Assembly (NCBI GenBank): GCA_947455605.1
Contig: CANGOX010000001.1
Span: 62,001-126,000, forward strand
Direction of reading: 5' to 3'
Length of the DNA stretch: 64,000 nucleotides
Origin: Chitinophagaceae bacterium
GTDB lineage: Bacteria; Bacteroidota; Bacteroidia; Chitinophagales; Chitinophagaceae
Position numbers and translations under genes: made by a program. The notes under the pieces are model-generated. The model saw nothing but the letters and a program-made list of their open reading frames with translations, did no database searches and had not been told where the DNA came from. Of the stretch, positions 1-64,000 are shown one piece after another. Within the stretch, counting starts at the first letter, position 1; the number at the start of each line of letters is the position of its first letter.

Positions 1-16
1 TGATAAGGGTTGCAAG

Positions 17-1549
17 TTAAAAGAAACCGAGTTTAGACTGACTATAAGACACCAGCATATTTTTAGTTTGCCTATAATGATTCAACATCATTTTATGCGT
101 CTCCCTTCCAAATCCTGATTTTTTATAGCCCCCAAACGGAGCATGAGCCGGATACGCATGGTAGCAGTTTACCCATACACGCCCGGCCTGAATAGCTCTT
201 GGCACCTGATACAGTTGATGGGCATCTCTTGTCCAAACACCGGCCCCCAATCCATATAAAGTATCATTAGCAATTTCGATAGCTTCCTCAGTAGTTTTAA
301 AGGTTGTAACACAAACCACCGGTCCAAAGATCTCTTCCTGAAATACACGCATTTTATTATGTCCTTTCAGAATGGTTGGTTTAATATAATAGCCATGCTC
401 CAATCCGCTATTCTGCTGAAAAGCTTCGCCACCACAAAGTACCTGTACGCCTTCCTGTTTGCCAATATCAAGATAACTCAGAATTTTATGATACTGGTCT
501 TCGCTGGCTTGTGCACCCATCATTACCGTTCCGTCTAGTGGATTGCCAAGTTTGATGGCTTTTGTACGCTGGATCACACGTTCCATGAATTTTTCATAGA
601 TATTTTCATGAACAAGTATCCGGCTTGGGCAGGTACAAACTTCTCCCTGGTTAAGGGCAAACATAACGGCACCTTCTACTGCTTTATCAAAGAAATCATC
701 ATCTGCGTCACCTACACTTTCAAAGAAGATATTCGGACTTTTTCCGCCAAGTTCCATTGTAACCGGGATCAGGTTCTCAGACGCATATTGCATAATCAAA
801 CGTCCGGTTGTGGTTTCTCCTGTAAACGCTACCTTATTGATTTTTGGAGAAGTAGCCAAAGGCTTTCCTGCTTCTACACCAAATCCGGTAACAATATTCA
901 ATACTCCTTTAGGTAAAATATCACCCACCTGTTCCATCAGACACATAATGCTAGTAGGAGTTTGTTCTGCCGGCTTTACAACCACGCAACAACCCGCCGC
1001 CAGAGCCGGTGCAATTTTCCAGGCAGCCATTAATAATGGAAAATTCCATGGGATAATTTGTCCTACCACACCAATCGGCTCATGCAGATTAATGCTAACA
1101 GTTGTTTCATCATGTTCACTAATCGTACCTTCTTCACTGCGCAAAACGCCTGCAAAATATCTGAAATGGTCTACTACCAAAGGCAGATCAGCGGCCCTTG
1201 TTTCGCGCAGTGCTTTACCGTTGTCAATGGTTTCTACAATAGACAGGTATTCCAGATTGTCTTCTATCACCTGTGCAATTTTCAAAAGCAGGTTACTTCG
1301 GTAAGCAGCGCCTGATTTACCCCATGTTTTAAAAGCTTCTAATGCAGCGTCAATCGCTTTATCGATATCCTTTGCATTTCCGCGGGCGGCCTGTGTAAAT
1401 ACCTTGCCATCGATAGGAGAAACATTATCGAAATACTCTCCACTATCCGGTGCTGTCCATTGACCGTTTATGAAATGATCGTATTTCTGTTTGAAATCGG
1501 GTCTGGCCACAAGATTTGTTGTAGGCTTAGATTGGGTAATTGTACTCAT
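17..1549 (-). CDS. NAD(P)-dependent aldehyde dehydrogenase
   Basis: Cytosolic aldehyde dehydrogenase that oxidises an aldehyde to the carboxylic acid. At 510 residues it has the usual family length. The general-base glutamate is in MELGGKSPN (Glu266) and the nucleophile in GEVCTCPSR (Cys305); the PWNFP segment near residue 168 belongs to the cofactor-binding fold. The overall pattern resembles the ExaC/AldB group that handles acetaldehyde and similar small aldehydes, but substrate cannot be read from sequence. The gene is divergent from an AraC-type regulator 151 bases away, which is the obvious candidate controller. The start gives a normal N-terminus (MSTITQ). Confidence 0.95.
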
Positions 1550-1700
1550 AGTGCAAGCAATTTTCGTTAAAGAATAGCTCTAAGTTTTAAAATTATTCTA
1601 TCCTATTTGGGTCATTTTTGTATTTTTTTATAGCACAATCGTACCCTGAGTTTGGGCTTTTTGGAAAATACAGGTAGATTTAAGTTGCCAAACGATCGCT
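1550..1700. promoter_or_regulatory. Divergent promoter region, aldehyde dehydrogenase / AraC regulator
   Basis: This AT-rich spacer of 151 bases separates two divergent genes and must hold both promoters. On the minus strand TAATTTTA (about 1594-1601) differs by one base from the Bacteroidota -7 element TAnnTTTG. No clear operator repeat was found. Position supports the call; the individual boxes are weak. Confidence 0.4.
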
Positions 1701-2642
1701 TTGCCTACACGCAATTATATAAAGAAAATAGGGCTCACCCATCCCAAACAACTAAAGACCTTAGTTGAGAATCGGCGTATTTTTAACCTTGATAATTGTG
1801 AGCTGAATATTTTTGAAACCCACGAACAAACCTATCATGTACCCCTTACCTTTTCAGACTTTGTGATCACAAGTATGGTTAGGGGTAAGAAGGTGATGCA
1901 TTTATTTGACAAGCCCGCTTTTGATTATATGCCCGGAGAAACAGTGATTGTTCCCTCTTGTGAAACAATGATCATTGACTTTCCCGAGGCCAGAATGGAT
2001 AATCCCACACAATGTATTGCACTTGCTGTAGATGCAGTCTATGTGAACAGTACCATTGGTTTTCTTGATCAATATTATAATGAGAAAGATGAATTACATA
2101 ACTGGAAACTCCAGTTCAACCAATATCATTTTGAAAACAACACCGAAATAACAGGGCTCATCAATAAATTGATCCGCATTTGTAGTAGTTCAGATCCTAT
2201 GAAAAATGCATTTGCAGATCTGAACCTCAAAGAACTGCTGATACGTTTAATTCAAAGTCAGCATTTACAGCAGGTTATTGCTGAATCAGCTAAAGACGAT
2301 ACACAAAGCAGGTTACATTATGTACTCCATTATATTCACGAACATCTTACAGAAAAAATTGCAGTAGATGCATTAAGCCGGAAAGCCTATCTGAGCCGGA
2401 ATATTTTCTTTAAATGGTTCAGAGAGCAATTTGGTATTACACCACTCGATTATATTAATCAGGAAAGAATTAAAATGGCCAAACAACTATTGGCTCATCC
2501 GGGTAGTAAGATCCAGAATGTAGGTAACCATTGTGGTTTTAGTGATGTTAATTATTTTATCCGGGTATTCAAAAAAACAGAGGGTATCACTCCGAAAGCT
2601 TATCAATCTTGTGTAAGTAACCACAGAATTCAAAAAGATTAA
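1701..2642 (+). CDS. AraC family transcriptional regulator
   Basis: A 313-residue DNA-binding regulator. The N-terminal half (about residues 40-190) looks like a cupin-type AraC_N sensor domain. The C-terminal 100 residues hold the two helix-turn-helix motifs, with the recognisable second motif around CGFSDVNYFIRVFKKTEG near residue 285. It is divergent from the aldehyde dehydrogenase, so it probably regulates that gene in response to a small molecule; this is inferred from position. The ligand is unknown. The stop codon is followed within eight bases by a heptad-repeat palindrome. Confidence 0.93.
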   Translation: MPTRNYIKKIGLTHPKQLKTLVENRRIFNLDNCELNIFETHEQTYHVPLTFSDFVITSMVRGKKVMHLFDKPAFDYMPGETVIVPSCETMIIDFPEARMDNPTQCIALAVDAVYVNSTIGFLDQYYNEKDELHNWKLQFNQYHFENNTEITGLINKLIRICSSSDPMKNAFADLNLKELLIRLIQSQHLQQVIAESAKDDTQSRLHYVLHYIHEHLTEKIAVDALSRKAYLSRNIFFKWFREQFGITPLDYINQERIKMAKQLLAHPGSKIQNVGNHCGFSDVNYFIRVFKKTEGITPKAYQSCVSNHRIQKD

Positions 2643-2649
2643 ATATAAA

Positions 2650-2738
2650 ACGCTTAATGCAAAACGCTTAACGCGAAACGCTTGTAAGAGCGTTAAGCGT
2701 TTTGCGTTCAGCGTTATGCTTTATGCGTTATGCATTCA
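2650..2738. repeat. Heptad-repeat palindrome between convergent genes
   Basis: Five 7-base units on the left (acgctta, atgcaaa, acgctta, acgcgaa, acgcttg), a six-base spacer, then seven units on the right (gcgttaa, gcgtttt, gcgttca, gcgttat, gctttat, gcgttat, gcattca). All are in exact 7-base register, and the right arm is roughly the reverse complement of the left. It fills nearly the whole gap between two convergent genes and could act as a two-way terminator. Confidence 0.85.
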
Positions 2739-2739
2739 A

Positions 2740-3435
2740 TTAAACTTTATCAAAACTCAAACACTCCTTCAGCTCTCTCTCAGAATAAGCATATCCGTAT
2801 TGTTTTAAAACATCATCCGGTACACCATTCCATTGATTAGGTGTATTACCCATATAACCCAGGTCTTTAACACCAATTTCAGAAGTGTAGAAACCTGTCA
2901 TTACCAGATCGCGTAGACTGCTGAAGAAAGCAATACCCTGTTGCATACCCGGTTTTATTTTGCGGCCGGTTTTGGCTATCGGATCTTTTATCTCAGGATA
3001 AGCAATATCTTCTACCATTTCAATCTGTTGCTTCTGACTGCAATCTTTGAAAGCTTTTTCGAAACGATTCAAACACTGCATATCCAGCCAACGCAAACCA
3101 CCGCGTAACGGGGTTTGGTGTTCCGGCATATCTTTTACAATAAATTCAATAAAGTCGGGCACTTTCGCATCAGAAGCGCTTCCACTTTTTGCATCTTTGG
3201 GCAAAATGATATCGCCTAAAATGGTGATGGTGGCCATCTCATGCTCTGTAAAGAACTTATCGCCGGCATTTAGTTTTTTCAGGTAGTCTTTTTCTTCCTG
3301 CATCCTGTCTGCATCAATACTCGCATCGGGCGAAGATGCTATGGCTTTTTTATCGGCATTCTTACAGGCATCTACCAGCACACCGGCACCAACTGTACCT
3401 ATGAGTAATGCTTTGATCGATTTTCTTCTGTCCAT
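2740..3435 (-). CDS. Gluconate 2-dehydrogenase subunit 3 family protein
   Basis: A 231-residue protein of the gluconate 2-dehydrogenase subunit 3 family, the small partner subunit of periplasmic GMC-type dehydrogenases. The N-terminus has a twin-arginine-like signal (DRRKSIKALL) followed by a possible lipobox ending at Cys24 (GVLVDAC), so it is probably exported folded and lipid-anchored. It lies 62 bases downstream of the GMC catalytic subunit on the same strand, and the two very likely form one enzyme. In this family the small subunit carries the Tat signal used by the larger subunit, which itself has none here. Confidence 0.88.
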   Translation of the reverse strand: MDRRKSIKALLIGTVGAGVLVDACKNADKKAIASSPDASIDADRMQEEKDYLKKLNAGDKFFTEHEMATITILGDIILPKDAKSGSASDAKVPDFIEFIVKDMPEHQTPLRGGLRWLDMQCLNRFEKAFKDCSQKQQIEMVEDIAYPEIKDPIAKTGRKIKPGMQQGIAFFSSLRDLVMTGFYTSEIGVKDLGYMGNTPNQWNGVPDDVLKQYGYAYSERELKECLSFDKV

Positions 3436-3497
3436 AATATAATTTTTTATCTCCTTCTACAAATTTCATCCTCCCTCCCAGGGAGGACACAGGAGGG

Positions 3498-5240
3498 TTA
3501 AATGTTTTGTTTTTTCATTTCTTCAATGATATACTCCGATGTTCTCATAGACAAAGCCAAAATCGTCCAGGTAATATTCTTATCTGCCTGTGATACAAAC
3601 TGGCTGCCATCTACGCAGAACAAAGTCTTACAATCATGTGCCTGGCTCCATTTGTTGAGGGCAGAGGATTTTCTGTCGCTACCCATCCGAACGGTTCCGG
3701 CCTCGTGAATGATATTACCCGGGTTATTCAATCCATAATTATTCTTTTCATTATCATCACCACCCCAGGTAATGATAGCGCCCATATTATGCAGGATCTC
3801 TTTAAAAGTTTCCTTCATATGCTTGGCCTGTTTGATCTCATACTCTGAGTGATTGGTATGGAACCGCAGAACAGGAATACCATATTTATCCACTACTTTC
3901 GGATCGATCTCGCAATAGTTATTGATATTGGCAACCGCTTCTCCCCTTCCTGCCATACCTACACCGGCACCATAGAAGAAACGGGCATCTTCTTTCAATC
4001 CTTCTCCGTAACCACCGGCTTCCTTGGTCTTTCCATTTACCATGAATTTACCATTTTCATTCTGGATGCCCATACCAAAACCATAAGCTGGCTGGCCCAT
4101 GCCACCCCAATATTCAATATGGTAACCACGCGGGAAATCGAGTTTTTTATTATCTAACCACCAGGGTGTGTATACATGCATACCACCCACGCCATCTTCA
4201 TTGTAACGCTTACGGCCAAAGAGTTGTGGCAATACTCCACCAATAGCCGCACCCGTAGAATCGTGCAGGTATTTACCTACTACATTACTATCGTTGGCCA
4301 AACCATTCGGATGGCGGGTTGATTTTGAATTCAATAACAAACGTGCAGTTTCGCAGGTACTGGCCGCCAGTATCACTACACGACCGCTTACCTGGTATTC
4401 CATATTGTCTACCTTGTTCACAAAAGAAACACCGGTAGCCAAACCATCGGCGTTAGTGATCACTTCACGCGCCATAGCATTGGTGATCACATCAATATTT
4501 CCGGTAGCTACTGCAGGTTTGATCAATACAGATGAAGAGGAAAAATCGCCATATATTTTACAGCTTCTTCCGCACTGAGCACAGAAGAAACAGGCACCGC
4601 GCTCATCATTGATCTTTTTGGTAAGGATAGACAAACGCGAAGGGATCACCGGTATGCCCAAACCTGTTGCTGATTTTTTGATCATCAGCTCATGCAGCCT
4701 GGGTTTTGGTGCCGGTAAAAAAACACCATCCGGATCATTCGGCAATCCTTCATTCGATCCGAATACACCGATCAGTTTATCGATCTTATCGTAATAAGGT
4801 TTTACATCATCATAGCTGATGGGCCAGTCATCGCCCAACCCGTCAATACTTCTGCGTTTAAAGTCTTTAGGGCCAAAACGCAAAGAGATCCGTCCCCAGT
4901 GATTGGTTCGGCCACCGATCATACGGGCGCGCCACCAGTCCCACTTGGCACTGCCTTCAGCCATGGTATAGGGTTCGCCATCAATTTCCCAACCCCAGTA
5001 ACAACCGTCGAAATCGCCGAATGGTCTGAATTTAGTGCTGGCACCCCTACGCGGAGAATCCCATGGATTTTTTAACTGGGAAGAATGGATAGCAGGATCA
5101 TAATTAGGACCTGCTTCGATCAGGCAAACTTTTAAGCCTGCTTTTGATAATACATAAGCTGCCATACCACCTCCGGCACCGGAGCCTACAATTACCGCAT
5201 CGTATTTTTTCGCTTCTTTCTTGATCTGGAGATCTCCCAT
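3498..5240 (-). CDS. GMC family FAD-dependent oxidoreductase, catalytic subunit
   Basis: A 580-residue flavoprotein dehydrogenase acting on an alcohol, sugar or sugar acid. The FAD-binding dinucleotide fold is at residues 14-45 (VGSGAGGGMAAYVL), and the C-terminal GMC domain includes HEAGTVRMG and a conserved C-terminal Asn region (DKNITWT). It has a compact four-cysteine motif C-x2-C-x2-C-x3-C at residues 217-227, which suggests an iron-sulfur cluster as in FAD-dependent glucose dehydrogenases. There is no signal peptide, so export probably depends on the Tat signal of the neighbouring subunit. No cytochrome partner is encoded nearby. Confidence 0.9.
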   Translation of the reverse strand: MGDLQIKKEAKKYDAVIVGSGAGGGMAAYVLSKAGLKVCLIEAGPNYDPAIHSSQLKNPWDSPRRGASTKFRPFGDFDGCYWGWEIDGEPYTMAEGSAKWDWWRARMIGGRTNHWGRISLRFGPKDFKRRSIDGLGDDWPISYDDVKPYYDKIDKLIGVFGSNEGLPNDPDGVFLPAPKPRLHELMIKKSATGLGIPVIPSRLSILTKKINDERGACFFCAQCGRSCKIYGDFSSSSVLIKPAVATGNIDVITNAMAREVITNADGLATGVSFVNKVDNMEYQVSGRVVILAASTCETARLLLNSKSTRHPNGLANDSNVVGKYLHDSTGAAIGGVLPQLFGRKRYNEDGVGGMHVYTPWWLDNKKLDFPRGYHIEYWGGMGQPAYGFGMGIQNENGKFMVNGKTKEAGGYGEGLKEDARFFYGAGVGMAGRGEAVANINNYCEIDPKVVDKYGIPVLRFHTNHSEYEIKQAKHMKETFKEILHNMGAIITWGGDDNEKNNYGLNNPGNIIHEAGTVRMGSDRKSSALNKWSQAHDCKTLFCVDGSQFVSQADKNITWTILALSMRTSEYIIEEMKKQNI

Positions 5241-5457
5241 AGAGCAATCGTATTTTAAGAGTAATGATTGAGAGAATGAATGTAATACATTTCGTTTATT
5301 ACAAAAAGCCTTTTAGATAAAAGTCGATAAAGTATCCTTATTTGTTAAGAAAACGATGTAGTAAAAAGACAGATTGTCTAACTGTAAATCACCTGCTTAC
5401 TCATCACAAATTTTACCTGTTTACCTGATTATGCCATATATTTATGAAAACCGATCC

Positions 5458-6213
5458 ATGCCCCAGTTAAGCAGGATTTTTTTTTATGCTTTTACCCTCA
5501 TTGCTGTATTCAACAGCATTGCATCCCCGGCACAAACGCATGCCCGTGACAGCAGTATACGTGCTGCCGCCATCAAAAACACTTCCCTTGCTTACCAGCA
5601 TTATATTTCAACAGCTGCCCCTCTGTATTCGGGACCGCAATATGTAGAGTATTATCTATTGATCACCATCGGGCATCCTTTTTTTCTGAATGCGAATTTT
5701 AATACAGGATCTGTGAGCTTCGATCATATTCTCTATGAGAACGTAAAGCTCAAATACGATATACTTGAAAACAAGATCGTGGTAAAAGATGGTTCCGGAG
5801 TATTTGCGGTAAATCCTGATTACAACAAGATAGATCTGTTTAACATTGAGAACCATTTATTTACCAAACTGGAAAAAGAGAATGCGCAATCCGTTTTGCC
5901 TAAATCCGGTTTTTATGAAGTATTGTATACGGGCAATACCATTACGCTGTATAAAAAAGAAACCAAGATCCTGATGGAAGACCTAAACGACAGAGGCGGA
6001 CCCAGGAGATATATCGTACCCAGTATCAACTACTATCTTAAAAAAGGAAATACCTATTATCCTTTTAACCGGCAGAAACATGTGCTGGACATTTTTAAAG
6101 ACAGGAAAACAGAGTTGCGGCAGTTTATCCGGAAAAACAATCTGGATTTTAGTACAGATACTGATAATGCCCTGACAAGTGTAGTCAAGTATTATGAAAC
6201 CCTTTCAAAATAA
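5458..6213 (+). CDS. Secreted hypothetical protein upstream of a TonB-dependent receptor
   Basis: A 251-residue protein I cannot assign to a family. The start at 5458 is chosen because it gives a clean signal peptide (MPQLSRIFFYAF through the A-x-A-like site near SPAQTHA); upstream in-frame starts exist at 5431 (ATG) and 5374 (TTG) but only add a non-hydrophobic lead. The mature part is rich in Tyr, Lys and Asn, with short beta-like stretches. It is 22 bases upstream of the TonB-dependent receptor on the same strand, so it is probably part of the same surface cassette. Confidence 0.7.
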   Translation: MPQLSRIFFYAFTLIAVFNSIASPAQTHARDSSIRAAAIKNTSLAYQHYISTAAPLYSGPQYVEYYLLITIGHPFFLNANFNTGSVSFDHILYENVKLKYDILENKIVVKDGSGVFAVNPDYNKIDLFNIENHLFTKLEKENAQSVLPKSGFYEVLYTGNTITLYKKETKILMEDLNDRGGPRRYIVPSINYYLKKGNTYYPFNRQKHVLDIFKDRKTELRQFIRKNNLDFSTDTDNALTSVVKYYETLSK

Positions 6214-6235
6214 ACCAGGCAATACGAGCTACTGA

Positions 6236-9037
6236 ATGTTTTGTAAAAAAACACATATCATTTTATCCTTCCTGTTAGCGGGCATATTTTGCTGCATACA
6301 AACAAAGGCACAAACTGATACAACCGGTGCTATGATCACAGGTGAATTCAGGAATATGCCGGCAGAAACCTTCCTGCTGGATATGGAGCGTCGTACGGGT
6401 TATCATTTCTATTATAACAAAACAGATATTGACAGTATACGGGTTGACTTCTCAGTAAATAATGAACCCTGGCGGAAAACATTGGGTTTGGCTTTCAGTA
6501 ATACAGGATTGGTTTTTTCTGAAGATGGCGAGCACCATGTTTTCATCAGTAAACATATTGTGATCAATACAGAATTAGCAGAAGAACTTTTTGATGACGC
6601 TGCAAAAAAGGCTAAAAAGACTTCAACAAAAACAAACAGCATAACCAACACAGATACCAGCCAGGCAGAAAACAAAGCAACTACCGCCAACCTTGAAAAC
6701 AAACTGTATACCATTGGAGAAAAGCCAAAGGGCGCATTGGCTCCGGGCAGGGTTACGCTGGCAGGATACCTGCATGATAGTAAAACAGGTGAGCCCATCA
6801 TAGGCGCCTCTGTTCGGATAGAAGGCAGCAAAACAGGGGTGATCAGTGATCAATACGGTTACTACTCGATTACCTTACCCAAAGGAAGAAGCATCATCAA
6901 TATTCAGAGTCTGGGAATCCGCGATACACGACGCCAGGTAATGGTGTACACAGAGGGGAAGATGAATATGGATCTGCAGCCAATGGTGATCCCTTTAAAA
7001 AATGTGATCGTTTCATCAGAAAGAACCAGTCTCATCCGGGGTATGCAGATGGGTGTTCAGAAAATAGATATCAAAGCCATCAAGCAGGTACCCGTTGTTT
7101 TTGGTGAAGTGGATATTCTGCGGGTGGTAATGACCATGCCGGGTGTAAAAACGGTAGGTGAAGCCAGTACCGGATTAAATGTACGGGGTGGCGCTGCAGA
7201 TCAGAACCTGATCCTGTTCAATGATGCAACGATCTTTAATCCTTCGCATTTCTTCGGGCTGTTCTCTGCTTTTAATCCTGAAGTAGTAAAGGATCTGCAA
7301 TTATACAAAAGTGGCATCCCAGCCAAATACGGTGGCCGTCTTTCTTCTGTTCTGGAAGTAAACAGCCGTGAAGGAAATAAAAAGAATATCACAGGATCTG
7401 CCGGTATCGGCTTATTAACCAGCAGGATCAATATTGAGGGGCCATTAGCAAAGGATAAGAGCTCATTCATCTTTGGTGCCAGAACCACCTATGCCAACTG
7501 GCTGCTCGATCTCTTGCCAAGTGAATACAAGAACAGCCGTGCCGCTTTTAATGATATCAATTTTAATATTACACACGAGATCAATAAAAAGAACAGTATC
7601 TATTTTACCGGCTACATGAGTAATGACCGTTTTAACCTGAACAACGATACCAGCTATCATTATGGGAATAGGAACGTTTCGCTAAAATGGAAGCATGTGT
7701 TCAACAATAAATGGTACACCGTTGCAGCCACAGGCATAGACAGTTATAATTATGATATTTCCAGTGAAAGAAACCCCGCTACTGCCTATAAACTGGCATT
7801 TGATATTAACCAGTATTACCTTAAAACACATGTGAACTATTTTGCCAGTGCCAAACACACATTTGAATTTGGGATGAATAATCTGCTGTACAAACTGCAT
7901 CCGGGTAAATACACCCCTATGGATAACCGCTCTCTTATCAAAGCAGATGAGATGCAGGCAGAACAGGCATTGGAAACCGCTTTTTATCTGAGCGATAAAT
8001 ACAGTATCTCACCCAATTTTTCGCTGGAAGGTGCGGTACGTTATTCGATCTATAATTACTTAGGGGCCCAAACAGTGAATAACTACGCAGCAGGCATTCC
8101 TAAAACAGAAACCAATATACTGGGCACTAGCCAGTATAACAGCGGGCAGATCGTAAAAACATACCAGGCACCGGAAATACGGGCTACTGCACGCTATGTG
8201 ATCAATGAGAACCTTTCACTGAAAGCGGGATATAATACACAAAGACAATTTATTCATGTACTCTCCAATACCGCAGCCATCGCGCCAACAGATATCTGGA
8301 AACTGAGCGATCCAAATATCAAACCGCAATATGGTGATCAGATCTCCTTGGGTATTTACCACAATATGAAATCCAATACCATCGAAACATCACTTGAGTT
8401 CTATTATAAGCGCATGCAGGATTATCTCGATTATAAGAGTGGTGCATCACTTGTATTAAACCATCATATAGAAACCGATGTACTGGCCACAAAAGGAAAA
8501 GCTTATGGAATTGAATTCCTGATCAAAAAAACAACCGGAAAATTCAATGGCTGGTTGAGTTATACCTATTCACGTACCTTATTGCAGATGAATGATAGTA
8601 CACAAGGTACCGTTGTTAATAAAGGTGTGTATTATCCGGCCAATTTCGACAAGCCGCATGATGTTACGTTTGTAGGCAATATCCGCGTCTCACACCGTTT
8701 CAGCCTATCGGTAAATGCCACTTACAGTACAGGCCGTCCCATCACTTTACCCATCGGCAGGTTCTTTTATGCAGGTGCAGAGCGCACATTGTATTCAGAC
8801 AGAAATCAATACCGGATCCCGGATTATTTCAGAACCGATTTTTCCATGAATATCGACGGCAACCATAAAGTGCATCAGGTATTTCATAATTCATTTACGA
8901 TAGGCGTATATAATCTTACCGGCAGAAAAAATCCTTACTCTGTGTACTATACAACAGAAGCAGGGGTGGTAAATGGCTATAAGTTATCCATTTTCGGTAC
9001 GATCATACCCTACATTAATTATAATATCCGATTTTAA
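6236..9037 (+). CDS. TonB-dependent outer-membrane receptor with STN and carboxypeptidase-like domains
   Basis: A 933-residue outer-membrane transporter. A signal peptide (residues 1-25) is followed by a secretin/TonB short N-terminal (STN-like) domain at about 33-105, a Lys/Thr/Asn-rich linker, a carboxypeptidase-regulatory-like beta domain at about 173-250, a plug domain at about 278-385 (VRGGAADQN) and a C-terminal beta-barrel ending in an aromatic residue (NYNIRF). The STN domain suggests contact with an anti-sigma factor, but no ECF sigma/anti-sigma pair lies nearby. There is no SusD partner; instead the stop codon abuts the ATG of a DUF4249 lipoprotein, a common Bacteroidota pairing. 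The substrate is unknown. Confidence 0.93.
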   Translation: MFCKKTHIILSFLLAGIFCCIQTKAQTDTTGAMITGEFRNMPAETFLLDMERRTGYHFYYNKTDIDSIRVDFSVNNEPWRKTLGLAFSNTGLVFSEDGEHHVFISKHIVINTELAEELFDDAAKKAKKTSTKTNSITNTDTSQAENKATTANLENKLYTIGEKPKGALAPGRVTLAGYLHDSKTGEPIIGASVRIEGSKTGVISDQYGYYSITLPKGRSIINIQSLGIRDTRRQVMVYTEGKMNMDLQPMVIPLKNVIVSSERTSLIRGMQMGVQKIDIKAIKQVPVVFGEVDILRVVMTMPGVKTVGEASTGLNVRGGAADQNLILFNDATIFNPSHFFGLFSAFNPEVVKDLQLYKSGIPAKYGGRLSSVLEVNSREGNKKNITGSAGIGLLTSRINIEGPLAKDKSSFIFGARTTYANWLLDLLPSEYKNSRAAFNDINFNITHEINKKNSIYFTGYMSNDRFNLNNDTSYHYGNRNVSLKWKHVFNNKWYTVAATGIDSYNYDISSERNPATAYKLAFDINQYYLKTHVNYFASAKHTFEFGMNNLLYKLHPGKYTPMDNRSLIKADEMQAEQALETAFYLSDKYSISPNFSLEGAVRYSIYNYLGAQTVNNYAAGIPKTETNILGTSQYNSGQIVKTYQAPEIRATARYVINENLSLKAGYNTQRQFIHVLSNTAAIAPTDIWKLSDPNIKPQYGDQISLGIYHNMKSNTIETSLEFYYKRMQDYLDYKSGASLVLNHHIETDVLATKGKAYGIEFLIKKTTGKFNGWLSYTYSRTLLQMNDSTQGTVVNKGVYYPANFDKPHDVTFVGNIRVSHRFSLSVNATYSTGRPITLPIGRFFYAGAERTLYSDRNQYRIPDYFRTDFSMNIDGNHKVHQVFHNSFTIGVYNLTGRKNPYSVYYTTEAGVVNGYKLSIFGTIIPYINYNIRF

Positions 9038-10201
9038 ATGAGGTATATGAAAAAGATATGGGTTCTCACACTACTGCTGCTTGCATTTGCCTGCAGGGAA
9101 AAATATGTGCCGCAGTTAAACGAACCTGTTACCGGTTACCTGGTAGTAGAAGGCTTTATTAACAGCGGCACAGGACCTACTGCCATTACCTTAACCAGAA
9201 GCACCAAACTATCCAGCCAGGCAGCCATTGTAAAAGAAACCAAAGCAACTGTACGTGTAGAAAGTAAAACCAATACCAACAATTTCATCTTAACGGAAAC
9301 CAGTACCGGCGTGTACACGTACCCGCAATTATTATTGAATGCAACTGATCAATATCGCCTGTATGTGAAAACAACCAACGGCAAAGAATATGTATCCGAT
9401 TTTTCGGTTGTAAGAAGAACACCGGATATAGACAGTGTTTCATGGCGGGTAGAGAATGGGGGTGTGCAGATCTATGCCAATACACATGATGCACAGGCGA
9501 AAACAAAATACTATCAGTTCAAGTATGATGAAACCTGGGAGTTCACTTCAAAATATTATACCAATCTAAAAATATATAACGACAGAAATGGAGACGCCCA
9601 TCATGTGGGATACAGGGATTCTTCAAATCCGGCATATGCACTAAACCTTTACCGTTGCTGGAAAACCAATATCCCCACCAATATCCTGATCAATACAACG
9701 GAGAAACTGACGCAGGATGTAGTATCGCTTTATCCTTTAACTTATATCGAACCTGCATCCTGGAAACTGGGTATCCTGTACAGTATCAACCTGAAAGAAT
9801 ATGCCATTAGCCAGGAAGGGTTTCGTTTTCTGGATGAACTCAAAAAAAATACCGAACAGCTGGGTTCCATCTTCGATGCACAACCATCCGGCAATAACGG
9901 CAATATGCATTGTTTAACCAACCCCGATGAGCCTGTGATCGGTTTTATTGAAGTATCGGAAGAAAAACAAAAAAGGATCTTTATCAGTAATACACAGCTG
10001 CCCGGATGGAATTACAATATGTTCTGTACTGATGAAGTAGCAGTACCGAATATACCGGATAGTATCAAAGGTTCTATTGGCATACCTACCAGAGTTGCCA
10101 AAGCCGGGATCAGTGGACTCGATTTTGTTTTTTTCGGACCCGCGCTTTGTGTGGACTGCACATTGAGGGGCGTAAGCACAAAACCAACTTTCTGGCCTTA
10201 A
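9038..10201 (+). CDS. DUF4249 domain-containing lipoprotein
   Basis: A 387-residue predicted lipoprotein: hydrophobic signal with lipobox ending LLAFAC, so it is anchored through that Cys, probably at the outer membrane. The body matches the DUF4249 pattern (VVEGFINSGTGPTAITLTRS near the N-terminus, then beta-rich repeats) and ends with a short Cys-containing tail (CVDCTLRG). It starts directly after the receptor stop codon with no gap, so the two are translated from one message and probably work together at the cell surface. The function of DUF4249 is not established. Confidence 0.88.
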   Translation: MRYMKKIWVLTLLLLAFACREKYVPQLNEPVTGYLVVEGFINSGTGPTAITLTRSTKLSSQAAIVKETKATVRVESKTNTNNFILTETSTGVYTYPQLLLNATDQYRLYVKTTNGKEYVSDFSVVRRTPDIDSVSWRVENGGVQIYANTHDAQAKTKYYQFKYDETWEFTSKYYTNLKIYNDRNGDAHHVGYRDSSNPAYALNLYRCWKTNIPTNILINTTEKLTQDVVSLYPLTYIEPASWKLGILYSINLKEYAISQEGFRFLDELKKNTEQLGSIFDAQPSGNNGNMHCLTNPDEPVIGFIEVSEEKQKRIFISNTQLPGWNYNMFCTDEVAVPNIPDSIKGSIGIPTRVAKAGISGLDFVFFGPALCVDCTLRGVSTKPTFWP

Positions 10202-10219
10202 AATAATTTTAGTAACCGA

Positions 10220-12637
10220 ATGAAGTTATTTAACCATATTAGTTACAAACTGTCTGCAAGCTTATTTGTTTTGCTACTGTCTTGCGCTGCTGTTAATAGC
10301 CAATCAAGCATCGGCCGGCTGGAAGAAAAATTTAATGCGTATGGAGAACACGCACTACAGGAAAAAATCTATATGCATGTTGACCGAAATTTTTATGTGG
10401 CCGGCGATATTCTCTGGTGCAAATTATATGTGGTAGATGCATCCTTACACCAACCACTCGATATCAGTAAGGTAGCTTATGTAGAAGTGATGGATGAAAA
10501 TAATACCCCTGCATTACAAGCCAAGATCCGTTTGAAGAATGGTAAGGGAAATGGTTCTTTATCGCTACCTGTATCTATCAAGTCGGGCAATTATAAGATT
10601 CGTGCGTATACCAACTGGATGAAAAATACAGGACCCGATTATTTTTTCGAGAAGATGATCACAATCGTGAATGCACAAAAAAACCGTGAGTTTCCCACTA
10701 CTACTATACAAAACAATACAACACCCGATATCCGTTTCTTTCCCGAAGGAGGAAACCTGGTATCCGGCATCCATTCCAGAATAGCCTGTAAAGTGCAGGG
10801 AGCTGATGGAAAAGGCCTTGCCTTCAGCGGAAATATTATAGATGAGAACAATCAAACCATTGCCAGTTTTCAATCATTCAAATTTGGCATGGGCAGTTTT
10901 GAATTTACACCCGCAGAAGGACATACCTATAAAGCTGTTGTAGAAACAGGCCAAAATAAATTCACAAAAAACTTACCGGATATCTATCCTCAGGGATATG
11001 TGATGCAGGTAAATACATCAGCAAACAAAACACTCAGCATATCGGTACAAACCAATCTTACCGACACCGGAAAATTATTCCTGTTGGCAAATACCCGTCA
11101 ATCATTGAAGACTGTTCTGCAGGCTTCGATACAAAATGGCAAAGCCTTATTTAATCTGGATGAAGACAAACTGGGTGAGGGGATCTCACAACTAACCATT
11201 TTCACCAGTACAGGAAAACCGGTTTGTGAAAGATTGTATTTTAAATACCCGTCGCTGAACCTCGATATACAGGTAAAAGGTAACGAGCCCATTTATACCA
11301 CAAGATCAAAAATTGATCTGACTGTTGAACCTCTTGTGCAAAACAGCAAACGGTCTGAAGCAGATCTCTCTGTTGCCGTTTATCGGTTGGATGAATTACA
11401 AACGCTGGATGAATCCAATATCCAGACATTTCTCTGGCTGAGCTCAGATCTGAAAGGACAGATAGAATCACCTGCTTTCTATTTTGAAAAAAGAACAGAA
11501 GAAACAATAACAGCCCTGGATAACCTGATGCTTACACAGGGATGGCGCAGGTTTGCCTGGGATGATGTTTTACAGGAAAGAACACCTACTGTGTTGTTTC
11601 CTCCCGAGTTGAATGGACATATTATTACAGGAAAAGTGATCAGCACAGTAACCGGCAAGCCTCTTGAAAATATTGAAACCTATGTTTCTGTTCCCGGTCT
11701 GAATGCAAATTTCAGAACGTCTATCAGTGATGCAAATGGGAAATTGAAATTCGATTTCAACAACATGACGGGTTCTTCCGAGATCATTGTGCAAACCAAT
11801 CCTGCCGCCGATACACTTACCCATGTTGAATTGAATAACCCCTTCTTTGAGCAGTATACACAAATTCATGTGCCACCATTCCGTCTTTCTGCCGCCAAAG
11901 AAAAAGCCTTGCTTGATCAAAGCATAGGCGTTCAGGTACAAAACCTTTATTCCGGCAAACAATTGAAACGTTTTATCCAGTCAGACGATTCATCATCCAT
12001 GTTTAAAAAACCGGATGCCACTTATATGATGGATGATTATACCCGGTTTACCACCATAGAAGAAGTGTTACGCGAGTACGTTACTTTAATGGATGTGCAA
12101 AAAAACAAGGGCAAATTCTCTTTACAGCTGGTTGATAATTATGAGGGGCCAAGATTACTATCAGCCAACAAACTCTTCTTTCAACTCGATCCGATGATAC
12201 TGGTGGATGGTGTTCCTATCTTTAATGTAGACAGGCTGATGAGCTACGATCCGCTGAAAATGCGGAAACTGGAAGTGTATAACAAGCGCTATTTTCAGGA
12301 CAATTCATTTTTCTCCGGTATCCTTAACTGGACCAGTTACAAAGGAGATCTTGCCAATTTTGAATTAGATCCCCGCGCACTTGTAATAGACTATGAAGGC
12401 CTGCAATTGCAAAGAGAATTCTATTCACCGGTATATGATTCACCCGGTTTTTTATCTCACACACCGGATTTCAGAACACTCTTGTATTGGTCGCATGAGA
12501 TCAATGCCGATAAGAACGGAGAAAGACATGTGCGGTTCTTCACTTCCGATAAGAAAGGAAAGTATATTGGCGTATTCCAGGGATTAACCAATGGGGGCCA
12601 ATGCGGAACTACCATATTGCCGTTTGAAGTAAGATGA
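10220..12637 (+). CDS. Macroglobulin-like (MG2) surface protein of a TonB receptor cassette
   Basis: An 805-residue exported protein with an N-terminal signal (residues 1-28, with a Cys in FVLLLSCAAVNS that might be a lipobox). Residues about 45-145 resemble the MG2 domain of alpha-2-macroglobulins (YMHVDRNFYVAGDILWCKLY). A carboxypeptidase-regulatory-like beta domain follows at about 475-540, and the region near residues 650-690 resembles a TonB plug (MILVDGVPIFNVDRL). No thioester motif (CGEQ) is visible, so it is not a classical protease trap. It lies 18 bases after the DUF4249 gene, the last gene of this cassette. Confidence 0.75.
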   Translation: MKLFNHISYKLSASLFVLLLSCAAVNSQSSIGRLEEKFNAYGEHALQEKIYMHVDRNFYVAGDILWCKLYVVDASLHQPLDISKVAYVEVMDENNTPALQAKIRLKNGKGNGSLSLPVSIKSGNYKIRAYTNWMKNTGPDYFFEKMITIVNAQKNREFPTTTIQNNTTPDIRFFPEGGNLVSGIHSRIACKVQGADGKGLAFSGNIIDENNQTIASFQSFKFGMGSFEFTPAEGHTYKAVVETGQNKFTKNLPDIYPQGYVMQVNTSANKTLSISVQTNLTDTGKLFLLANTRQSLKTVLQASIQNGKALFNLDEDKLGEGISQLTIFTSTGKPVCERLYFKYPSLNLDIQVKGNEPIYTTRSKIDLTVEPLVQNSKRSEADLSVAVYRLDELQTLDESNIQTFLWLSSDLKGQIESPAFYFEKRTEETITALDNLMLTQGWRRFAWDDVLQERTPTVLFPPELNGHIITGKVISTVTGKPLENIETYVSVPGLNANFRTSISDANGKLKFDFNNMTGSSEIIVQTNPAADTLTHVELNNPFFEQYTQIHVPPFRLSAAKEKALLDQSIGVQVQNLYSGKQLKRFIQSDDSSSMFKKPDATYMMDDYTRFTTIEEVLREYVTLMDVQKNKGKFSLQLVDNYEGPRLLSANKLFFQLDPMILVDGVPIFNVDRLMSYDPLKMRKLEVYNKRYFQDNSFFSGILNWTSYKGDLANFELDPRALVIDYEGLQLQREFYSPVYDSPGFLSHTPDFRTLLYWSHEINADKNGERHVRFFTSDKKGKYIGVFQGLTNGGQCGTTILPFEVR

Positions 12638-12643
12638 TCCATA

Positions 12644-13060
12644 CTAAGACCGTTTACAGAATATAGCCGTATCCTTAAAATAATCCGACAAACTTGCGAT
12701 CTTCCCTTCTTCATCAAAAACGATATCGGTGATCACCCGGTTCCGGTAAGCTTCACAGCCTTTGAGTTTTCCGGATGATTCACAGATATGTATACAACGG
12801 TTTTCACTTACCGGCAGAATATCAACAATATCCCATTTCAGAAATTCATATCGGCTAAACATGGCTCGGAACAAGGCTTTGATCCGCAAATAACCTGTTA
12901 CCGGTGCCGCAGGCGGGATCCATAATACACTATCCTCGCCAAACCAGTTGGCTATGCGGGAAGCATCGTTGGATTGCATGTCTTCCATAAATGCAAGGAT
13001 CTTCTCATTCATGATCCTTATGTACGATGGTTGACGGATTTTGGTTCTGGCTATGCTCAA
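12644..13060 (-). CDS. NTF2-like / SnoaL-like protein
   Basis: A 138-residue protein with the size and pattern of the SnoaL-like NTF2 fold: helix with FMEDMQSNDASRIANWF, a Trp/Pro-rich strand (VLWIPPAAPVTGY) and the antiparallel sheet that ends with a C-terminal DYF motif. Such proteins form a small open cone that binds or isomerises small hydrophobic molecules; the role here cannot be read. A later in-frame Met at residue 17 (MNEKILAFMEDM) gives a more typical family N-terminus and may be the true start. It converges with the upstream cassette with only six bases between stops. Confidence 0.72.
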   Translation of the reverse strand: MSIARTKIRQPSYIRIMNEKILAFMEDMQSNDASRIANWFGEDSVLWIPPAAPVTGYLRIKALFRAMFSRYEFLKWDIVDILPVSENRCIHICESSGKLKGCEAYRNRVITDIVFDEEGKIASLSDYFKDTAIFCKRS

Positions 13061-13074
13061 AAATCAGTTCACTC

Positions 13075-13110
13075 CATAAAAAAACCGCTCCTTAATCAGG
13101 AACGGTTCTT
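13075..13110 (-). terminator. Intrinsic terminator downstream of nrdJ
   Basis: On the minus strand a nine-base-pair stem (arms 13083-13091 and 13099-13107, one G-U pair, seven-base loop) is followed by a run of seven Ts. It lies 70 bases past the nrdJ stop codon, a typical Rho-independent terminator. Confidence 0.85.
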
Positions 13111-13178
13111 TATATGCTTGGTTCTTTGATCCTTTAGTGAATCGTTCAGGCCGCTTTGAGCGCCCCCCCCGACCGATT

Positions 13179-16100
13179 TTAGCTGCAACCCATGCTGTTA
13201 CCACAGTTCAGGCATTTGTAACAGGTACCGCTGCGGATAGTGATATGACCACAGGTGTTACAGGCTGGTGCATCGCTCTGCATGCTTTTGGCTGCAGCAT
13301 TAACGGCATCCATTCCGGCTGAAGCGGTAGCAGCAGCTCTTTGCAGTTTCTGAGGCTGTGCAGAAGGAGTAGTGTTGGCTGATGGTGCTGTGATACGAAC
13401 GCTACTCAGTTCGGGCTTTCCCAAAAAAGTGGCATCCCCCTCATCATCTCCTTCACCGGTATTACCGATGCTGGGTTTATCCAGTACATGCACGAGGTCA
13501 GTTCTTCCTAAGTATTCAAATGCCAGGGCACGAAATACAAAGTCAACCAGTGAGGTAGTGGTCTTGATATTCGGATGGTCTACCATGCCTGATGGCTCAA
13601 ACTTGGTGAACACAAATTTCTCTACAAATTCTTCCAATGGCACACCGTACTGCAGACCAACTGAAATAGCGATCGCAAAACAGTTCATGAAGCTGCGCAG
13701 GGTAGATCCTTCTTTGGCCAGATCAATAAAGATCTCTCCTAAAGTTCCATCCTGGTATTCTCCGGTTCTCAGGAAGATCACCTGTCCGCCGATCTTCGCT
13801 TTCTGTGTAAAGCCTCTGCGTTTAGAAGGTAATGATTTCTTCTCTACAATACCTGATAAAGCACGTTTGAATTTGGTATCGGTAGAAGCCTGCATACGCT
13901 TCTGCACTTCTTCCAGTAATTCATCAACGGTTAATTTGCTCAGGTCTACAATATGCGATTGTGGTTCTGCTTCTGCAACAACCTCTACAGCTTTATCGGT
14001 TTCTTCTTCGCCTGCTTTCTTTTTCTTGTCTGATTTATTGCTCAACGGCTGGCTCAGTTTAGAACCATCACGGTATAAAGCATTTGCTTTCAGACCTAAC
14101 TGCCAGCTCAGTAAATAGCAATCAGCAATTTCTTCTACGGTTGCTTCATGTGGCAGGTTGATCGTTTTGGAGATCGCACCGCTAAGGAATGGCTGACAGG
14201 CCGCCATCATACGGATATGTCCGTAAGCATGAATATATCTTTCACCTTTTTTGCCACACTTGTTTGCGCAGTCAAATACAGGTAAATGTTCATCTTTCAG
14301 GAAAGGAGCCCCTTCAATGGTCATGGTTCCGCACACATAATCATTGGCATCATCAATTTGTTCTTCAGTAAAGCCGAGCTCTTCCAGCAGGTTAAAGCTC
14401 CAGTCGCTATACTGCTCTTCAGAGAAACCTAAACGCTGCATACACTCATCACCTAATGTAAAGCGGTTAAAGATGAAACCGATCTCAAATGCAGATTTGG
14501 CAACGCTGTTCAGTTTGGCGATCTCTGCATCGGTAAATCCTTTTTCTTTCAGAGAAGCCGGATTTACAAAAGGAGCACCTTCAAAACTTGCATGGCCTAC
14601 TGCATATTTTTCAATAGCTTCTGCCTGCTCAGGATTGTAACCTAAGTTGCGCAATGCCTGAGGTACAGATTGGTTGATGATCTTGAAATAACCACCACCA
14701 CTTAATTTTTTGAATTTCACCAGCGCGAAATCAGGTTCTACACCGGTAGTATCGCAATCCATAACCAGACCGATCGTTCCGGTTGGAGCAATAACGGTGG
14801 TCTGTGCATTGCGGTAACCGTATTTCTCACCTAACTGAACGGCTTCGTCCCATGCTTTGGTGGCTGATTTCAGCAATACATCCGGACAATATTTTGCTTT
14901 GATACCCTGTGGCTTGATCTCAATTCCTACATACGCATCTTCTGCATCATAAGCAGCCGCACGGTGGTTGCGCATTACACGCAGCATATCTTCTTTGTTC
15001 TCTTTGTATTTGTCAAACGCACCCAGGAAACTGGCCATCTCTGCAGATGTTTTGTAAGCCACACCCGTCATGATCGCTGAGATCGCTCCGGCAATACCGC
15101 GGGCTTCTTCACTGTCGTACGGAATACCGCTAACCATCAGCATAGAACCGAGGTTGGCAAAACCTAAACCCAGTGTACGGTAATCGTAAGATAATTGTGC
15201 CACTTCTTTAGAAGGGAACTGTGCCATTAACACAGACACTTCCAATACAGTGGTCCATAAACGGGTAGTATATTCAAATCCTTCTACGTCAAAAACATTG
15301 TTTTCTTCGGTATGGAATTTACGCAGGTTGATGGATGCCAGGTTACATGCGGTATTATCCAGGAACATGTATTCTGAACATGGGTTAGAGGCATTGATAC
15401 GACCGCCTTTTGGACAGGTATGCCATTCATTGATGGTGGTATCATATTGTGTACCCGGATCGGCACAACGCCATGCAGCATAAGAAATTTTCTCCCATAC
15501 TTCACGTGCAGGAATTTTGCTCATGGTGCGGCCATCGGTACGTGCTTTCAGTTCCCAGTCTCCATCGGCTTCCAGCGCTTTGAAGAATGAGTTAGGGATA
15601 CGTACGGAGTTATTTGAATTCTGACCAGATACGGTTGCGTAAGCTTCTCCTTCATAACTGTTATCATAACCGGCAGCTACCAGAGCAGCTACTTTCTTCT
15701 CTTCACCTACTTTCCAGTTAATGAATTCCATGATCTCGGGGTGATCGAGGTCCAGACAAACCATTTTGGCTGCCCGGCGGGTGGTTCCACCACTTTTGAT
15801 GGCTCCGGCAGCACGGTCGCCGATCTTCAGAAAGCTCATCAAGCCACTCGATGTTCCACCACCGCTTAATTTTTCGCCCCCGCCACGGATCTGGGAGAAA
15901 TTGGTACCCACTCCTGAACCGTATTTGAAGATACGTGCTTCACGTGTCCAGAGGTCCATGATTCCTCCATCATTTACCAGGTCATCACTCACACTTAATA
16001 TGAAGCAGGCATGTGGTTGAGGACGTTCGTATGCGTTGGTAGATTTTTTTAATTTACTGTCTTTTGGATCCACAAAATAGTGACCCTGTGGTTTACCGGT

Positions 16101-16544
16101 GATGCCATAACTTTCATGCAAACCGGTATTGAACCATTGTGGTGAATTGGGAACGCAGGCCTGATTGATGATACTGTAAACGAGTTCATCATAAAAAACC
16201 TGAGCATCTTTTTCGGATGCAAAATATCCATAGCGTTCGCCCCAAACCCGCCAGCAGTTGGCCATTCGGTGGGCTACCTGTTTTACACTGGTCTCTCTTC
16301 CTACTGAACCATCGGGCTGAGGAACACCGGCTTTACGGAAATATTTCTGTGCAAGAATATCGGTAGCGATCTGACTCCACTGTTTCGGAACCTCCACGTT
16401 ATTCATTTCAAATACTTTCTCTCCGTTTGGATTTTTGATCACGCTGTCGCGGTAATCATATTCAAACATATCATAAGGACTAACGCCTTCTTGGGTGAAT
16501 CGACGGCCGAATTGCAGGCCTTTGTTAGCGCGTGGGTTAGACAT
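13179..16544 (-). CDS. nrdJ: Vitamin B12-dependent (class II) ribonucleotide reductase
   Basis: An adenosylcobalamin-dependent ribonucleoside reductase that makes deoxyribonucleotides independently of oxygen. At 1121 residues it is the long NrdJ type. Visible signatures are the active-site region [21 protein letters not shown] (about residues 392-412), the [20 protein letters not shown] segment, [15 protein letters not shown], and a C-terminal Cys-rich tail with paired cysteines (CNTCGH ... CYKCLNCG) that probably relays electrons and binds zinc. No cobalamin riboswitch B12 box was seen upstream. It stands alone, with its own terminator. Confidence 0.97.
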
Positions 16545-16941
16545 ACAGGTGGTTCAGTTTAACAGGTTATTATTGTGCCCCCGGGGATTAACGAATTGTT
16601 AAGCGGTTGACGAAAATATCTTTCCGTTTGCAGAATTCAAGGCCTGAAATATTAACACATTGTGGATAAGGAATGGGGATTATTTGGGACCTCAATTCCC
16701 CATTGATTTTGCGGGTTTGTACACAGGTGTAGAAAATATTTTTTGAGGGAAATGGTGGTAGAATGAGTTATTTTCCTTAAATGTGTAGTGGGAACTCTGT
16801 AGTAGGATCACTATGGCTGTCTGCCAATCAAGTTTATCATGAATAATGCCCTATCTTTCAGTTTATAGGGCCTATTTGGGCCTTTAAACCCATTAAGTAA
16901 AAACTTTTTCGCATTTTTGCAGGAGCACCATCCGATACTGA
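16545..16941. promoter_or_regulatory. Divergent regulatory region, nrdJ / GGGP-type synthase
   Basis: This 397-base gap is the longest gene-free stretch in the window and must carry both divergent promoters. Seen in it: a perfect DnaA-box match (TGTGGATAA, 16661-16669), and a perfect 7-bp hairpin (16848-16854 with 16865-16871, ten-base loop) in the probable leader of the synthase gene. No heptad repeat, no open reading frame of note and no B12-riboswitch core was found. Confidence 0.5.
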
Positions 16942-17697
16942 ATGAAACAGGCGTTATACCAGCAATTCGTTGAAAGGAAAAGATCAGGCAAAAAATCATT
17001 TGCCGTATTGATCGATCCCGATAAGGTTGACAATGAAAAAATTGATCAGCTGCTCTCGCTTGCGGTAGAGGCTAAAGTGGATTATTTCTTTGTGGGTGGC
17101 AGTCTGGTCATTTCCAGTCATTTGGATGAATGTATCCGCCAGATCAAATCCGTATCTAAAATTCCGGTGATCTTATTCCCCGGCTCTCCTTCTCAGGTGA
17201 GTAAATATGCAGACGCACTTTTATACCTTTCCCTGATATCCGGCCGTAACCCTGAGCTGTTAATTGGCCAGCATGTGATCAGTGCCCCTTTTGTTAAGAA
17301 CAGTGGCCTCGAGATCATGCCAACCGGTTATATGGTTATTGATGGCGGAGCACCCACCACAGTATCGTATATTTCGAATGCGGCACCCATTCCGGCCGAT
17401 AAAAATGAAATTGCGATGTGTACCGCCATGGCAGGCGAGATGCTCGGCATGAAGCTGATTTACATGGATGCAGGCAGCGGTGCCAAAAGGGCCATCACCG
17501 AAACCATGATCGAAAAAGTGGCCAAACATATTGAAGCCCCCCTGATCGTTGGTGGCGGTATCACCGAACCGGAAAAAGCCTACCGCAACTGCAAGGCCGG
17601 CGCCGATGTGATTGTTGTAGGTAACGCCATTGAAAAAGATGCGTCTTTAATTACAGAGATCAGTCATGCGGTGCATAGTGTGGCGGTGAATGCGTGA
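16942..17697 (+). CDS. Geranylgeranylglyceryl/heptaprenylglyceryl phosphate synthase family protein
   Basis: A 251-residue TIM-barrel prenyltransferase of the GGGPS/PcrB family, which joins a polyprenyl chain to sn-glycerol-1-phosphate. Signatures are the N-terminal AVLIDPDKV strand, FFVGGSLV, FPGSPSQVSKYADALLYLSL, YMDAGSGAKR and the phosphate-binding C-terminal IVGGGITEPEKA and AGADVIVVGNAIEKD. The archaeal members start ether-lipid synthesis; Bacteroidota have their own clade, whose in vivo product is unclear. The gene stands alone and ends at a strong two-way terminator. No glycerol-1-phosphate dehydrogenase is in the window. Confidence 0.93.
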   Translation: MKQALYQQFVERKRSGKKSFAVLIDPDKVDNEKIDQLLSLAVEAKVDYFFVGGSLVISSHLDECIRQIKSVSKIPVILFPGSPSQVSKYADALLYLSLISGRNPELLIGQHVISAPFVKNSGLEIMPTGYMVIDGGAPTTVSYISNAAPIPADKNEIAMCTAMAGEMLGMKLIYMDAGSGAKRAITETMIEKVAKHIEAPLIVGGGITEPEKAYRNCKAGADVIVVGNAIEKDASLITEISHAVHSVAVNA

Positions 17698-17702
17698 AAA
17701 TC

Positions 17703-17730
17703 GTGAGTCGTCAGTCGTGAGTCGTGAGTA
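17703..17730 (+). repeat. Heptad array (gtgagtc type), left arm
   Basis: Four 7-base units in register: gtgagtc, gtcagtc, gtgagtc, gtgagta, six bases after the stop of the GGGP-type synthase. The reverse-complementary arm is at 17825-17845, with a strong terminator hairpin between the arms. Confidence 0.8.
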
Positions 17731-17762
17731 GAGAGATAGAGATTCAATCATATTTTGAAAAT

Positions 17763-17797
17763 AAAAATGGTCAAGTGCAAAACACTTGACCATTTTT
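17763..17797. terminator. Two-way intrinsic terminator
   Basis: A perfect 15-bp stem (17763-17777 with 17783-17797) and a five-base loop, A-rich on the left and T-rich on the right, so it can terminate both the GGGP-type synthase and the convergent M28 peptidase gene. Confidence 0.92.
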
Positions 17798-17824
17798 ATT
17801 TTCTATTTTCTTTCTTCTCTCAGG

Positions 17825-17845
17825 ACTCACGACTGACTACTCAGG
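17825..17845 (+). repeat. Heptad array (actcacg type), right arm
   Basis: Three 7-base units, actcacg, actgact, actcagg, which are the reverse complement of the units at 17703-17730. With them it forms a larger inverted repeat around the terminator. Confidence 0.75.
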
Positions 17846-17863
17846 ATTAAATGCTCACGAAAT

Positions 17864-19207
17864 TTATTGATTCCTAGCCCCGCCGGCAGGAGGCGCAGCA
17901 GGCCTTGGATTATTCAGGTCGGATACGTCTACTCTTGAGGGAGTTTCTTTTCCGCTGATGATTCCTCTTGAGCTCAAAGCAACAGACTTTATGATCATGG
18001 CCATATTCTCCATATCCAATGTGCCGATCTCATCACTGGGTTTGTGATAGTTGGGCTCACTATCCATTTTAGAGGTGGAAATCGTATGGGCCGGAACACC
18101 CAGTCTGGCTAATGTAGCATTATCCGAACGGAAGAACAGGTTTTGGGTAGTGTACGGATCGGGATGGAATTCGAAACCGGTTCCTTCAAGATTGGCCTGT
18201 AATATTTTACCCATATCCGTTCGCTCATAACCGGTAATGTAAGCAGAGTTCTTACCCCATTTACTTTCTGTACCGATCATCTCAATATTGAACATGGCTT
18301 TCACGTCATCCGGATTGAATTGCCTCGAAAAATATTGCGCACCAAAACCACCTACTTCTTCTGCAGTAAATGCCACAAAGATCAATGTACGTTCATTATT
18401 CTTGAGTTCTTTAAAATATTTTGCGAGCATGATCACAGCGGTAGTACCGGCCGCATCGTCATTGGCGCCATTGTAAATAGAATCGGTTAACACATTACCC
18501 TGCCTGTCTTTACCCACAATTCCCAGATGATCGTAATGACCGGAGAAGATCACATATTCATTCTTTTTGCTTTTACCGGGAATGATACCCAATACATTGG
18601 CAAGCTTCTGTTCAGTGATTTCGTGTTTGGCTTCCACCGTATAGGCTTTAGGCTCAGAATTGTTCAATACAAAAACAACACTATTGTCTGATTTGAACAA
18701 CTGCGATTTAAATCGGGTAAGACCATTGAATGTTTTGGAAAAAGAAGTATCTACCAATACAAAGTAATTCTTGTTTCCGGTGATATATTTACGGGCTTCG
18801 GTATTGAGATTGGCACCTTTTGCAATGGTTACCGTTTGGTACCCCGATTTCTCTGTGATCTTTAATTCAGGCTGAGAAGTTACCACGATCACATCTCTTG
18901 TATCAACAGAAACTCCGTCAAATGTACAGGCAGCACTGATAAATTTAGGTCTAACCATGGCAAATGACTGCAGATAATTACCGCTGTTATTCCAGGTTTG
19001 CAGACCGGTCTTTTTAAACTCATCTGCAATAAATGCAGCGGCTTTGTCAATACCCGGCGTAAATGTCCTGCGACCTTCCATATCATCTGCGGATAATACT
19101 TTTTCGATCCTTTCTACTTCTTTGGCATTGATAATACTTTCGGCTTTCTGCGCAAAAGAAAATGTTGCTATTGAGCACAATAACAACATTAGATTGATTC
19201 TTTTCAT
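17864..19207 (-). CDS. M28 family zinc metallopeptidase, secreted
   Basis: A 447-residue exported aminopeptidase-type metallopeptidase. The signal peptide is residues 1-19 (LLLCSIATFSFAQ). The M28 zinc ligands are visible in order: SGHYDHLG (His, Asp), NGANDDAAGT (bridging Asp), FTAEEVGGFG (catalytic and binding Glu), and the late His in PNYHKPSDE. Residues about 95-200 fit an inserted PA-type domain. The C-terminal tail is Pro/Ala-rich. It is probably periplasmic or secreted and releases amino acids from peptides. It is convergent with the GGGP-type synthase, and separated from the upstream response regulator by a heptad palindrome. Confidence 0.93.
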   Translation of the reverse strand: MKRINLMLLLCSIATFSFAQKAESIINAKEVERIEKVLSADDMEGRRTFTPGIDKAAAFIADEFKKTGLQTWNNSGNYLQSFAMVRPKFISAACTFDGVSVDTRDVIVVTSQPELKITEKSGYQTVTIAKGANLNTEARKYITGNKNYFVLVDTSFSKTFNGLTRFKSQLFKSDNSVVFVLNNSEPKAYTVEAKHEITEQKLANVLGIIPGKSKKNEYVIFSGHYDHLGIVGKDRQGNVLTDSIYNGANDDAAGTTAVIMLAKYFKELKNNERTLIFVAFTAEEVGGFGAQYFSRQFNPDDVKAMFNIEMIGTESKWGKNSAYITGYERTDMGKILQANLEGTGFEFHPDPYTTQNLFFRSDNATLARLGVPAHTISTSKMDSEPNYHKPSDEIGTLDMENMAMIIKSVALSSRGIISGKETPSRVDVSDLNNPRPAAPPAGGARNQ

Positions 19208-19259
19208 TCTGTACTGTTTGAGGGATGAGGCTTTAGGGATAGAATAGTATTTATAAAGC

Positions 19260-19318
19260 GTGAGTCGTGAAACGTGAATCGTGAGTAAAGACTCACGACT
19301 GACGATTCACGACTCACG
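19260..19318. repeat. Heptad-repeat palindrome (gtgagtc / actcacg)
   Basis: Left arm gtgagtc, gtgaaac, gtgaatc, gtgagta; three-base loop; right arm actcacg, actgacg, attcacg, actcacg. Register is exact, and the arms pair with few mismatches. It ends ten bases before the response-regulator stop codon, so it sits between that gene and the downstream peptidase gene. Confidence 0.9.
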
Positions 19319-19327
19319 ATAATTTCA

Positions 19328-20059
19328 TTACAGGCTCATCATTTCTTTGAACTTCACTGTTTGCCTTCTGCTCACTTCAACTTTTTCACCTCCTTTCAGG
19401 TCTACCAGCAGGCCGCCATTGAAATAAGGTTCAATTTTTTCTATCCAGCGAAGATTGATGATATGCTTACGGTTGGCGCGGAAGAACATTCTGTCGTCGA
19501 GCCTTTCTTCCAATGCATTCAGTGATTTTAAGATCAGTGGTTTATGCGTACCAAAAAATACTTTCGCATAATTGCCCACACTTTCAAACAAACGGATCTC
19601 ACCGAGCTTCACAAACCAGCAGCGTTCCCCGTCTTTTACAAATACCTGGTCAAACTCGGTAAGCGGACCGCGGTTCATCCCATTGAGGCCAATATTCTCT
19701 TTAAAGATCTCTGCCTGCAATTTCTGGATGGCATCTGCCAAACGTTTGGGTTCAATGGGTTTAAGCAGGTAATCCAGTGCATTTACTTCAAAAGCTTTGA
19801 TGGCATACTCATCATACGCTGTTGTAAAGATCACTTTCGGCGCTTTCTCTACTTCTGCCAGCAGGTCAAATCCGGTCTTGCCCGGCATCTGAATGTCGAG
19901 GAAGATCAAGTCGGGATTCAGGGTCTCGATCTTTTCAATACCATCATCCACATTGGCTGCTTCTTCTATTACTTCTATATCTGAATGATCCTGCAGGAGT
20001 TTCTTTAACTCATTGCGGGCCAGCCTTTCATCATCAATAATAATTGCTTTAATCGCCAT
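19328..20059 (-). CDS. LytTR-type response regulator
   Basis: A 243-residue two-component regulator. The receiver domain (residues 1-120) has the acidic pocket (IIDDERLARNE), the phospho-acceptor Asp in DLIFLDIQMPG near residue 55, and the conserved Thr and Lys in FTTAYDEYA and DYLLKP. The C-terminal LytTR DNA-binding domain runs from about 140 to 240 (FVKDGERCWFVKL ... FRANRKHIINL). It follows the sensor kinase by 22 bases on the same strand, so they are one two-component system. LytTR regulators bind short direct repeats; the target is unknown. Confidence 0.95.
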   Translation of the reverse strand: MAIKAIIIDDERLARNELKKLLQDHSDIEVIEEAANVDDGIEKIETLNPDLIFLDIQMPGKTGFDLLAEVEKAPKVIFTTAYDEYAIKAFEVNALDYLLKPIEPKRLADAIQKLQAEIFKENIGLNGMNRGPLTEFDQVFVKDGERCWFVKLGEIRLFESVGNYAKVFFGTHKPLILKSLNALEERLDDRMFFRANRKHIINLRWIEKIEPYFNGGLLVDLKGGEKVEVSRRQTVKFKEMMSL

Positions 20060-20081
20060 ACCACGAATGTATAAATAGATT

Positions 20082-21137
20082 TTATAAATGCAATTGCTGT
20101 ACAGGCATTTTTACCACAGCTTCCACCATATCGTTGCCTAAGTTACGGATCGCGAAACTGGCTTGACCGCCAAAAAGCAGTTTTAACCGGTTACGCGTGC
20201 TGTTAATACCAAAACCGTCGCTGTCGCCATTATTATCATTCATCTGGCCACTGTTTTGTATGATCAGCTCATGGTGGTCATCACGATAATCAGAGATCAC
20301 TTTCACCAATCCCCCGTTCTTTTGTTTGCCAATGCCGTGCTTAATGGCATTTTCTACCAGTGTTTGCAGCATCATAGGCGGAACGGGCTGATCGAGGGTA
20401 TCTTCATCAATATCATATTCTATCTGCAACCTGTCTTCAAAACGGATATGCTCGAGGGCCAGATAATCCTTCACAATATTCAATTCACGCTCAAAAGGTA
20501 CGGTTTCCATTTTCTCTGCCTGCATACTGCTGCGGAGGATATTGCTGAGCTCGGTGATAGCGGTACGGGCCCTTTCCGGGTTCTCATCCACCAATGCACG
20601 GATACTATTGAGGGCATTAAAAATAAAATGGGGATTGATATGCGATTTGATGGTCTTGAGTTCCAGTTCTTTTACCAGGCTTTCCAGACGAACTTTCTGG
20701 ATCTCTGCCTTGGAACCCAGTTCAACGTAATGCCAGATATAGTAAACAGAGATCCATACCAATACCATCGGAGAGTCGAAGATCAGGTTTGATAAGAACC
20801 GCATTTCAACAGAAACTTTATTCTTCGGATCATATAATCTCAACCATTCCACCACGGCACTATTGGCCAGGTTGAACAGCACAATGGAGCTAACCACCAC
20901 CGCGGTAAGCAGCCACCATTTCTGCACCTGAATGGGCGGCCTCAATTTGAGCCGAACAATCATTTCGCGTAATAAATGAGTGAATATCAACCCGAAAAGG
21001 ATGGTAATGGCAATCCTTGGGTAAAGGATGTGATTGGTCTTGTTCTCGAAAATATAAGCAAAGAACACCATGGATAAACCATAGAATAACCAACCACCCA
21101 GCTGGCAACACCAGTATAAAGAGGATCTGCTTCTCAT
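20082..21137 (-). CDS. LytS/YehU-type sensor histidine kinase
   Basis: A 351-residue membrane kinase. The start at 21137 (MRSRSS) is preferred: the open frame extends to 21365, but that would run through the dxs start and has no membrane or signal character. Four hydrophobic segments occupy about residues 10-150. The His_kinase domain begins at IKSHINPHFIFNALNSI (phospho-acceptor His in NPHFIFN), and the ATPase domain has the N box around LVENAIKHGIG and a G box (GFGINSTRNRL). It lacks an extracellular sensor domain, so it probably senses through the membrane. Partner: the adjacent LytTR regulator. Confidence 0.92.
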   Translation of the reverse strand: MRSRSSLYWCCQLGGWLFYGLSMVFFAYIFENKTNHILYPRIAITILFGLIFTHLLREMIVRLKLRPPIQVQKWWLLTAVVVSSIVLFNLANSAVVEWLRLYDPKNKVSVEMRFLSNLIFDSPMVLVWISVYYIWHYVELGSKAEIQKVRLESLVKELELKTIKSHINPHFIFNALNSIRALVDENPERARTAITELSNILRSSMQAEKMETVPFERELNIVKDYLALEHIRFEDRLQIEYDIDEDTLDQPVPPMMLQTLVENAIKHGIGKQKNGGLVKVISDYRDDHHELIIQNSGQMNDNNGDSDGFGINSTRNRLKLLFGGQASFAIRNLGNDMVEAVVKMPVQQLHL

Positions 21138-21327
21138 GTTAGGACAAATATAAAATGAAAGCGCCCCCCAAACCCTGCTAAATTTGATTAAAGGTAAAAT
21201 CAGCCTCTGTTTGGCATAAATTAATGTTCTGAACCGCCGAACTATCTGTTTTCCCGTATGTTTCAATCCATGAATAGGTATGATGCATAACGCTAAATGC
21301 TTATTTTTACAATATAAACCAGCCTGA

Positions 21328-23262
21328 ATGCAGATCACAGCAGGACCTTTACTACAGAAAATCAATCACCCAAAAGACCTTAAGAAGCTAAGCATCAGCC
21401 AGTTACATCAAGTGTGTGACGAACTTCGCCAGTTTATCGTAGACGTGGTAAGCGTACATGGCGGGCATTTTGCTGCCAGTTTGGGTGTGGTTGAGCTTTC
21501 TGTTGCCCTGCATTATATCTATGATACTCCTTATGATCAGCTGGTGTGGGATGTAGGCCACCAGGCATATGGCCATAAGATCCTCACCGGCCGACGCGAT
21601 AATTTTGTTACCAATCGCAAATACAAAGGGCTTAGCGGTTTTCCTAAAAGAAGTGAAAGTGAATTTGATACGTTTGGAGTAGGGCATTCCTCTACCTCCA
21701 TTTCAGCAGCTTTGGGTATGGCCATGGCAGCAAAATACAAGGGTGAGACCAGGAAATCAGTTGCCGTGATCGGTGATGGTTCCATGACCGCCGGTATGGC
21801 CTTTGAAGCTATGAACCATGCAGGTGTGGCGGATAGTGATGTACTCATCATTCTGAATGATAACTGCATGAGCATCGACCCGAATGTGGGTGCGCTGAAA
21901 GAATACCTTACCGATATCAGCACCTCTCCTACATACAATAAAGTGCGCGATGAGATCTGGAACCTGATGGGCAAATTGCCGGTGGGTAAGAATTTCAGCA
22001 GGGATATGGCGAGTAAGATGGAAGCCAGTATCAAAAGCGTTGTGAACAAAAGCAGCAACCTTTTTGAAGCATTACAGATCCGTTATTTTGGTCCCATAGA
22101 TGGACATAATATTACCAAACTGGTAGATACCCTGAAGGATCTGAAAAATATTCCAGGACCCAAACTCTTACACATTGTAACGGTTAAAGGAAAAGGATAT
22201 TCGCTGGCAGAAAAGGACCAAACTAAATGGCATGCACCGGGATTGTTTGATAAAGTGACCGGAGAGATCTACAAGAAAAAAATAGACGCACCACAGCCAC
22301 CGAAATATCAGGACGTATTCGGGCATACTATGATAGAACTGGCAGAGCTGAACGAAAAGATAATGGGTGTTACACCCGCCATGCCCAGCGGTTCTTCTTT
22401 GAAATTCATGATGGACAAAATGCCTAACCGTGCATTTGATGTGGGTATTTGTGAACAGCATGCCGTTACCTTAAGTGCCGGACTGGCAACGCAGGGTATG
22501 CGCGTGTTCTGTAATATCTATTCTTCCTTTATGCAAAGGGCTTACGATCAGGTGGTACATGATGTGGCCATACAGAAATTACCCGTTGTGTTCTGTTTAG
22601 ACAGGGCAGGACTGGTGGGTGAAGATGGTCCTACACACCACGGCTGTTATGATATTCCTTATATGCGTTGCATCCCCAACCTCATCATCAGTGCGCCGAT
22701 GAATGAGCAGGAGCTGCGTAACCTGATGTATACGGCACAACTGGAAAGTAATCCTTATCCTTTTGTGATCCGTTATCCGCGTGGAGAAGGCGTAATGCCG
22801 GAATGGAGAACGGCTTTTGAAGAACTACCGATTGGCAAGGGAAGAAAATTAAAAGATGGGGAAGAAGTTGCCATATTGAGTTTCGGGCATCCCGGCAATT
22901 TTGCACAAGCCGCTATCCGTGAATTAAGAACACAGGGTATTAACCCCGCACATTATGATCTGCGTTTTGTAAAACCGATCGATGAAGATCTGTTACACGA
23001 GGCCTTCCGCAAATACAGTAAGATCGTAACGGTAGAAGACGGAACAGTAGTTGGTGGATTTGGAACGGCTATTCTGGAGTTCATGAATAAACACAATTAC
23101 CGTGCAGAAGTTAAAATATTAGGCATCCCCGACAGACTGGTAGAACATGGTACACTGAAAGAATTACACAGAGAATGTGCGTATGATGCCCAGGGCATTG
23201 CCGATGCAGTGAGGGAATTAATGAAAGAAAAAGTGAGTGTGAGTACCCTGATCGCGGGTTAA
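21328..23262 (+). CDS. dxs: 1-deoxy-D-xylulose-5-phosphate synthase
   Basis: A thiamine-diphosphate enzyme that condenses pyruvate and glyceraldehyde-3-phosphate in the first step of the MEP isoprenoid pathway. Its 644 residues match the family. Motifs: GHFAASLGVVELSVALHYIY and VWDVGHQAYGHKILTGRR near the N-terminus, the TDP motif GDGSMTAGMAFEAMN with the closing NDN (LNDNCMSI), and the transketolase central motif GICEQHAVTLSAGLA. The GGP-synthase product family nearby also uses isoprenoids, but no operon link exists. Convergent with scpA, sharing a two-way terminator. Confidence 0.97.
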   Translation: MQITAGPLLQKINHPKDLKKLSISQLHQVCDELRQFIVDVVSVHGGHFAASLGVVELSVALHYIYDTPYDQLVWDVGHQAYGHKILTGRRDNFVTNRKYKGLSGFPKRSESEFDTFGVGHSSTSISAALGMAMAAKYKGETRKSVAVIGDGSMTAGMAFEAMNHAGVADSDVLIILNDNCMSIDPNVGALKEYLTDISTSPTYNKVRDEIWNLMGKLPVGKNFSRDMASKMEASIKSVVNKSSNLFEALQIRYFGPIDGHNITKLVDTLKDLKNIPGPKLLHIVTVKGKGYSLAEKDQTKWHAPGLFDKVTGEIYKKKIDAPQPPKYQDVFGHTMIELAELNEKIMGVTPAMPSGSSLKFMMDKMPNRAFDVGICEQHAVTLSAGLATQGMRVFCNIYSSFMQRAYDQVVHDVAIQKLPVVFCLDRAGLVGEDGPTHHGCYDIPYMRCIPNLIISAPMNEQELRNLMYTAQLESNPYPFVIRYPRGEGVMPEWRTAFEELPIGKGRKLKDGEEVAILSFGHPGNFAQAAIRELRTQGINPAHYDLRFVKPIDEDLLHEAFRKYSKIVTVEDGTVVGGFGTAILEFMNKHNYRAEVKILGIPDRLVEHGTLKELHRECAYDAQGIADAVRELMKEKVSVSTLIAG

Positions 23263-23279
23263 CACGCAGGAAATATTAC

Positions 23280-23321
23280 AATAAAAAAATCCGGTTACGC
23301 TTTGTACCGGATTTTTTTATT
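23280..23321. terminator. Two-way intrinsic terminator between dxs and scpA
   Basis: A perfect 16-bp stem (23280-23295 with 23306-23321), with an A-run on the left and a T-run on the right and a ten-base loop. It serves both convergent genes. Confidence 0.93.
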
Positions 23322-23337
23322 GACGTATCTGATATCC

Positions 23338-24186
23338 TTATTCTGTTTCAGGTATGGATTCGTCTTCGAAAGAAGGAGATGATGATTCTTCAATGATATC
23401 ATTCTCGCCTACATTGCCTTCTGCCTCCAGATCATCTTCTCGATGCTCGTTCCATTCAACAATAAAATTGTTCATCCCCTGTCCTACCAGTAGTTTCATA
23501 AATTTCTGTTGTGATAATTCGAGCAGTGATAAGAAGAGGAAGAGTGCATGGATCCTGTCGTTACATACTTCAAATACTTTTTCGAAAGAAACTGTTTTTT
23601 CTTTTTGTACAAAACCGAGCATATAATCACGGCTGCCTTCCATGGTATAGTTGTAACGTACAACGGTATGAACCGGTCTGTTCTGGCGTTCCTGCACACG
23701 AAGCATCACTTTTTCAAACGCTTTCATGAGTTTGAACATGGTGATGTTTTGGATCTCAGTGCCTTCAGAAGCTTCTTCACCAATAGATACGATCTCGCGT
23801 TGCAGGTTACCGCGTTTGATCATGAGCATACGTTGTGCTTCCATTTCGGCCATCTGTACGGCGGCTTCTTTGAAACGTTTGTATTCGAGGATCTTATCGA
23901 TCAGTTCCTGGCGCGGATCGATCTCATTGCCATCAGCATCAATTTCCTTTCGTGGCAATAATAATCTTGCCTTGATGCGCATAAGGGTAGAAACGAACAG
24001 GATGAATTCACTGCTCAATTCAATATTCAGTTTTTCGCCCTGGTGGATGAAATCGAGAAAGTCGTTGATGATCTTGGTGATAGGGATATTGTAAATATCC
24101 AGCTCATCTCTTTCAATAAAGAACAAGAGCAGGTCGAAAGGGCCCTCAAACTGATCCAACTTGATCTGGTAACTCACATTATTCAC
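23338..24186 (-). CDS. scpA: Segregation and condensation protein A
   Basis: A 282-residue kleisin that bridges the SMC ATPase dimer in the chromosome-condensing complex with ScpB. The N-terminal kleisin signature is clear (YQIKLDQFEGPFDLLLFFIERDELDIYNIPI is the diagnostic region, residues 5-35), followed by the helical middle (LMRIKARLLLP) and the C-terminal winged-helix part (FLFLSLLELSQQKF). The extreme C-terminus is an acidic, low-complexity tail. scpB is not adjacent, although the two are neighbours in many bacteria. Confidence 0.95.
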   Translation of the reverse strand: MNNVSYQIKLDQFEGPFDLLLFFIERDELDIYNIPITKIINDFLDFIHQGEKLNIELSSEFILFVSTLMRIKARLLLPRKEIDADGNEIDPRQELIDKILEYKRFKEAAVQMAEMEAQRMLMIKRGNLQREIVSIGEEASEGTEIQNITMFKLMKAFEKVMLRVQERQNRPVHTVVRYNYTMEGSRDYMLGFVQKEKTVSFEKVFEVCNDRIHALFLFLSLLELSQQKFMKLLVGQGMNNFIVEWNEHREDDLEAEGNVGENDIIEESSSPSFEDESIPETE

Positions 24187-24280
24187 GGGTCAATAGCTTT
24201 AGCTGCAAAGAAAACCGAAACAGGGCTAAAATAGTGGGTGATAAGGGAATAGTTATCCACCAATAAGCTTGGGGGAATTC

Positions 24281-24350
24281 GTAAGTCGTGAATCGTGAGA
24301 CGTGAGTAGGCCTTCCGGTCTTACTCACAACTCACGACTAACGACTCACG
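24281..24350. repeat. Heptad-repeat palindrome (gtaagtc / actcacg)
   Basis: Left arm gtaagtc, gtgaatc, gtgagac, gtgagta; a 14-base loop; right arm actcaca, actcacg, actaacg, actcacg. It ends five bases before the mscL stop codon and shares its heptamer type with the arrays at 17703 and 19260. Confidence 0.88.
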
Positions 24351-24354
24351 CTTA

Positions 24355-24804
24355 TTATTGCTTCTCTTCTGTCTTTTTCAACGCGTCCCTGATCTCGGCC
24401 AGCAATTTATCAGCATTGGAGGGTTCGGCAGGTTTGGCGGGAGCAGCGGGGTCTTCTTTCTTCATTTTATTGATGGCTTTGATGACCAGGAAAACAGAGA
24501 AAGCCACTACGATAAAATCGAAGAGATTGGTAATAAAAGCCCCGTATTTTACAGCAACTTCGGCCACAGCAGGTGTAATCACTTTGCCGCCCGCATCTTT
24601 TACCCCGGGTACCGCATCTTTAAGCACCCATACCTTATCATTAAAATTCACACCACCGGTAAGCATACCAACCAACGGCATTACGATACCATCTACAAAA
24701 GAAGTAACGATTTTTCCAAAAGAAGCACCCATCACAAAGGCAACGGCAATGTCTACCAGGTTACCCTTCATGGCAAATTCTTTGAATTCTTTCAGCATGC
24801 CCAT
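24355..24804 (-). CDS. mscL: Large-conductance mechanosensitive channel
   Basis: A 149-residue inner-membrane channel that opens under high membrane tension and releases solutes on osmotic down-shock. The N-terminal amphipathic helix (MLKEFKEFAMKGN) is followed by TM1 (VDIAVAFVMGASFGKIVTSF) with its pore-lining small residues, a periplasmic loop, and TM2 (NLFDFIVVAFSVFLVIKAIN). The C-terminal bundle is Pro/Ala/Glu-rich. Length and order fit the family. It is followed by a heptad palindrome; the upstream neighbour PPK2 is on the same strand but 59 bases away. Confidence 0.97.
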   Translation of the reverse strand: MGMLKEFKEFAMKGNLVDIAVAFVMGASFGKIVTSFVDGIVMPLVGMLTGGVNFNDKVWVLKDAVPGVKDAGGKVITPAVAEVAVKYGAFITNLFDFIVVAFSVFLVIKAINKMKKEDPAAPAKPAEPSNADKLLAEIRDALKKTEEKQ

Positions 24805-24863
24805 ATAGAATTGATTTTGTTCAGGTTGAAAATACTACAAGAAATCGAATCACCAAAAGCTGT

Positions 24864-25610
24864 TTATTTCTTGAGTCCGGGGTATTGCATATTCAACCCT
24901 TTCAGCAGTTTATGCAGGGCAGACGCTATCAGGTATTCTTTATACCAATGTTGGTCTGAAGGAATAATCTGCCAGGGCTGTTTGTTGCAGTATTGAAAAC
25001 AATCTTCATACATCATCATATACAATTTCCAGATCTTTGCCTCTTCCATGTCGTTCTCATTATACTTCCATTGTTTTCGGGGATCCCTGAGCCTTTCTTT
25101 TAAACGGATCTGTTGCTCTTCGGGCGACATATGGAGATAGAATTTAAGAATATGTGTGGCATTATGCCGGGTAAGCAGATCCTCGAAATCATTAATGGCT
25201 TTCATTCGTTCTTTAGCCAGTTTATCATTACACCATTTGTGAACCCGGGTAACCAGTATATCTTCATAATGCGACCGGTTGAAGACCTGTATCATTCCTT
25301 TTGCAGGGGCATGTTCGTGTATACGCCATAAAAAATCGTGTGATAATTCTTCTGCAGTAGGAGCTTTAAAAGACCGGACCATTACCCCCTGGGGATTTAA
25401 TTTACCAAATACGGCCCGGATGGTTCCGTCTTTGCCGCTGGCATCCATACCCTGAATGACTACCAGTATAGAATATTTGGATTGTGCATAGAGCAGGTTT
25501 TGCAATTCATCCAACTCTTCTAACAGCTTTGCTGTTTTTTCTTTTGTTTGGTCTTTGTTCAGCCCTTTCGGCGCCCTTGTACTGATCTTATGCAGATGAA
25601 TGGCTGGCAC
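24864..25610 (-). CDS. Polyphosphate kinase 2 family protein
   Basis: A 248-residue soluble P-loop phosphotransferase that moves phosphate between polyphosphate and nucleotides (or phosphorylates AMP, depending on class). The Walker A is GMDASGKDG (near residue 55), the lid and Walker B region shows FNRSHYEDILVTRVH, and FLHMSPEEQQIRLKER follows. Single-domain length fits PPK2. The subclass, and so direction and nucleotide choice, cannot be decided from sequence alone. Confidence 0.93.
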   Translation of the reverse strand: MPAIHLHKISTRAPKGLNKDQTKEKTAKLLEELDELQNLLYAQSKYSILVVIQGMDASGKDGTIRAVFGKLNPQGVMVRSFKAPTAEELSHDFLWRIHEHAPAKGMIQVFNRSHYEDILVTRVHKWCNDKLAKERMKAINDFEDLLTRHNATHILKFYLHMSPEEQQIRLKERLRDPRKQWKYNENDMEEAKIWKLYMMMYEDCFQYCNKQPWQIIPSDQHWYKEYLIASALHKLLKGLNMQYPGLKK

Positions 25611-25678
25611 GGTAATTCTTTTATATAAAATTATCCTTTTGCTTTTGTAAAAAATGCAACTTTGGCCAAATTAACATA

Positions 25679-26545
25679 GTGAGAGACAAACTGATCAATT
25701 GGGGGCTTTTTACCATTCTGTCGCTGATCTGGGGCAGTTCCTTCATACTCATGAAAGCGGGCATGAACATACTTACCCCTTATGATGTGGCATCTATCCG
25801 CATTTTAAGTGCCGGATTGGTATTGATCCCTTTTGCCCGCAAAGCCTTATTACAGGTGCCGCGTAACAAACTGGCGCTGGTGATACTTTCCGGGTTACTG
25901 GGCAGTTTTTTTCCTGCCTATTTGTTTTGCATCGCTGAAACAAGGATCGACAGTTCGCTGGCAGGGATCTTAAATGCCCTGACCCCTTTGTTTACCATTA
26001 TCATCGGTATCAGTTTCTTTCAGCTCAAAGCCCATTGGAGAAAGATAACGGGTGTGCTTATCGGTTTTATCGGGCTTTATATGCTGGTTTCACCCAATGG
26101 CGATATTCATTTTGCCAATGTATCGTATACGATGCTGGTATTGCTGGCCACTGTTCTTTATGGCATTAATGTAAATATGGTGGGCAGGCATATGCAGGGA
26201 ATTGGCTCCATCAATATTGCATCGCTGGCATTTGTTTTCCTGATCATTCCAACACTTATCATTCTTTATATCAACGGCTATTTTTCATTGCCTCTGGGAG
26301 ATAAAACCGTACTCATTTCAACTGCTGCTTCTGCCGTTTTGGGGATCATGGGAACAGCGGTAGCATCTATCCTTTTTTATATGCTGGTAAAAAGGGCCGG
26401 CACTTTATTTGCGTCAATGGTAACCTATGGCATTCCCTTTATTGCAGTGATGTGGGGCGTTCTGTACGGAGAACATGTAACGATGTGGCAGGTAGGCTGT
26501 TTGGGAATTATTCTGGGTGGGGTGTATCTGGTAAACAGGAAGTAA
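25679..26545 (+). CDS. EamA/DMT family transporter
   Basis: A 288-residue inner-membrane transporter with about ten hydrophobic helices arranged as two EamA repeats. The first repeat starts with the typical SLIWGSSFILMKAG motif, and the second includes GTAVASILFYMLVKRAG and a terminal GIILGGVYLVNRK. Members export or import small metabolites such as amino acids or nucleosides; the substrate is not visible. The start codon is GTG at 25679. It stands alone, and is followed by a period-8 repeat palindrome before frr. Confidence 0.9.
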   Translation: MRDKLINWGLFTILSLIWGSSFILMKAGMNILTPYDVASIRILSAGLVLIPFARKALLQVPRNKLALVILSGLLGSFFPAYLFCIAETRIDSSLAGILNALTPLFTIIIGISFFQLKAHWRKITGVLIGFIGLYMLVSPNGDIHFANVSYTMLVLLATVLYGINVNMVGRHMQGIGSINIASLAFVFLIIPTLIILYINGYFSLPLGDKTVLISTAASAVLGIMGTAVASILFYMLVKRAGTLFASMVTYGIPFIAVMWGVLYGEHVTMWQVGCLGIILGGVYLVNRK

Positions 26546-26549
26546 GACC

Positions 26550-26619
26550 GGTTTATTGGTTTACTGGTTTACTGGTTTACCGGTACAAATAAACCAGTAA
26601 ACCAATAAACGGATAAACT
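26550..26619. repeat. Octad-repeat palindrome (ggtttact / aataaacc), copy 1
   Basis: Left arm ggtttatt, ggtttact, ggtttact, ggtttacc; a short spacer; right arm aataaacc, agtaaacc, aataaacg, gataaact. It is in strict 8-base register and overlaps the frr stop codon by two bases. A related copy lies on the other side of frr at 27230-27291. Confidence 0.88.
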
Positions 26620-27181
26620 ATACTGCCATCATATCTTTTTCTTTCGCAGCCAGGTGTTTATCAACCAGTACAATATACCTGTCGGTGATTTCCTGAACAC
26701 TTTTCTCTCCGTCTTTTACGGCGTCTTCGCTTAAGCCATCCTTTCCTAATTTCTTGATCTGTTCTATGGCATCACGACGGATATTGCGGATAGCTACTTT
26801 GGAGTTTTCACCCTCGCCGCTGGCTTTTTTAACCAATTCTTTTCTCCTCTCTTCGGTAAGCGGGGGCAGGAACAGACGGATCTGGTTACCATCGCTCTGC
26901 GGTGTGATCCCGATATTGGCCTGCATAATGGCTTTTTCAATAGCCTGCAGCATATTCTTCTCCCAGGGCTGGATACTAATGGTACGTGCATCCAGTATGG
27001 TAATATTGGCTACCTGTGTAATGGGGGTTGGAGAACCATAATAGTCTACGTTAATACCATCTACCATGGCAGGATTGGCTTTTCCGGCCCTGATCTTGGT
27101 CAATTCCACCTCCAGATGGCTAATGCCCTTACGCATACTCTCTTCTGTATCTTCTACGATCATTTGTAATTCTTCCGACAT
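26618..27181 (-). CDS. frr: Ribosome recycling factor
   Basis: A 187-residue protein that, with EF-G, splits the post-termination ribosome. The hallmark segments are visible: ISHLEVELTKIRAGKANPAMVDGI is the region around the conserved RxGRA-like motif (here RAGKANP), then IQPWEKNMLQAIEKAI, IRLFLPPLTEERRKEL and RNIRRDAIEQIKKL. Length matches the family. frr commonly sits with pyrH, but here it stands alone, flanked on both sides by matching octad-repeat palindromes. Confidence 0.97.
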   Translation of the reverse strand: MSEELQMIVEDTEESMRKGISHLEVELTKIRAGKANPAMVDGINVDYYGSPTPITQVANITILDARTISIQPWEKNMLQAIEKAIMQANIGITPQSDGNQIRLFLPPLTEERRKELVKKASGEGENSKVAIRNIRRDAIEQIKKLGKDGLSEDAVKDGEKSVQEITDRYIVLVDKHLAAKEKDMMAV

Positions 27182-27229
27182 ATGATTTTTTTTACTGGGG
27201 CGAAATTAATGAATAGTTGTGAGTTTCTT

Positions 27230-27291
27230 GGTTTACCTGCGTATTCGTTTATTGGTATAAATAAACCGGTAAACCCATAAACCGATAAACC
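27230..27291. repeat. Octad-repeat palindrome (ggtttacc / gataaacc), copy 2
   Basis: Left units ggtttacc, tgcgtatt, cgtttatt; right units aataaacc, ggtaaacc, cataaacc, gataaacc in 8-base register. It is the same family as the array at 26550-26619. It lies upstream of both frr and the divergent transketolase half-gene, so it overlaps their promoter space. Confidence 0.82.
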
Positions 27292-27327
27292 TACAACCCT
27301 TATCTTCGCTGCCATAAAAATATTGCT

Positions 27328-28170
27328 ATGGCAAGTATACAGGAGTTAAAAGATGTAGCCAACCAGCTGAGACGCGACATTGTTCGTATGGTGCATGGTG
27401 TACAAAGCGGCCATCCCGGCGGTTCCCTGGGTTGTGCCGATTATTTTGCGGCCCTTTTCTTCGAGATCATGAAACATGACCGGGCTTTTAAAATGGACGG
27501 TCTGAATGAAGACCTGTTCTTCCTTTCCAACGGACATATTTCTCCCGTATATTATTCTGCCCTTGCGCATTCCGGCTATTTTGAAGTAAAAGAACTGGCC
27601 AGTTTCCGTAAGATCAATACCCGTTTACAGGGGCACCCTACCACACACGAGCATTTACCAGGCGTGCGTGTTGCAAGTGGTTCTTTAGGTCAAGGTATGA
27701 GCGTTGCCATAGGCGCTGCATTAACCAAGAAACTGAATGGCGATAATCATCTTGTTTTCTCTTTACATGGAGACGGTGAATTAGATGAAGGTCAGAATTG
27801 GGAAGCCATCATGTTTGCAGCCCACCATAAAGTGGATAACCTGATCTCTACCATTGACTGGAACGGTCAACAGATAGACGGCCCTACTAAAAAGGTAATG
27901 GGACTGGATAGTCTGCGTGCCAAATTTGAAGCCTTTAACTGGACCGTTATTGAAATGAACGGCAATGATATGGACGATACTGTTGCTACGCTGAACAAAG
28001 CGAAATCTATGACAGGCCAGGGCAAACCGATCTGTATTCTGATGAAGACAGAAATGGGTAAGGGTGTTGATTTTATGGAAGGCAGTCACGAATGGCACGG
28101 TATTGCACCCAATGATGAGCAGTTAGCAAAAGCATTGGCGCAGTTGCCGGAGACTTTGGGAGATTATTAA
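27328..28170 (+). CDS. Transketolase, N-terminal (thiamine-diphosphate) half
   Basis: A 280-residue protein matching only the N-terminal third-to-half of transketolase, which moves two-carbon units in the pentose phosphate pathway. The TDP/metal motif is intact (HGDGELDEGQNWEAIMFA, closing with DWNGQQIDG), as are the substrate-site segments SGHPGGSLGCADYF and SGSLGQGMSVAIG. Split transketolases are normal in Bacteroidota, but the C-terminal partner usually follows; here a terminator and then minus-strand genes follow instead, so the partner must be elsewhere. Confidence 0.93.
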   Translation: MASIQELKDVANQLRRDIVRMVHGVQSGHPGGSLGCADYFAALFFEIMKHDRAFKMDGLNEDLFFLSNGHISPVYYSALAHSGYFEVKELASFRKINTRLQGHPTTHEHLPGVRVASGSLGQGMSVAIGAALTKKLNGDNHLVFSLHGDGELDEGQNWEAIMFAAHHKVDNLISTIDWNGQQIDGPTKKVMGLDSLRAKFEAFNWTVIEMNGNDMDDTVATLNKAKSMTGQGKPICILMKTEMGKGVDFMEGSHEWHGIAPNDEQLAKALAQLPETLGDY

Positions 28171-28175
28171 TACAG

Positions 28176-28203
28176 GTACGAAGTTAGAAGTACGAGGTAC
28201 GAA
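28176..28203 (+). repeat. Heptad array (gtacgaa type)
   Basis: Four units in register, gtacgaa, gttagaa, gtacgag, gtacgaa, five bases after the transketolase stop codon. There is no matching inverted arm before the terminator. Confidence 0.8.
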
Positions 28204-28210
28204 TATTTTG

Positions 28211-28239
28211 AAACGCATCACATAACACGTGATGCGTTT
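28211..28239 (+). terminator. Intrinsic terminator after the transketolase half-gene
   Basis: A perfect 11-bp stem (28211-28221 with 28229-28239), a seven-base loop and a following T-run, 40 bases after the stop. It argues against a co-transcribed C-terminal partner. Confidence 0.9.
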
Positions 28240-28301
28240 TTCTTTGTGTCTTTGCGAGAAAAAATTTGCACGCAAAGGCGCAGAGGCGCGGTTTGTGAGC
28301 A

Positions 28302-29516
28302 CTAACTTTTTAGAGAGAATGACTGAAGGCTGGCTTTACGTGAGGGGATCCATGCGGCAAGGATGGCGATGAATGCTACAGTTGCGGATACCAGTAAAAA
28401 ATCTCCTGCCAATAATTTTACAGGGTAATAGTCGATAATAAATGTATCGCCACCTAATTTGATCAGATGAAAGCGTACCTGTATCCAACAGATCAGGGTT
28501 GCCAGTATGATACCGCCACCGCCACCCAATAACGCTAATAACAAGCCTTCACTTAAAAAGATGCGCTGAATTTTTTGTTCGTCTGCACCCATGGCTTTCA
28601 GCACGGCAATATCTGTTTGCTTTTCCAATACCAGCATGGTTAAGGCGCCAATCATATTGAACGCCGCAACGATCAGTATCAAAGACAGAATTCCATAGAT
28701 CACCCATTTCTCAACCTGCATTACCGCATATAAACTTTTGTTTTGCTCGTATCGGGTTTCTACAAGAAAGTTGTTTCCCAGTGCTGCCTGTAATTGCTTT
28801 TTTACTTTGTTGGGATCTGTATTCACTTTGAGTTCTACGGCACTGTATTCGTTCTCCGTCATACCCAGCATGTATTTTACAAATGCGAGATTGCTGAAAA
28901 CATATTTGTTATCAAAATCCTGCTGCACAGCAAACGTACCAACAGGTGTAACAGAAAATGCATTCAGACCGTCATCAGAACTGAGCCTGGAAGCCTGACG
29001 GTTAGGTAAATAAATCGTGGCGGGATACAGTCCTTTCTCAACACTTAACCCTGCAGCATTTTCAATACCGGCACCTACCACAAGTTTGGGGGCATCGATG
29101 GTTCCCACTTCAAATTTACCTCTTGGGATGTGTTTGGGGGTATTGATATTATTGAGCGATGTATATTTTTCATCCACCCCTTTTATAGAAACAATGGTTT
29201 GAAAAGCGCCATTCAGCACTGCTTTTTCTTCCGCTACAAAACTAAAAACAGCAACTCCGTTAGTAGCTTTGATATTTTGTAATTCGGAGGGTGTGATATG
29301 AAATGTTTTTCCGCGTGCGGGAACGATGCGGATATCCGAATAAAAATCGGCATACAAACCTTTTACCAGGTCTTCGAATCCATTGAATACACTTAATACA
29401 ATAATGAGTGCCGCACTACCAACCCCAATGGCCAGCACACTGATCCACGCAATGATATTGATCGCGTTGGTAGATTTGTTGGATCTGAAATAGCGCCAGG
29501 CGAAGAGGAGGTTCAT
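28302..29516 (-). CDS. ABC transporter permease of the LolC/LolE (FtsX) type
   Basis: A 404-residue inner-membrane protein with the MacB/FtsX arrangement: an N-terminal helix (SVLAIGVGSAALIIVLSVF), a large periplasmic domain (about residues 45-260), then three helices (GILSLILIVAAFNMIGALTM; GLLLALLGGGGGIILATLI; FLLVSATVAFIAILAAWIPS). LolC/E proteins extract lipoproteins for transport to the outer membrane, and this fits by length and by the MNLLFAWRYFRSNKSTNAINII start. No LolD ATPase is adjacent. It is separated from rbfA by a heptad/octad palindrome. Confidence 0.88.
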   Translation of the reverse strand: MNLLFAWRYFRSNKSTNAINIIAWISVLAIGVGSAALIIVLSVFNGFEDLVKGLYADFYSDIRIVPARGKTFHITPSELQNIKATNGVAVFSFVAEEKAVLNGAFQTIVSIKGVDEKYTSLNNINTPKHIPRGKFEVGTIDAPKLVVGAGIENAAGLSVEKGLYPATIYLPNRQASRLSSDDGLNAFSVTPVGTFAVQQDFDNKYVFSNLAFVKYMLGMTENEYSAVELKVNTDPNKVKKQLQAALGNNFLVETRYEQNKSLYAVMQVEKWVIYGILSLILIVAAFNMIGALTMLVLEKQTDIAVLKAMGADEQKIQRIFLSEGLLLALLGGGGGIILATLICWIQVRFHLIKLGGDTFIIDYYPVKLLAGDFLLVSATVAFIAILAAWIPSRKASLQSFSLKS

Positions 29517-29522
29517 TCAATT

Positions 29523-29595
29523 ATCGGATTTGCGGATTACGGATTTGTGGATTGCGATCTGATAATTCGCAAATCCGTAATCCGCTAATCCGTTA
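29523..29595. repeat. Inverted tandem repeat (cggatt units)
   Basis: Left arm has four ggatt units spaced 8, 7 and 8 bases apart; the right arm has aatccg units at similar spacing, forming the reverse complement. It fills the gap between rbfA and the downstream permease gene, ending one base before the rbfA stop codon. Confidence 0.8.
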
Positions 29596-29596
29596 A

Positions 29597-29968
29597 TTAT
29601 TCCTTTTCGGGTGTTTTGTCTTCTTCTATTTTTTTAAAGATCTCTTCCATCTTGAACACATAATCGAGTGTGTCATCGTGGTAAAAATGCAGAACGGGGA
29701 TGCGGCGTAATTGGTGTTTTACCCTATCGGCCAGCTCTTTCTTGATCTCCCAGGCCCTGGATTCGATGGTTTTCATGGCAGCAGCAGCATCTTTTACCTG
29801 AAAAAGGCTCAGGTAGATACGGGCTTCCAGCAGGTCGGGCGTAACTTTTATGGAAGAAATGGATACCATTCCGCCATCGATCATACCCAGACCTAAGCGC
29901 CTGAAAATATCATTCAATTCTTCCTGCAGTGCGCCTGCCACCTGTCTTTGGCGTTTTCCCTCCTCCAT
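29597..29968 (-). CDS. rbfA: Ribosome-binding factor A
   Basis: A 123-residue 30S maturation factor with the single KH fold. The signatures are RQRQVAGALQEELNDIFRR at the start, VSISSIKVTPDLLEARIYLSLF, and the late LRRIPVLHFYHDDTLDYVFKMEEIF, which matches the family C-terminus. The C-terminal tail is charged. It shares strand with the downstream LolC/E-type permease, which is a frequent Bacteroidota gene order, though a repeat palindrome lies between them. Confidence 0.96.
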   Translation of the reverse strand: MEEGKRQRQVAGALQEELNDIFRRLGLGMIDGGMVSISSIKVTPDLLEARIYLSLFQVKDAAAAMKTIESRAWEIKKELADRVKHQLRRIPVLHFYHDDTLDYVFKMEEIFKKIEEDKTPEKE

Positions 29969-30031
29969 ATTCTAACATTTGATTGACTGCAAATTTACTT
30001 ACTTTGCTCTGTTTTAAGTGTTTTATCCTTT

Positions 30032-31852
30032 ATGAAGCGATTTTCCCGAATATTATTTTACCTGAGGAGCCAGAAGCAGAATATTGTTCTGTATGTGGTT
30101 TTCAACCTGTTGTCTATCCTTTTTTCATTGGTATCGCTTGCCATGCTGGCACCTTTTCTGCAGATGTTGTTTGGGAAGGAAAAATTTATCAATGTGCAGC
30201 CAAAGCTTAGCTTTTCGGCAGAAAGTGTATTGAATTACTTAAAATTCTTTATTGGTAAACTGATCACAGACCACGGTGAAGTGTATGCCCTGGGTGCGAT
30301 CTGTCTTATCATCATCATTTCAGTTTTCTTTAAAAATGCATTTACCTACTTATCGTTCAGGGTACTGGCACCTATGCGGAATTATGTGATGACCAAACTA
30401 CGCTCCGATCTGTATGCCAAGATCCTTGAGTTACCCATTGGCTTCTTTACAGAGCAACGCAAAGGAGATATTATCAGCCGTATGAGTAATGATGCCAACG
30501 AAGTAGAATGGAGTGTAATGAGCACATTGGAAGGCCTGATACGCGACCCACTGAATATTCTCATTATCCTGGTATCACTTGTTTATCTCAGTCCGGCACT
30601 CTCTTTATTCCTGCTGGTACTCTTACCCCTTACCGGTTTTATCATCGGAAGAGTAAGCCGTTCTCTCAAAAAACAATCCACTGCTTCACAGGAACAACTA
30701 GGTACGTTAATGTCGATACTGGATGAAACCCTTGGAGGGTTACGTGTGATCAAGGCTTTTAACGCTGAGAAGATCCTGCGGAATAAATTCTTCGATACAA
30801 ATAATACCCTTAACCAGATCAGGAACAAAATGAATTTCCGTCGCGATCTGGCTTCCCCTATGTCTGAATTTATGGGAGTATTGGTATTAAGCTGTATACT
30901 CTGGTTTGGTGGCAAACTTGTGTTGGGTAAGGAAGTGGGCTTAACCCCTGAAAGTTTTATTACCTATATCGTATTCTTCACACAGATCATCAATCCCGCC
31001 AAATCCTTATCTACCGCTTTCTATAACGCACAGCGTGGAAGTTCGGCAATTCAAAGGATAGAAGAAATATTACAGGCCCCGTTAACAGTTACAGATGCTC
31101 CGGATGCCAAACCTATACCTTCATTTAACCACTGCATTGAATTCAAAAATGTTTCTTTTGCATACGAGGACAAGATCATTCTGAACAATATCAATCTCAC
31201 CATTGAAAAAGGTAAGACCATTGCCCTGGTAGGATCCTCAGGTGCCGGTAAAAGTTCTTTGGCCGATCTGGTACCTCGTTTTCATGATGTATCCGGTGGA
31301 GAATTATTAATTGATGGGGTGAATATTAAAAACTACACACTGCATTCTGTAAGAAGTTTAATGGGAATTGTAACACAGGAACCCATTCTGTTCAATGATA
31401 CCATTGCCAGTAATATTGCGCTGGGGGTTGACAGTGTTTCCGAAAAAGATATTGAACATGCCGCTACTGTGGCCAATGCCCTGCATTTTATCCAACAAAA
31501 AGAAGAAGGATTTTATTCCAATATCGGCGACCGTGGAAGTAAATTAAGTGGTGGTGAAAGACAGCGTTTAACGATTGCCCGGGCCGTTCTCAAAAATCCA
31601 CCGATCCTCATTTTAGATGAAGCCACTTCATCACTGGATACAGAAAGTGAACGCCTGGTACAGGATGCCATCAACAACATGATGCAGAACCGTACCTCAT
31701 TGGTGATCGCCCACCGTTTATCAACTATCCGCCACGCAGATGAGATCATTGTACTCCAGAAAGGAGAGATCGCAGAACGCGGTACGCACGAGCAGTTACT
31801 TGCGCATGGCGGAATCTATAAGCGGTTGGTGGATATGCAGGAAGTGAAGTGA
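30032..31852 (+). CDS. MsbA-type ABC exporter (permease-ATPase fusion)
   Basis: A 606-residue half-transporter. Six membrane helices occupy residues about 20-320, and the ATPase domain follows: Walker A VGSSGAGKSSL (near residue 398), Q loop in VTQEPILF, signature LSGGERQRL, Walker B ILILDEATSSLD and H-loop IAHRLSTIR. Such homodimers flip lipid A core or other lipids across the inner membrane; MsbA is the best guess but a drug or peptide role is possible. The gene is alone. Its stop is followed directly by a 200-base element with inverted ends. Confidence 0.92.
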   Translation: MKRFSRILFYLRSQKQNIVLYVVFNLLSILFSLVSLAMLAPFLQMLFGKEKFINVQPKLSFSAESVLNYLKFFIGKLITDHGEVYALGAICLIIIISVFFKNAFTYLSFRVLAPMRNYVMTKLRSDLYAKILELPIGFFTEQRKGDIISRMSNDANEVEWSVMSTLEGLIRDPLNILIILVSLVYLSPALSLFLLVLLPLTGFIIGRVSRSLKKQSTASQEQLGTLMSILDETLGGLRVIKAFNAEKILRNKFFDTNNTLNQIRNKMNFRRDLASPMSEFMGVLVLSCILWFGGKLVLGKEVGLTPESFITYIVFFTQIINPAKSLSTAFYNAQRGSSAIQRIEEILQAPLTVTDAPDAKPIPSFNHCIEFKNVSFAYEDKIILNNINLTIEKGKTIALVGSSGAGKSSLADLVPRFHDVSGGELLIDGVNIKNYTLHSVRSLMGIVTQEPILFNDTIASNIALGVDSVSEKDIEHAATVANALHFIQQKEEGFYSNIGDRGSKLSGGERQRLTIARAVLKNPPILILDEATSSLDTESERLVQDAINNMMQNRTSLVIAHRLSTIRHADEIIVLQKGEIAERGTHEQLLAHGGIYKRLVDMQEVK

Positions 31853-32052
31853 CGTCATTGCGAGGAACGAAGCAATCTGAGGACAGCACTTGAAACAATC
31901 TATATTTTTTTGCTATTAACAACGGACAATCCCTATCGCAGAATGAATGCACGGATTGGCGCAAAGGCGCAATTTTTTATACGATCATGCTGTTTGAAAT
32001 GCAATTGAACTCAAATCTTATAGTTCAGATTGCTTCGTGCCTCGCAATGACG
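31853..32052. mobile_element. 200-base element with inverted GTCATTGCGAGG ends (MITE-like)
   Basis: The 28-base ends (31853-31880 and 32025-32052) are inverted repeats with one mismatch. The interior holds no gene; it contains a fragment of the ggcgcaaagg repeat family at about 31955. A related copy with the same type of ends lies at 55502-55643. No transposase is present, so if it moves it does so in trans. Confidence 0.75.
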
Positions 32053-32053
32053 A

Positions 32054-32079
32054 AAAAGGCCGCATCACTGCGGCCTTTT
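32054..32079 (-). terminator. Intrinsic terminator after the DksA-like gene
   Basis: A perfect 11-bp GC-rich stem (32054-32064 with 32069-32079), a four-base loop, then a T-run on the minus strand. It lies 22 bases past the stop codon and directly abuts the end of the MITE-like element. Confidence 0.9.
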
Positions 32080-32100
32080 CATTTATAACTCAGATAAATT

Positions 32101-33033
32101 CTATTGTTCTGAAGTTTTCACCAATCCCAGTTTTGCTTCCAGGCTTAATGTAGCATGTGGTACGGCGCGTAAGCGGGCTTTGTCGATCAGCTTTCCGGTT
32201 ACACGGCAAATACCGTAGGTCTTGTTCTCAATACGCATCATGGCTTTTTCCAGGTGATCAATATAAGTGATCTGCCTGCTGGCCATCTGGCTTAATTGTT
32301 CTCTTTCCATGCTCATACTGCCATCTTCCATGGTCATATAACGTGCATCATCATTATCACCACCCATTTCATCCTTACGGGTGATCAGGCCTTGCAAATA
32401 GGCCAATTCCTTTTTAGCGGCTTCCAGTTTTTTCGAGATCAGTTCCCTGAATTCAGTCAGATCAGAATCACTATATTTTACAAGTGGATCTCCGTTATTG
32501 GCGGTTAATTCTGCTACTCTTTTTTCTAGTTGGGTATATCCGGGCTTATAAGGCACACTCGACTTCGTATTGATCTTCGGTACTTTCACGTCTTTTATGG
32601 GTTCTGGTTGTTTTTTTACAGGTTTAACAGGCGGAGCCGGCGGGGCTTTTACCTCAACTTTTGGTTTAGCAGGGGGTGCAACGGGTTTAACCGGAGCAGG
32701 GGCCACTGGTTTTGGGGCTGGTTTAACAGGTGCTGCCGGTTTGGCAACAGGTTTAGGCGCTACTTTCACCACTTTAACCGGGGCTGGCTTTGGGGCTGGC
32801 TTTTTTGCAGGGGCCGGAGCAGGTTTTTTAGGCGCTGGTTTGGCAACTACTTTTTTAGCCGGCACCACTTTTTTAGGCGCTGGTTTTGGGGCTGCTTTTT
32901 TAGCAGGAGCCACTTTTTTGGGCGCTGGTTTAGCCGGTGCTTTCTTAGCCGGTGCCGCTTTTTTAGGCGCTGGCTTAGCAGGAGCTTTTTTGGCCGGAGC
33001 CACCTTCTTCGGAGCTGGTTTCTTAGTAGGCAT
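32101..33033 (-). CDS. DksA/TraR-like protein with a long Lys/Ala/Pro histone-like tail
   Basis: A 310-residue protein in two parts. Residues about 1-150 are almost only Lys, Ala, Pro and Val in short repeats of the PAPKKxAPAKKAPAK kind, like the tail of histone H1. The C-terminal half has the DksA coiled-coil (LTEFRELISKKLEAAKKELAYLQG, about residues 190-213) and the C-terminal globular part (YGICRVTGKLI). The four zinc cysteines of classic DksA are reduced to one, as is common in Bacteroidota members. It probably binds RNA polymerase, and the tail may bind nucleic acid. It is seven bases downstream of ileS on the same strand, so probably co-transcribed. Confidence 0.85.
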   Translation of the reverse strand: MPTKKPAPKKVAPAKKAPAKPAPKKAAPAKKAPAKPAPKKVAPAKKAAPKPAPKKVVPAKKVVAKPAPKKPAPAPAKKPAPKPAPVKVVKVAPKPVAKPAAPVKPAPKPVAPAPVKPVAPPAKPKVEVKAPPAPPVKPVKKQPEPIKDVKVPKINTKSSVPYKPGYTQLEKRVAELTANNGDPLVKYSDSDLTEFRELISKKLEAAKKELAYLQGLITRKDEMGGDNDDARYMTMEDGSMSMEREQLSQMASRQITYIDHLEKAMMRIENKTYGICRVTGKLIDKARLRAVPHATLSLEAKLGLVKTSEQ

Positions 33034-33039
33034 ACAAGT

Positions 33040-36000
33040 TTATCCTTTTTTGGTAACTACCACTTTCAACAGGATCTCATTGATTTCCACTTCAGTGCCG
33101 GTTTCTAACCGGGGCACCCAATCAATGGTATCTGCCAAAATTTCGCGGCAAATATAGTCGTTATATTTAATAATGGATGGCTTCAGCTGGGGGCTCTCAA
33201 GCACGGTCACGAATATACGGTCTGTGAGGTCAAAACCGCTGTCTTTTCTGATATTCTGTACACGGTTTACAAATTCCCTTGCCTCCCCTTCCTGCTTTAA
33301 TTCATCCGTAAGCGTAATATCCAGTGCCACTGTAAGGCTGCCCTTACTGGCCACACTCCAACCCGGAATATCTTCAGCCACAATATCTACATCGGTCAGG
33401 CCTATCGTAACTTCCTCACCGTCAATGGTTAATGCATAATTTCCCTCTTTTTCCAGCTTTGTAATATCCAGCTGACTGAACTGAGCTATGGCAGCACTTA
33501 CCGCTTTCATTTTACCACCCAATCGGGTACCCAGGGCCTTGAAATTGGCTTTGATCTTTTTGCTGATCACGCCCTCTGTTTCGGTGATATATTCCAGCTC
33601 TTTCACATTTACTTCCGCTTTGATCAGGTCTTCGATCTTCTGCAACTGGTCTTTCATTTCCGGATTCAGTACCGGGATCATGAGTTTCTGAAGCGGCTGA
33701 CGAACCTTGATATTCACTTTTTTACGCAGAGAAAGCACCAGCGAACAGGTATCCTGTGCCAGCTGCATCCTTTCCTCCAGAGAACGATCGATCACAGATT
33801 CATCGGCTACCGGAAAATCGGCATGGTGAATGGACCTTACCTGAAATTTACCCGTTACCGCATTCAGATTACGGAAAACCGCATCGCTAAAGAACGGAGA
33901 GATCGGAGCCATTAATCGTACGATGGTTTCCAGACAGGTATATAATGTCTGATATGCACTGATCTTATCCTGCTCGTACTCGCCCTTCCAGAAACGGCGG
34001 CGGCAGAGACGAACATACCAGTTGCTCAGGTGTTCATCCACAAATTCTTCAATAGCACGACCTGCCAGTGTTGGTTCGAAATCGTCCATTGAACGGGTTA
34101 CATCCTTGATCAATGTATTGAGCGAAGAAAGGATCCATCTGTCGATCTCCGGCCTTTCATTGAGCGGAATAGCGGCTTCTTTAAAAGCAAATCCATCTAC
34201 ATTGGAATACAGGGCAAAGAACTGGTACGTATTATATAGTGTTCCAAAGAATTTACGTTGTACTTCCTGAATACCCGCCAGATCAAACTTAAGATTATCC
34301 CAGGGAGATGCATTGGTGATGAGGTACCAGCGAGTAGCATCTGCCCCATATTTTTCGATGGTTTCAAAAGGGTTCACCACGTTGCCGAGGCGTTTACTCA
34401 TTTTGTTTCCGTCTTTATCCAATACTAAACCATTACTTACCACAGCTTTGTACGCAACACTGTCGAACAGCATAACACCCAAGGCATGTAAAGTATAGAA
34501 CCAGCCACGGGTTTGGTCAACGCCTTCTGCAATAAAATCTGCCGGGAAGGCTTCGCCTTTATCAATCAGGTCTTTATTTTCAAAAGGATAATGCCATTGG
34601 GCATAAGGCATCGCACCACTATCGAACCATACATCTATCAGATCGGCCACACGTTTCATCGGCTTGCCGGATGCACTTACCAGAATGATATCATCTACAA
34701 AGGGTTTATGCAGATCGAGGATGCCTTCGTGTAAATAATTTTTATTGGTATCACCGCCCAACACTTCACTGGCTTTGCGGATACCTTCATTCAGTTCTGC
34801 AATGGACCCGATACAAACTTCTTCATCGCCATCTTCTGTTCTCCAAACCGGTAAAGGCGTTCCCCAATAGCGGCTGCGGCTGAGGTTCCAGTCTACCATG
34901 TTCTCCAGCCAGTTTCCAAATCTTCCTTCACCGGTTGATTTCGGTTTCCAGTTGATGGTCTTATTCAGTTCCACCATACGATCCTTTACTGCTGTGGTTT
35001 TGATAAACCATGCATCCAACGGATAATATAAAATGGGTTTATCGGTTCTCCAGCAATGCGGATAACTGTGTTCGTATTTTTCTACTTTGAAAGCGCGGTT
35101 CTCTTTTTTCAGTTTTACGCTGATGTCAACATTCACATCCACATAATCCTTATCGTCTTTATAATTCTTTACATATCGATTACTGAATTCGCCAAGGCCA
35201 TCTACAAATTTTCCCTGTTTGTCAACCATCGTTAAAATACCGATATTGAATTTCTTACCTACCCGATAGTCATCTGCACCAAATGCCGGTGCCGTATGCA
35301 CAATACCGGTACCGTCTTCAGTGGTAACAAAATCACCTGTAATAACTCTGAAGGGTCTGGAGTCTGGAGTCTGGAGTCTGATAGCTTCCAAAGAGTTTGC
35401 TTCGTATGGCAATAATTGCTCGTATTCACATTCTTCAATCTTTGACCCTTTGAATTCAGTCAATATTTTCCAGGGGAGAATCTTTGCTTTTTCACTGTAT
35501 CCGTCAAAATCCCCATTTTCTCCTTCGGGTTTGAAATACTTACCCAGTAAGGCTTTCGCCAGTATCACATTTACCGGAAGATGTGTATATGGATTGAATG
35601 TCTTAGCCAGTACATAATCAATATTAGGTCCAACTGTTAATCCCAGGTTAGATGGCAAAGTCCATGGTGTAGTGGTCCAGGCAATAAAGAAAACTTCCTC
35701 ATCAGCGGCCGCATCAAACAGGAACAGGCTTTTTGTATTCTTTACCGCTTTGAACATGGCCACTGCAGATGTGTCTTTCACATCTTTGTAAGTACCGGGC
35801 TGGTTCAGTTCATGCGAACTCAAACCTGTTCCGGCAGCAGGTGAATAGGGTTGTATGCTTACGCTCTCATACAGGAACCCTTTCTTGTACAATTCACTTA
35901 AGATCCACCAGAGTGTTTCAATGTATTTATTATCGAAAGTGATATAGGGATCGTTCAGGTCAACCCAGTAGCCCATTTTATTGGTGAGATCATCCCATTT

Positions 36001-36402
36001 ATCCTTATAACGCAATACGGCTTCGCGGCATTTTTTATTGTATTCTTCAACCGATATTTTCTTGCCGATATCTTCTTTGGTGATACCCAGTTCTTTTTCT
36101 ACACCCAGTTCAATAGGCAGTCCGTGTGTATCCCATCCCCCCTTTCTTTTTACCTGAAAACCCTGCATGGTCTTGTAGCGGCAAACCATATCCTTCAGGG
36201 TACGCGAGATCACATGGTGAATACCCGGTAACCCGTTGGCACTTGGCGGGCCTTCATAAAACACAAATGGCTTCCTGCCTTCACGCAGCGAAACACTTTT
36301 TTCAAAAGCCTGTTCTTTGCTCCATTTGGCCAATATTTCCTGTTCTATTGCCGGGAGATTGAGCCCGGAGAATTCTGGGTATTTAACGCTCATAGCCTTC
36401 AA
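33040..36402 (-). CDS. ileS: Isoleucyl-tRNA synthetase
   Basis: A 1120-residue class I synthetase charging tRNA-Ile. The HIGH motif is GIHHVI (near residue 61) and the KMSKR motif DGNKMSKRLGNVVNPF (near residue 690). The CP1 editing domain (about 170-560) includes TTPWTLPSNLGL and GTGIVHTAPAFG. The long form with an HxxH-type eukaryote-like C-terminus is normal in Bacteroidota. Residues about 341-350 (IRLQTPDSRP) are encoded by a four-unit heptad repeat and lie in the editing domain just before FRVITGDFV, so they may be an insertion. A zinc-finger tail was not seen. Confidence 0.97.
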   Translation of the reverse strand: MKAMSVKYPEFSGLNLPAIEQEILAKWSKEQAFEKSVSLREGRKPFVFYEGPPSANGLPGIHHVISRTLKDMVCRYKTMQGFQVKRKGGWDTHGLPIELGVEKELGITKEDIGKKISVEEYNKKCREAVLRYKDKWDDLTNKMGYWVDLNDPYITFDNKYIETLWWILSELYKKGFLYESVSIQPYSPAAGTGLSSHELNQPGTYKDVKDTSAVAMFKAVKNTKSLFLFDAAADEEVFFIAWTTTPWTLPSNLGLTVGPNIDYVLAKTFNPYTHLPVNVILAKALLGKYFKPEGENGDFDGYSEKAKILPWKILTEFKGSKIEECEYEQLLPYEANSLEAIRLQTPDSRPFRVITGDFVTTEDGTGIVHTAPAFGADDYRVGKKFNIGILTMVDKQGKFVDGLGEFSNRYVKNYKDDKDYVDVNVDISVKLKKENRAFKVEKYEHSYPHCWRTDKPILYYPLDAWFIKTTAVKDRMVELNKTINWKPKSTGEGRFGNWLENMVDWNLSRSRYWGTPLPVWRTEDGDEEVCIGSIAELNEGIRKASEVLGGDTNKNYLHEGILDLHKPFVDDIILVSASGKPMKRVADLIDVWFDSGAMPYAQWHYPFENKDLIDKGEAFPADFIAEGVDQTRGWFYTLHALGVMLFDSVAYKAVVSNGLVLDKDGNKMSKRLGNVVNPFETIEKYGADATRWYLITNASPWDNLKFDLAGIQEVQRKFFGTLYNTYQFFALYSNVDGFAFKEAAIPLNERPEIDRWILSSLNTLIKDVTRSMDDFEPTLAGRAIEEFVDEHLSNWYVRLCRRRFWKGEYEQDKISAYQTLYTCLETIVRLMAPISPFFSDAVFRNLNAVTGKFQVRSIHHADFPVADESVIDRSLEERMQLAQDTCSLVLSLRKKVNIKVRQPLQKLMIPVLNPEMKDQLQKIEDLIKAEVNVKELEYITETEGVISKKIKANFKALGTRLGGKMKAVSAAIAQFSQLDITKLEKEGNYALTIDGEEVTIGLTDVDIVAEDIPGWSVASKGSLTVALDITLTDELKQEGEAREFVNRVQNIRKDSGFDLTDRIFVTVLESPQLKPSIIKYNDYICREILADTIDWVPRLETGTEVEINEILLKVVVTKKG
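35355..35382. repeat. Four-unit heptad array inside ileS
   Basis: gtctgga, gtctgga, gtctgga, gtctgat on the plus strand, in strict 7-base register. The same heptamer forms intergenic arrays at 58418-58487 and 61515-61595. It is translated from the minus strand as roughly IRLQTPDSR. Confidence 0.85.
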
Positions 36403-36420
36403 ATCGCTTGAAATGTACTG

Positions 36421-36441
36421 CCCTCCTGAATTTCAGGCGGG
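36421..36441. other. Small palindromic hairpin upstream of ileS
   Basis: The sequence cctgaatttcagg (36426-36438) is a perfect palindrome flanked by further pairing bases. It sits 20 to 40 bases before the ileS start and could be a leader hairpin. Nothing like a T-box is present. Confidence 0.4.
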
Positions 36442-36488
36442 TTTTTAAGGGGGCGAAGGTAAGAAATATTGAGACGTGAAAGCTATTC

Positions 36489-36573
36489 GTCAGTCGTCAA
36501 TCGTGAGCCGTGAGTCGGGAGTCTTTAGGAAAGATTTTGTATATGTACCATAGACCATGGTCCATGGACAAAA
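36489..36573. repeat. Two heptad arrays between hemJ and ileS
   Basis: The first has gtcagtc, gtcaatc, gtgagcc, gtgagtc, gggagtc (36489-36523). The second has accatag, accatgg, tccatgg, acaaaat (36547-36573) and is itself partly palindromic. They lie in a 211-base gap with no gene. Confidence 0.72.
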
Positions 36574-36613
36574 TCAGATCAAAAATCAAAGCATTTATGA
36601 TTATTGATAATAG

Positions 36614-37162
36614 CTATTTACTATTTCGAAGTATTTTGTATATACGTATAGCACTCATTAACAATATGATAAATAAGGTTAAACCGATTAATCCCCATAC
36701 CATACTGATACTCGATTTTACTGTAACCAGCATTACCACTGCAATCAGGATGATGGTAGCCACCTCATTCCAGATACGGAGCTGTTGGGAACTGTATCTG
36801 TAAATGCCTTTGATCTCCTGGTTAACCAATACCTGGAGCGACCAGTGATAAATATAGAGAAGCACCACAAAAATTAGCTTAATCAACAGCCAGCGGCCCT
36901 CGGGTTTAAAAACGATGGTGTACCAGCCGGCATCAAAAAGCACGATGGTTCCAAAAATAAGGGTGAGAACAGCGGATGGCCAGGTGATGCCGTACCAAAG
37001 CCTTTTCATCATGATCTTGAACTGGTTTTGCAAAATTGTCTTTTCCGGCTCGCCCTTCTCTCCTGCTTCGGTGGCATAGATAAAGAACCGGGGCATGTAG
37101 AACAGGCCGGCAAACCAGGTTACCACGAATATGATGTGTAGGGCTTTGAAGTAGAGAGTCAT
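36614..37162 (-). CDS. hemJ: Protoporphyrinogen IX oxidase HemJ (UPF0093/CopD-like membrane protein)
   Basis: A 182-residue protein with about four membrane helices. The start TLYFKALHIIFVVTWFAGLF has the conserved His and Trp of the HemJ family, and RWLLIKLIFVVLLYIYHW plus IWNEVATIILIAVVMLVTVK match the rest. It oxidises protoporphyrinogen IX to protoporphyrin IX, the step before ferrochelatase. Automatic tools often name such proteins CopD. The neighbour downstream of its promoter side is hemH, on the same strand 96 bases away, and no hemG or hemY is in the window, which supports the call. Confidence 0.85.
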   Translation of the reverse strand: MTLYFKALHIIFVVTWFAGLFYMPRFFIYATEAGEKGEPEKTILQNQFKIMMKRLWYGITWPSAVLTLIFGTIVLFDAGWYTIVFKPEGRWLLIKLIFVVLLYIYHWSLQVLVNQEIKGIYRYSSQQLRIWNEVATIILIAVVMLVTVKSSISMVWGLIGLTLFIILLMSAIRIYKILRNSK

Positions 37163-37258
37163 GAGGTAAATTAAAATTAAAAATTAGAAATTAAGAATTA
37201 AAAATTACCTGCGATGCTTCCGATGTTTGTCTTATGACCAACATAGGAGGGGGGGGAA

Positions 37259-38305
37259 TTATTTCAATATCATATCCTGATCACCTAGCTTATAGTCTTC
37301 CATCCATTTTACCAACGTATCCACCCAAAGCGGATGGGTATTTAAACAAGGGATCATTTCGTAGGATTCGCCACCGGCTTCCATAAAGCTTTCTTTTCCG
37401 CGTTCGGCGATCTCTTCCAGGGTTTCTAAACAATCGCTTACAAAGGCCGGACAGATGACCAATAATTTTTTGATCCCTTCCTTTGGCATTTCTTCCAAAC
37501 GTATATCTGTAAAGGGCTGCAGCCATCCTTTGCCCAGGCGCGACTGAAATGATAAACTGAATTTATCTTTCGGGATACCCAGTTTTTCTGTTACCAAACG
37601 TGTAGTGGTAAAAACCTGGTGACGATAACAGGTGTCATGTGCAGGAGAATCTACTTCACAACAATTATTTACCTGTAAGCAATGGCAAGCGGTGGTATCG
37701 CTTTTACGGATATGTCGCTCAGGAATACCATGATAGCTGAATAAGATATGATCATGGTCTTTTGCCAGCCAGGGTTTTATATTCTCTGCCAGGGCATTGA
37801 TATAATCAGGCTCCTGGTAAAAAGGTTTGATAAAAGATATTTTGAAAGGATAGTTGTTGGCCGCATATTGTTCTTTAGCATAGTCAACCGCTGTTTCATA
37901 ACTGCTCATGGCAAAATGCGGATAAAGCGGCACAAGGATCACCTCTTTGAGATCAGGGTTTTGTTTCAGCAAGAGGTCAAACGCTTCTTTTGGTGAAGGG
38001 CTGCCATAACGCATGGCAATGGTAACCGGTTCGGCAACTTTTTGCTGCAGGGATTGCTGTAATTGTTTGGTAAGAACGATGAGTGGAGAGCCTTCATCCG
38101 TCCAGATGGTCTTATAGGCTTCAGCCGATTTGGGTGCACGAAAAGGAACAATGATGCCTCTTACCAATAAAGCGCGGGCGATAAAGGGGATATCGATCAC
38201 TTTTCCATCCATTAAGAACTCATTCAGGTATTTTCTGACATCTTTCACGGATGTTGAATCGGGTGAACCGAGGTTCATCAATATTATCGCTCTGGTTTGT
38301 GACAT
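37259..38305 (-). CDS. hemH: Ferrochelatase
   Basis: A 348-residue enzyme that inserts ferrous iron into protoporphyrin IX, the last step of protoheme synthesis. The metal-site region LFSYHGIPERHIRKSD contains the key His, and the late Glu is in FVSDCLETLEEI. The N-terminal AIILMNLGSPDS and PFRAPKSAEAY fit the family. Cysteines in ACHCLQVNNCCEVD suggest a cluster or metal site, and this motif is seen in some bacterial members. It is divergent from the hemA operon, 229 bases apart, and its product pathway is completed by the neighbouring hemJ. Confidence 0.97.
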   Translation of the reverse strand: MSQTRAIILMNLGSPDSTSVKDVRKYLNEFLMDGKVIDIPFIARALLVRGIIVPFRAPKSAEAYKTIWTDEGSPLIVLTKQLQQSLQQKVAEPVTIAMRYGSPSPKEAFDLLLKQNPDLKEVILVPLYPHFAMSSYETAVDYAKEQYAANNYPFKISFIKPFYQEPDYINALAENIKPWLAKDHDHILFSYHGIPERHIRKSDTTACHCLQVNNCCEVDSPAHDTCYRHQVFTTTRLVTEKLGIPKDKFSLSFQSRLGKGWLQPFTDIRLEEMPKEGIKKLLVICPAFVSDCLETLEEIAERGKESFMEAGGESYEMIPCLNTHPLWVDTLVKWMEDYKLGDQDMILK

Positions 38306-38321
38306 ATTTCAATTGTGTTTG

Positions 38322-38329
38322 CAAATGTA
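38322..38329 (-). promoter_or_regulatory. Probable hemH promoter -7 element
   Basis: TACATTTG on the minus strand is a perfect match to the Bacteroidota -7 consensus TAnnTTTG, 17 bases upstream of the hemH start codon. No good -33 TTG was seen at the usual distance. Confidence 0.5.
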
Positions 38330-38403
38330 ATCTAACATCCTTATTCGCTAAAGGTTTGGTTAACCATCAGCACAACTAACGAGCGTTCGCGTCTCTGGGA
38401 TTC

Positions 38404-38467
38404 ATTGACATGGGTTATTTTGAGATTCTATGACAAAACATGACAGAGAAATGACATAGGAATGACC
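38404..38467. promoter_or_regulatory. Helically phased ATGAC direct repeats between divergent heme operons
   Basis: ATGACA begins at 38430, 38440 and 38451, and ATGACC at 38462: starts are 10, 11 and 11 bases apart, so all four face one side of the helix. A fifth TGACA lies at 38406-38410, 25 bases before the first. The cluster is upstream of the hemA -33 region and between the two divergent heme promoters, so it is a likely operator for an unknown regulator. Confidence 0.55.
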
Positions 38468-38479
38468 AAACTCATGTTT

Positions 38480-38506
38480 TTGAAGAATCCACTGAGGATA
38501 CCTTTG
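38480..38506 (+). promoter_or_regulatory. Probable hemA operon promoter
   Basis: TACCTTTG at 38499-38506 is a perfect TAnnTTTG -7 element, with a TTG at 38480-38482 16 bases upstream as the -33 element. The hemA start is 29 bases downstream of the -7 element. Confidence 0.55.
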
Positions 38507-38534
38507 CGTAGTTATCATAGAAAAGGCAGCAAGC

Positions 38535-39743
38535 ATGAATATGAACCAATTTTTCGTAGCAGGGATCAACTATAAAAAAACAGACGCAGCTATTCGTGGC
38601 GAGTTTGCCGTTAGTTCCGATAAATATGCTTCCCTTTTGCAAAAAGCCGCATTAATGGGCTTACAGGAGCTTTTTATTCTGAGCACCTGTAACCGCACCG
38701 AGATCTACGGGCTTGCGGCGGATGCCAATACCCTGATCAATCTGCTTTGCAGTGAAACAGTGGGTGATGCGGATACTTTCCGTCAATTATGTTATATCAG
38801 GAATGGCCGTGAAGCGGTTGAACATATTTTTTCAGTGGGTGCCGGACTGGATTCTCAGATCCTTGGCGATTATGAGATCGTAGGGCAAATGAAACTGGCA
38901 GTAAAATTTGCGCGTGAAAGAGGTTTTGTGGGTGCTTTTATGGAAAGACTCTTCAACACCGTTTTACAATCATCCAAAGCCATTAAAAACGGAACCCATT
39001 TAAGCGACGGCACTATTTCTGTGGCTTTTGCGGCTATTCAATATATCAAACAACAGGTTGCAGATACGCATGGTAAAAAGATCGTTCTGCTGGGTACCGG
39101 AAAGATCGGCCGCAATACCTGCAAGAACCTGGTGGATTATCTGGATACCAAAAACATCACACTCATCAATCGTACGGAAGCGAAAGCCATCGAGCTGGCA
39201 ACTGAACTGGGTTTACAAACCACTTCGTACGCAGATCTGAATAAAGAATTACAGGAAGCAGATATTTTTATCGTGGCCACACATGCCGATAAAGCGGTGA
39301 TCACCAGAGAAAGTCTTATTAACAGTACTCCAAAAATTCTGATCGACCTTTCTATCCCTAACAATATTGAACCGTCTGTTGGCAACCTGCCACATATTTC
39401 TTTGGCCAATGTGGATGATCTGTCTGTGATCAACGACAAAACCCTTCGCATCCGTCAGGCAGAAGTTCCTAAAGCGATGGCGATCATACATAACCATATC
39501 GGTGAATTCAACGATTGGTTTACCCTGCGCAGTCATGTGCCGGTTTTAAAAGCGGTGAAACAGAAACTGCATGATATGCATTCCTGTGAAATGTTTACCG
39601 CAACTACTCATGTAACGGTTGTAGATACTGCCGTTATCCAGAAAGTGGTGAATACAGTGGCCGTAAAAATGCGTACACAACATCAGCCCGGATGTTACTA
39701 TATTGAGGCCATTAATGATTTCATGACCATCAGCATAAACTAG
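38535..39743 (+). CDS. hemA: Glutamyl-tRNA reductase
   Basis: A 402-residue NADPH enzyme that reduces glutamyl-tRNA to glutamate-1-semialdehyde, the first committed step of heme synthesis by the C5 route. The catalytic Cys is in ILSTCNRTEIYG (near residue 51), the catalytic-domain signature in VGAGLDSQILGDYEIVGQ, and the NADPH fold in KIVLLGTGKIGRNTCKNL. The C-terminal dimerisation helix region is shorter and less canonical than in E. coli. A nearby upstream ATG gives the same frame. It leads the hemACDEFBL run. Confidence 0.97.
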   Translation: MNMNQFFVAGINYKKTDAAIRGEFAVSSDKYASLLQKAALMGLQELFILSTCNRTEIYGLAADANTLINLLCSETVGDADTFRQLCYIRNGREAVEHIFSVGAGLDSQILGDYEIVGQMKLAVKFARERGFVGAFMERLFNTVLQSSKAIKNGTHLSDGTISVAFAAIQYIKQQVADTHGKKIVLLGTGKIGRNTCKNLVDYLDTKNITLINRTEAKAIELATELGLQTTSYADLNKELQEADIFIVATHADKAVITRESLINSTPKILIDLSIPNNIEPSVGNLPHISLANVDDLSVINDKTLRIRQAEVPKAMAIIHNHIGEFNDWFTLRSHVPVLKAVKQKLHDMHSCEMFTATTHVTVVDTAVIQKVVNTVAVKMRTQHQPGCYYIEAINDFMTISIN

Positions 39744-39744
39744 C

Positions 39745-40725
39745 ATGAACAAGGTTTTACGAATAGGCACCCGCGACAGTCAGTTGGCTGTTTGGCAGGC
39801 TACATTGGTACAGGAGCAACTGAAAAACAATGGCATTGCCACCGAACTCGTGTACATGAAAAGCGATGGCGATGTAGATCTGGTAACGCCATTATATGAA
39901 ATTGGTGTACAGGGTATTTTTACAAAAACATTAGATGCTGCCTTACTAAGTAACCGCATAGACCTTGCCGTTCATTCCATGAAAGATGTACCTACCCAAT
40001 TGGCAAAAGGGATACAACAGGCTGCGGTTTTGGAGAGAGCTTCTTATAAAGATATTTTGGTTTTAAAAAACGAATTAAGTGATATAAGTGATGCGTTGGG
40101 TATTGTGAATGGTGAATGGTCAATGCTGAATAATGAGTCATTGACAATTGACCATTCACGATTAACCATTGCTACCAGCAGCATCCGCCGCAAAGCACAA
40201 TGGCTGAACCGGTATCCCAACCATACGTTGGAAAACCTGCGGGGCAATGTAAATACACGATTACGCAAAGTGAGTGAGAGTAATTGGGATGGCGCCATTT
40301 TTGCGGCAGCGGGATTGGAACGTATCGGCCTTCGCCCGGAAAACTCAATAGAGCTCGACTGGATGCTGCCCGCGCCGGCACAAGGAGCCATTATGATTGT
40401 TTGCAGAGAAGATGACCACGAAACAAAAACTGCCCTGGGATTACTGAATGATCCAGCAACCGCTTTATGTACCTGTATTGAAAGAGACTTTTTAAAGACA
40501 TTATTGGGCGGATGCGCTACTCCCATCAGTGCTTTGGCAGAATGGAAAGACGGATTTGTAACTTTTAGAGGACATATTTTATCGGTTGATGGAAAAGAAA
40601 AGATGGAAACCTCATTTCACAAAGCTGCTTTGCAATGTGGCGATCTGGGCAGAAAAGCCGCAGAAGACCTATTAGCCAGGGGTGCAGATAAAATTGTCAA
40701 TGCCATTCGCAATGCCGGAGCATAA
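39745..40725 (+). CDS. hemC: Hydroxymethylbilane synthase with an in-frame heptad-palindrome insertion
   Basis: A 326-residue enzyme joining four porphobilinogens into hydroxymethylbilane. Start GTRDSQLAVWQA, catalytic region LAVHSMKDVPTQL, Arg-rich substrate site ATSSIRRKAQW and LRGNVNTRL, and the dipyrromethane-anchoring Cys in LLGGCATPISA are all present. Residues 121-141 (from VNGEWSML to SRLT) come from a nine-heptad palindromic array and separate the KDILVLKNEL strand from ATSSIRRK, where other HemC proteins have only a short turn. The active site itself is intact, so the enzyme is probably functional. It starts one base after the hemA stop. Confidence 0.96.
   Translation: MNKVLRIGTRDSQLAVWQATLVQEQLKNNGIATELVYMKSDGDVDLVTPLYEIGVQGIFTKTLDAALLSNRIDLAVHSMKDVPTQLAKGIQQAAVLERASYKDILVLKNELSDISDALGIVNGEWSMLNNESLTIDHSRLTIATSSIRRKAQWLNRYPNHTLENLRGNVNTRLRKVSESNWDGAIFAAAGLERIGLRPENSIELDWMLPAPAQGAIMIVCREDDHETKTALGLLNDPATALCTCIERDFLKTLLGGCATPISALAEWKDGFVTFRGHILSVDGKEKMETSFHKAALQCGDLGRKAAEDLLARGADKIVNAIRNAGA
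40105..40167. repeat. Nine-unit heptad palindrome inside hemC
   Basis: Units in register: gtgaatg, gtgaatg, gtcaatg, ctgaata, atgagtc, attgaca, attgacc, attcacg, attaacc. The last units are reverse complements of the first. Sixty-three bases equal 21 whole codons, so the reading frame is kept and no stop codon is created. Confidence 0.9.
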
Positions 40726-41422
40726 ACTACAAATACTATGCACCAGGCCTGTTGATGAATCAAGAATAGAAGAGGCAAATCAGAAAGACATTCTTCTGGA
40801 TGTATTACCGTTCATAGAAACCGAAGCCATTCAAACCATAGAAGTACAGCAGGAAATAGAATGGGCTTCTGTACAGGAGGCCGTAGTTGTATTTACCAGT
40901 ATGAATGCCGTGGAAGCTGTTACCGAAATGCTGGACGGACATATACCTGAATGGCGTATTTTCTGTATGGGTTTCAAGACCAAAGAATTGATCACAACCT
41001 ATTTTGGAGCGGAGGCAATAGCAGGCACCGCTGATAATGCAGATGAACTGGCAAACGAGATCATAGAGCAGGAAGATCCGGAAGAAGTGATCTTCTTCTG
41101 TGGTAACCAACGCAGGGATGAACTACCGGGAAAACTTGAAAAACATCGGATCACTGTAAACGAGATCGTTGTTTATGAAACCCTGGCTGTAGAACATTCT
41201 GTTGAAAAGGAATATGATGCGGTTCTGTTTTTTAGTCCGAGTGCCGTAGAAAGTTTTTTCAAAAAGAACAAACTAATTGCCAGGACCATTGTTTTTGCCA
41301 TTGGTAATACCACAGCTAAAACGGTTGCAAAGTTCTGCAGCAACAAAGTGATCATTAGCAAGTTGCCTGGAAAAGATGAATTGGTAACTCAGGCATTGGA
41401 CTATTTTTCAAAGAATCATTAA
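40712..41422 (+). CDS. hemD: Uroporphyrinogen-III synthase
   Basis: A 236-residue enzyme that closes and inverts ring D of hydroxymethylbilane to give uroporphyrinogen III. HemD proteins share little sequence; this call rests on the two-domain pattern (QILCTRPVDES start, VVFTSMNAVEAV, VLFFSPSAVESFF and AIGNTTAKTV) and on its place between hemC and hemE. The start is uncertain: GTG at 40682, ATG at 40700 and ATG at 40712 are in frame. The last is chosen because it places the first beta-strand at the N-terminus; it overlaps hemC by 14 bases. Confidence 0.88.
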   Translation: MPEHKLQILCTRPVDESRIEEANQKDILLDVLPFIETEAIQTIEVQQEIEWASVQEAVVVFTSMNAVEAVTEMLDGHIPEWRIFCMGFKTKELITTYFGAEAIAGTADNADELANEIIEQEDPEEVIFFCGNQRRDELPGKLEKHRITVNEIVVYETLAVEHSVEKEYDAVLFFSPSAVESFFKKNKLIARTIVFAIGNTTAKTVAKFCSNKVIISKLPGKDELVTQALDYFSKNH

Positions 41423-41475
41423 AAATATTTTATCAAATAAGTGACTATATGAGATAGTGATCTCCCACAAAGGAT

Positions 41476-41503
41476 ACTCACTACTCACTACTCACCACTC
41501 ACG
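41476..41503 (+). repeat. Heptad array (actcact type) directly before hemE
   Basis: actcact, actcact, actcacc, actcacg in register, ending six bases before the hemE ATG, where a ribosome-binding site would be expected. No Shine-Dalgarno sequence is seen. Confidence 0.85.
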
Positions 41504-41509
41504 AATCAT

Positions 41510-42538
41510 ATGTTACAAAACGATCTGATACTAAGAACCCTTCGCGGCGAACAAACAGAAAGAACACCGGTATGGATGATGCGCCAGGCCGGCCGTTATT
41601 TACCGCAGTATATGGTGTTGCGGGAAAAATATGGCTTCTTTGAAAGATGCCAGACACCGGAACTGGCCTGTGAGATCACTATTCAACCCGTAGATATTGT
41701 GGGAGTTGATGCTGCTATCCTTTTCTCTGATATTCTGGTCGTACCACAAGCGATGGGTCTGGAAGTACAACTGGTAGAAAGCCAGGGCCCTTACTTGCCT
41801 GATCCGGTTAAGAATTTTAAAGATCTGGTGCGTGTGCGTGTTCCGGATGTTCAGGAAACATTAGGCTATGTTTTTGAAGCGATCAAACTCATCAAAAAAG
41901 AATTGAATGGCCGCGTGCCATTGATCGGTTTTGCAGGTGCTCCATGGACATTATTGTGTTATATGGTACAGGGAAAAGGATCAAAGACCTTTGACCAGGC
42001 CAAAGTATTCTGCTACACACAACCGGAGCTTGCACACCAGTTATTACAAATGATAACCGATACTACCATTGCCTACTTAAAGGCACAAGTAAAAGCCGGT
42101 GCCGATATTGTTCAGATCTTTGACAGCTGGGGTGGATTATTGAGTCCGGATGATTTTGAAACCTATTCTCTCCAATATATTCGCCAGATCGTAGCGGCAT
42201 TGAAAGAAGAAGTACCTACGATCATTTTTGCAAAAGGTGCCTGGCATAGTCTGGAAGAAATGGCCGCAACCGGTGCTCAAGGTTTAGGTATTGACTGGTG
42301 CATTAAACCACAGCTGGCCAGACAGATAGCAGGCAACAACGTAACGCTGCAGGGGAATTTTGATCCGGCTAAATTATTATCACCCATTCCGGTGATCAAA
42401 AAAGAAGTTGAAACCATGTTGGCTGCATTCGGACCCGGAAGACATATTGCCAATTTAGGACACGGCATCATTCCCAATGTTCCTGTAGATCATGCAAGGG
42501 CATTTGTAGATACCGTGAAAGAATACCGTCATAAATAA
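41510..42538 (+). CDS. hemE: Uroporphyrinogen decarboxylase
   Basis: A 342-residue enzyme that removes the four acetate carboxyls of uroporphyrinogen III to give coproporphyrinogen III. Signatures are [15 protein letters not shown] near the N-terminus (substrate Arg residues), [19 protein letters not shown] with the catalytic Asp, and [17 protein letters not shown]. The C-terminal GLGIDWCI and GNFDPAKL complete the TIM barrel. Its stop is 21 bases before hemF. A heptad array occupies the hemD-hemE gap. Confidence 0.97.
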
Positions 42539-42559
42539 TCATATCCCGTACACTACATA

Positions 42560-43483
42560 ATGAACAGTAACACCATTAAGCAGCAGTGGATCCATTTCAT
42601 CCATCAATTACAGGATGATATCTGTGCTGCTTTGGAAGCCTGCGACGGTAAAGCGAAATTCATAGAAGACAAATGGGAAAGACCCGAAGGTGGTGGTGGT
42701 AAAACAAGGGTGATCAGCAATGGAAACGTGTTCGAAAAAGGTGGTGTAAATACTTCTATCGTATTTGGTAAAGTAACCAACACCATGCGCAAACAACTGC
42801 AGATAGAGGGTCATGAATGGTTTGCCTGTGGGATGAGTATTGTGATCCATCCCCTGAATCCATTTGTTCCTACGGTACATTGCAATTACCGGATGTTTGA
42901 GTTATATGATGAGCTGGGCAATACAACGGATAGATGGTTTGGTGGAGGAACAGACCTCACACCTTATTATTTATTTGAAGAAGATGCCAGGCATTTTCAC
43001 AGAACCTATCAAACGGTTTGTAACGGGTTTGATAAAACATTCTATCCTGCTTTTAAAGAAGTATGCGACAACTATTTCGTGAATACACACCGAAACAATG
43101 AGCGCCGCGGTATTGGCGGGATCTTCTACGATCACCAGCGCCCGGATGCCCTGAAGAGCATTGATTTCTGGATGAATTTCAGCAAAGCCTGCGGATATGC
43201 GTTTATAGATGCGTATATTCCCATTACAGAAAAAAGAAAGGATACACCGTATACTGCCGAAAATAAATATTGGCAGGAAATAAGGAGGGGCCGGTATACA
43301 GAGTTTAATCTCGTTCACGACAGAGGTACACTCTTTGGCCTGAAAACAAACGGCAGAACAGAAAGTATTTTAATGAGCTTACCGCCCACTGTGCGGTTCG
43401 ATTATAATTATCAACCCGTTGAAGGAAGCGCAGAAGCAGATCTTTTAGATGCCTGTCTGCATCCGCGCAACTGGGTACATTAA
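42560..43483 (+). CDS. hemF: Oxygen-dependent coproporphyrinogen III oxidase
   Basis: A 307-residue enzyme that uses O2 to convert coproporphyrinogen III to protoporphyrinogen IX. The family signatures are FEKGGVNTSIVFG, MSIVIHPLNPFVPTVHCNYR (metal His residues), WFGGGTDLTPYY, RRGIGGIFYD and the C-terminal RGTLFGLKTNGRTESILMSLPP. Presence of HemF rather than HemN points to aerobic heme synthesis in this locus. It is followed 11 bases later by hemB. Confidence 0.98.
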   Translation: MNSNTIKQQWIHFIHQLQDDICAALEACDGKAKFIEDKWERPEGGGGKTRVISNGNVFEKGGVNTSIVFGKVTNTMRKQLQIEGHEWFACGMSIVIHPLNPFVPTVHCNYRMFELYDELGNTTDRWFGGGTDLTPYYLFEEDARHFHRTYQTVCNGFDKTFYPAFKEVCDNYFVNTHRNNERRGIGGIFYDHQRPDALKSIDFWMNFSKACGYAFIDAYIPITEKRKDTPYTAENKYWQEIRRGRYTEFNLVHDRGTLFGLKTNGRTESILMSLPPTVRFDYNYQPVEGSAEADLLDACLHPRNWVH

Positions 43484-43494
43484 AAATAAAGACC

Positions 43495-44472
43495 ATGCAC
43501 CTGCAAAGAAGAAACAGGATCTTACGTCAAACACCCGCTATCCGCTCACTTGTGGCAGAAACCATTTTACGTCCTGCTGATTTTATTGCGCCTTTATTTA
43601 TTGATGAAGGACAAAATGTAGAAACAGAGATCGCTTCTATGCAAGGCTATTACCGCCGCAGTATTGATCTTACCGTAAAAGAGGTAAAAGCATTGTGGTC
43701 GATGGGTATAAAATCTGTGCTGATCTTTATCAAATGCAAAGACGAATTAAAAGATAATACCGGCAAGGAAGCCTGGAATAAAAATGGTTTGATGCAGAGA
43801 AGCATCAAAGCCATAAAAGATGCGGTACCGGAAATGGTGATCATGACGGATGTGGCACTAGACCCTTTTTCATCATATGGCCATGATGGGATTGTAAAAG
43901 ACGGTGAGATCGTGAATGACGAAACGGTAGAGGCTTTAGTGAAGATGAGCATCAGTCATGCGCAGGCAGGCGCAGATTTTGTGGCACCCAGTGATATGAT
44001 GGATGGCAGAATTGGAGCGATCAGAAACGGACTCGAAGAAAATGGTTTTACTAAAACCGGTATCATGAGTTACAGTGCCAAATATGCATCTTGTTTCTAT
44101 GGCCCATTCCGTGATGCATTGGATAGTGCACCGGGGTTTGGCGATAAGAAAACCTACCAGATGGATTATGCCAACAGAACCGAAGCCATTAAAGAAACTT
44201 TGATGGATATTGAAGAAGGTGCAGACATCGTAATGGTAAAACCCGCACTCGCTTATCTCGATATCATTCGTGAAATAAAAAATGCGGTAGAAGTTCCGGT
44301 AAGTGCCTACCAGGTAAGCGGCGAATATGCGATGATCAAGGCTTCTGCGAAGATGGGTTGGATAGATGAGAACAAAGCGATCCTCGAAACATTGACATCG
44401 ATTAAGCGGGCAGGTGCGGATCTGATCGCTACTTATTTTGCGAAGGATGCCGTTGCATTGATCAATCAATAA
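43495..44472 (+). CDS. hemB: Porphobilinogen synthase (delta-aminolevulinate dehydratase)
   Basis: A 325-residue enzyme condensing two aminolevulinates into porphobilinogen. The Schiff-base lysines are in YGPFRDALD-adjacent SYSAKYASCFYG and in MVKPALAYLD. The metal segment reads TDVALDPFSSYGHDG, with Asp and no Cys triad, so it is the Mg/K-type enzyme as in Pseudomonas rather than the zinc-Cys type. Length fits the family. A perfect 22-bp inverted repeat separates it from hemL. Confidence 0.97.
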   Translation: MHLQRRNRILRQTPAIRSLVAETILRPADFIAPLFIDEGQNVETEIASMQGYYRRSIDLTVKEVKALWSMGIKSVLIFIKCKDELKDNTGKEAWNKNGLMQRSIKAIKDAVPEMVIMTDVALDPFSSYGHDGIVKDGEIVNDETVEALVKMSISHAQAGADFVAPSDMMDGRIGAIRNGLEENGFTKTGIMSYSAKYASCFYGPFRDALDSAPGFGDKKTYQMDYANRTEAIKETLMDIEEGADIVMVKPALAYLDIIREIKNAVEVPVSAYQVSGEYAMIKASAKMGWIDENKAILETLTSIKRAGADLIATYFAKDAVALINQ

Positions 44473-44476
44473 TTGG

Positions 44477-44530
44477 CACGCAGAGGCGCAAAGGCGCAAT
44501 TTATTTACTGCGCCTTTGCGCCTCTGCGTG
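44477..44530. repeat. Perfect 22-bp inverted repeat between hemB and hemL
   Basis: Arms 44477-44498 and 44509-44530 are exact reverse complements, built from gcgcagaggcgcaaagg-type units, with a ten-base loop. Related sequences occur at about 28262-28290, 31955-31974 and 62110-62172. In the middle of the heme operon it may act as an attenuator or mRNA stabiliser. Confidence 0.9.
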
Positions 44531-44549
44531 AAATTTTAAATAACACATC

Positions 44550-45836
44550 ATGTACGAAAAAAGTAAAGCCCTATTCGAACGCGCACAAAAATCTATTCCG
44601 GGTGGTGTAAACTCACCCGTACGTGCATTTAAAAGTGTGGGTGGAACGCCACTGTTTATTCAAAAAGCGAAAGGTGCTTATTTGTATGATGCAGATGGCA
44701 ATCAGTATATTGACTACATCGCATCCTGGGGACCGATGATCTTAGGACATGCGTATGAGCCCGTTATAAAAGCGATACAGGAAAAAGCTTTGCTGTCTAC
44801 TTCTTATGGCGCGCCTACAGAATTGGAAATAGAGATGGCAGAATTGATCAGAAGCATGGCTCCCAATATTGATATGGTGCGAATGGTAAGCAGTGGAACG
44901 GAAGCCTGTATGAGTGCTTTACGTTTGGCACGAGGCTATACCGGAAAAAACAAATTCATCAAATTCGAAGGATGTTACCATGGACATGCAGATGCTTTTT
45001 TAGTAAAGGCAGGAAGCGGAATGGCTACGTTTAATATACAAACCGTACCCGGCGTAACAGGTGGAGTATCCAATGACACATTGACCTGCGCCTATAATGA
45101 TCTGGATGCGGTTGAGCGTTTGGTAGCAGAAAATAAAAATGAAATTGCGGCGATCATTATTGAACCGGTAGTTGGTAATATGGGTTGTATTTTACCCAAA
45201 GCCGGTTTCCTCGAAGCTTTGCGCAAGATCTGCGACAGAGAATCCATCGTATTTATTTTTGATGAAGTGATGACAGGTTTCCGACTCGCACCCGGTGGTG
45301 CACAGGAAAGGTTAAGCATCAATGCTGATCTGGTTACTTTCGGTAAAGTGATCGGTGGTGGTATGCCGGTAGGTGCTTTTGGCGGTAAAAAAGAGATCAT
45401 GGAAAATATTGCTCCGCTGGGAAATGTATACCAGGCAGGCACATTAAGCGGCAATCCGATTGCCATGATCGCCGGCTTGACCATGCTTACTGAACTAAAG
45501 AGCAACCCGAATATCTATGCAGAGCTCGAACAGAAAACGATCTATCTGAAAGAAGGATTGGATAAAGTATTGAAAGCATCCGGTACACCTTATGTGATCA
45601 ATCAATTGGGTTCTATGATCAGTCTCCACTTCAGTGATCATGCAGTTACCGATTTCGATACTGCCGCATCTGCCAATAATGATCTTTTCAAAAAATATTT
45701 TCATGCCATGCTCAAACGCGGTATTTACCTTCCGCCTTCTGCCTTTGAAAGCTGGTTCCTGAATAATGCACTTTCTTATGAGGATATTGATAAAACGATA
45801 TTGGCTACGGAAGAAAGTTTGAAGGAGATCCTGTAA
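44550..45836 (+). CDS. hemL: Glutamate-1-semialdehyde 2,1-aminomutase
   Basis: A 428-residue PLP enzyme that converts glutamate-1-semialdehyde to 5-aminolevulinate. The N-terminal [20 protein letters not shown] and [16 protein letters not shown] are diagnostic of GSAM; the PLP Lys is in [18 protein letters not shown], with the Asp in FDEVMTGFR. It is the last heme gene in the run. With hemA it supplies aminolevulinate from glutamyl-tRNA. A promoter of its own inside the preceding gap is possible but not clear. Confidence 0.98.
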
Positions 45837-45905
45837 TCAGGCCAATGATGTATCCGCTTGTTTTAGGGGCATTCAGCCATGGTATAGATTGACTACCTTA
45901 GTAGG

Positions 45906-46901
45906 ATGAAAATGGTATTCTTCTCTGCCCAGCCTTACGACATCAAATTCTTTAACCGATTTAATGAACCCTTTGGTTTTGAACTGGTATTCCAGGAATC
46001 GAGATTAAAGCCCGGAACCATTAACCTGGCTGAAGGTGCAGATGCGGTTTGTGTGTTTGTGAATGATAAGGTGAATGCAGAAGTATGTAAGCAACTCGCC
46101 GCCAAAGGGGTTAAGATCATTGCCCTACGTTGTGCCGGGTTTAATAATGTGGATCTGGAAGCGGCAAAAGCCAATGGGTTAAAGGTTTGCCGGGTACCCG
46201 CCTATTCACCCGAAGCAGTTGCAGAACATGCGCTTGCCCTGATACTCACGTTGAACCGTAAAACCCATAAAGCCTATAACCGCGTAAGAGAACAGAATTT
46301 CTCACTCAACGGCCTGCTGGGTTTTAACCTGCATGGAAAGACTGTGGGTGTTGTGGGTACCGGCAACATCGGAAAATCTTTTTGCCGTATCATGTTGGGC
46401 CTGGGCTGTCAGGTAAAAGCGTTTGACCTGATCGCCAATAAAGACCTCGAAGCCTTAGGAGTAACCTATCACCCCCTGATGGATGTATTGAAGGCCGATA
46501 TCGTTTCCCTCCATTGCCCATTGAATAACCAGACCCAGCATCTGATCAACGACAATACCATTGCCATGATGCAGCCCGGGGTGATGCTGATCAATACCAG
46601 CCGGGGCGGATTGATCGATACAAAGGCTGCTATTGAGGGCCTAAAATCAGGCCGGATCGGCTACCTGGCCATCGATGTTTATGAGCAGGAAGAACATCTT
46701 TTTTTCCGCGATTTATCCACAACCGTGATACAGGATGATGATATACAACGCCTTATGAGCTTCCCAAATGTGCTGATCACCGCTCACCAGGCCTTTTTCA
46801 CCGATGAAGCCCTTAGCCAGATTGCTACCACTACGTTAAATAGTGTACAGCAATTATTAAAAAGTGGTAATTTGACTAATCAGGCAGCGTTATTAGTATA
46901 A
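45906..46901 (+). CDS. 2-hydroxyacid dehydrogenase, D-lactate dehydrogenase type
   Basis: A 331-residue NAD-dependent dehydrogenase of the D-isomer family, most like LdhA-type D-lactate dehydrogenase (reduces pyruvate to D-lactate or the reverse). The NAD-binding fold is GVVGTGNIGKSFCRIMLG (about residues 147-164), the catalytic Arg in NTSRGGLIDT, the Glu in YEQEEHLF and the His in LITAHQAFFT. Length and order are normal. It stands between the heme operon and a lipoprotein gene, with separate gaps, so it may be transcribed alone. Confidence 0.92.
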   Translation: MKMVFFSAQPYDIKFFNRFNEPFGFELVFQESRLKPGTINLAEGADAVCVFVNDKVNAEVCKQLAAKGVKIIALRCAGFNNVDLEAAKANGLKVCRVPAYSPEAVAEHALALILTLNRKTHKAYNRVREQNFSLNGLLGFNLHGKTVGVVGTGNIGKSFCRIMLGLGCQVKAFDLIANKDLEALGVTYHPLMDVLKADIVSLHCPLNNQTQHLINDNTIAMMQPGVMLINTSRGGLIDTKAAIEGLKSGRIGYLAIDVYEQEEHLFFRDLSTTVIQDDDIQRLMSFPNVLITAHQAFFTDEALSQIATTTLNSVQQLLKSGNLTNQAALLV

Positions 46902-46947
46902 ATTTTATCTGATATTCGTATAGCATTCAGCTTTTTAACTGATACCC

Positions 46948-48021
46948 ATGAAAAGATTAACCCTTAGGATTAGTATTATCATCTCTGTTTTTTGCATGTT
47001 CATGGCATGTAAGAAGGAAATGAGTATTGAAAATGGCGGATTTGGTGGCACAGCACAGGGCGAACTGGTAGACTCACTGGGCAATTGCAAATCATCTACC
47101 GTAATGGGTGATTATAAAGTGGATACCGCTTTGGTAACTTCCGCTAACTATTCGCTTATTAATGTGAATTTTACGGCACAGGGTAAATATAAGATCTACA
47201 CAGATACCGTAAATGGTATGTGGTTTCTCGATTCAGGCTTTGCCATCAGTACCGGAGCCAATGTGATCAAACTGAAAGGATATGGCAAACCCATCCTTCC
47301 CAAGACCACCACTTTTACTATCTATTTCAATAACAATGTCTGCTCTTTCTCTGTAAGTGTAAACGGCAGTGCTGTTAGCAGCGGTGGTGGCGGTAGTACG
47401 GGAACAGGTACGGGCGGTGATTATTTCCCTACAACAACGGGCTCCAGCTGGACCTACCAATACATTCCTAAACTGGGTACCATTGATACGTTCAGGGTTT
47501 CCGTGGCGCAAGGACAGATCGTAAGAGATACCTTGAGTTACGCGCAATTCGGAACCTCTTTATTGGATACTTTCTATTTTGCCAAAGACGGTAAAGGCAC
47601 TTACTATGCTTTAAGCTCAGTTGATTTTGATTATACTTTCCTCTTCGATTCGATCCCTAATTTCTTTATCAGCTATCCTTTCCTGAAAGAGAGTGCAGCC
47701 GTGGGAGATAGTTGGGAAACCATTGAATACGGTACCGTTAAACTGGTATCGGGCACCACCACCGAATACGGAAAGGCCAAAGCTGTTTTTACCGTAGTAT
47801 CTAAAAACACCACTACCTATACTATTGGCGGTAAGACCTATTCGGATGTGATCAATATGAAACGGGAGATCAAATTCATTCCTAACGGAACAGGTGCCGT
47901 GTATCGAACCCTGTTAACAGGTAATTCCTATTATGCCAAAGGATTTGGATTGATCGATCAGGTATTTGCCACTACACCAGCACAAAGCGCTTCGCTATAC
48001 CGAACGCCAACTATTAAATAA
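46948..48021 (+). CDS. Predicted lipoprotein of unknown function
   Basis: A 357-residue exported protein with a signal peptide and lipobox ending FMAC (Cys21), so it is probably lipid-anchored at the cell surface or periplasm. The first part (about 35-140) has repeated beta-strands with two Cys residues (GNCKSSTV and NNVCSFSV). A Gly/Ser/Thr-rich linker (SSGGGGSTGTGTGG) leads to a second beta-rich domain (YFPTTTGSSWTYQY onward). I do not recognise a family. The stop codon overlaps the stem of the following terminator. Confidence 0.75.
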   Translation: MKRLTLRISIIISVFCMFMACKKEMSIENGGFGGTAQGELVDSLGNCKSSTVMGDYKVDTALVTSANYSLINVNFTAQGKYKIYTDTVNGMWFLDSGFAISTGANVIKLKGYGKPILPKTTTFTIYFNNNVCSFSVSVNGSAVSSGGGGSTGTGTGGDYFPTTTGSSWTYQYIPKLGTIDTFRVSVAQGQIVRDTLSYAQFGTSLLDTFYFAKDGKGTYYALSSVDFDYTFLFDSIPNFFISYPFLKESAAVGDSWETIEYGTVKLVSGTTTEYGKAKAVFTVVSKNTTTYTIGGKTYSDVINMKREIKFIPNGTGAVYRTLLTGNSYYAKGFGLIDQVFATTPAQSASLYRTPTIK

Positions 48022-48086
48022 TCAAACCTCATACATAAAAAAGCCCTGCTGAAAATGCGGGGCTTTTTTATGTATGAGGTTTGATT
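48020..48086. terminator. Two-way terminator with a perfect 27-bp stem
   Basis: Arms 48020-48046 and 48060-48086 are exact reverse complements around a 13-base loop. The inner part is a GC core flanked by A and T runs, so it works in both directions. The left arm begins inside the lipoprotein stop codon; the right arm ends four bases before the lspA stop. Confidence 0.95.
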
Positions 48087-48090
48087 CGTT

Positions 48091-48774
48091 CTAAAATATC
48101 TGCGTCTTATCATTTACCAGACTATCCGTTTCTACTGTATGATGTTCCATAACCGGATGTTTTTTAAAGAAGCGGTTCTGGAAAACCAGAATTACGATCA
48201 CACCGGTTGAGATAGACATATCGGCCAGGTTAAATACCGGGCGGAAGAATTCAAAATCCTCACCACCCCAAACCGGAACCCAGGAAGGATAATGCGCATT
48301 GGTAATGATCGGGAAATATAACATGTCTACCACTTTGCCATGTAAAAGGCCTGCATAGCCACCACTTGCCGGTAACAGCTTGGCAATATTCTGTGCAAAG
48401 GGATTGCTTTGTTCAAAGATGATACCATAGAAAAGACTATCGATCAGGTTACCGAGGGCACCGGCATAGATAAGCGCGGCACAGATGATAAACCCTTTGT
48501 GGTAATGTTTGCGGATAAAATCGCGGAGCAGAAAACTACCCCAGATCACAGCCACCAGCCTGAACAAGGTAAGCGCGATCTTTCCAAATCCGCCGCCAAA
48601 TTTCCAGCCCCAGGCCATACCCTCATTTTCTACAAAATGCAGGCGAAACCAGTTGCCAATGATCTTATGCTCCTCACCTGCAAAATAATGCAGCTTGATA
48701 TAGAACTTCAAAGCCTGGTCGGCAAAAATGACCAATAGAATAATTAAGATGATTTGTCTTCCTTTCACAGCCAT
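48091..48774 (-). CDS. lspA: Lipoprotein signal peptidase (signal peptidase II)
   Basis: A 227-residue membrane aspartyl protease that cuts the signal of prolipoproteins at the lipobox Cys. The start at 48774 (MAVKGRQ) is preferred over 48792 because it fits the first helix better. The catalytic Asp residues are in ALGNLIDSLFYG and VFNLADMSIS. It is longer than the E. coli enzyme, with an extra loop between the catalytic parts (FAQNIAKLLPASGG), which is usual in Bacteroidota. It shares a terminator with the convergent lipoprotein gene. Confidence 0.95.
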   Translation of the reverse strand: MAVKGRQIILIILLVIFADQALKFYIKLHYFAGEEHKIIGNWFRLHFVENEGMAWGWKFGGGFGKIALTLFRLVAVIWGSFLLRDFIRKHYHKGFIICAALIYAGALGNLIDSLFYGIIFEQSNPFAQNIAKLLPASGGYAGLLHGKVVDMLYFPIITNAHYPSWVPVWGGEDFEFFRPVFNLADMSISTGVIVILVFQNRFFKKHPVMEHHTVETDSLVNDKTQIF

Positions 48775-48883
48775 GGTTTTTATGGTGGGCAAAGATAGGA
48801 TTTGGGCGGTACAGGTGGGAAATCTTGTAAAAGTTTGTAAATCCTTTAGTTTTAAACCAAAAGACCATCTAATAGCGGCTGAT

Positions 48884-51364
48884 CTATTCTTCCATATATA
48901 CTCTTTTCACCCGCTGACTGATGCCCGTCATTACTTCATAAGCAATGGTTCCGCTCCATTGGGCCAATTGCTGTACCGGCAAATGTTTGCCGAATATTTC
49001 TACTTCATCACCTTCCCGTGCTTCCGGGATATCGGTGATATCAATCATCACCATATCCATACATACATGGCCCACCACGGGGGCCAATTTGCCCTTAACA
49101 TAGATCTTGCCCATACCGTTACCAAAGCGCCTGTCGTAGCCGTCTGCATAACCAATCCGCACAGTAGCGATCTGACTGTCTCTCTTTATTTCACCTTTCC
49201 TGCCATAGCCAACGGTATCTCCGGCTTTCACTGTGCGAATCTGTGCAATGGTAGATTGTAAGGTAATAACGGTTTGCAATGAAAGACCATTTCCATCGGC
49301 ACTATCCACTCCATATAAGCCAATACCCAACCTCACCATATCAAACTGGTATTGGGGGTTGCGGAAGATGGCTGCTGAGTTGGCGATATGTTTGATGAAG
49401 ACATAGTTCAATTGCTGTTGAATGGAATGGCAGGCTTTTTCGAATAACCCAACCTGGTGTTGTGTAAAACCATCATGGGTTGCCGACTCACTTGCCACCA
49501 GGTGACTGAACACAGATCTTACCGCCATGGTACGGTTTTGTTTGAGGAGCAGTCCGATGGCATTGGCATCCTCCGCTTCAAAACCTAAGCGGTTCATGCC
49601 TGTATTGAATTTGATATGAACCGGAAATTGCTGGATCCCCTGTTGATCAAGAAATGTGTGAAAGGCTTGATAAACGGGAAAAGAATAGATCTCAGGTTCC
49701 AGATCATAGGTTAGCAAAGAATCAAAACTCGCCTCATCTGGGTTCATGACCATTATAGGAAGGCTGATACCGGCTTTGCGCAATTCCACGCCTTCATCTG
49801 CATACGCCACGGCCAGATAATCTACTTTATGAAACTGTAAAACCCTTGCTACTTCTGCACTGCCGCTTCCATAACTAAAGGCCTTTACCATGGCCATGAG
49901 TTTCGTTTCGGGCTTTAGCAGTTTTTGATATTCCTTCAGGTTATGCACCATGGCCGAAAGATCGATCTCCATTACAGTCTGGTGTACTTTCTGTTCCAGC
50001 CAATGGGAGATACGTTCAAACTCAAATACCCGGGCACCTTTCAGCAGGATATATTCATCCTTGAAATGTTGGGTGCTCAACTGATTGAGAAAATCTTCTG
50101 TTGTAGGATAAAATTGAGTACGGATATTTTTGAACAGATCGCGGTGCTGCGAAATAGCCGGGCCAATTCCGATGAGCCGGTCAATACTATGTTGTGTAAC
50201 TTGTGCAGCCACACTTTTGTAAAGCATTTCTTCTGACTGACCCGATTGAAGGATATCTGATAAGATCAAAGTGGTTTGCTGAGCACCGGATTGCTGTTTT
50301 AGATAGGCGATCGCCAATTCCAATGATGAGAGATCATTACTATAACTATCGTTCAGCAGATAACAATTGTTCACGGCTTTCTTTAACTGCATCCGCATAT
50401 CCACAGGCTCCAGTTGCAGCATGCGCTCCTGTATCACTGTATCCGCATACTTCATTTGTAACAGTACACACCAGCAGGTAATGGCATTATCAATGGAGAT
50501 CCTGTCTGTAAACGGAATGGTGATTGAAACAGGCTTGCCGGTATATTCAGCAGATACTACTGTCTGTTTCCCTTTTATTTCTTCAGAGATAATGGCAAGT
50601 GTTGCTTTTTCTTCTCTGCTCCAGCTGAAGCATTCTATGTCTTTATTAAATAATCCTTTATCCGTTGTGTTGGGTAATACTGCATGCTGAATCGATTCTC
50701 TACCAAATACCAGGCTTTCGGCATGCTGAAACAGGATCGACTTTTCAACGGCTTTTTGTCTGTCATCCGTAAAACCCTCACTATGTGCATTGGCAAGATT
50801 GGTAAACACCCCGGCAGTAGGTTGGATGATGGCAGCCAATTGCTTCATCTCATTTACAGTTGAGATGCCTGCTTCAAAAATACCCAGGGTATGGTGTTCA
50901 TTCATTTGCCATACACTCAAGGGCACACCGATCTGCGAATTATAACTACGCGGACTTCTTACGATATGATGATCTTTCTGTAATAACTGGTATAACCATT
51001 CTTTTACAATGGTCTTACCGTTGCTACCTGTGATGCCGATCACAGGAATATTGAATTGTTTGCGATGATGTGCGGCCAATTCCTGCAATGCAGCTAATAC
51101 ATCCTCCACTTTCAAAAAAACAGCATCCGTATAAGTACTGCCAACAAAATCATTTCTGACAACAAAATTCCTTACCCCTCTTTCATACACTTCTTTGATA
51201 AACTGGTGTCCGTCTCTTCTGGGACCACTGATGGCAAAGAATAAAGAAGTTTGTGGAAATACGATCTTACGGCTATCGATGATCAGATACTCAATGGATG
51301 CATGGCCCACAACCGTTGGCTCAGCATGAATGATTTGGGCAATATGTGCAACAGTATACACCAA
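48884..51364 (-). CDS. MurF-alanine racemase fusion
   Basis: An 826-residue bifunctional cell-wall enzyme. Residues about 1-450 are MurF, which adds D-Ala-D-Ala to UDP-MurNAc-tripeptide (ATP site GITGSNGKTIVKEW near residue 110). Residues about 460-826 are alanine racemase, with the PLP Lys in AMVKAFSYGSGSAE and the second catalytic base region in VGYGRKGEIKRD, and the Alr tail GYADGYDRRF. The fusion is a known Bacteroidota arrangement and puts D-Ala supply on the same chain as its user. It lies just upstream of lspA on the same strand, 91 bases away. Confidence 0.95.
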   Translation of the reverse strand: MVYTVAHIAQIIHAEPTVVGHASIEYLIIDSRKIVFPQTSLFFAISGPRRDGHQFIKEVYERGVRNFVVRNDFVGSTYTDAVFLKVEDVLAALQELAAHHRKQFNIPVIGITGSNGKTIVKEWLYQLLQKDHHIVRSPRSYNSQIGVPLSVWQMNEHHTLGIFEAGISTVNEMKQLAAIIQPTAGVFTNLANAHSEGFTDDRQKAVEKSILFQHAESLVFGRESIQHAVLPNTTDKGLFNKDIECFSWSREEKATLAIISEEIKGKQTVVSAEYTGKPVSITIPFTDRISIDNAITCWCVLLQMKYADTVIQERMLQLEPVDMRMQLKKAVNNCYLLNDSYSNDLSSLELAIAYLKQQSGAQQTTLILSDILQSGQSEEMLYKSVAAQVTQHSIDRLIGIGPAISQHRDLFKNIRTQFYPTTEDFLNQLSTQHFKDEYILLKGARVFEFERISHWLEQKVHQTVMEIDLSAMVHNLKEYQKLLKPETKLMAMVKAFSYGSGSAEVARVLQFHKVDYLAVAYADEGVELRKAGISLPIMVMNPDEASFDSLLTYDLEPEIYSFPVYQAFHTFLDQQGIQQFPVHIKFNTGMNRLGFEAEDANAIGLLLKQNRTMAVRSVFSHLVASESATHDGFTQHQVGLFEKACHSIQQQLNYVFIKHIANSAAIFRNPQYQFDMVRLGIGLYGVDSADGNGLSLQTVITLQSTIAQIRTVKAGDTVGYGRKGEIKRDSQIATVRIGYADGYDRRFGNGMGKIYVKGKLAPVVGHVCMDMVMIDITDIPEAREGDEVEIFGKHLPVQQLAQWSGTIAYEVMTGISQRVKRVYMEE

Positions 51365-51378
51365 TAGTGCAGTAATGA

Positions 51379-52383
51379 TTAAAGAGACCCGTCGTTCACA
51401 TCTTTGGGTACTCCTTTTTTATTTTTAAAAATGGAATAAAAAACAGATCCGGAAATACAAACCAGGATCACACCGAGAGACAGGAATACCTGCGTGGTTT
51501 TATCCATCCACTCATTCAGGTAATGTTCACCCAGCATTTTAACACCGATAAATATCAGTACTATGGCAATCCCCTGCTGCAGATAATCAAACTTGGTTAC
51601 CGCTCCGCGTAACAGGAAGAATAAAGAACGCAGACCCAGCACGGCAAAAATATTGGAAGTATAGATCACCAGTGGATCCTTGGAAATACCCATTACCGCG
51701 GGGATAGAATCCAATGCAAACACCAGGTCAATCCCTGCGAGTAAGATCACCACCACAAACAGAGATGTATATGCCGGTTTACCATTTACACGAATAATAT
51801 ATTTTCCATCCCCATCATGCGTAACGAGCGGGAGAAATTTTTTCAAAAAGATATATATTTTAGATTCATGCGGATCAAATTCTTCATCCTCATTGGCAAC
51901 AAACATTTTGTAACCGGTGTACAAAAGAAAAGCCCCAAACCCGTACAGGATCCATGAGAACCTTGCCACCAATGCCACACCTACCGTGATAAAAATAACC
52001 CTGAATAAAATAGCCATCAGAATCCCCACCAGTAATACCCTTGGATAATGTTTTTCTTTTACACTGAAGGCCGTAAAGATGAGTATGAAAACAAAAATAT
52101 TATCAATGCTCAGGCTCCACTCCATCAGGTAGGCACTTAAAAATTCAAAAGCCAGTTGCGGACCGTTTACAGTGGTATTGGCATTTTCTGAAGCCAATGC
52201 CGGTGCTTCCACCCAGATAAAAACAAAGAACAGAAGTGCAAGCCCTACCCAGAAAAAAGTCTGATATAAAGCCTGTTTAATAGTAATGGTCTGGTTTTTT
52301 TTACTGAGCAATCCCAGGTCAAACACCAAAGCGATGGTTAATACAATCCCGAAAACTAAATAAACGATCTGGTGGGTGCTCAT
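51379..52383 (-). CDS. TerC family integral membrane protein
   Basis: A 334-residue inner-membrane protein with about nine helices. The family signature is the acidic-residue helices around MEWSLSIDNIFVFILIFTAF and GIDLVFALDSIPAVMGIS, which are intact. TerC/Alx members are linked to tellurium resistance or manganese export; metal export is the better-supported general role, but the ion is not shown here. It stops 14 bases before murF-alr on the same strand, so they may be co-transcribed. Confidence 0.9.
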   Translation of the reverse strand: MSTHQIVYLVFGIVLTIALVFDLGLLSKKNQTITIKQALYQTFFWVGLALLFFVFIWVEAPALASENANTTVNGPQLAFEFLSAYLMEWSLSIDNIFVFILIFTAFSVKEKHYPRVLLVGILMAILFRVIFITVGVALVARFSWILYGFGAFLLYTGYKMFVANEDEEFDPHESKIYIFLKKFLPLVTHDGDGKYIIRVNGKPAYTSLFVVVILLAGIDLVFALDSIPAVMGISKDPLVIYTSNIFAVLGLRSLFFLLRGAVTKFDYLQQGIAIVLIFIGVKMLGEHYLNEWMDKTTQVFLSLGVILVCISGSVFYSIFKNKKGVPKDVNDGSL

Positions 52384-52400
52384 GCAAGAGGTTTGATTAC

Positions 52401-52408
52401 TAAAGATA
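52401..52408 (-). promoter_or_regulatory. Possible terC promoter -7 element
   Basis: TATCTTTA on the minus strand differs from TAnnTTTG in the last base only. It lies 17 bases upstream of the terC start, in the short gap after gldG. Confidence 0.3.
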
Positions 52409-52428
52409 CAGTACCGGAAAACGAAAAT

Positions 52429-54180
52429 CTAGACTTCGTATTTCTTTTTACGCCGCCATTGAAAAAGCAGGCCTATGATAACGACCAAAGCAACCGGCAG
52501 TCCGATATTGATTGCCTGCCACATATTTTTCTGTTCTTCCACTTTGGTCTTATCCAGTAAGCGTAGTACAAAATCCTTATTCCTGCTTTCGAACAGGTTA
52601 TTGTTACTTACCAGATAATCCATTGAATTAAGAAAGAACTCACGGTTGGCAAAACGATAATTTTCGAGGGGCAATGAACCCATCGGTAAGGGTCCTGCGG
52701 TACTGCTTACCTGGTTGGTAACAATATCTGCATCCGCCACTACGATCTGTTTCGCTTCTTTTACTCCGGAAGCCAGATAAGGTTTACCCGTTATTCTTTG
52801 AACTGAATCCAGCACTTCTTTGCCTATACGGTTACTATAAAGCGAATGAAATTTCCCTTCCAGTAAAACGGCAACGGGTATATATTTTTTATTAAAGGAT
52901 GCAAGGTCTTCATCTCCCTTAACACTATTGATAGATACGATAGCAGGCGAACTGATTGCGCGGCTACTACTATCTGTTGACAGTAAGATCGTTTTCCTGA
53001 TACCGGGAGATTTTACCGTATCAATACTTGACGGGAAAATGGGTAATACCCTATCCAGGTTTTTTGAAATAGGATTATTATCCCTGGCAGCCAGAAACGG
53101 ATAATACGGCCAGGGGTATCTTTGCATCTTAGGACTACCATCTGCATTCTTACCAACCACAATAGGAATCTTTGAACAACTCAGATCCTGCACAAGATCA
53201 GGATTGATACGTACGCCATACTTGAAAAGGATATCATCCAATTCCAGCCCACGGTCAAACGCTGTATATTCTGCCTGGCTTCGCATAAGGCTATCCAGTT
53301 CTGCATGCAGTTTATCTACCAACCAGATAATATGCCCGCCATTCATTACATATTGATCCAGTTTCAGTTTGTCCTCTTCGGTAAAAGACTGTTTGGGTTT
53401 CACGATCATCAAGGCATCGATCATAGATGCATCCGGATACCCTTTCTTTAGATCGAATACAGCCAGCCGGTATTCATTCCGCAGACTTTCACCAAGATCA
53501 TTTACGGTAAGATCTATTGGTTCGCCATTACCAACCGCATAGGCAACTGTTGGCACATATTTTCGAGTGAGTTTGTCAATGGCATTGGCAAATTTATATT
53601 CCAGCAAGGCTTCCGCTGCATTGCGCGTAGCTTCTACATCTTCCTGAGGATTATCTGTGATCACATTGTACTGCTTGTATACTTTACGACTACTGCGCAG
53701 ATCTATAGCTATTGGTTTTTGTCCTCTACGAAAACTAACCAAAGCAGAAGGGATGATCAGTTGATTGGTCTCTTTTTCTGTTTTGGATGATACCACTTCA
53801 CTCTGTTCAAATACTACTCCCAGTTTGGCAAGGCTATCATAGAATAGGACCTTAGCCGTATCACCTGTGATATACTCACCGGGTTTTTCAAAACTCACTT
53901 TCACATGATTTCCGGAAAGCGATTTGAATTCATCCAACAGATCCTTTGTGGCAATACTCAATTTTTTATAATCAGCCGGCAATTCGCCGGCAAGAAATAC
54001 TTTGATGGTGATTGTGCTGTCAACCTCCTTCAATAAGTTTCTGGTTGCCGGTGTGAGGCTGTATCTTTTTTCTGCAGTAAGATCAAGTCGATAGAATACC
54101 AGCGTAGACAGGTATACCAGGAGTATGAAAAACCCAGTTAAGAACCCAATACCGTATTTATGTTGCCAGACTTTCTGCAT
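52429..54180 (-). CDS. gldG: Gliding-motility ABC transporter auxiliary protein GldG
   Basis: A 583-residue protein with one N-terminal membrane helix (GFLTGFFILLVYLSTLVFY), a large periplasmic DUF4350/GldG-type domain (RYSLTPATRNLLKEVDSTI, IMIVKPKQSFTEEDKLKLDQYV, GGHIIWLVDKL) and one C-terminal helix (IGLPVALVVIIGLLFQW). It partners GldF in the Gld ABC transporter needed for gliding in Flavobacterium. The ATPase gldA is not nearby, as is usual. gldF lies 11 bases upstream on the same strand. Confidence 0.93.
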   Translation of the reverse strand: MQKVWQHKYGIGFLTGFFILLVYLSTLVFYRLDLTAEKRYSLTPATRNLLKEVDSTITIKVFLAGELPADYKKLSIATKDLLDEFKSLSGNHVKVSFEKPGEYITGDTAKVLFYDSLAKLGVVFEQSEVVSSKTEKETNQLIIPSALVSFRRGQKPIAIDLRSSRKVYKQYNVITDNPQEDVEATRNAAEALLEYKFANAIDKLTRKYVPTVAYAVGNGEPIDLTVNDLGESLRNEYRLAVFDLKKGYPDASMIDALMIVKPKQSFTEEDKLKLDQYVMNGGHIIWLVDKLHAELDSLMRSQAEYTAFDRGLELDDILFKYGVRINPDLVQDLSCSKIPIVVGKNADGSPKMQRYPWPYYPFLAARDNNPISKNLDRVLPIFPSSIDTVKSPGIRKTILLSTDSSSRAISSPAIVSINSVKGDEDLASFNKKYIPVAVLLEGKFHSLYSNRIGKEVLDSVQRITGKPYLASGVKEAKQIVVADADIVTNQVSSTAGPLPMGSLPLENYRFANREFFLNSMDYLVSNNNLFESRNKDFVLRLLDKTKVEEQKNMWQAINIGLPVALVVIIGLLFQWRRKKKYEV

Positions 54181-54191
54181 TAAGAATTTGA

Positions 54192-54914
54192 TTAACGTTT
54201 ACTGAGGTTTCTTTGAGTGATGAACAGGAACAGCACAATGATGCCTATAAAGTAGATAAGATCCCTGCTATCCACCACACCCCTGCTGATACTCCGGTAA
54301 TGAAAATTGATACCCAGCATTTCTATGTAATAGTCCAGTCCTGCTTTAAACACCGGCAGTTTACTGAATGCATCAAACCCATTATACAGAAGAAAACAAA
54401 CGAATGCGCCTGCAATAAAAGCAACGACGGTGTTATTGGTAAAACTGCTGGTGCAGATACCGATAGCGGTAAAAACGGCACCCAGTAAGATCAATCCGAT
54501 GTAACTGCCGATGGTTCCGCCAATATCAATACCACCGGTAACGCTTAACTGCTGAACAGAGATGGCATATATAATGGTTGGCAGTAAGGCAGTGATCACA
54601 ATCAGTAATGCCCCATAAAATTTACCCCATACGATCTGTGAGGGGGTAAGAGGCATGGTTTTCAATAATTCAAAAGTACCCGCCCTGTATTCGTCTGCAA
54701 GGCTGCGCATGGTAATGGTGGGAACGAGGAATAATAGGATCCATGGTGCCAGGTTAAAAAAGCTGCCTAAGGATGCGTAGCCAAAATCAAGTATGCTGGT
54801 ATCGGGAAATACAAAAAGAAAGAGGCCGTTCAGTAACAGAAACACCACCAATGCGATATACCCGGTAAGGCTGCTGAAAAACTGTTGCCATTCTTTTTTA
54901 CAGATCATCCACAT
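54192..54914 (-). CDS. gldF: Gliding-motility ABC transporter permease GldF
   Basis: A 240-residue ABC-2-type permease with six hydrophobic helices (for example GYIALVVFLLLNGLFLFVF at 18-36 and IYFIGIIVLFLFI near the end). The conserved cytoplasmic segment SLADEYRAGTFELLKTMPLT matches GldF/CcmB-like permeases. It is 11 bases upstream of gldG, so they form one operon on the minus strand. Presence of gldFG does not prove gliding, because several non-gliding relatives keep these genes. Confidence 0.93.
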   Translation of the reverse strand: MWMICKKEWQQFFSSLTGYIALVVFLLLNGLFLFVFPDTSILDFGYASLGSFFNLAPWILLFLVPTITMRSLADEYRAGTFELLKTMPLTPSQIVWGKFYGALLIVITALLPTIIYAISVQQLSVTGGIDIGGTIGSYIGLILLGAVFTAIGICTSSFTNNTVVAFIAGAFVCFLLYNGFDAFSKLPVFKAGLDYYIEMLGINFHYRSISRGVVDSRDLIYFIGIIVLFLFITQRNLSKR

Positions 54915-55018
54915 AGGCCAAAACTAACTGTTCTTCCTCAATCACCCTATGGGTGTTGGTTATTTGAAATGGTTTTATGGATTTTATCACATTTGGCATC
55001 CCATTAGAAACCTGCCAC

Positions 55019-55498
55019 ATGAAATTAAAACTCAGCCTGCTTATGTTCTGTCTTTTGGGTATTGGCGTATTCAGCCATGCTCAGGATAGCAAAACACCAC
55101 CACCCCCTCCTCCTCCGGTTAAACCGGCAAAACCAGCAGTCATCATGAGTGATGATGCCATTCCGGTTACAGTAAAGAGTAGCAAGAATGGGCATTGGAA
55201 AGTGCCGCCACCACCGCCGAAAGTTGAGGCAGTTAGATTTTCGCCGCCCAAAATTGTAAGGGATGCAGAAAAAGCACCACCACCGCCGCCGCCAAAAGCC
55301 GAGGTTGTAAAATTTACTCCTCCAAAAATTGTAAAGGATGCAGAAAAAGCACCACCACCGCCGCCGCCAAAAGCCGAGGCTGTAAAATTTACTCCTCCAA
55401 AAATTGTAAAGGATGCAGAAAAAGCACCACCGCTACCGCAGGCCAAACCAAAGGTTCCTATAAAAACTGATGCTCCGCCAAAGGATCCAAAAGCTTAA
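55019..55498 (+). CDS. Exported proline-rich protein with 25-residue repeats
   Basis: A 159-residue protein of unknown function. The start at 55019 is preferred over 54977 because it begins directly with a signal peptide (MKLKLSLLMFCLLGIGVFSHA). The mature part is Pro/Lys-rich, with 25-residue units that run DAEKAPPPPPPK and on to FTPPKIVK. Two units are almost identical at DNA level (55262-55336, 55337-55411), with diverged copies on either side. It is divergent from gldF, and its stop is directly followed by a MITE-like element. It is probably periplasmic or cell-surface; the repeats may span the wall. Confidence 0.72.
   Translation: MKLKLSLLMFCLLGIGVFSHAQDSKTPPPPPPPVKPAKPAVIMSDDAIPVTVKSSKNGHWKVPPPPPKVEAVRFSPPKIVRDAEKAPPPPPPKAEVVKFTPPKIVKDAEKAPPPPPPKAEAVKFTPPKIVKDAEKAPPLPQAKPKVPIKTDAPPKDPKA
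55262..55435 (+). repeat. 75-base tandem repeats inside the proline-rich gene
   Basis: Unit 1 is 55262-55336 and unit 2 is 55337-55411; they differ at very few bases, and a third, diverging copy starts at 55412. The length is a multiple of three, so copy changes keep the frame. Confidence 0.88.
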
Positions 55499-55501
55499 TA
55501 C

Positions 55502-55643
55502 CGTTATTGCGAGGAACGAAGCAAACTGTGTTGTAAAGATTAGCGGGCTTGCTATTTAAATGCAATCAGAACTATTGTTCTACCCACAGATTGCTTCCTC
55601 CTTCACTTTCGTTTCGGCGGGCAAGCCGTTCCTCGCAAGGACG
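55502..55643. mobile_element. 142-base element with inverted GTTATTGCGAGG ends (MITE-like)
   Basis: The left end (ttgcgaggaacgaagcaa near 55506) and right end (attgcttcc ... gttcctcgcaagga to 55643) are inverted and match the ends of the element at 31853-32052, with an extra insertion in the right end. It carries no gene. Confidence 0.65.
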
Positions 55644-55644
55644 T

Positions 55645-55670
55645 AAAAAAGCCCCACAAACTGTGAGGCT
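55645..55670 (-). terminator. Intrinsic terminator after the iscA-like gene
   Basis: On the minus strand an eight-base-pair stem (55663-55670 with 55650-55657, one G-U pair) is followed by six Ts. A second small GC hairpin (ccccctttcaggggg, about 55691-55705) lies between it and the stop codon. Confidence 0.7.
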
Positions 55671-55716
55671 AAAATATCATTTTCTTAAGCCCCCTTTCAG
55701 GGGGTTTGGGGGTGGG

Positions 55717-56067
55717 TTACACTGCAAAACTCTCACCACAACCACAACTCCTGCTCGCATTCGGATTGTTGAAATAAAAACCCTTTCCGTTCAATCCATC
55801 AGAGAAATCCAGTTCTGTATTTACGAGGTATAAAAAGCTTTTCAGATCAGTAACTACTTTAATGCCGTTGTCTTCAAACACCTGGTCCATCGGTTTTACT
55901 TCATTGTCAAAGTCAAGCTTATAACTTAACCCTGAGCAGCCACCGCCTACCACACCTACCCTCAGGAAATAAGAATCATCTCCTAATACGCCGGCTTCTT
56001 CCATTAACTGGAGGGCTTTCTTTTTGGCTTTATCGCTTACGTAAATACTGTTTTCTGTTGCAACCAT
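55717..56067 (-). CDS. A-type iron-sulfur carrier protein (IscA/SufA/ErpA family)
   Basis: A 116-residue carrier that receives nascent Fe-S clusters and passes them to apoproteins. The three ligand cysteines are visible: Cys in VGGGCSGLSYKL and the CxC-type pair in SRSCGCGESF at the C-terminus. Length fits the family. It is the last gene of an iscS-iscU-iscA run on the minus strand, separated from iscU by a heptad palindrome. Which A-type subfamily it is cannot be decided here. Confidence 0.95.
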   Translation of the reverse strand: MVATENSIYVSDKAKKKALQLMEEAGVLGDDSYFLRVGVVGGGCSGLSYKLDFDNEVKPMDQVFEDNGIKVVTDLKSFLYLVNTELDFSDGLNGKGFYFNNPNASRSCGCGESFAV

Positions 56068-56072
56068 ATTAA

Positions 56073-56134
56073 TTAGTAGTTAGTAATTAGTAGTTAGTAA
56101 TTGCTCATTACTAACTACTAATTATTAATTAAAT
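56073..56134. repeat. Heptad-repeat palindrome (ttagtag / attacta)
   Basis: Left arm ttagtag, ttagtaa, ttagtag, ttagtaa; a six-base loop; right arm attacta, actacta, attatta, attaaat. It fills the gap between iscU and the iscA-like gene. Confidence 0.85.
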
Positions 56135-56135
56135 A

Positions 56136-56552
56136 CTAGTGGATCCTTTCTTCAAATGCCAATTCTTCGAGACCGTTTTTCTTACGGTAGTCGTTGATGG
56201 CCGATTTGATTGCGTCTTCTGCCAATACTGAGCAGTGGATCTTTACTGGGGGCAGGTTGAGTTCTTCAACGAGGTCCATGTTATCGATCTGCACGGCCTG
56301 GTCAACGGTTTTACCCTTTAACCATTCTGTGGCCAGTGATGAAGAAGCGATCGCTGATCCGCAACCAAAGGTTTTGAACTTTGCATCGGTAATTACACCG
56401 GTAGCATCATCCACCTCTATCTGCAAACGCATTACGTCTCCACACTCTGGTGCACCCACCAATCCGGTTCCCACGTTTTTCTTCGACTTATCTAAAGTAC
56501 CAACGTTCTTCGGATTGCTATAGTGATCAATTACTTTTTCTGAATATGCCAT
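56136..56552 (-). CDS. iscU: Iron-sulfur cluster scaffold protein IscU
   Basis: A 138-residue scaffold on which IscS sulfur and iron are assembled into a 2Fe-2S cluster. The three Cys ligands are in GAPECGDVMRLQI, KTFGCGSAIASSSLATEW and KIHCSVLAEDAI, and the start YSEKVIDHYSNPKNVG is typical. Sequence and length agree with IscU rather than the NifU multi-domain form. It lies between iscS and the A-type carrier on the same strand. Confidence 0.97.
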   Translation of the reverse strand: MAYSEKVIDHYSNPKNVGTLDKSKKNVGTGLVGAPECGDVMRLQIEVDDATGVITDAKFKTFGCGSAIASSSLATEWLKGKTVDQAVQIDNMDLVEELNLPPVKIHCSVLAEDAIKSAINDYRKKNGLEELAFEERIH

Positions 56553-56559
56553 GGTTGAA

Positions 56560-56672
56560 TAATTTGAAAATTTGAAAATATGCGGATTTGAAAATGAGGA
56601 AGATCTGTTTTATTTACACTGTGCGAATCTGAACTCATTTTCAAATTTTCAAATCTGCACATTTTCAAATTT
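56560..56672. repeat. Inverted repeat of tttgaaaat units between iscS and iscU
   Basis: Left arm 56560-56598 holds tttgaaaa units about nine bases apart; right arm 56635-56672 holds the reverse complement. It has the same placement as the heptad palindromes but a longer period and is more degenerate. It overlaps the end of iscS by two bases. Confidence 0.7.
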
Positions 56673-57888
56673 AGTGGTGTGCCCACTCAATTTTATCAAT
56701 ATCCACGCCTTCTTTGAACATTTCCCAAAGCGGGCTCATTTCTCTCAGTTTTAAAACAGTTTCGCTTACAGATTTGATGGTATAATCAATTTGTTCTTCT
56801 GTGGTAAAGCGGCCTAATCCAAAACGTAAAGAACTGTGTGCAAGATCATCACCTAAACCCAGTGCTTTTAAAACATAGCTTGGTTCGAGTGATGCGGAGG
56901 TACAGGCTGAGCCGGATGATAAGGCGATGTTCTTATTAAAGCCCATCAGCAATCCTTCTCCTTCAACATATTTAAATGAAATATTGCTTACATGTGGTAA
57001 ACGGTGTTCGCGGTTACCATTCACATAGGTTTCTTCTATTTGGGTCAAAGCGTTCTCCAGCTTATCGCGGAGTTTGCTTAAACGGGCTGCATCATCGGCC
57101 ATTTCCAATCGGGCCAATTCACAGGCTTTACCAAAACCAACAATACCGGGTACATTCAGGGTACCGCTACGCATACCTCTTTCGTGGCCGCCACCGTCCA
57201 TTTGTGCTGTTACTTTTACCCGTGGGTTCTTACGGCGTACATATAAAGCACCGATCCCTTTTGGACCGTACATCTTATGGGCTGTAAAAGCCATGATATC
57301 AATTCCGTCTTTGTTTACATCAACCGGTATTTTGCCAACTGCCTGTACGGCATCTGAGAAGAAAAGAATACCATGTTTTTTAGCGATGGTGCTGATCTCT
57401 TTTACAGGCTGTATCACACCAATCTCATTATTCGCATACATGATGGCGATAAGGATGGTATTGGGTTTAATAGCTGCTTCCAGTTCTTTCAGATCGACCA
57501 GGCCATCGGCTTTCACCTCCAGGTAAGTAACTTCTCCACCTGAACGTTCAATATGTTTACAGGTATCCAAAACTGCTTTGTGTTCTGTGGTACAGGTAAT
57601 GATATGATTGCCCTTGCTGGCATACATTTCATAAACCCCTTTGATACCCAGGTTATCGCCTTCGGTAGCACCTGAGGTAAAGATGATCTCTTTCGGATCG
57701 GCACCAATCAGTTTGGCAACCTGCTCACGGGCATAATCAACGGCTTCTTCCGCTTCCCAACCAAAGGGATGGTTACGGCTGGCTGCATTACCAAAGTGCT
57801 CGGTAAAGTAAGGTATCATGGCTTCCAGCACACGTGGGTCCATCGGTGTGGTGGCGTTATTATCCAGGTAAATCGGTAATTTCAACAT
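56671..57888 (-). CDS. iscS: Cysteine desulfurase IscS
   Basis: A 405-residue PLP enzyme that takes sulfur from cysteine and delivers it as a persulfide for Fe-S assembly and tRNA thiolation. The start at 57888 ([15 protein letters not shown]) is chosen because the upstream extension to 57933 is not conserved in style. The PLP Lys is in [10 protein letters not shown], and the mobile-loop catalytic Cys in [11 protein letters not shown]. The N-terminal [14 protein letters not shown] is the family hallmark. It leads the isc run on the minus strand. Confidence 0.97.
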
Positions 57889-58016
57889 ATGCACGAATGA
57901 TTTATAATCTCTATTAACACAAAAGTACTGCAATAGGTTCTATAAATTTGGGCGCAAAAGCCTGTCCGGCGTGATTTTTCCTATTTCGTAAAGGACCGGG
58001 ATCAAACCAAAATAAC

Positions 58017-58418
58017 ATGTTAAAGATCGAGCATATAGGTATGGCAGTTAAGGACCTTTCGGTCTCTATTCCCCTTTTTGAAAAGCTGTTGAATACCCCT
58101 TGCTACAAGACAGAAACCGTTGATTCTGAAAATGTAAACACGGCTTTTTTTCAAAAGGGTGACTCCAAGATCGAATTGCTGGAAAGTATCGACCCGGATG
58201 GTGTGATCGCCCGTTTTATTGAGAAAAAGGGGGAAGGCATGCATCATATAGCTTTTGAAGTAGCCGATATCAAGGCCGAAATGGACCGTTTAGTAAAAGA
58301 AGGCTTTGTGCTGTTGAACACCGAACCCAAGAAGGGCGCTGATAATAAGCTGGTCTGTTTTCTTCATCCAAAGGGCACGAATGGGGTTTTGGTGGAGCTT
58401 TGTGAGGAGATGAAATAG
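58017..58418 (+). CDS. mce: Methylmalonyl-CoA epimerase
   Basis: A 133-residue vicinal-oxygen-chelate protein that interconverts the two isomers of methylmalonyl-CoA in the propionate pathway. The start MLKIEHIGMAVKDL contains the first metal His, and EGMHHIAFEVADI and GVLVELCEE hold the others. Length and pattern fit Mce closely. Partner mutase genes are not nearby. Its stop codon TAG shares its last base with the first unit of a heptad array. Confidence 0.93.
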   Translation: MLKIEHIGMAVKDLSVSIPLFEKLLNTPCYKTETVDSENVNTAFFQKGDSKIELLESIDPDGVIARFIEKKGEGMHHIAFEVADIKAEMDRLVKEGFVLLNTEPKKGADNKLVCFLHPKGTNGVLVELCEEMK

Positions 58419-58487
58419 TGTGGAGTGTGGAGTGTGGAGTCTGGAGTCTGAAGTTTGGAGTTTGGAGTTTGGGGTTTGGAGTTTGGA
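58418..58487 (+). repeat. Ten-unit heptad array (gtgtgga / gtctgga / gtttgga)
   Basis: Ten units in exact register: gtgtgga three times, gtctgga, gtctgaa, gtttgga twice, gtttggg, gtttgga twice. It is single-armed, and overlaps the mce stop codon by one base. Confidence 0.9.
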
Positions 58488-58493
58488 GTAAGG

Positions 58494-58601
58494 TTACTTT
58501 CTTGTTCCGAAATAGAGAATGGCGAGGATACCGATCAATAGGATACTTCCAAAGAGAAGGCCTTTCTTTTTTACCTGAAACCTGAATTGTTCCTCGTCCA
58601 T
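58494..58601 (-). CDS. Small single-helix membrane protein coupled to rnc
   Basis: A 35-residue open frame reading MDEEQFRFQVKKKG, then a hydrophobic helix (LLFGSILLIGILAILYFG) and TRK. The ATG overlaps the rnc stop by one base as TAATG, which is typical of translational coupling. The positive KKK before the helix and charged ends fit a real one-pass membrane protein. It is too short for family assignment. It lies between rnc and the mce-side heptad array on the minus strand. Confidence 0.6.
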   Translation of the reverse strand: MDEEQFRFQVKKKGLLFGSILLIGILAILYFGTRK

Positions 58602-59311
58602 TATTGGAGACTGAGTTTTTCTACGGCTACCTGAGCGGCTACCTGACTGGCATCTTTTTTATTGTAGCCTTTTCCCTGAGCCAGTAATTCACCATCGAGC
58701 ATCGCATTGATGGTAAAGAGGCGGCGGCTGCCTTCCATCTTTTCTTCGGCCAATTCAAACGTAAGGGCCTTGCCGTTCTTATTGGCCCAGCCAATCAGCT
58801 TGTTCTTAAGGTTAATATCAATGGCTTCCAGATCGTCTACAAACATGTGTGGGATCACGATCTGTTTGAGTACCCAGTTATGGGTCTTATCATACCCTTT
58901 ATCGAGATAAACAGCACCTACCAGGGCTTCCAGGGTATTACCAAAGATCTGGCTGCCTTTGAGGGCATTATCAAATTTGTTATAGAAAGTAAGTTTGCGG
59001 AGGCCCATTTTGAGGGCAATATCGTTCAGCTGCTGGCGGTTAACCATTTTGCTGCGCATTTCGGTAAGAAAGCCTTCGCCTTTGTACGGATAGCGTTTGA
59101 AAAGATAATCGGCTACTATGGCACTTAAGACCGCATCACCCAGGTATTCCAAGCGTTCGTTATTCTCATCGGCTGTTTCCTTCACAGAGCGGTGGCTCAT
59201 GGCAGTGCGGTAGAGGAGCGCATTGCCCGTCTTAATGCCAAGGACGTTTTTCAGTTGTTTTTCAAATGAAGAATCGTCGGATTTAGTAAACAGTCTTTTG
59301 AAAAATTGCAC
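58601..59311 (-). CDS. rnc: Ribonuclease III
   Basis: A 236-residue double-strand-specific endoribonuclease for rRNA and mRNA processing. The catalytic signature NERLEYLGDAVLSAIVADYL is at about residues 50-70, followed by the second acidic site in ALVGAVYLDKGYD. The C-terminal double-stranded-RNA-binding domain is about 165-236 (LLAQGKGYNKKDASQVAAQVA). It starts four bases after the fabF stop on the same strand, giving the common Bacteroidota order acpP-fabF-rnc. A 35-residue membrane protein is coupled to its stop codon. Confidence 0.97.
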   Translation of the reverse strand: MQFFKRLFTKSDDSSFEKQLKNVLGIKTGNALLYRTAMSHRSVKETADENNERLEYLGDAVLSAIVADYLFKRYPYKGEGFLTEMRSKMVNRQQLNDIALKMGLRKLTFYNKFDNALKGSQIFGNTLEALVGAVYLDKGYDKTHNWVLKQIVIPHMFVDDLEAIDINLKNKLIGWANKNGKALTFELAEEKMEGSRRLFTINAMLDGELLAQGKGYNKKDASQVAAQVAVEKLSLQ

Positions 59312-59315
59312 AGAA

Positions 59316-60569
59316 TTAAGCTACGAATTTTTTTACAATCACACAAGCATTATGCCCTCCAAACCCAAATGTATTACTTAATGCTGCCCTTACCGTTCTT
59401 TTCTGCGGCACATTAAAAGTAAAGTTCAGTTTAGGGTCCAGGGTTGGGTCATCTGTAAAGTGATTGATCGTAGGCGGAACTATATCGTGGATCACACTCT
59501 GGATGCAGGCAATGGCTTCAATAACTCCGGCCGCACCCAAACAATGTCCTGTCATGGATTTGGTACCGCTGATATTCAGGCTATACGCATGTTCTCCAAA
59601 AACTTCGGTGATCGCTTTTACTTCAGCGCCATCACCCAGTGGTGTGGAGGTTCCGTGTGTGTTGATATAATCTATCTCATCAGCACGCATACCGGCATCT
59701 TTCAATGCGGCCAGCATCACATTGCGGGCGCCCAATCCTTCCGGATGCGGAGCAGTTAAGTGGTAGGCATCTGCGGTAGCTCCGCCGCCTGCCAGTTCGC
59801 AATATATTTTAGCACCTCTTTTTACAGCGTGTTCATATTCTTCAAGAACCACTACGCCGGCAGCTTCTCCCATTACAAAACCATCACGGTCCTTATCATA
59901 AGGGCGGCTGGCTGTTTTGGGGTCGTCATTTCTTTCACTCATCGCTTTCATGGCATTGAAACCACCTACGCCAGCAGCGCTGATCACCGCTTCTGATCCG
60001 CCGCTGATCACGATATCCGCTTTACCTAATCGGATCGTATCTGCTGCAGCGATCATTCCATTGGTACTGGATGCACAGGCACTTACTACGGCATAATTGG
60101 GGCCGCGAAAGCCATGACGCATAGATATCTGCCCTGCGGCGATATCCAATATCATTTTGGGAATGAAGAAAGGGTTGAACCTGGGCGTGCCATCACCTAA
60201 TGCATAGGCAGTCACTTCTTCCTGGAATGTGATCAATCCGCCGATACCACTGGCGAAGATCACTCCAACACGGTCAACATCAATATTTTCTTTGCTGATA
60301 CCTGCATCCACAACAGCCATGTCACTAGCCACAACAGCCAGCTGTGCAAAGCGATCCAGTTTACGGGCCTCTTTACGATCCATGAAATTTGTGGGATCAA
60401 AACCTTTTACCTCACAGGCAAAACGGGTTTTGAATTTGGAAGCATCAAACAAAGTGATGCTGTCGGCCCCGGAAACTCCGTTGAGCAACCCGTTCCAATA
60501 ATCTTCCAGATTATTGCCGAGAGGCGTCAGGGTTCCGATACCTGTAACAACAACTCTTTTTAATTGCAT
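59316..60569 (-). CDS. fabF: Beta-ketoacyl-ACP synthase II
   Basis: A 417-residue condensing enzyme that elongates fatty acids with malonyl-ACP. The start at 60569 (MQLKRVVVTGIGTLTPLG) is chosen because the upstream extension to 60623 would cover a strong hairpin. The catalytic Cys is in VVSACASSTNGMIAA, and the two His residues in NTHGTSTPLGD and TGHCLGAAGV. It follows acpP by 95 bases and precedes rnc by four. Confidence 0.97.
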   Translation of the reverse strand: MQLKRVVVTGIGTLTPLGNNLEDYWNGLLNGVSGADSITLFDASKFKTRFACEVKGFDPTNFMDRKEARKLDRFAQLAVVASDMAVVDAGISKENIDVDRVGVIFASGIGGLITFQEEVTAYALGDGTPRFNPFFIPKMILDIAAGQISMRHGFRGPNYAVVSACASSTNGMIAAADTIRLGKADIVISGGSEAVISAAGVGGFNAMKAMSERNDDPKTASRPYDKDRDGFVMGEAAGVVVLEEYEHAVKRGAKIYCELAGGGATADAYHLTAPHPEGLGARNVMLAALKDAGMRADEIDYINTHGTSTPLGDGAEVKAITEVFGEHAYSLNISGTKSMTGHCLGAAGVIEAIACIQSVIHDIVPPTINHFTDDPTLDPKLNFTFNVPQKRTVRAALSNTFGFGGHNACVIVKKFVA

Positions 60570-60592
60570 GTTGATTACCTGTTTGAAGTGAT

Positions 60593-60634
60593 AATCCGCC
60601 TTTTGAGGCATGAAGCGCCACAAAAAGGCGGATT
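60593..60634 (-). other. Hairpin between acpP and fabF
   Basis: Arms 60593-60609 and 60617-60634 pair almost completely (aatccgcctttt type) around a short loop, in the intercistronic space. There is no T-run long enough for a full terminator, so it may instead be a partial terminator or protect the acpP mRNA 3' end. Confidence 0.6.
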
Positions 60635-60664
60635 AAAATTATTCCATAGCGGAGTAATAAGATC

Positions 60665-60901
60665 TTACTTGGCGTGCTCTTCAAGGTAAGCTACGGCCTG
60701 ACCAACAGTAGTGATGGTTTCAGCCTGCTCATCAGGGATGGAGATGTTGAATTCTTTTTCGAATTCCATGATCAACTCAACGGTATCCAAAGAATCGGCA
60801 CCGAGATCGTTAGTGAATGAAGCTTCGTTGGTTACTTCTGCTTCGTCAACTCCTAACTTGTCAACGATGATTTTCTTTACTCTTGTAGCGATGTCTGACA
60901 T
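60665..60901 (-). CDS. acpP: Acyl carrier protein
   Basis: A 78-residue carrier that holds fatty-acid intermediates on phosphopantetheine. The attachment Ser is in the canonical [16 protein letters not shown], and the rest ([29 protein letters not shown]) matches the family. The start at 60901 is chosen over 61042 because it gives exactly the standard ACP N-terminus, and the extension would run through the promoter. It heads the acpP-fabF-rnc run. Confidence 0.98.
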
Positions 60902-60924
60902 TGTAAATGTTTTTGTTACAGCCG

Positions 60925-60953
60925 CAAAAATATACTTTTTGTCAAATAAGCAA
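60925..60953 (-). promoter_or_regulatory. acpP promoter
   Basis: On the minus strand the -7 element TATTTTTG (60925-60932) matches TAnnTTTG exactly, and a -33 TTG (60951-60953) lies 18 bases upstream. The predicted start of transcription is about 15 bases before the acpP ATG. Confidence 0.65.
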
Positions 60954-61069
60954 TCTTTTATAGCATTTTTGTTTTCACATGCCTTTTTGGCCATTTTTGG
61001 CAGAATAGGCCATTTCCCTCTGAATTTTATTAAAATGATCATTATCTTGTAAAACTTACCACCGTTTGT

Positions 61070-61498
61070 ATGGCATTAAAACTAATAGATCACGGCACCC
61101 GGGAATACAGTGAAATGGTTGATTTACGCTTAGAGATACTGCGTAAACCCCTAGGTTTGAGCTTTACGGAAGCAGATCTGGAAGCCGAAAAGCAGGATAT
61201 TCTGATCGGTGTTTATGACGACGACAAGATAGAAGCCTGCTGTATTTTAACCAAAACCGACCCCAGAACCGTCCGTTTACGCCAGATGGCCGTTGGTGCC
61301 GGACTCCAGGGAAAGGGGATTGGAAGGGCTTTAATGACCTTTGCCGAGAACATTGCCCGCGACCACGGCTACCGCCGCCTCACCATGCATGCCCGTAAAT
61401 CGGCTGTAGGTTTTTACGAAAAAAGCGGGTACAAGGTCTGTAGCGATGAATTTGAAGAAGTGACCATTCCGCATTATGTGATGGAGAAGGAACTTTAG
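61070..61498 (+). CDS. GNAT family N-acetyltransferase
   Basis: A 142-residue acyltransferase with the GNAT fold. The acetyl-CoA loop is [18 protein letters not shown] (about residues 83-100), followed by [22 protein letters not shown] with the usual motif-B Tyr. The acceptor may be an amine or a protein, and is not identifiable. It is divergent from acpP and is followed, three bases after its stop, by a heptad palindrome. Confidence 0.9.
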
Positions 61499-61500
61499 AA

Positions 61501-61602
61501 GAAGTTAGAAGTTGGGAGTCTGGAGTCTGGAGTTGAAGAAAGTTTTACTCCAGACTCCAGACTTCTAACTTCAGACCCCAGACCCCAGACTCCAGACTTT
61601 TT
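61501..61602. repeat. Heptad-repeat palindrome (ggagtct / actccag)
   Basis: Left arm gaagtta, gaagttg, ggagtct, ggagtct, ggagttg; spacer 61536-61546; right arm actccag, actccag, acttcta, acttcag, accccag, accccag, actccag, acttttt. All are in 7-base register. It lies between two convergent genes and ends in Ts. Confidence 0.9.
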
Positions 61603-62075
61603 TATTTCCCAATCCTGCTATTCAACACCCCTCTCAATTCATGCGTAAACTCATCGCTCATCCCGTCTTTGGGAACTAGGAAGAAGGATTTGCTGTCGAA
61701 ATAGACATGGAAAAAATGCGGGCTTTCGAAGAAGCGGGTGAAGGTTTTCCAGGGCCAATTCATATAGCCACGTTCATTTTCCAGCCGGATCTCATCCTCC
61801 ATGAAATCAATGATAAAAGAATCCTGGAAAGTGGCAGCCTTCTTATAAATACTATTGGGTAAGAAATACCAGAAGGTAGCCATGAGCATCAACCAGATAA
61901 AAGAACCCAGTAAAAAAGGTTCCGGACGGATCTTTTTCGCGTAGAATAATATTGCGGACACAATCGCGAATACATTTACCAACACGATCAATATGCGTAT
62001 CTCATTGCGTTGCACAAAATGGTAACGCAATGCCTGTATCACTTTCTTTTTATTGTAGGAGAAGCTGTGTTGCAT
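61602..62075 (-). CDS. YcxB-like membrane protein
   Basis: A 157-residue protein with two hydrophobic helices (IRILIVLVNVFAIVSAILFY and EPFLLGSFIWLMLMATFWYF) and a C-terminal YcxB-like part (YMNWPWKTFTRFFESPHFFHVY, DGMSDEFTHELRGVL). The start at 62075 (MQHSFSYNKKK) is preferred over 62123. YcxB-like proteins have no clear known role. It stands alone between repeat arrays. Confidence 0.72.
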   Translation of the reverse strand: MQHSFSYNKKKVIQALRYHFVQRNEIRILIVLVNVFAIVSAILFYAKKIRPEPFLLGSFIWLMLMATFWYFLPNSIYKKAATFQDSFIIDFMEDEIRLENERGYMNWPWKTFTRFFESPHFFHVYFDSKSFFLVPKDGMSDEFTHELRGVLNSRIGK

Positions 62076-62109
62076 AAAATTTCTATGCGGTAAAAGTAGA
62101 GAAATTTTT

Positions 62110-62172
62110 ACGCAGAGGCGCAATGGCGCAGTTTAAACCGAGCTAAACTGCGCCTTCGCACCTATGCGTGCA
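62110..62172. repeat. Inverted repeat of the gcgcagaggcgca family
   Basis: Arms 62110-62136 and 62144-62172 pair imperfectly around the centre accgagc. It is the same family as the perfect inverted repeat at 44477-44530 and lies between the YcxB-like and DUF6807 genes. Confidence 0.78.
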
Positions 62173-62180
62173 TTTCTTTT

Positions 62181-63227
62181 TTAGTGTTCAGAGAACTCAA
62201 TTACCATCGGATCCAATGCTGCTGCAGACAATCTTTCTTTTCCCGATGCAATGATAATGCGATAGCGGAAAGTGGCAGACTGCCCTTTTTTCAATTTATA
62301 ATCCATGGTGATCTTATCGTTGGAGAAAACTTTTTGTCCAAGTGGATTGGCCGCAAACAAACCATAATTACGTGCATGCCAATAAGTAGGATACCCGGGG
62401 TTTTGCGGATGGTCTACCATTACAATACTGATCGTATCTCCCCCTTTCTTCCCATACATCATACACCAGTTACCGCGGGTGCCCCAGGCTGCATCGCCCT
62501 GTTTGCCTTCGGAAGTAAGATAGTTGCCGGTAACGGATGAGTCTTTGGTAGCACTCACTTTGGTTACAATACCATTAGCATCTTTATATTCTTTCGTTTG
62601 TTTCACCGGGAGTTCCAGTTCATGCGCTACACGTAAGCCCAACATCCCATCTTTGGCATCAGGAAAAGAAACATCCTGTACAGCCGTGAATTCAGTGATT
62701 CTGTCAATGATCCTTGTGCCATTAGCACCGGTACTGAAAATGAATGTGGTCTTTTCTTTTAAGAGATCGTTTTTTTGCTGGTCGGTCCAGCTGGCAGCAT
62801 ACACAAGCTTGCCTTGTTTTCCGCTTTCTGTCTGAAGGATCTTATCTGTCCGGATCCATCCATACTTATTTTTTTTATCTGCTGCAATTGCAAATGAGTT
62901 GTTCCAGAAATCCAATCCATTCACATTCTCATAGTTGAACCAAAGACCAATATGGTGTGGATGATCTACCGGGTCATTAGGTTGCGGATTCCAGGGAAAA
63001 CCACGGGTAATGGTTTGTCCGTTGGGTGCATAGATCGGATAGAGAAAGGGTTTCTCCATTGTATCTGTAAAAATAAATTCTGTAAAAGGCTTACCGGCAA
63101 TGGTTATGACTACCTTTTGTTTTGTGGCATCCTGCCTAACCTGAACATTATTTCTTGACTGAGCTGCCAAGGTGAAGGGCAGGACCATTGCCAAAAGGAT
63201 CGTAAGGCGAATAGATTGCAATCGCAT
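62181..63227 (-). CDS. DUF6807 (PmoA-like) family protein, secreted
   Basis: A 348-residue exported protein with a signal peptide (residues 1-22, ending TLAAQ). The body has the typical DUF6807/PmoA pattern: FLYPIYAPNGQTITRGFPWN, DHPHHIGLWFNYENVNGLDFW and the late YWHARNYGLFAANPLG. These are often near sugar-acid and pectin-type degradation genes, and here the next gene upstream is a hexuronate-like transporter. The molecular function is not established. Confidence 0.85.
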   Translation of the reverse strand: MRLQSIRLTILLAMVLPFTLAAQSRNNVQVRQDATKQKVVITIAGKPFTEFIFTDTMEKPFLYPIYAPNGQTITRGFPWNPQPNDPVDHPHHIGLWFNYENVNGLDFWNNSFAIAADKKNKYGWIRTDKILQTESGKQGKLVYAASWTDQQKNDLLKEKTTFIFSTGANGTRIIDRITEFTAVQDVSFPDAKDGMLGLRVAHELELPVKQTKEYKDANGIVTKVSATKDSSVTGNYLTSEGKQGDAAWGTRGNWCMMYGKKGGDTISIVMVDHPQNPGYPTYWHARNYGLFAANPLGQKVFSNDKITMDYKLKKGQSATFRYRIIIASGKERLSAAALDPMVIEFSEH

Positions 63228-63339
63228 AAAAAATTATTTATTCAGTTGTGATAATATAAAATGAAACAAGGAATATTGAATCATTCGTGAAAGAAATCAC
63301 TTTAAAATTCAACATTCCTTGTTTAACAGCTATCCTTAT

Positions 63340-64000
63340 CTATCCTGCTACAACCACTTTTTTCTTGCCTATCAGCAGTTGCATAATGATCCATGCAACA
63401 AGGTATGCTGATGCACAAACGATGAACATAATATAATAGGCTGTTTCAATATGTCCGGCTGCACGATAGTGTACAAACATGTTCTTCTGAACAAACAGTG
63501 AAAGAAAAATACCACCCACGGAACCAAACATTCCACCGATACCGGTAACGGAAGCAGTTGATTTTTTGGGGAACATATCACTAACTGTTGTAAAGATATT
63601 CGCGCTCCATGCCTGGTGTGCAGCAGCTGCAATACCTATAACCAGAACGGCCAGCCATACATTGATCTCACCTAATACCAGTGCCCCTAAAATAGGCAGT
63701 ACACAAAATGCATAGATCAGCATGGAAACCCTGCGTGCTTTTAAAACGGCCCATCCCTTTTTATTGATAAAATACATAGGCAGCCATCCACCTGCTATAC
63801 TACCCACAGTTGACAAAAGATACACTGTTGCCACAGGCCAGCTTGCTGCTGTGATCTTCATATGGTACATGCTTTCAAAAAAGTCGGGTAACCAGAAAAG
63901 ATAAAACCACCAGATAGGATCGGTTAATAATTTACCGATAGCAAATGCCCAGGTTTGTTTAAAGCCGAGGAGTTGTGCCCAGGTAAGTTTAGGTTGTGTA
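63340..64000 (-). CDS. MFS transporter of the hexuronate (ExuT) type, partial
   Basis: The C-terminal part of a major facilitator transporter; the frame is open to the window edge, and the window contains about 220 residues of it. The segment DPIWWFYLFWLP (about 63900) is a hallmark of the ExuT/GarP group that moves hexuronates and aldarates. Six or seven helices are visible. It lies upstream of the DUF6807 gene on the same strand, so a sugar-acid uptake and processing unit is likely and probably continues beyond the window. Confidence 0.88.
   Translation of the reverse strand, partial: TQPKLTWAQLLGFKQTWAFAIGKLLTDPIWWFYLFWLPDFFESMYHMKITAASWPVATVYLLSTVGSIAGGWLPMYFINKKGWAVLKARRVSMLIYAFCVLPILGALVLGEINVWLAVLVIGIAAAAHQAWSANIFTTVSDMFPKKSTASVTGIGGMFGSVGGIFLSLFVQKNMFVHYRAAGHIETAYYIMFIVCASAYLVAWIIMQLLIGKKKVVVAG

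Follow-up and report, generated by a model that had tools for sequence, protein, structure and literature searches.

In-frame heptanucleotide palindromes in HemC and other conserved enzymes of Chitinophagaceae

The hemC gene of the window (the whole 64,000-nucleotide stretch of Chitinophagaceae DNA analyzed here) carries within its reading frame an imperfect palindrome of nine 7-base units, which is one copy of a genome-wide class of 7- (or 8-) base-unit arrays, many of them hairpin-forming. We consider it probable that heptad hairpins of this class spread by templated copying, and that those found in genes are the survivors, namely in-frame, stop-free events in permissive loops. The copying mechanism itself is one that we infer from a comparison of species; no copying events were observed.

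The heptad palindrome in hemC

39745–40725, plus strand: hemC, which encodes a 326-aa hydroxymethylbilane synthase and contains the array (ORF call; NCBIfam TIGR00212 above cut-off)
40105–40167, plus strand: nine-heptad imperfect palindrome, HemC residues 121–141 (unit reading, stem, shuffles, fold)
40102–40125, plus strand: left arm, made of GTGAATG units; GTCAATG in third place keeps TGA out of the reading frame
40139–40162, plus strand: right arm, ATTGACA ATTGACC ATTCACG; 88% complementary to the left arm

The 326-aa ORF scored 280.6 bits against the curated family profile TIGR00212, for which the cut-off is 164, and thus qualifies as hydroxymethylbilane synthase. The units of the array read GTGAATG, GTGAATG, GTCAATG, CTGAATA, ATGAGTC, ATTGACA, ATTGACC, ATTCACG and ATTAACC, and these 63 bases form codons 121–141, encoding the peptide VNGEWSMLNNESLTIDHSRLT. 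The sequence reading and TIGR00212 together confirmed the original prediction of nine in-frame 7-base units at these residues. The predicted palindrome held as an overall mirror, but it is imperfect: the arms are 88% complementary over 24 nt and 80% complementary when 30-nt arms are taken, and the fifth unit (ATGAGTC) is the turn and hardly a repeat.

RNA folding of positions 40098–40175 gave −33.3 kcal/mol against −14.7 ± 2.8 kcal/mol for shuffles (z −6.6). The heptad periodicity of the HemC loop exceeded that of 300 shuffles of synonymous codons and of 300 shuffles of codon order (p 0.003 in both cases), and the stem gave p 0.020 and p 0.003, respectively, against the same shuffles. Amino acids alone do not account for the heptads or the stem, and a chance origin of the array was ruled out by the period scan with simulation, the codon shuffles and the z score of the fold.

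The third unit carries GTCA; GTGA at this point would place a TGA in the VNGEW frame. Among 30 of the 44 matching loci of this genome, there were six places with the pattern GTGAATG-GTGAATG-GT[GC]A. In HemC and an epimerase the last four bases are GTCA and the frame is open, whereas the remaining four places read GTGA and offer no open frame on that strand in any of its three phases, although on the opposite strand two of them (L172 and L176) fall within long stretches uninterrupted by stops.

The array had also been claimed to be tolerated as a surface loop. In a predicted structure of HemC (mean pLDDT 89), residues 121–130 and 131–140 had pLDDT values of 57 and 56, against 79 in the block before the insert and 94 in the block after it; values were below 50 at residues 128–136, and the blocks at 41–60 were low as well. 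In an alignment with E. coli HemC (1pda), the insert stretch was a gap. Residues 121–141 are thereby predicted to be a flexible surface loop; the low-confidence loop of the model supports the claim, and the array is in frame.

Arrays of the same class in the window and genome

Arrays of this kind had been thought to lie otherwise between genes in the window. The intergenic arrays do belong to the same class, but the one at 35351–35383 lies in frame within ileS. No strand is assigned to the arrays listed after it.

35351–35383, minus strand: in-frame GTCTGGA/ACTCCAG heptads in ileS (33043–36402, minus strand), residues about 340–350, RLQTPDSRP
2651–2736: heptad palindrome of the AACGCTT type, intergenic, convergent ORFs on either side
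17699–17848: GTGAGTC-type heptad arms, intergenic, arms 90 nt apart
19259–19319: GTGAGTC/GTGAATC palindrome, intergenic
24280–24350: GTGAGTC-type palindrome, scored as intergenic
26547–26618: palindrome of 8-base units (GGTTTACT), intergenic
27223–27296: array of 8-base units (ATAAACCG), divergent ORFs on either side
29519–29598: palindrome of 7/8-base units (CGGATTTG)
37168–37207: AAATTAA heptads, single arm
41473–41508: TACTCAC heptads, single arm, between ORFs 40682–41422 and 41510–42538
56067–56131: TAATTAG/TAGTTAG heptad palindrome, fills its gap
56561–56671: palindrome of 8-base units (ATTTGAAA)
58414–58493: GTTTGGA/GTGTGGA heptads, single arm, about 10 units
61501–61600: GTCTGGA palindrome, fills the gap between convergent ORFs

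Several arrays, such as those at 26547–26618, 56067–56131 and 61501–61600, occupy nearly the whole gap between genes. Other repeats were also seen. Inverted repeats with CGCAGAGGCGCAAAGGCGCA or a close variant lie at 44477–44530 and 62110–62169 of the window, and an 8-base-unit version of this type was found at L131 17108–17188. The ORF at 54977–55498 contains three 75-bp tandem repeats (55214–55431) encoding proline-rich units (PPPPPPKAE-VKFTPPKIVKDAEKA). A heptad-free hairpin at 48020–48086 (30 nt, 97% complementary) directly follows the ORF 46948–48021 and is possibly a terminator.

A strict scan of 464 kb of the genome gave 37 period-7 arms, 13 period-8 arms and 2 period-9 arms, with none of periods 5, 6 or 10–13, and one first-order Markov simulation of each record (464 kb) yielded no arrays. 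A second, looser scan of 864 kb returned 73 rows of period 7, 35 of period 8 and 5 of period 9, as well as 10 rows for periods 5, 10, 11 and 12 together, which counts against a clean restriction to 7 and 8. Recurring unit types were GTGAATG, GTGAGTC, GTCTGGA/GTTTGGA, GTCCATG, TAATTAG and GGTTTACT, among others.

Intergenic clusters made up 89 of the 113 found by a looser scan of 864 kb, with simple ORF calls serving as gene calls, although gaps account for only about 10% of the sequence. For a comparison with intrinsic terminators, which combine a hairpin with a T run where genes end, clusters were counted by gap type: there were 29 per 93 convergent gaps versus 60 per 402 other gaps (Fisher p 0.0005 with clusters treated as gaps); measured against the share of gap bases, the excess gave a p of only 0.045. 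Ten period-7 and two period-8 rows of the 864 kb lay well inside ORFs of at least 200 aa; the 11 ORFs concerned include those at L211 and L217.

Of the 395 genomes sampled from the phylum, 28 contained one particular unit, GTGAATGGTGAATG, and five of these (G000, G094, G459, G272 and G291) had it in more than 10 places. The reversed control pattern GTAAGTGGTAAGTG was itself repeated in G180 and G185 (10 and 14 places); thus other heptad units are abundant in those two genomes.

Loops of HemC and other enzymes in relatives

Candidate in-frame arrays were judged by eye. Genes matched to families and containing in-frame heptads encode IleS, UvrA, ArgS, IcmF, methylmalonyl-CoA mutase and ADP-heptose epimerase; further hosts are an alpha/beta hydrolase, an RsmF-type methyltransferase, saccharopine dehydrogenase, an RsmB/F methyltransferase and, with a short array, an ABC transporter ATPase. 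The in-frame heptads of LipA lie N-terminally, before the family match, and the start of LipA is uncertain. ACTCCAA heptads were also seen in frame in FtsK (L141 10145–10172), between the membrane and motor domains. A candidate at L135 15680 turned out not to be in frame.

Five genes (HemC, alpha/beta hydrolase, IleS, UvrA and ArgS) were compared with those of relatives; outside HemC, a loop was scored as heptads when at least 13 of 16 period-7 positions matched. In-frame palindromes are present in HemC, the hydrolase and ArgS, and one arm only in IleS and UvrA.

For HemC, 123 distinct sequences were obtained from 130 loci after seven duplicates were dropped. The stretch from R-A-S-x-x-D to R-R-K-A spans 31–38 residues in most of them versus 54 in the HemC of the window. 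Most of the HemC examined, E. coli 1pda among them, have about 20 residues fewer in this segment. Shuffle tests were run on the 48 sequences of at least 55% identity, the window's included. Heptads exceeded 300 codon-order shuffles in 19 of these 48 loops, again counting the window's; 17 of the 19 also had p ≤ 0.05 against synonymous shuffles, and 13 also had a stem at p ≤ 0.02, all p values being uncorrected for multiple tests. The remaining six lacked a significant stem, and a stem at p ≤ 0.02 was present in four heptad-free loops.

The units at the HemC site differed between species. GTGAATG was found in L116, L118, Flavisolibacter longurius (L025) and Cnuella takakiae (L032), GTGAGTG/CTCACGA in L108 and L114, GGACCAT in L120, L123, L125 and L117, AATTCAA in the right arm of L110, and CAGTTTT in L038, a Niabella MAG. 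The loops of L126 and L020 carry an unrelated repeat, CGTCATCCCGAGCGCAGCCGAG. The carriers of this repeat (L126, L020/L006) are Sediminibacterium magnilacihabitans and G010; the HemC of L126 is identical to that of S. magnilacihabitans DSM 22423 (L028), and the L126 genome is placed in the genus of the window.

The sequences placed nearest to the HemC of the window in the tree, L105 and L111 (support 92/80), had no heptads in the loop. Three genus members (L003, L004 and L130) have 30-aa loops without heptads, and therefore the length of the HemC loop varies for other reasons too. The original prediction asked whether relatives lack the segment. Most HemC do have it short, but other Chitinophagaceae carry heptads there, so it is no private recent insertion.

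The opposite case would be that relatives at all distances keep the same residues with free codon choice, which would make the segment an ancient protein feature, with the DNA repeats as a by-product of a real motif of the family's HemC, a reading that we regard as very improbable. It is partly borne out within the family: the left-arm motif N-x-[EQ]-W recurs with changed codons, and with weak heptads or none, in L106, L113, L115, L121 and L030, where it looks like a relic kept by protein selection. Amino-acid selection may thus act on part of the loop. At greater distance the pattern fails, since the proteobacterial and flavobacterial HemC examined lack the segment. Furthermore, heptads beat synonymous shuffles in the HemC of the window and 16 other loops, relatives have quite different peptides at the HemC site, and the same peptides appear in unrelated enzymes. 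Codon identity showed no clear difference between the inside and the outside of the loop (14/19 versus 86/188 for L116; 3/12 versus 87/196 for L115).

The alpha/beta hydrolase has a 117-nt heptad palindrome in frame (L131 1317–1434). Its residues 64–100 have no counterpart in 4uhh, query residue 63 aligning with chain residue 69 and query residue 101 with chain residue 70. In the 20 of 110 matching genomes of the genus that were compared, 8 loci scored as heptads and 11 had only 9–36 nt. Four of the eight had GTCTGGA/GTTTGGA-type units (G000, G091, G150 and G033), three had GTGAATG-type units (G078, G063 and G104, the last with a right arm of CTCACG units), and G119 had weaker heptads. The G063 peptide, IVNGEWSIVNRAEDSLTIDHSPFT, closely resembles the HemC insert of the window, although the enzymes are unrelated. 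The hydrolase loop of G093 (L228) is filled with a doubled ATTCACCTCCGAAAGGAGTCC repeat instead of heptads.

The ileS array of the window involves no length difference from 28 of the 29 relatives compared. The IleS segment had the same length in 29 of the 30 genus members taken from 146 matching genomes, and only four of the 30 had heptads (G000, AIRLQTPDSRPFRV; G103; G033; G111). These scored 13–16, versus at most 7 in the other 26, which have ordinary codons, e.g. AIKEITPDAKPFRV. On the tree, G070, the sister of G103, and G136 and G138, the sisters of G111, lack IleS heptads. The IleS codons were rewritten without an indel, whichever the direction.

UvrA and ArgS were sampled in 20 chosen genomes, and 19 matched in each case. 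The UvrA alignment comprised 18 loci and excluded copies with an identity of about 48%, among them the sole match of G117. Seven of the 18 had heptads (ACTCCAA, ACTCCAG, ACTCACG or ACTCACC units), all 42 nt long, and the heptad-free stretches of G070, G136 and G079 were also 42 nt. Heptad and non-heptad, or different-unit, versions of IleS and UvrA are of equal length, which indicates overwriting beyond insertion only. Thus, the original description of the array as inserted stands in part, since in IleS and UvrA heptads replace codons at constant length.

ArgS had heptads by score in 6 of 19 genomes: ACTCCAA in G000, ACTCCCA/CCAGACT in G082, GTGAATG palindromes in G104, G063 and G093, and TCCATGG in G123. 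A seventh, recognized by eye, was G150 (score 12), with GTCTGGA on the opposite strand and the same length as G000; G091 and G033 also scored 12 and were set aside as non-arrays.

Unit sharing within genomes was quantitated as canonical 8-mers common to the loops of the five genes, giving 191 versus 62.3 with the genomes shuffled (maximum 131 of 2000; 160 comparisons). When the set was thinned to 16 genomes, the values were 130 versus 39.3 (p 0.00025). The 16 representatives were hand-picked; close relatedness was the reason to exclude G104, G078, G093 and G106, and others (G117, G060, G064, G105, IleS-only genomes) were also left out. G063 and G123 are still fairly close, and relatedness is controlled only roughly. 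Without G123, p was 0.00025 for the sum and 0.0095 for pairs sharing at least three 8-mers (0.001 with G123). The HemC and ArgS loops of G123 are alike in their TCCATGG units, and 18 8-mers are common to UvrA and the hydrolase in G091. The genome of the window is the exception, with GTGAATG in HemC and ACTCCAA/G in the other four genes.

A stem of 14 or more was present in 38 of the 113 clusters, about a third. In a mirror test with re-optimized centre, the stem sum was 773 versus 634 (maximum 669 of 200), and 36 of the 38 clusters exceeded their own mean. We relied on this test; one with a fixed centre (21 arrays, 445.5 versus 307.9) favored the observed value. On trimmed arms the test was weak, with 1 of 17 arrays at p < 0.05 alone and sums of 361.5 versus 303.6. 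In palindromic arrays, the arms mirror each other by unit order.

Origin of the arrays and comparison with known systems

Constant-length replacement, mirrored arms and unit sharing are the observations to be explained together, and templated copying joins them best. The arrays would arise and be renewed by slippage in 7-base steps, by foldback copying of one arm off the other, and now and then by transfer of sequence from one locus to another where the two match over a short stretch. Within genes, selection would keep the frame, avoid stops and retain arrays in permissive surface loops. In HemC, an ancestral array would have been kept, rewritten or lost across Chitinophagaceae, presumably without contributing to haem synthesis. 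A process comparable to the proposed inter-locus copying would be short-patch double illegitimate recombination (SPDIR), which would produce clusters of substitutions taken from another part of the genome through short matches. It is a serious possibility, leaning to the doubtful side, that intragenomic templating is ongoing and overwrites short stretches, coding ones included, with the current heptad flavor, either at constant length or as a mirrored insert. If this were so, loops of essential enzymes would be repeatedly rewritten by repeat DNA.

The strongest rival is local slippage alone, with growth and homogenization in place, no copying between loci, and shared units due to mutational bias. 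Paired +7/−7 slips would fit the constant-length replacement of units, and an earlier survey, as cited in a passage of PMC4679880, reported that in most of its genomes no long simple repeats were more abundant than heptanucleotides. Slippage alone, however, gives neither a mirrored second arm nor unit sharing between unrelated genes, and we consider it unlikely. It is rather improbable that the arrays are a discrete mobile palindromic element, Rickettsia-palindrome or MITE-like, inserted as a block by a transposase: units and lengths vary by locus, and by species at one locus, and the constant-length replacement in IleS and UvrA is unlike block insertion, even though the clean 37-residue excess in the hydrolase, the short or empty sites in relatives and the near-alike peptides (VNGEWS...HSPFT) in HemC, hydrolase and ArgS would all suit such an element.

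That the hairpin serves as a functional RNA element in the hemC mRNA, as its fold z of −6.6 might suggest, is highly improbable, given that L105 and L111, nearest to this HemC in the tree, lack the heptads; a known Rfam RNA was rejected as its identity, as the window contained no Rfam match at the gathering threshold. An assembly artefact, conceivable for a 214-contig draft genome, was dismissed, as the class is also present in two named isolates, Flavisolibacter longurius BT320 and Cnuella takakiae RG1-1, and in G123, whose genome is a single contig.

Turnover is fast enough to leave different repeats at the same codons among species of one genus. The arrays offer a natural series for studying how bacteria copy repeats, what sets the seven-base step, and by what route new sequence enters enzyme loops. 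They also serve as a warning: the length and composition of a loop in such enzymes can be a product of copying at the DNA level rather than of protein selection.

To our knowledge, repeat DNA translated in housekeeping proteins has been known mainly from Rickettsia; here the units are very simple and lie in several core enzymes of Bacteroidota. Among the matches listed in open-licence PMC, no prior description of translated heptad palindromes in Bacteroidota core genes was found. The heptanucleotide repeats of cyanobacteria known as STRR were reportedly described by Mazel in 1990, and a case inside the RNase P RNA gene is said to have been reported by Vioque in 1997. STRR are 7-bp tandem units between genes with the capacity to form hairpins, according to the account in PMC2670836. 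The present arrays, with tandem 7-bp units at many loci per genome, intergenic positions and hairpin potential, are alike in kind, and differ in that one genome has several unit flavors, the arms mirror each other, and some copies lie in frame within conserved Bacteroidota proteins.

TAACTGA heptamers, which likewise form arrays spread sporadically across phyla, occur in Beggiatoaceae, Cyanobacteria and some Bacteroidetes, with one set of two within purC; as PMC4679880 presents them, they comprise one unit in direct repeats, save one indirect, and in the genome examined there most of them lie a short way upstream of a start codon; its text does not use the word ‘palindrome’. The GGGAATC/GGGGAYT heptamers of Xanthomonas and Nostoc form arrays near gene ends, some of them intragenic; they differ in being of the G-quadruplex type, and the part of PMC4692102 devoted to them describes no mirrored arms. 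A palindromic amphipathic repeat coding sequence from diverse microbes is, by the description in PMC2996958, a palindromic repeat that codes, and the likeness is one of that description only.

A further comparison, already drawn in the original prediction, is with Rickettsia palindromic elements, whose palindromic repeat DNA is found in frame in unrelated metabolic genes; as outlined in PMC10969869, they are about 150 bp long and form families in which the peptide is conserved. The comparison holds for the outcome, an in-frame palindrome in unrelated protein genes (here HemC, alpha/beta hydrolase and ArgS), and not for the element, since units differ from locus to locus. The HemC array is 63 bp, and its units differ by locus and species, in contrast with a conserved element of about 150 bp. 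Thus, the arrays work like Rickettsia palindromic elements without being a Rickettsia-type element, and are distinguished from them by simple heptads, differing units at the same codon positions and constant-length overwriting.
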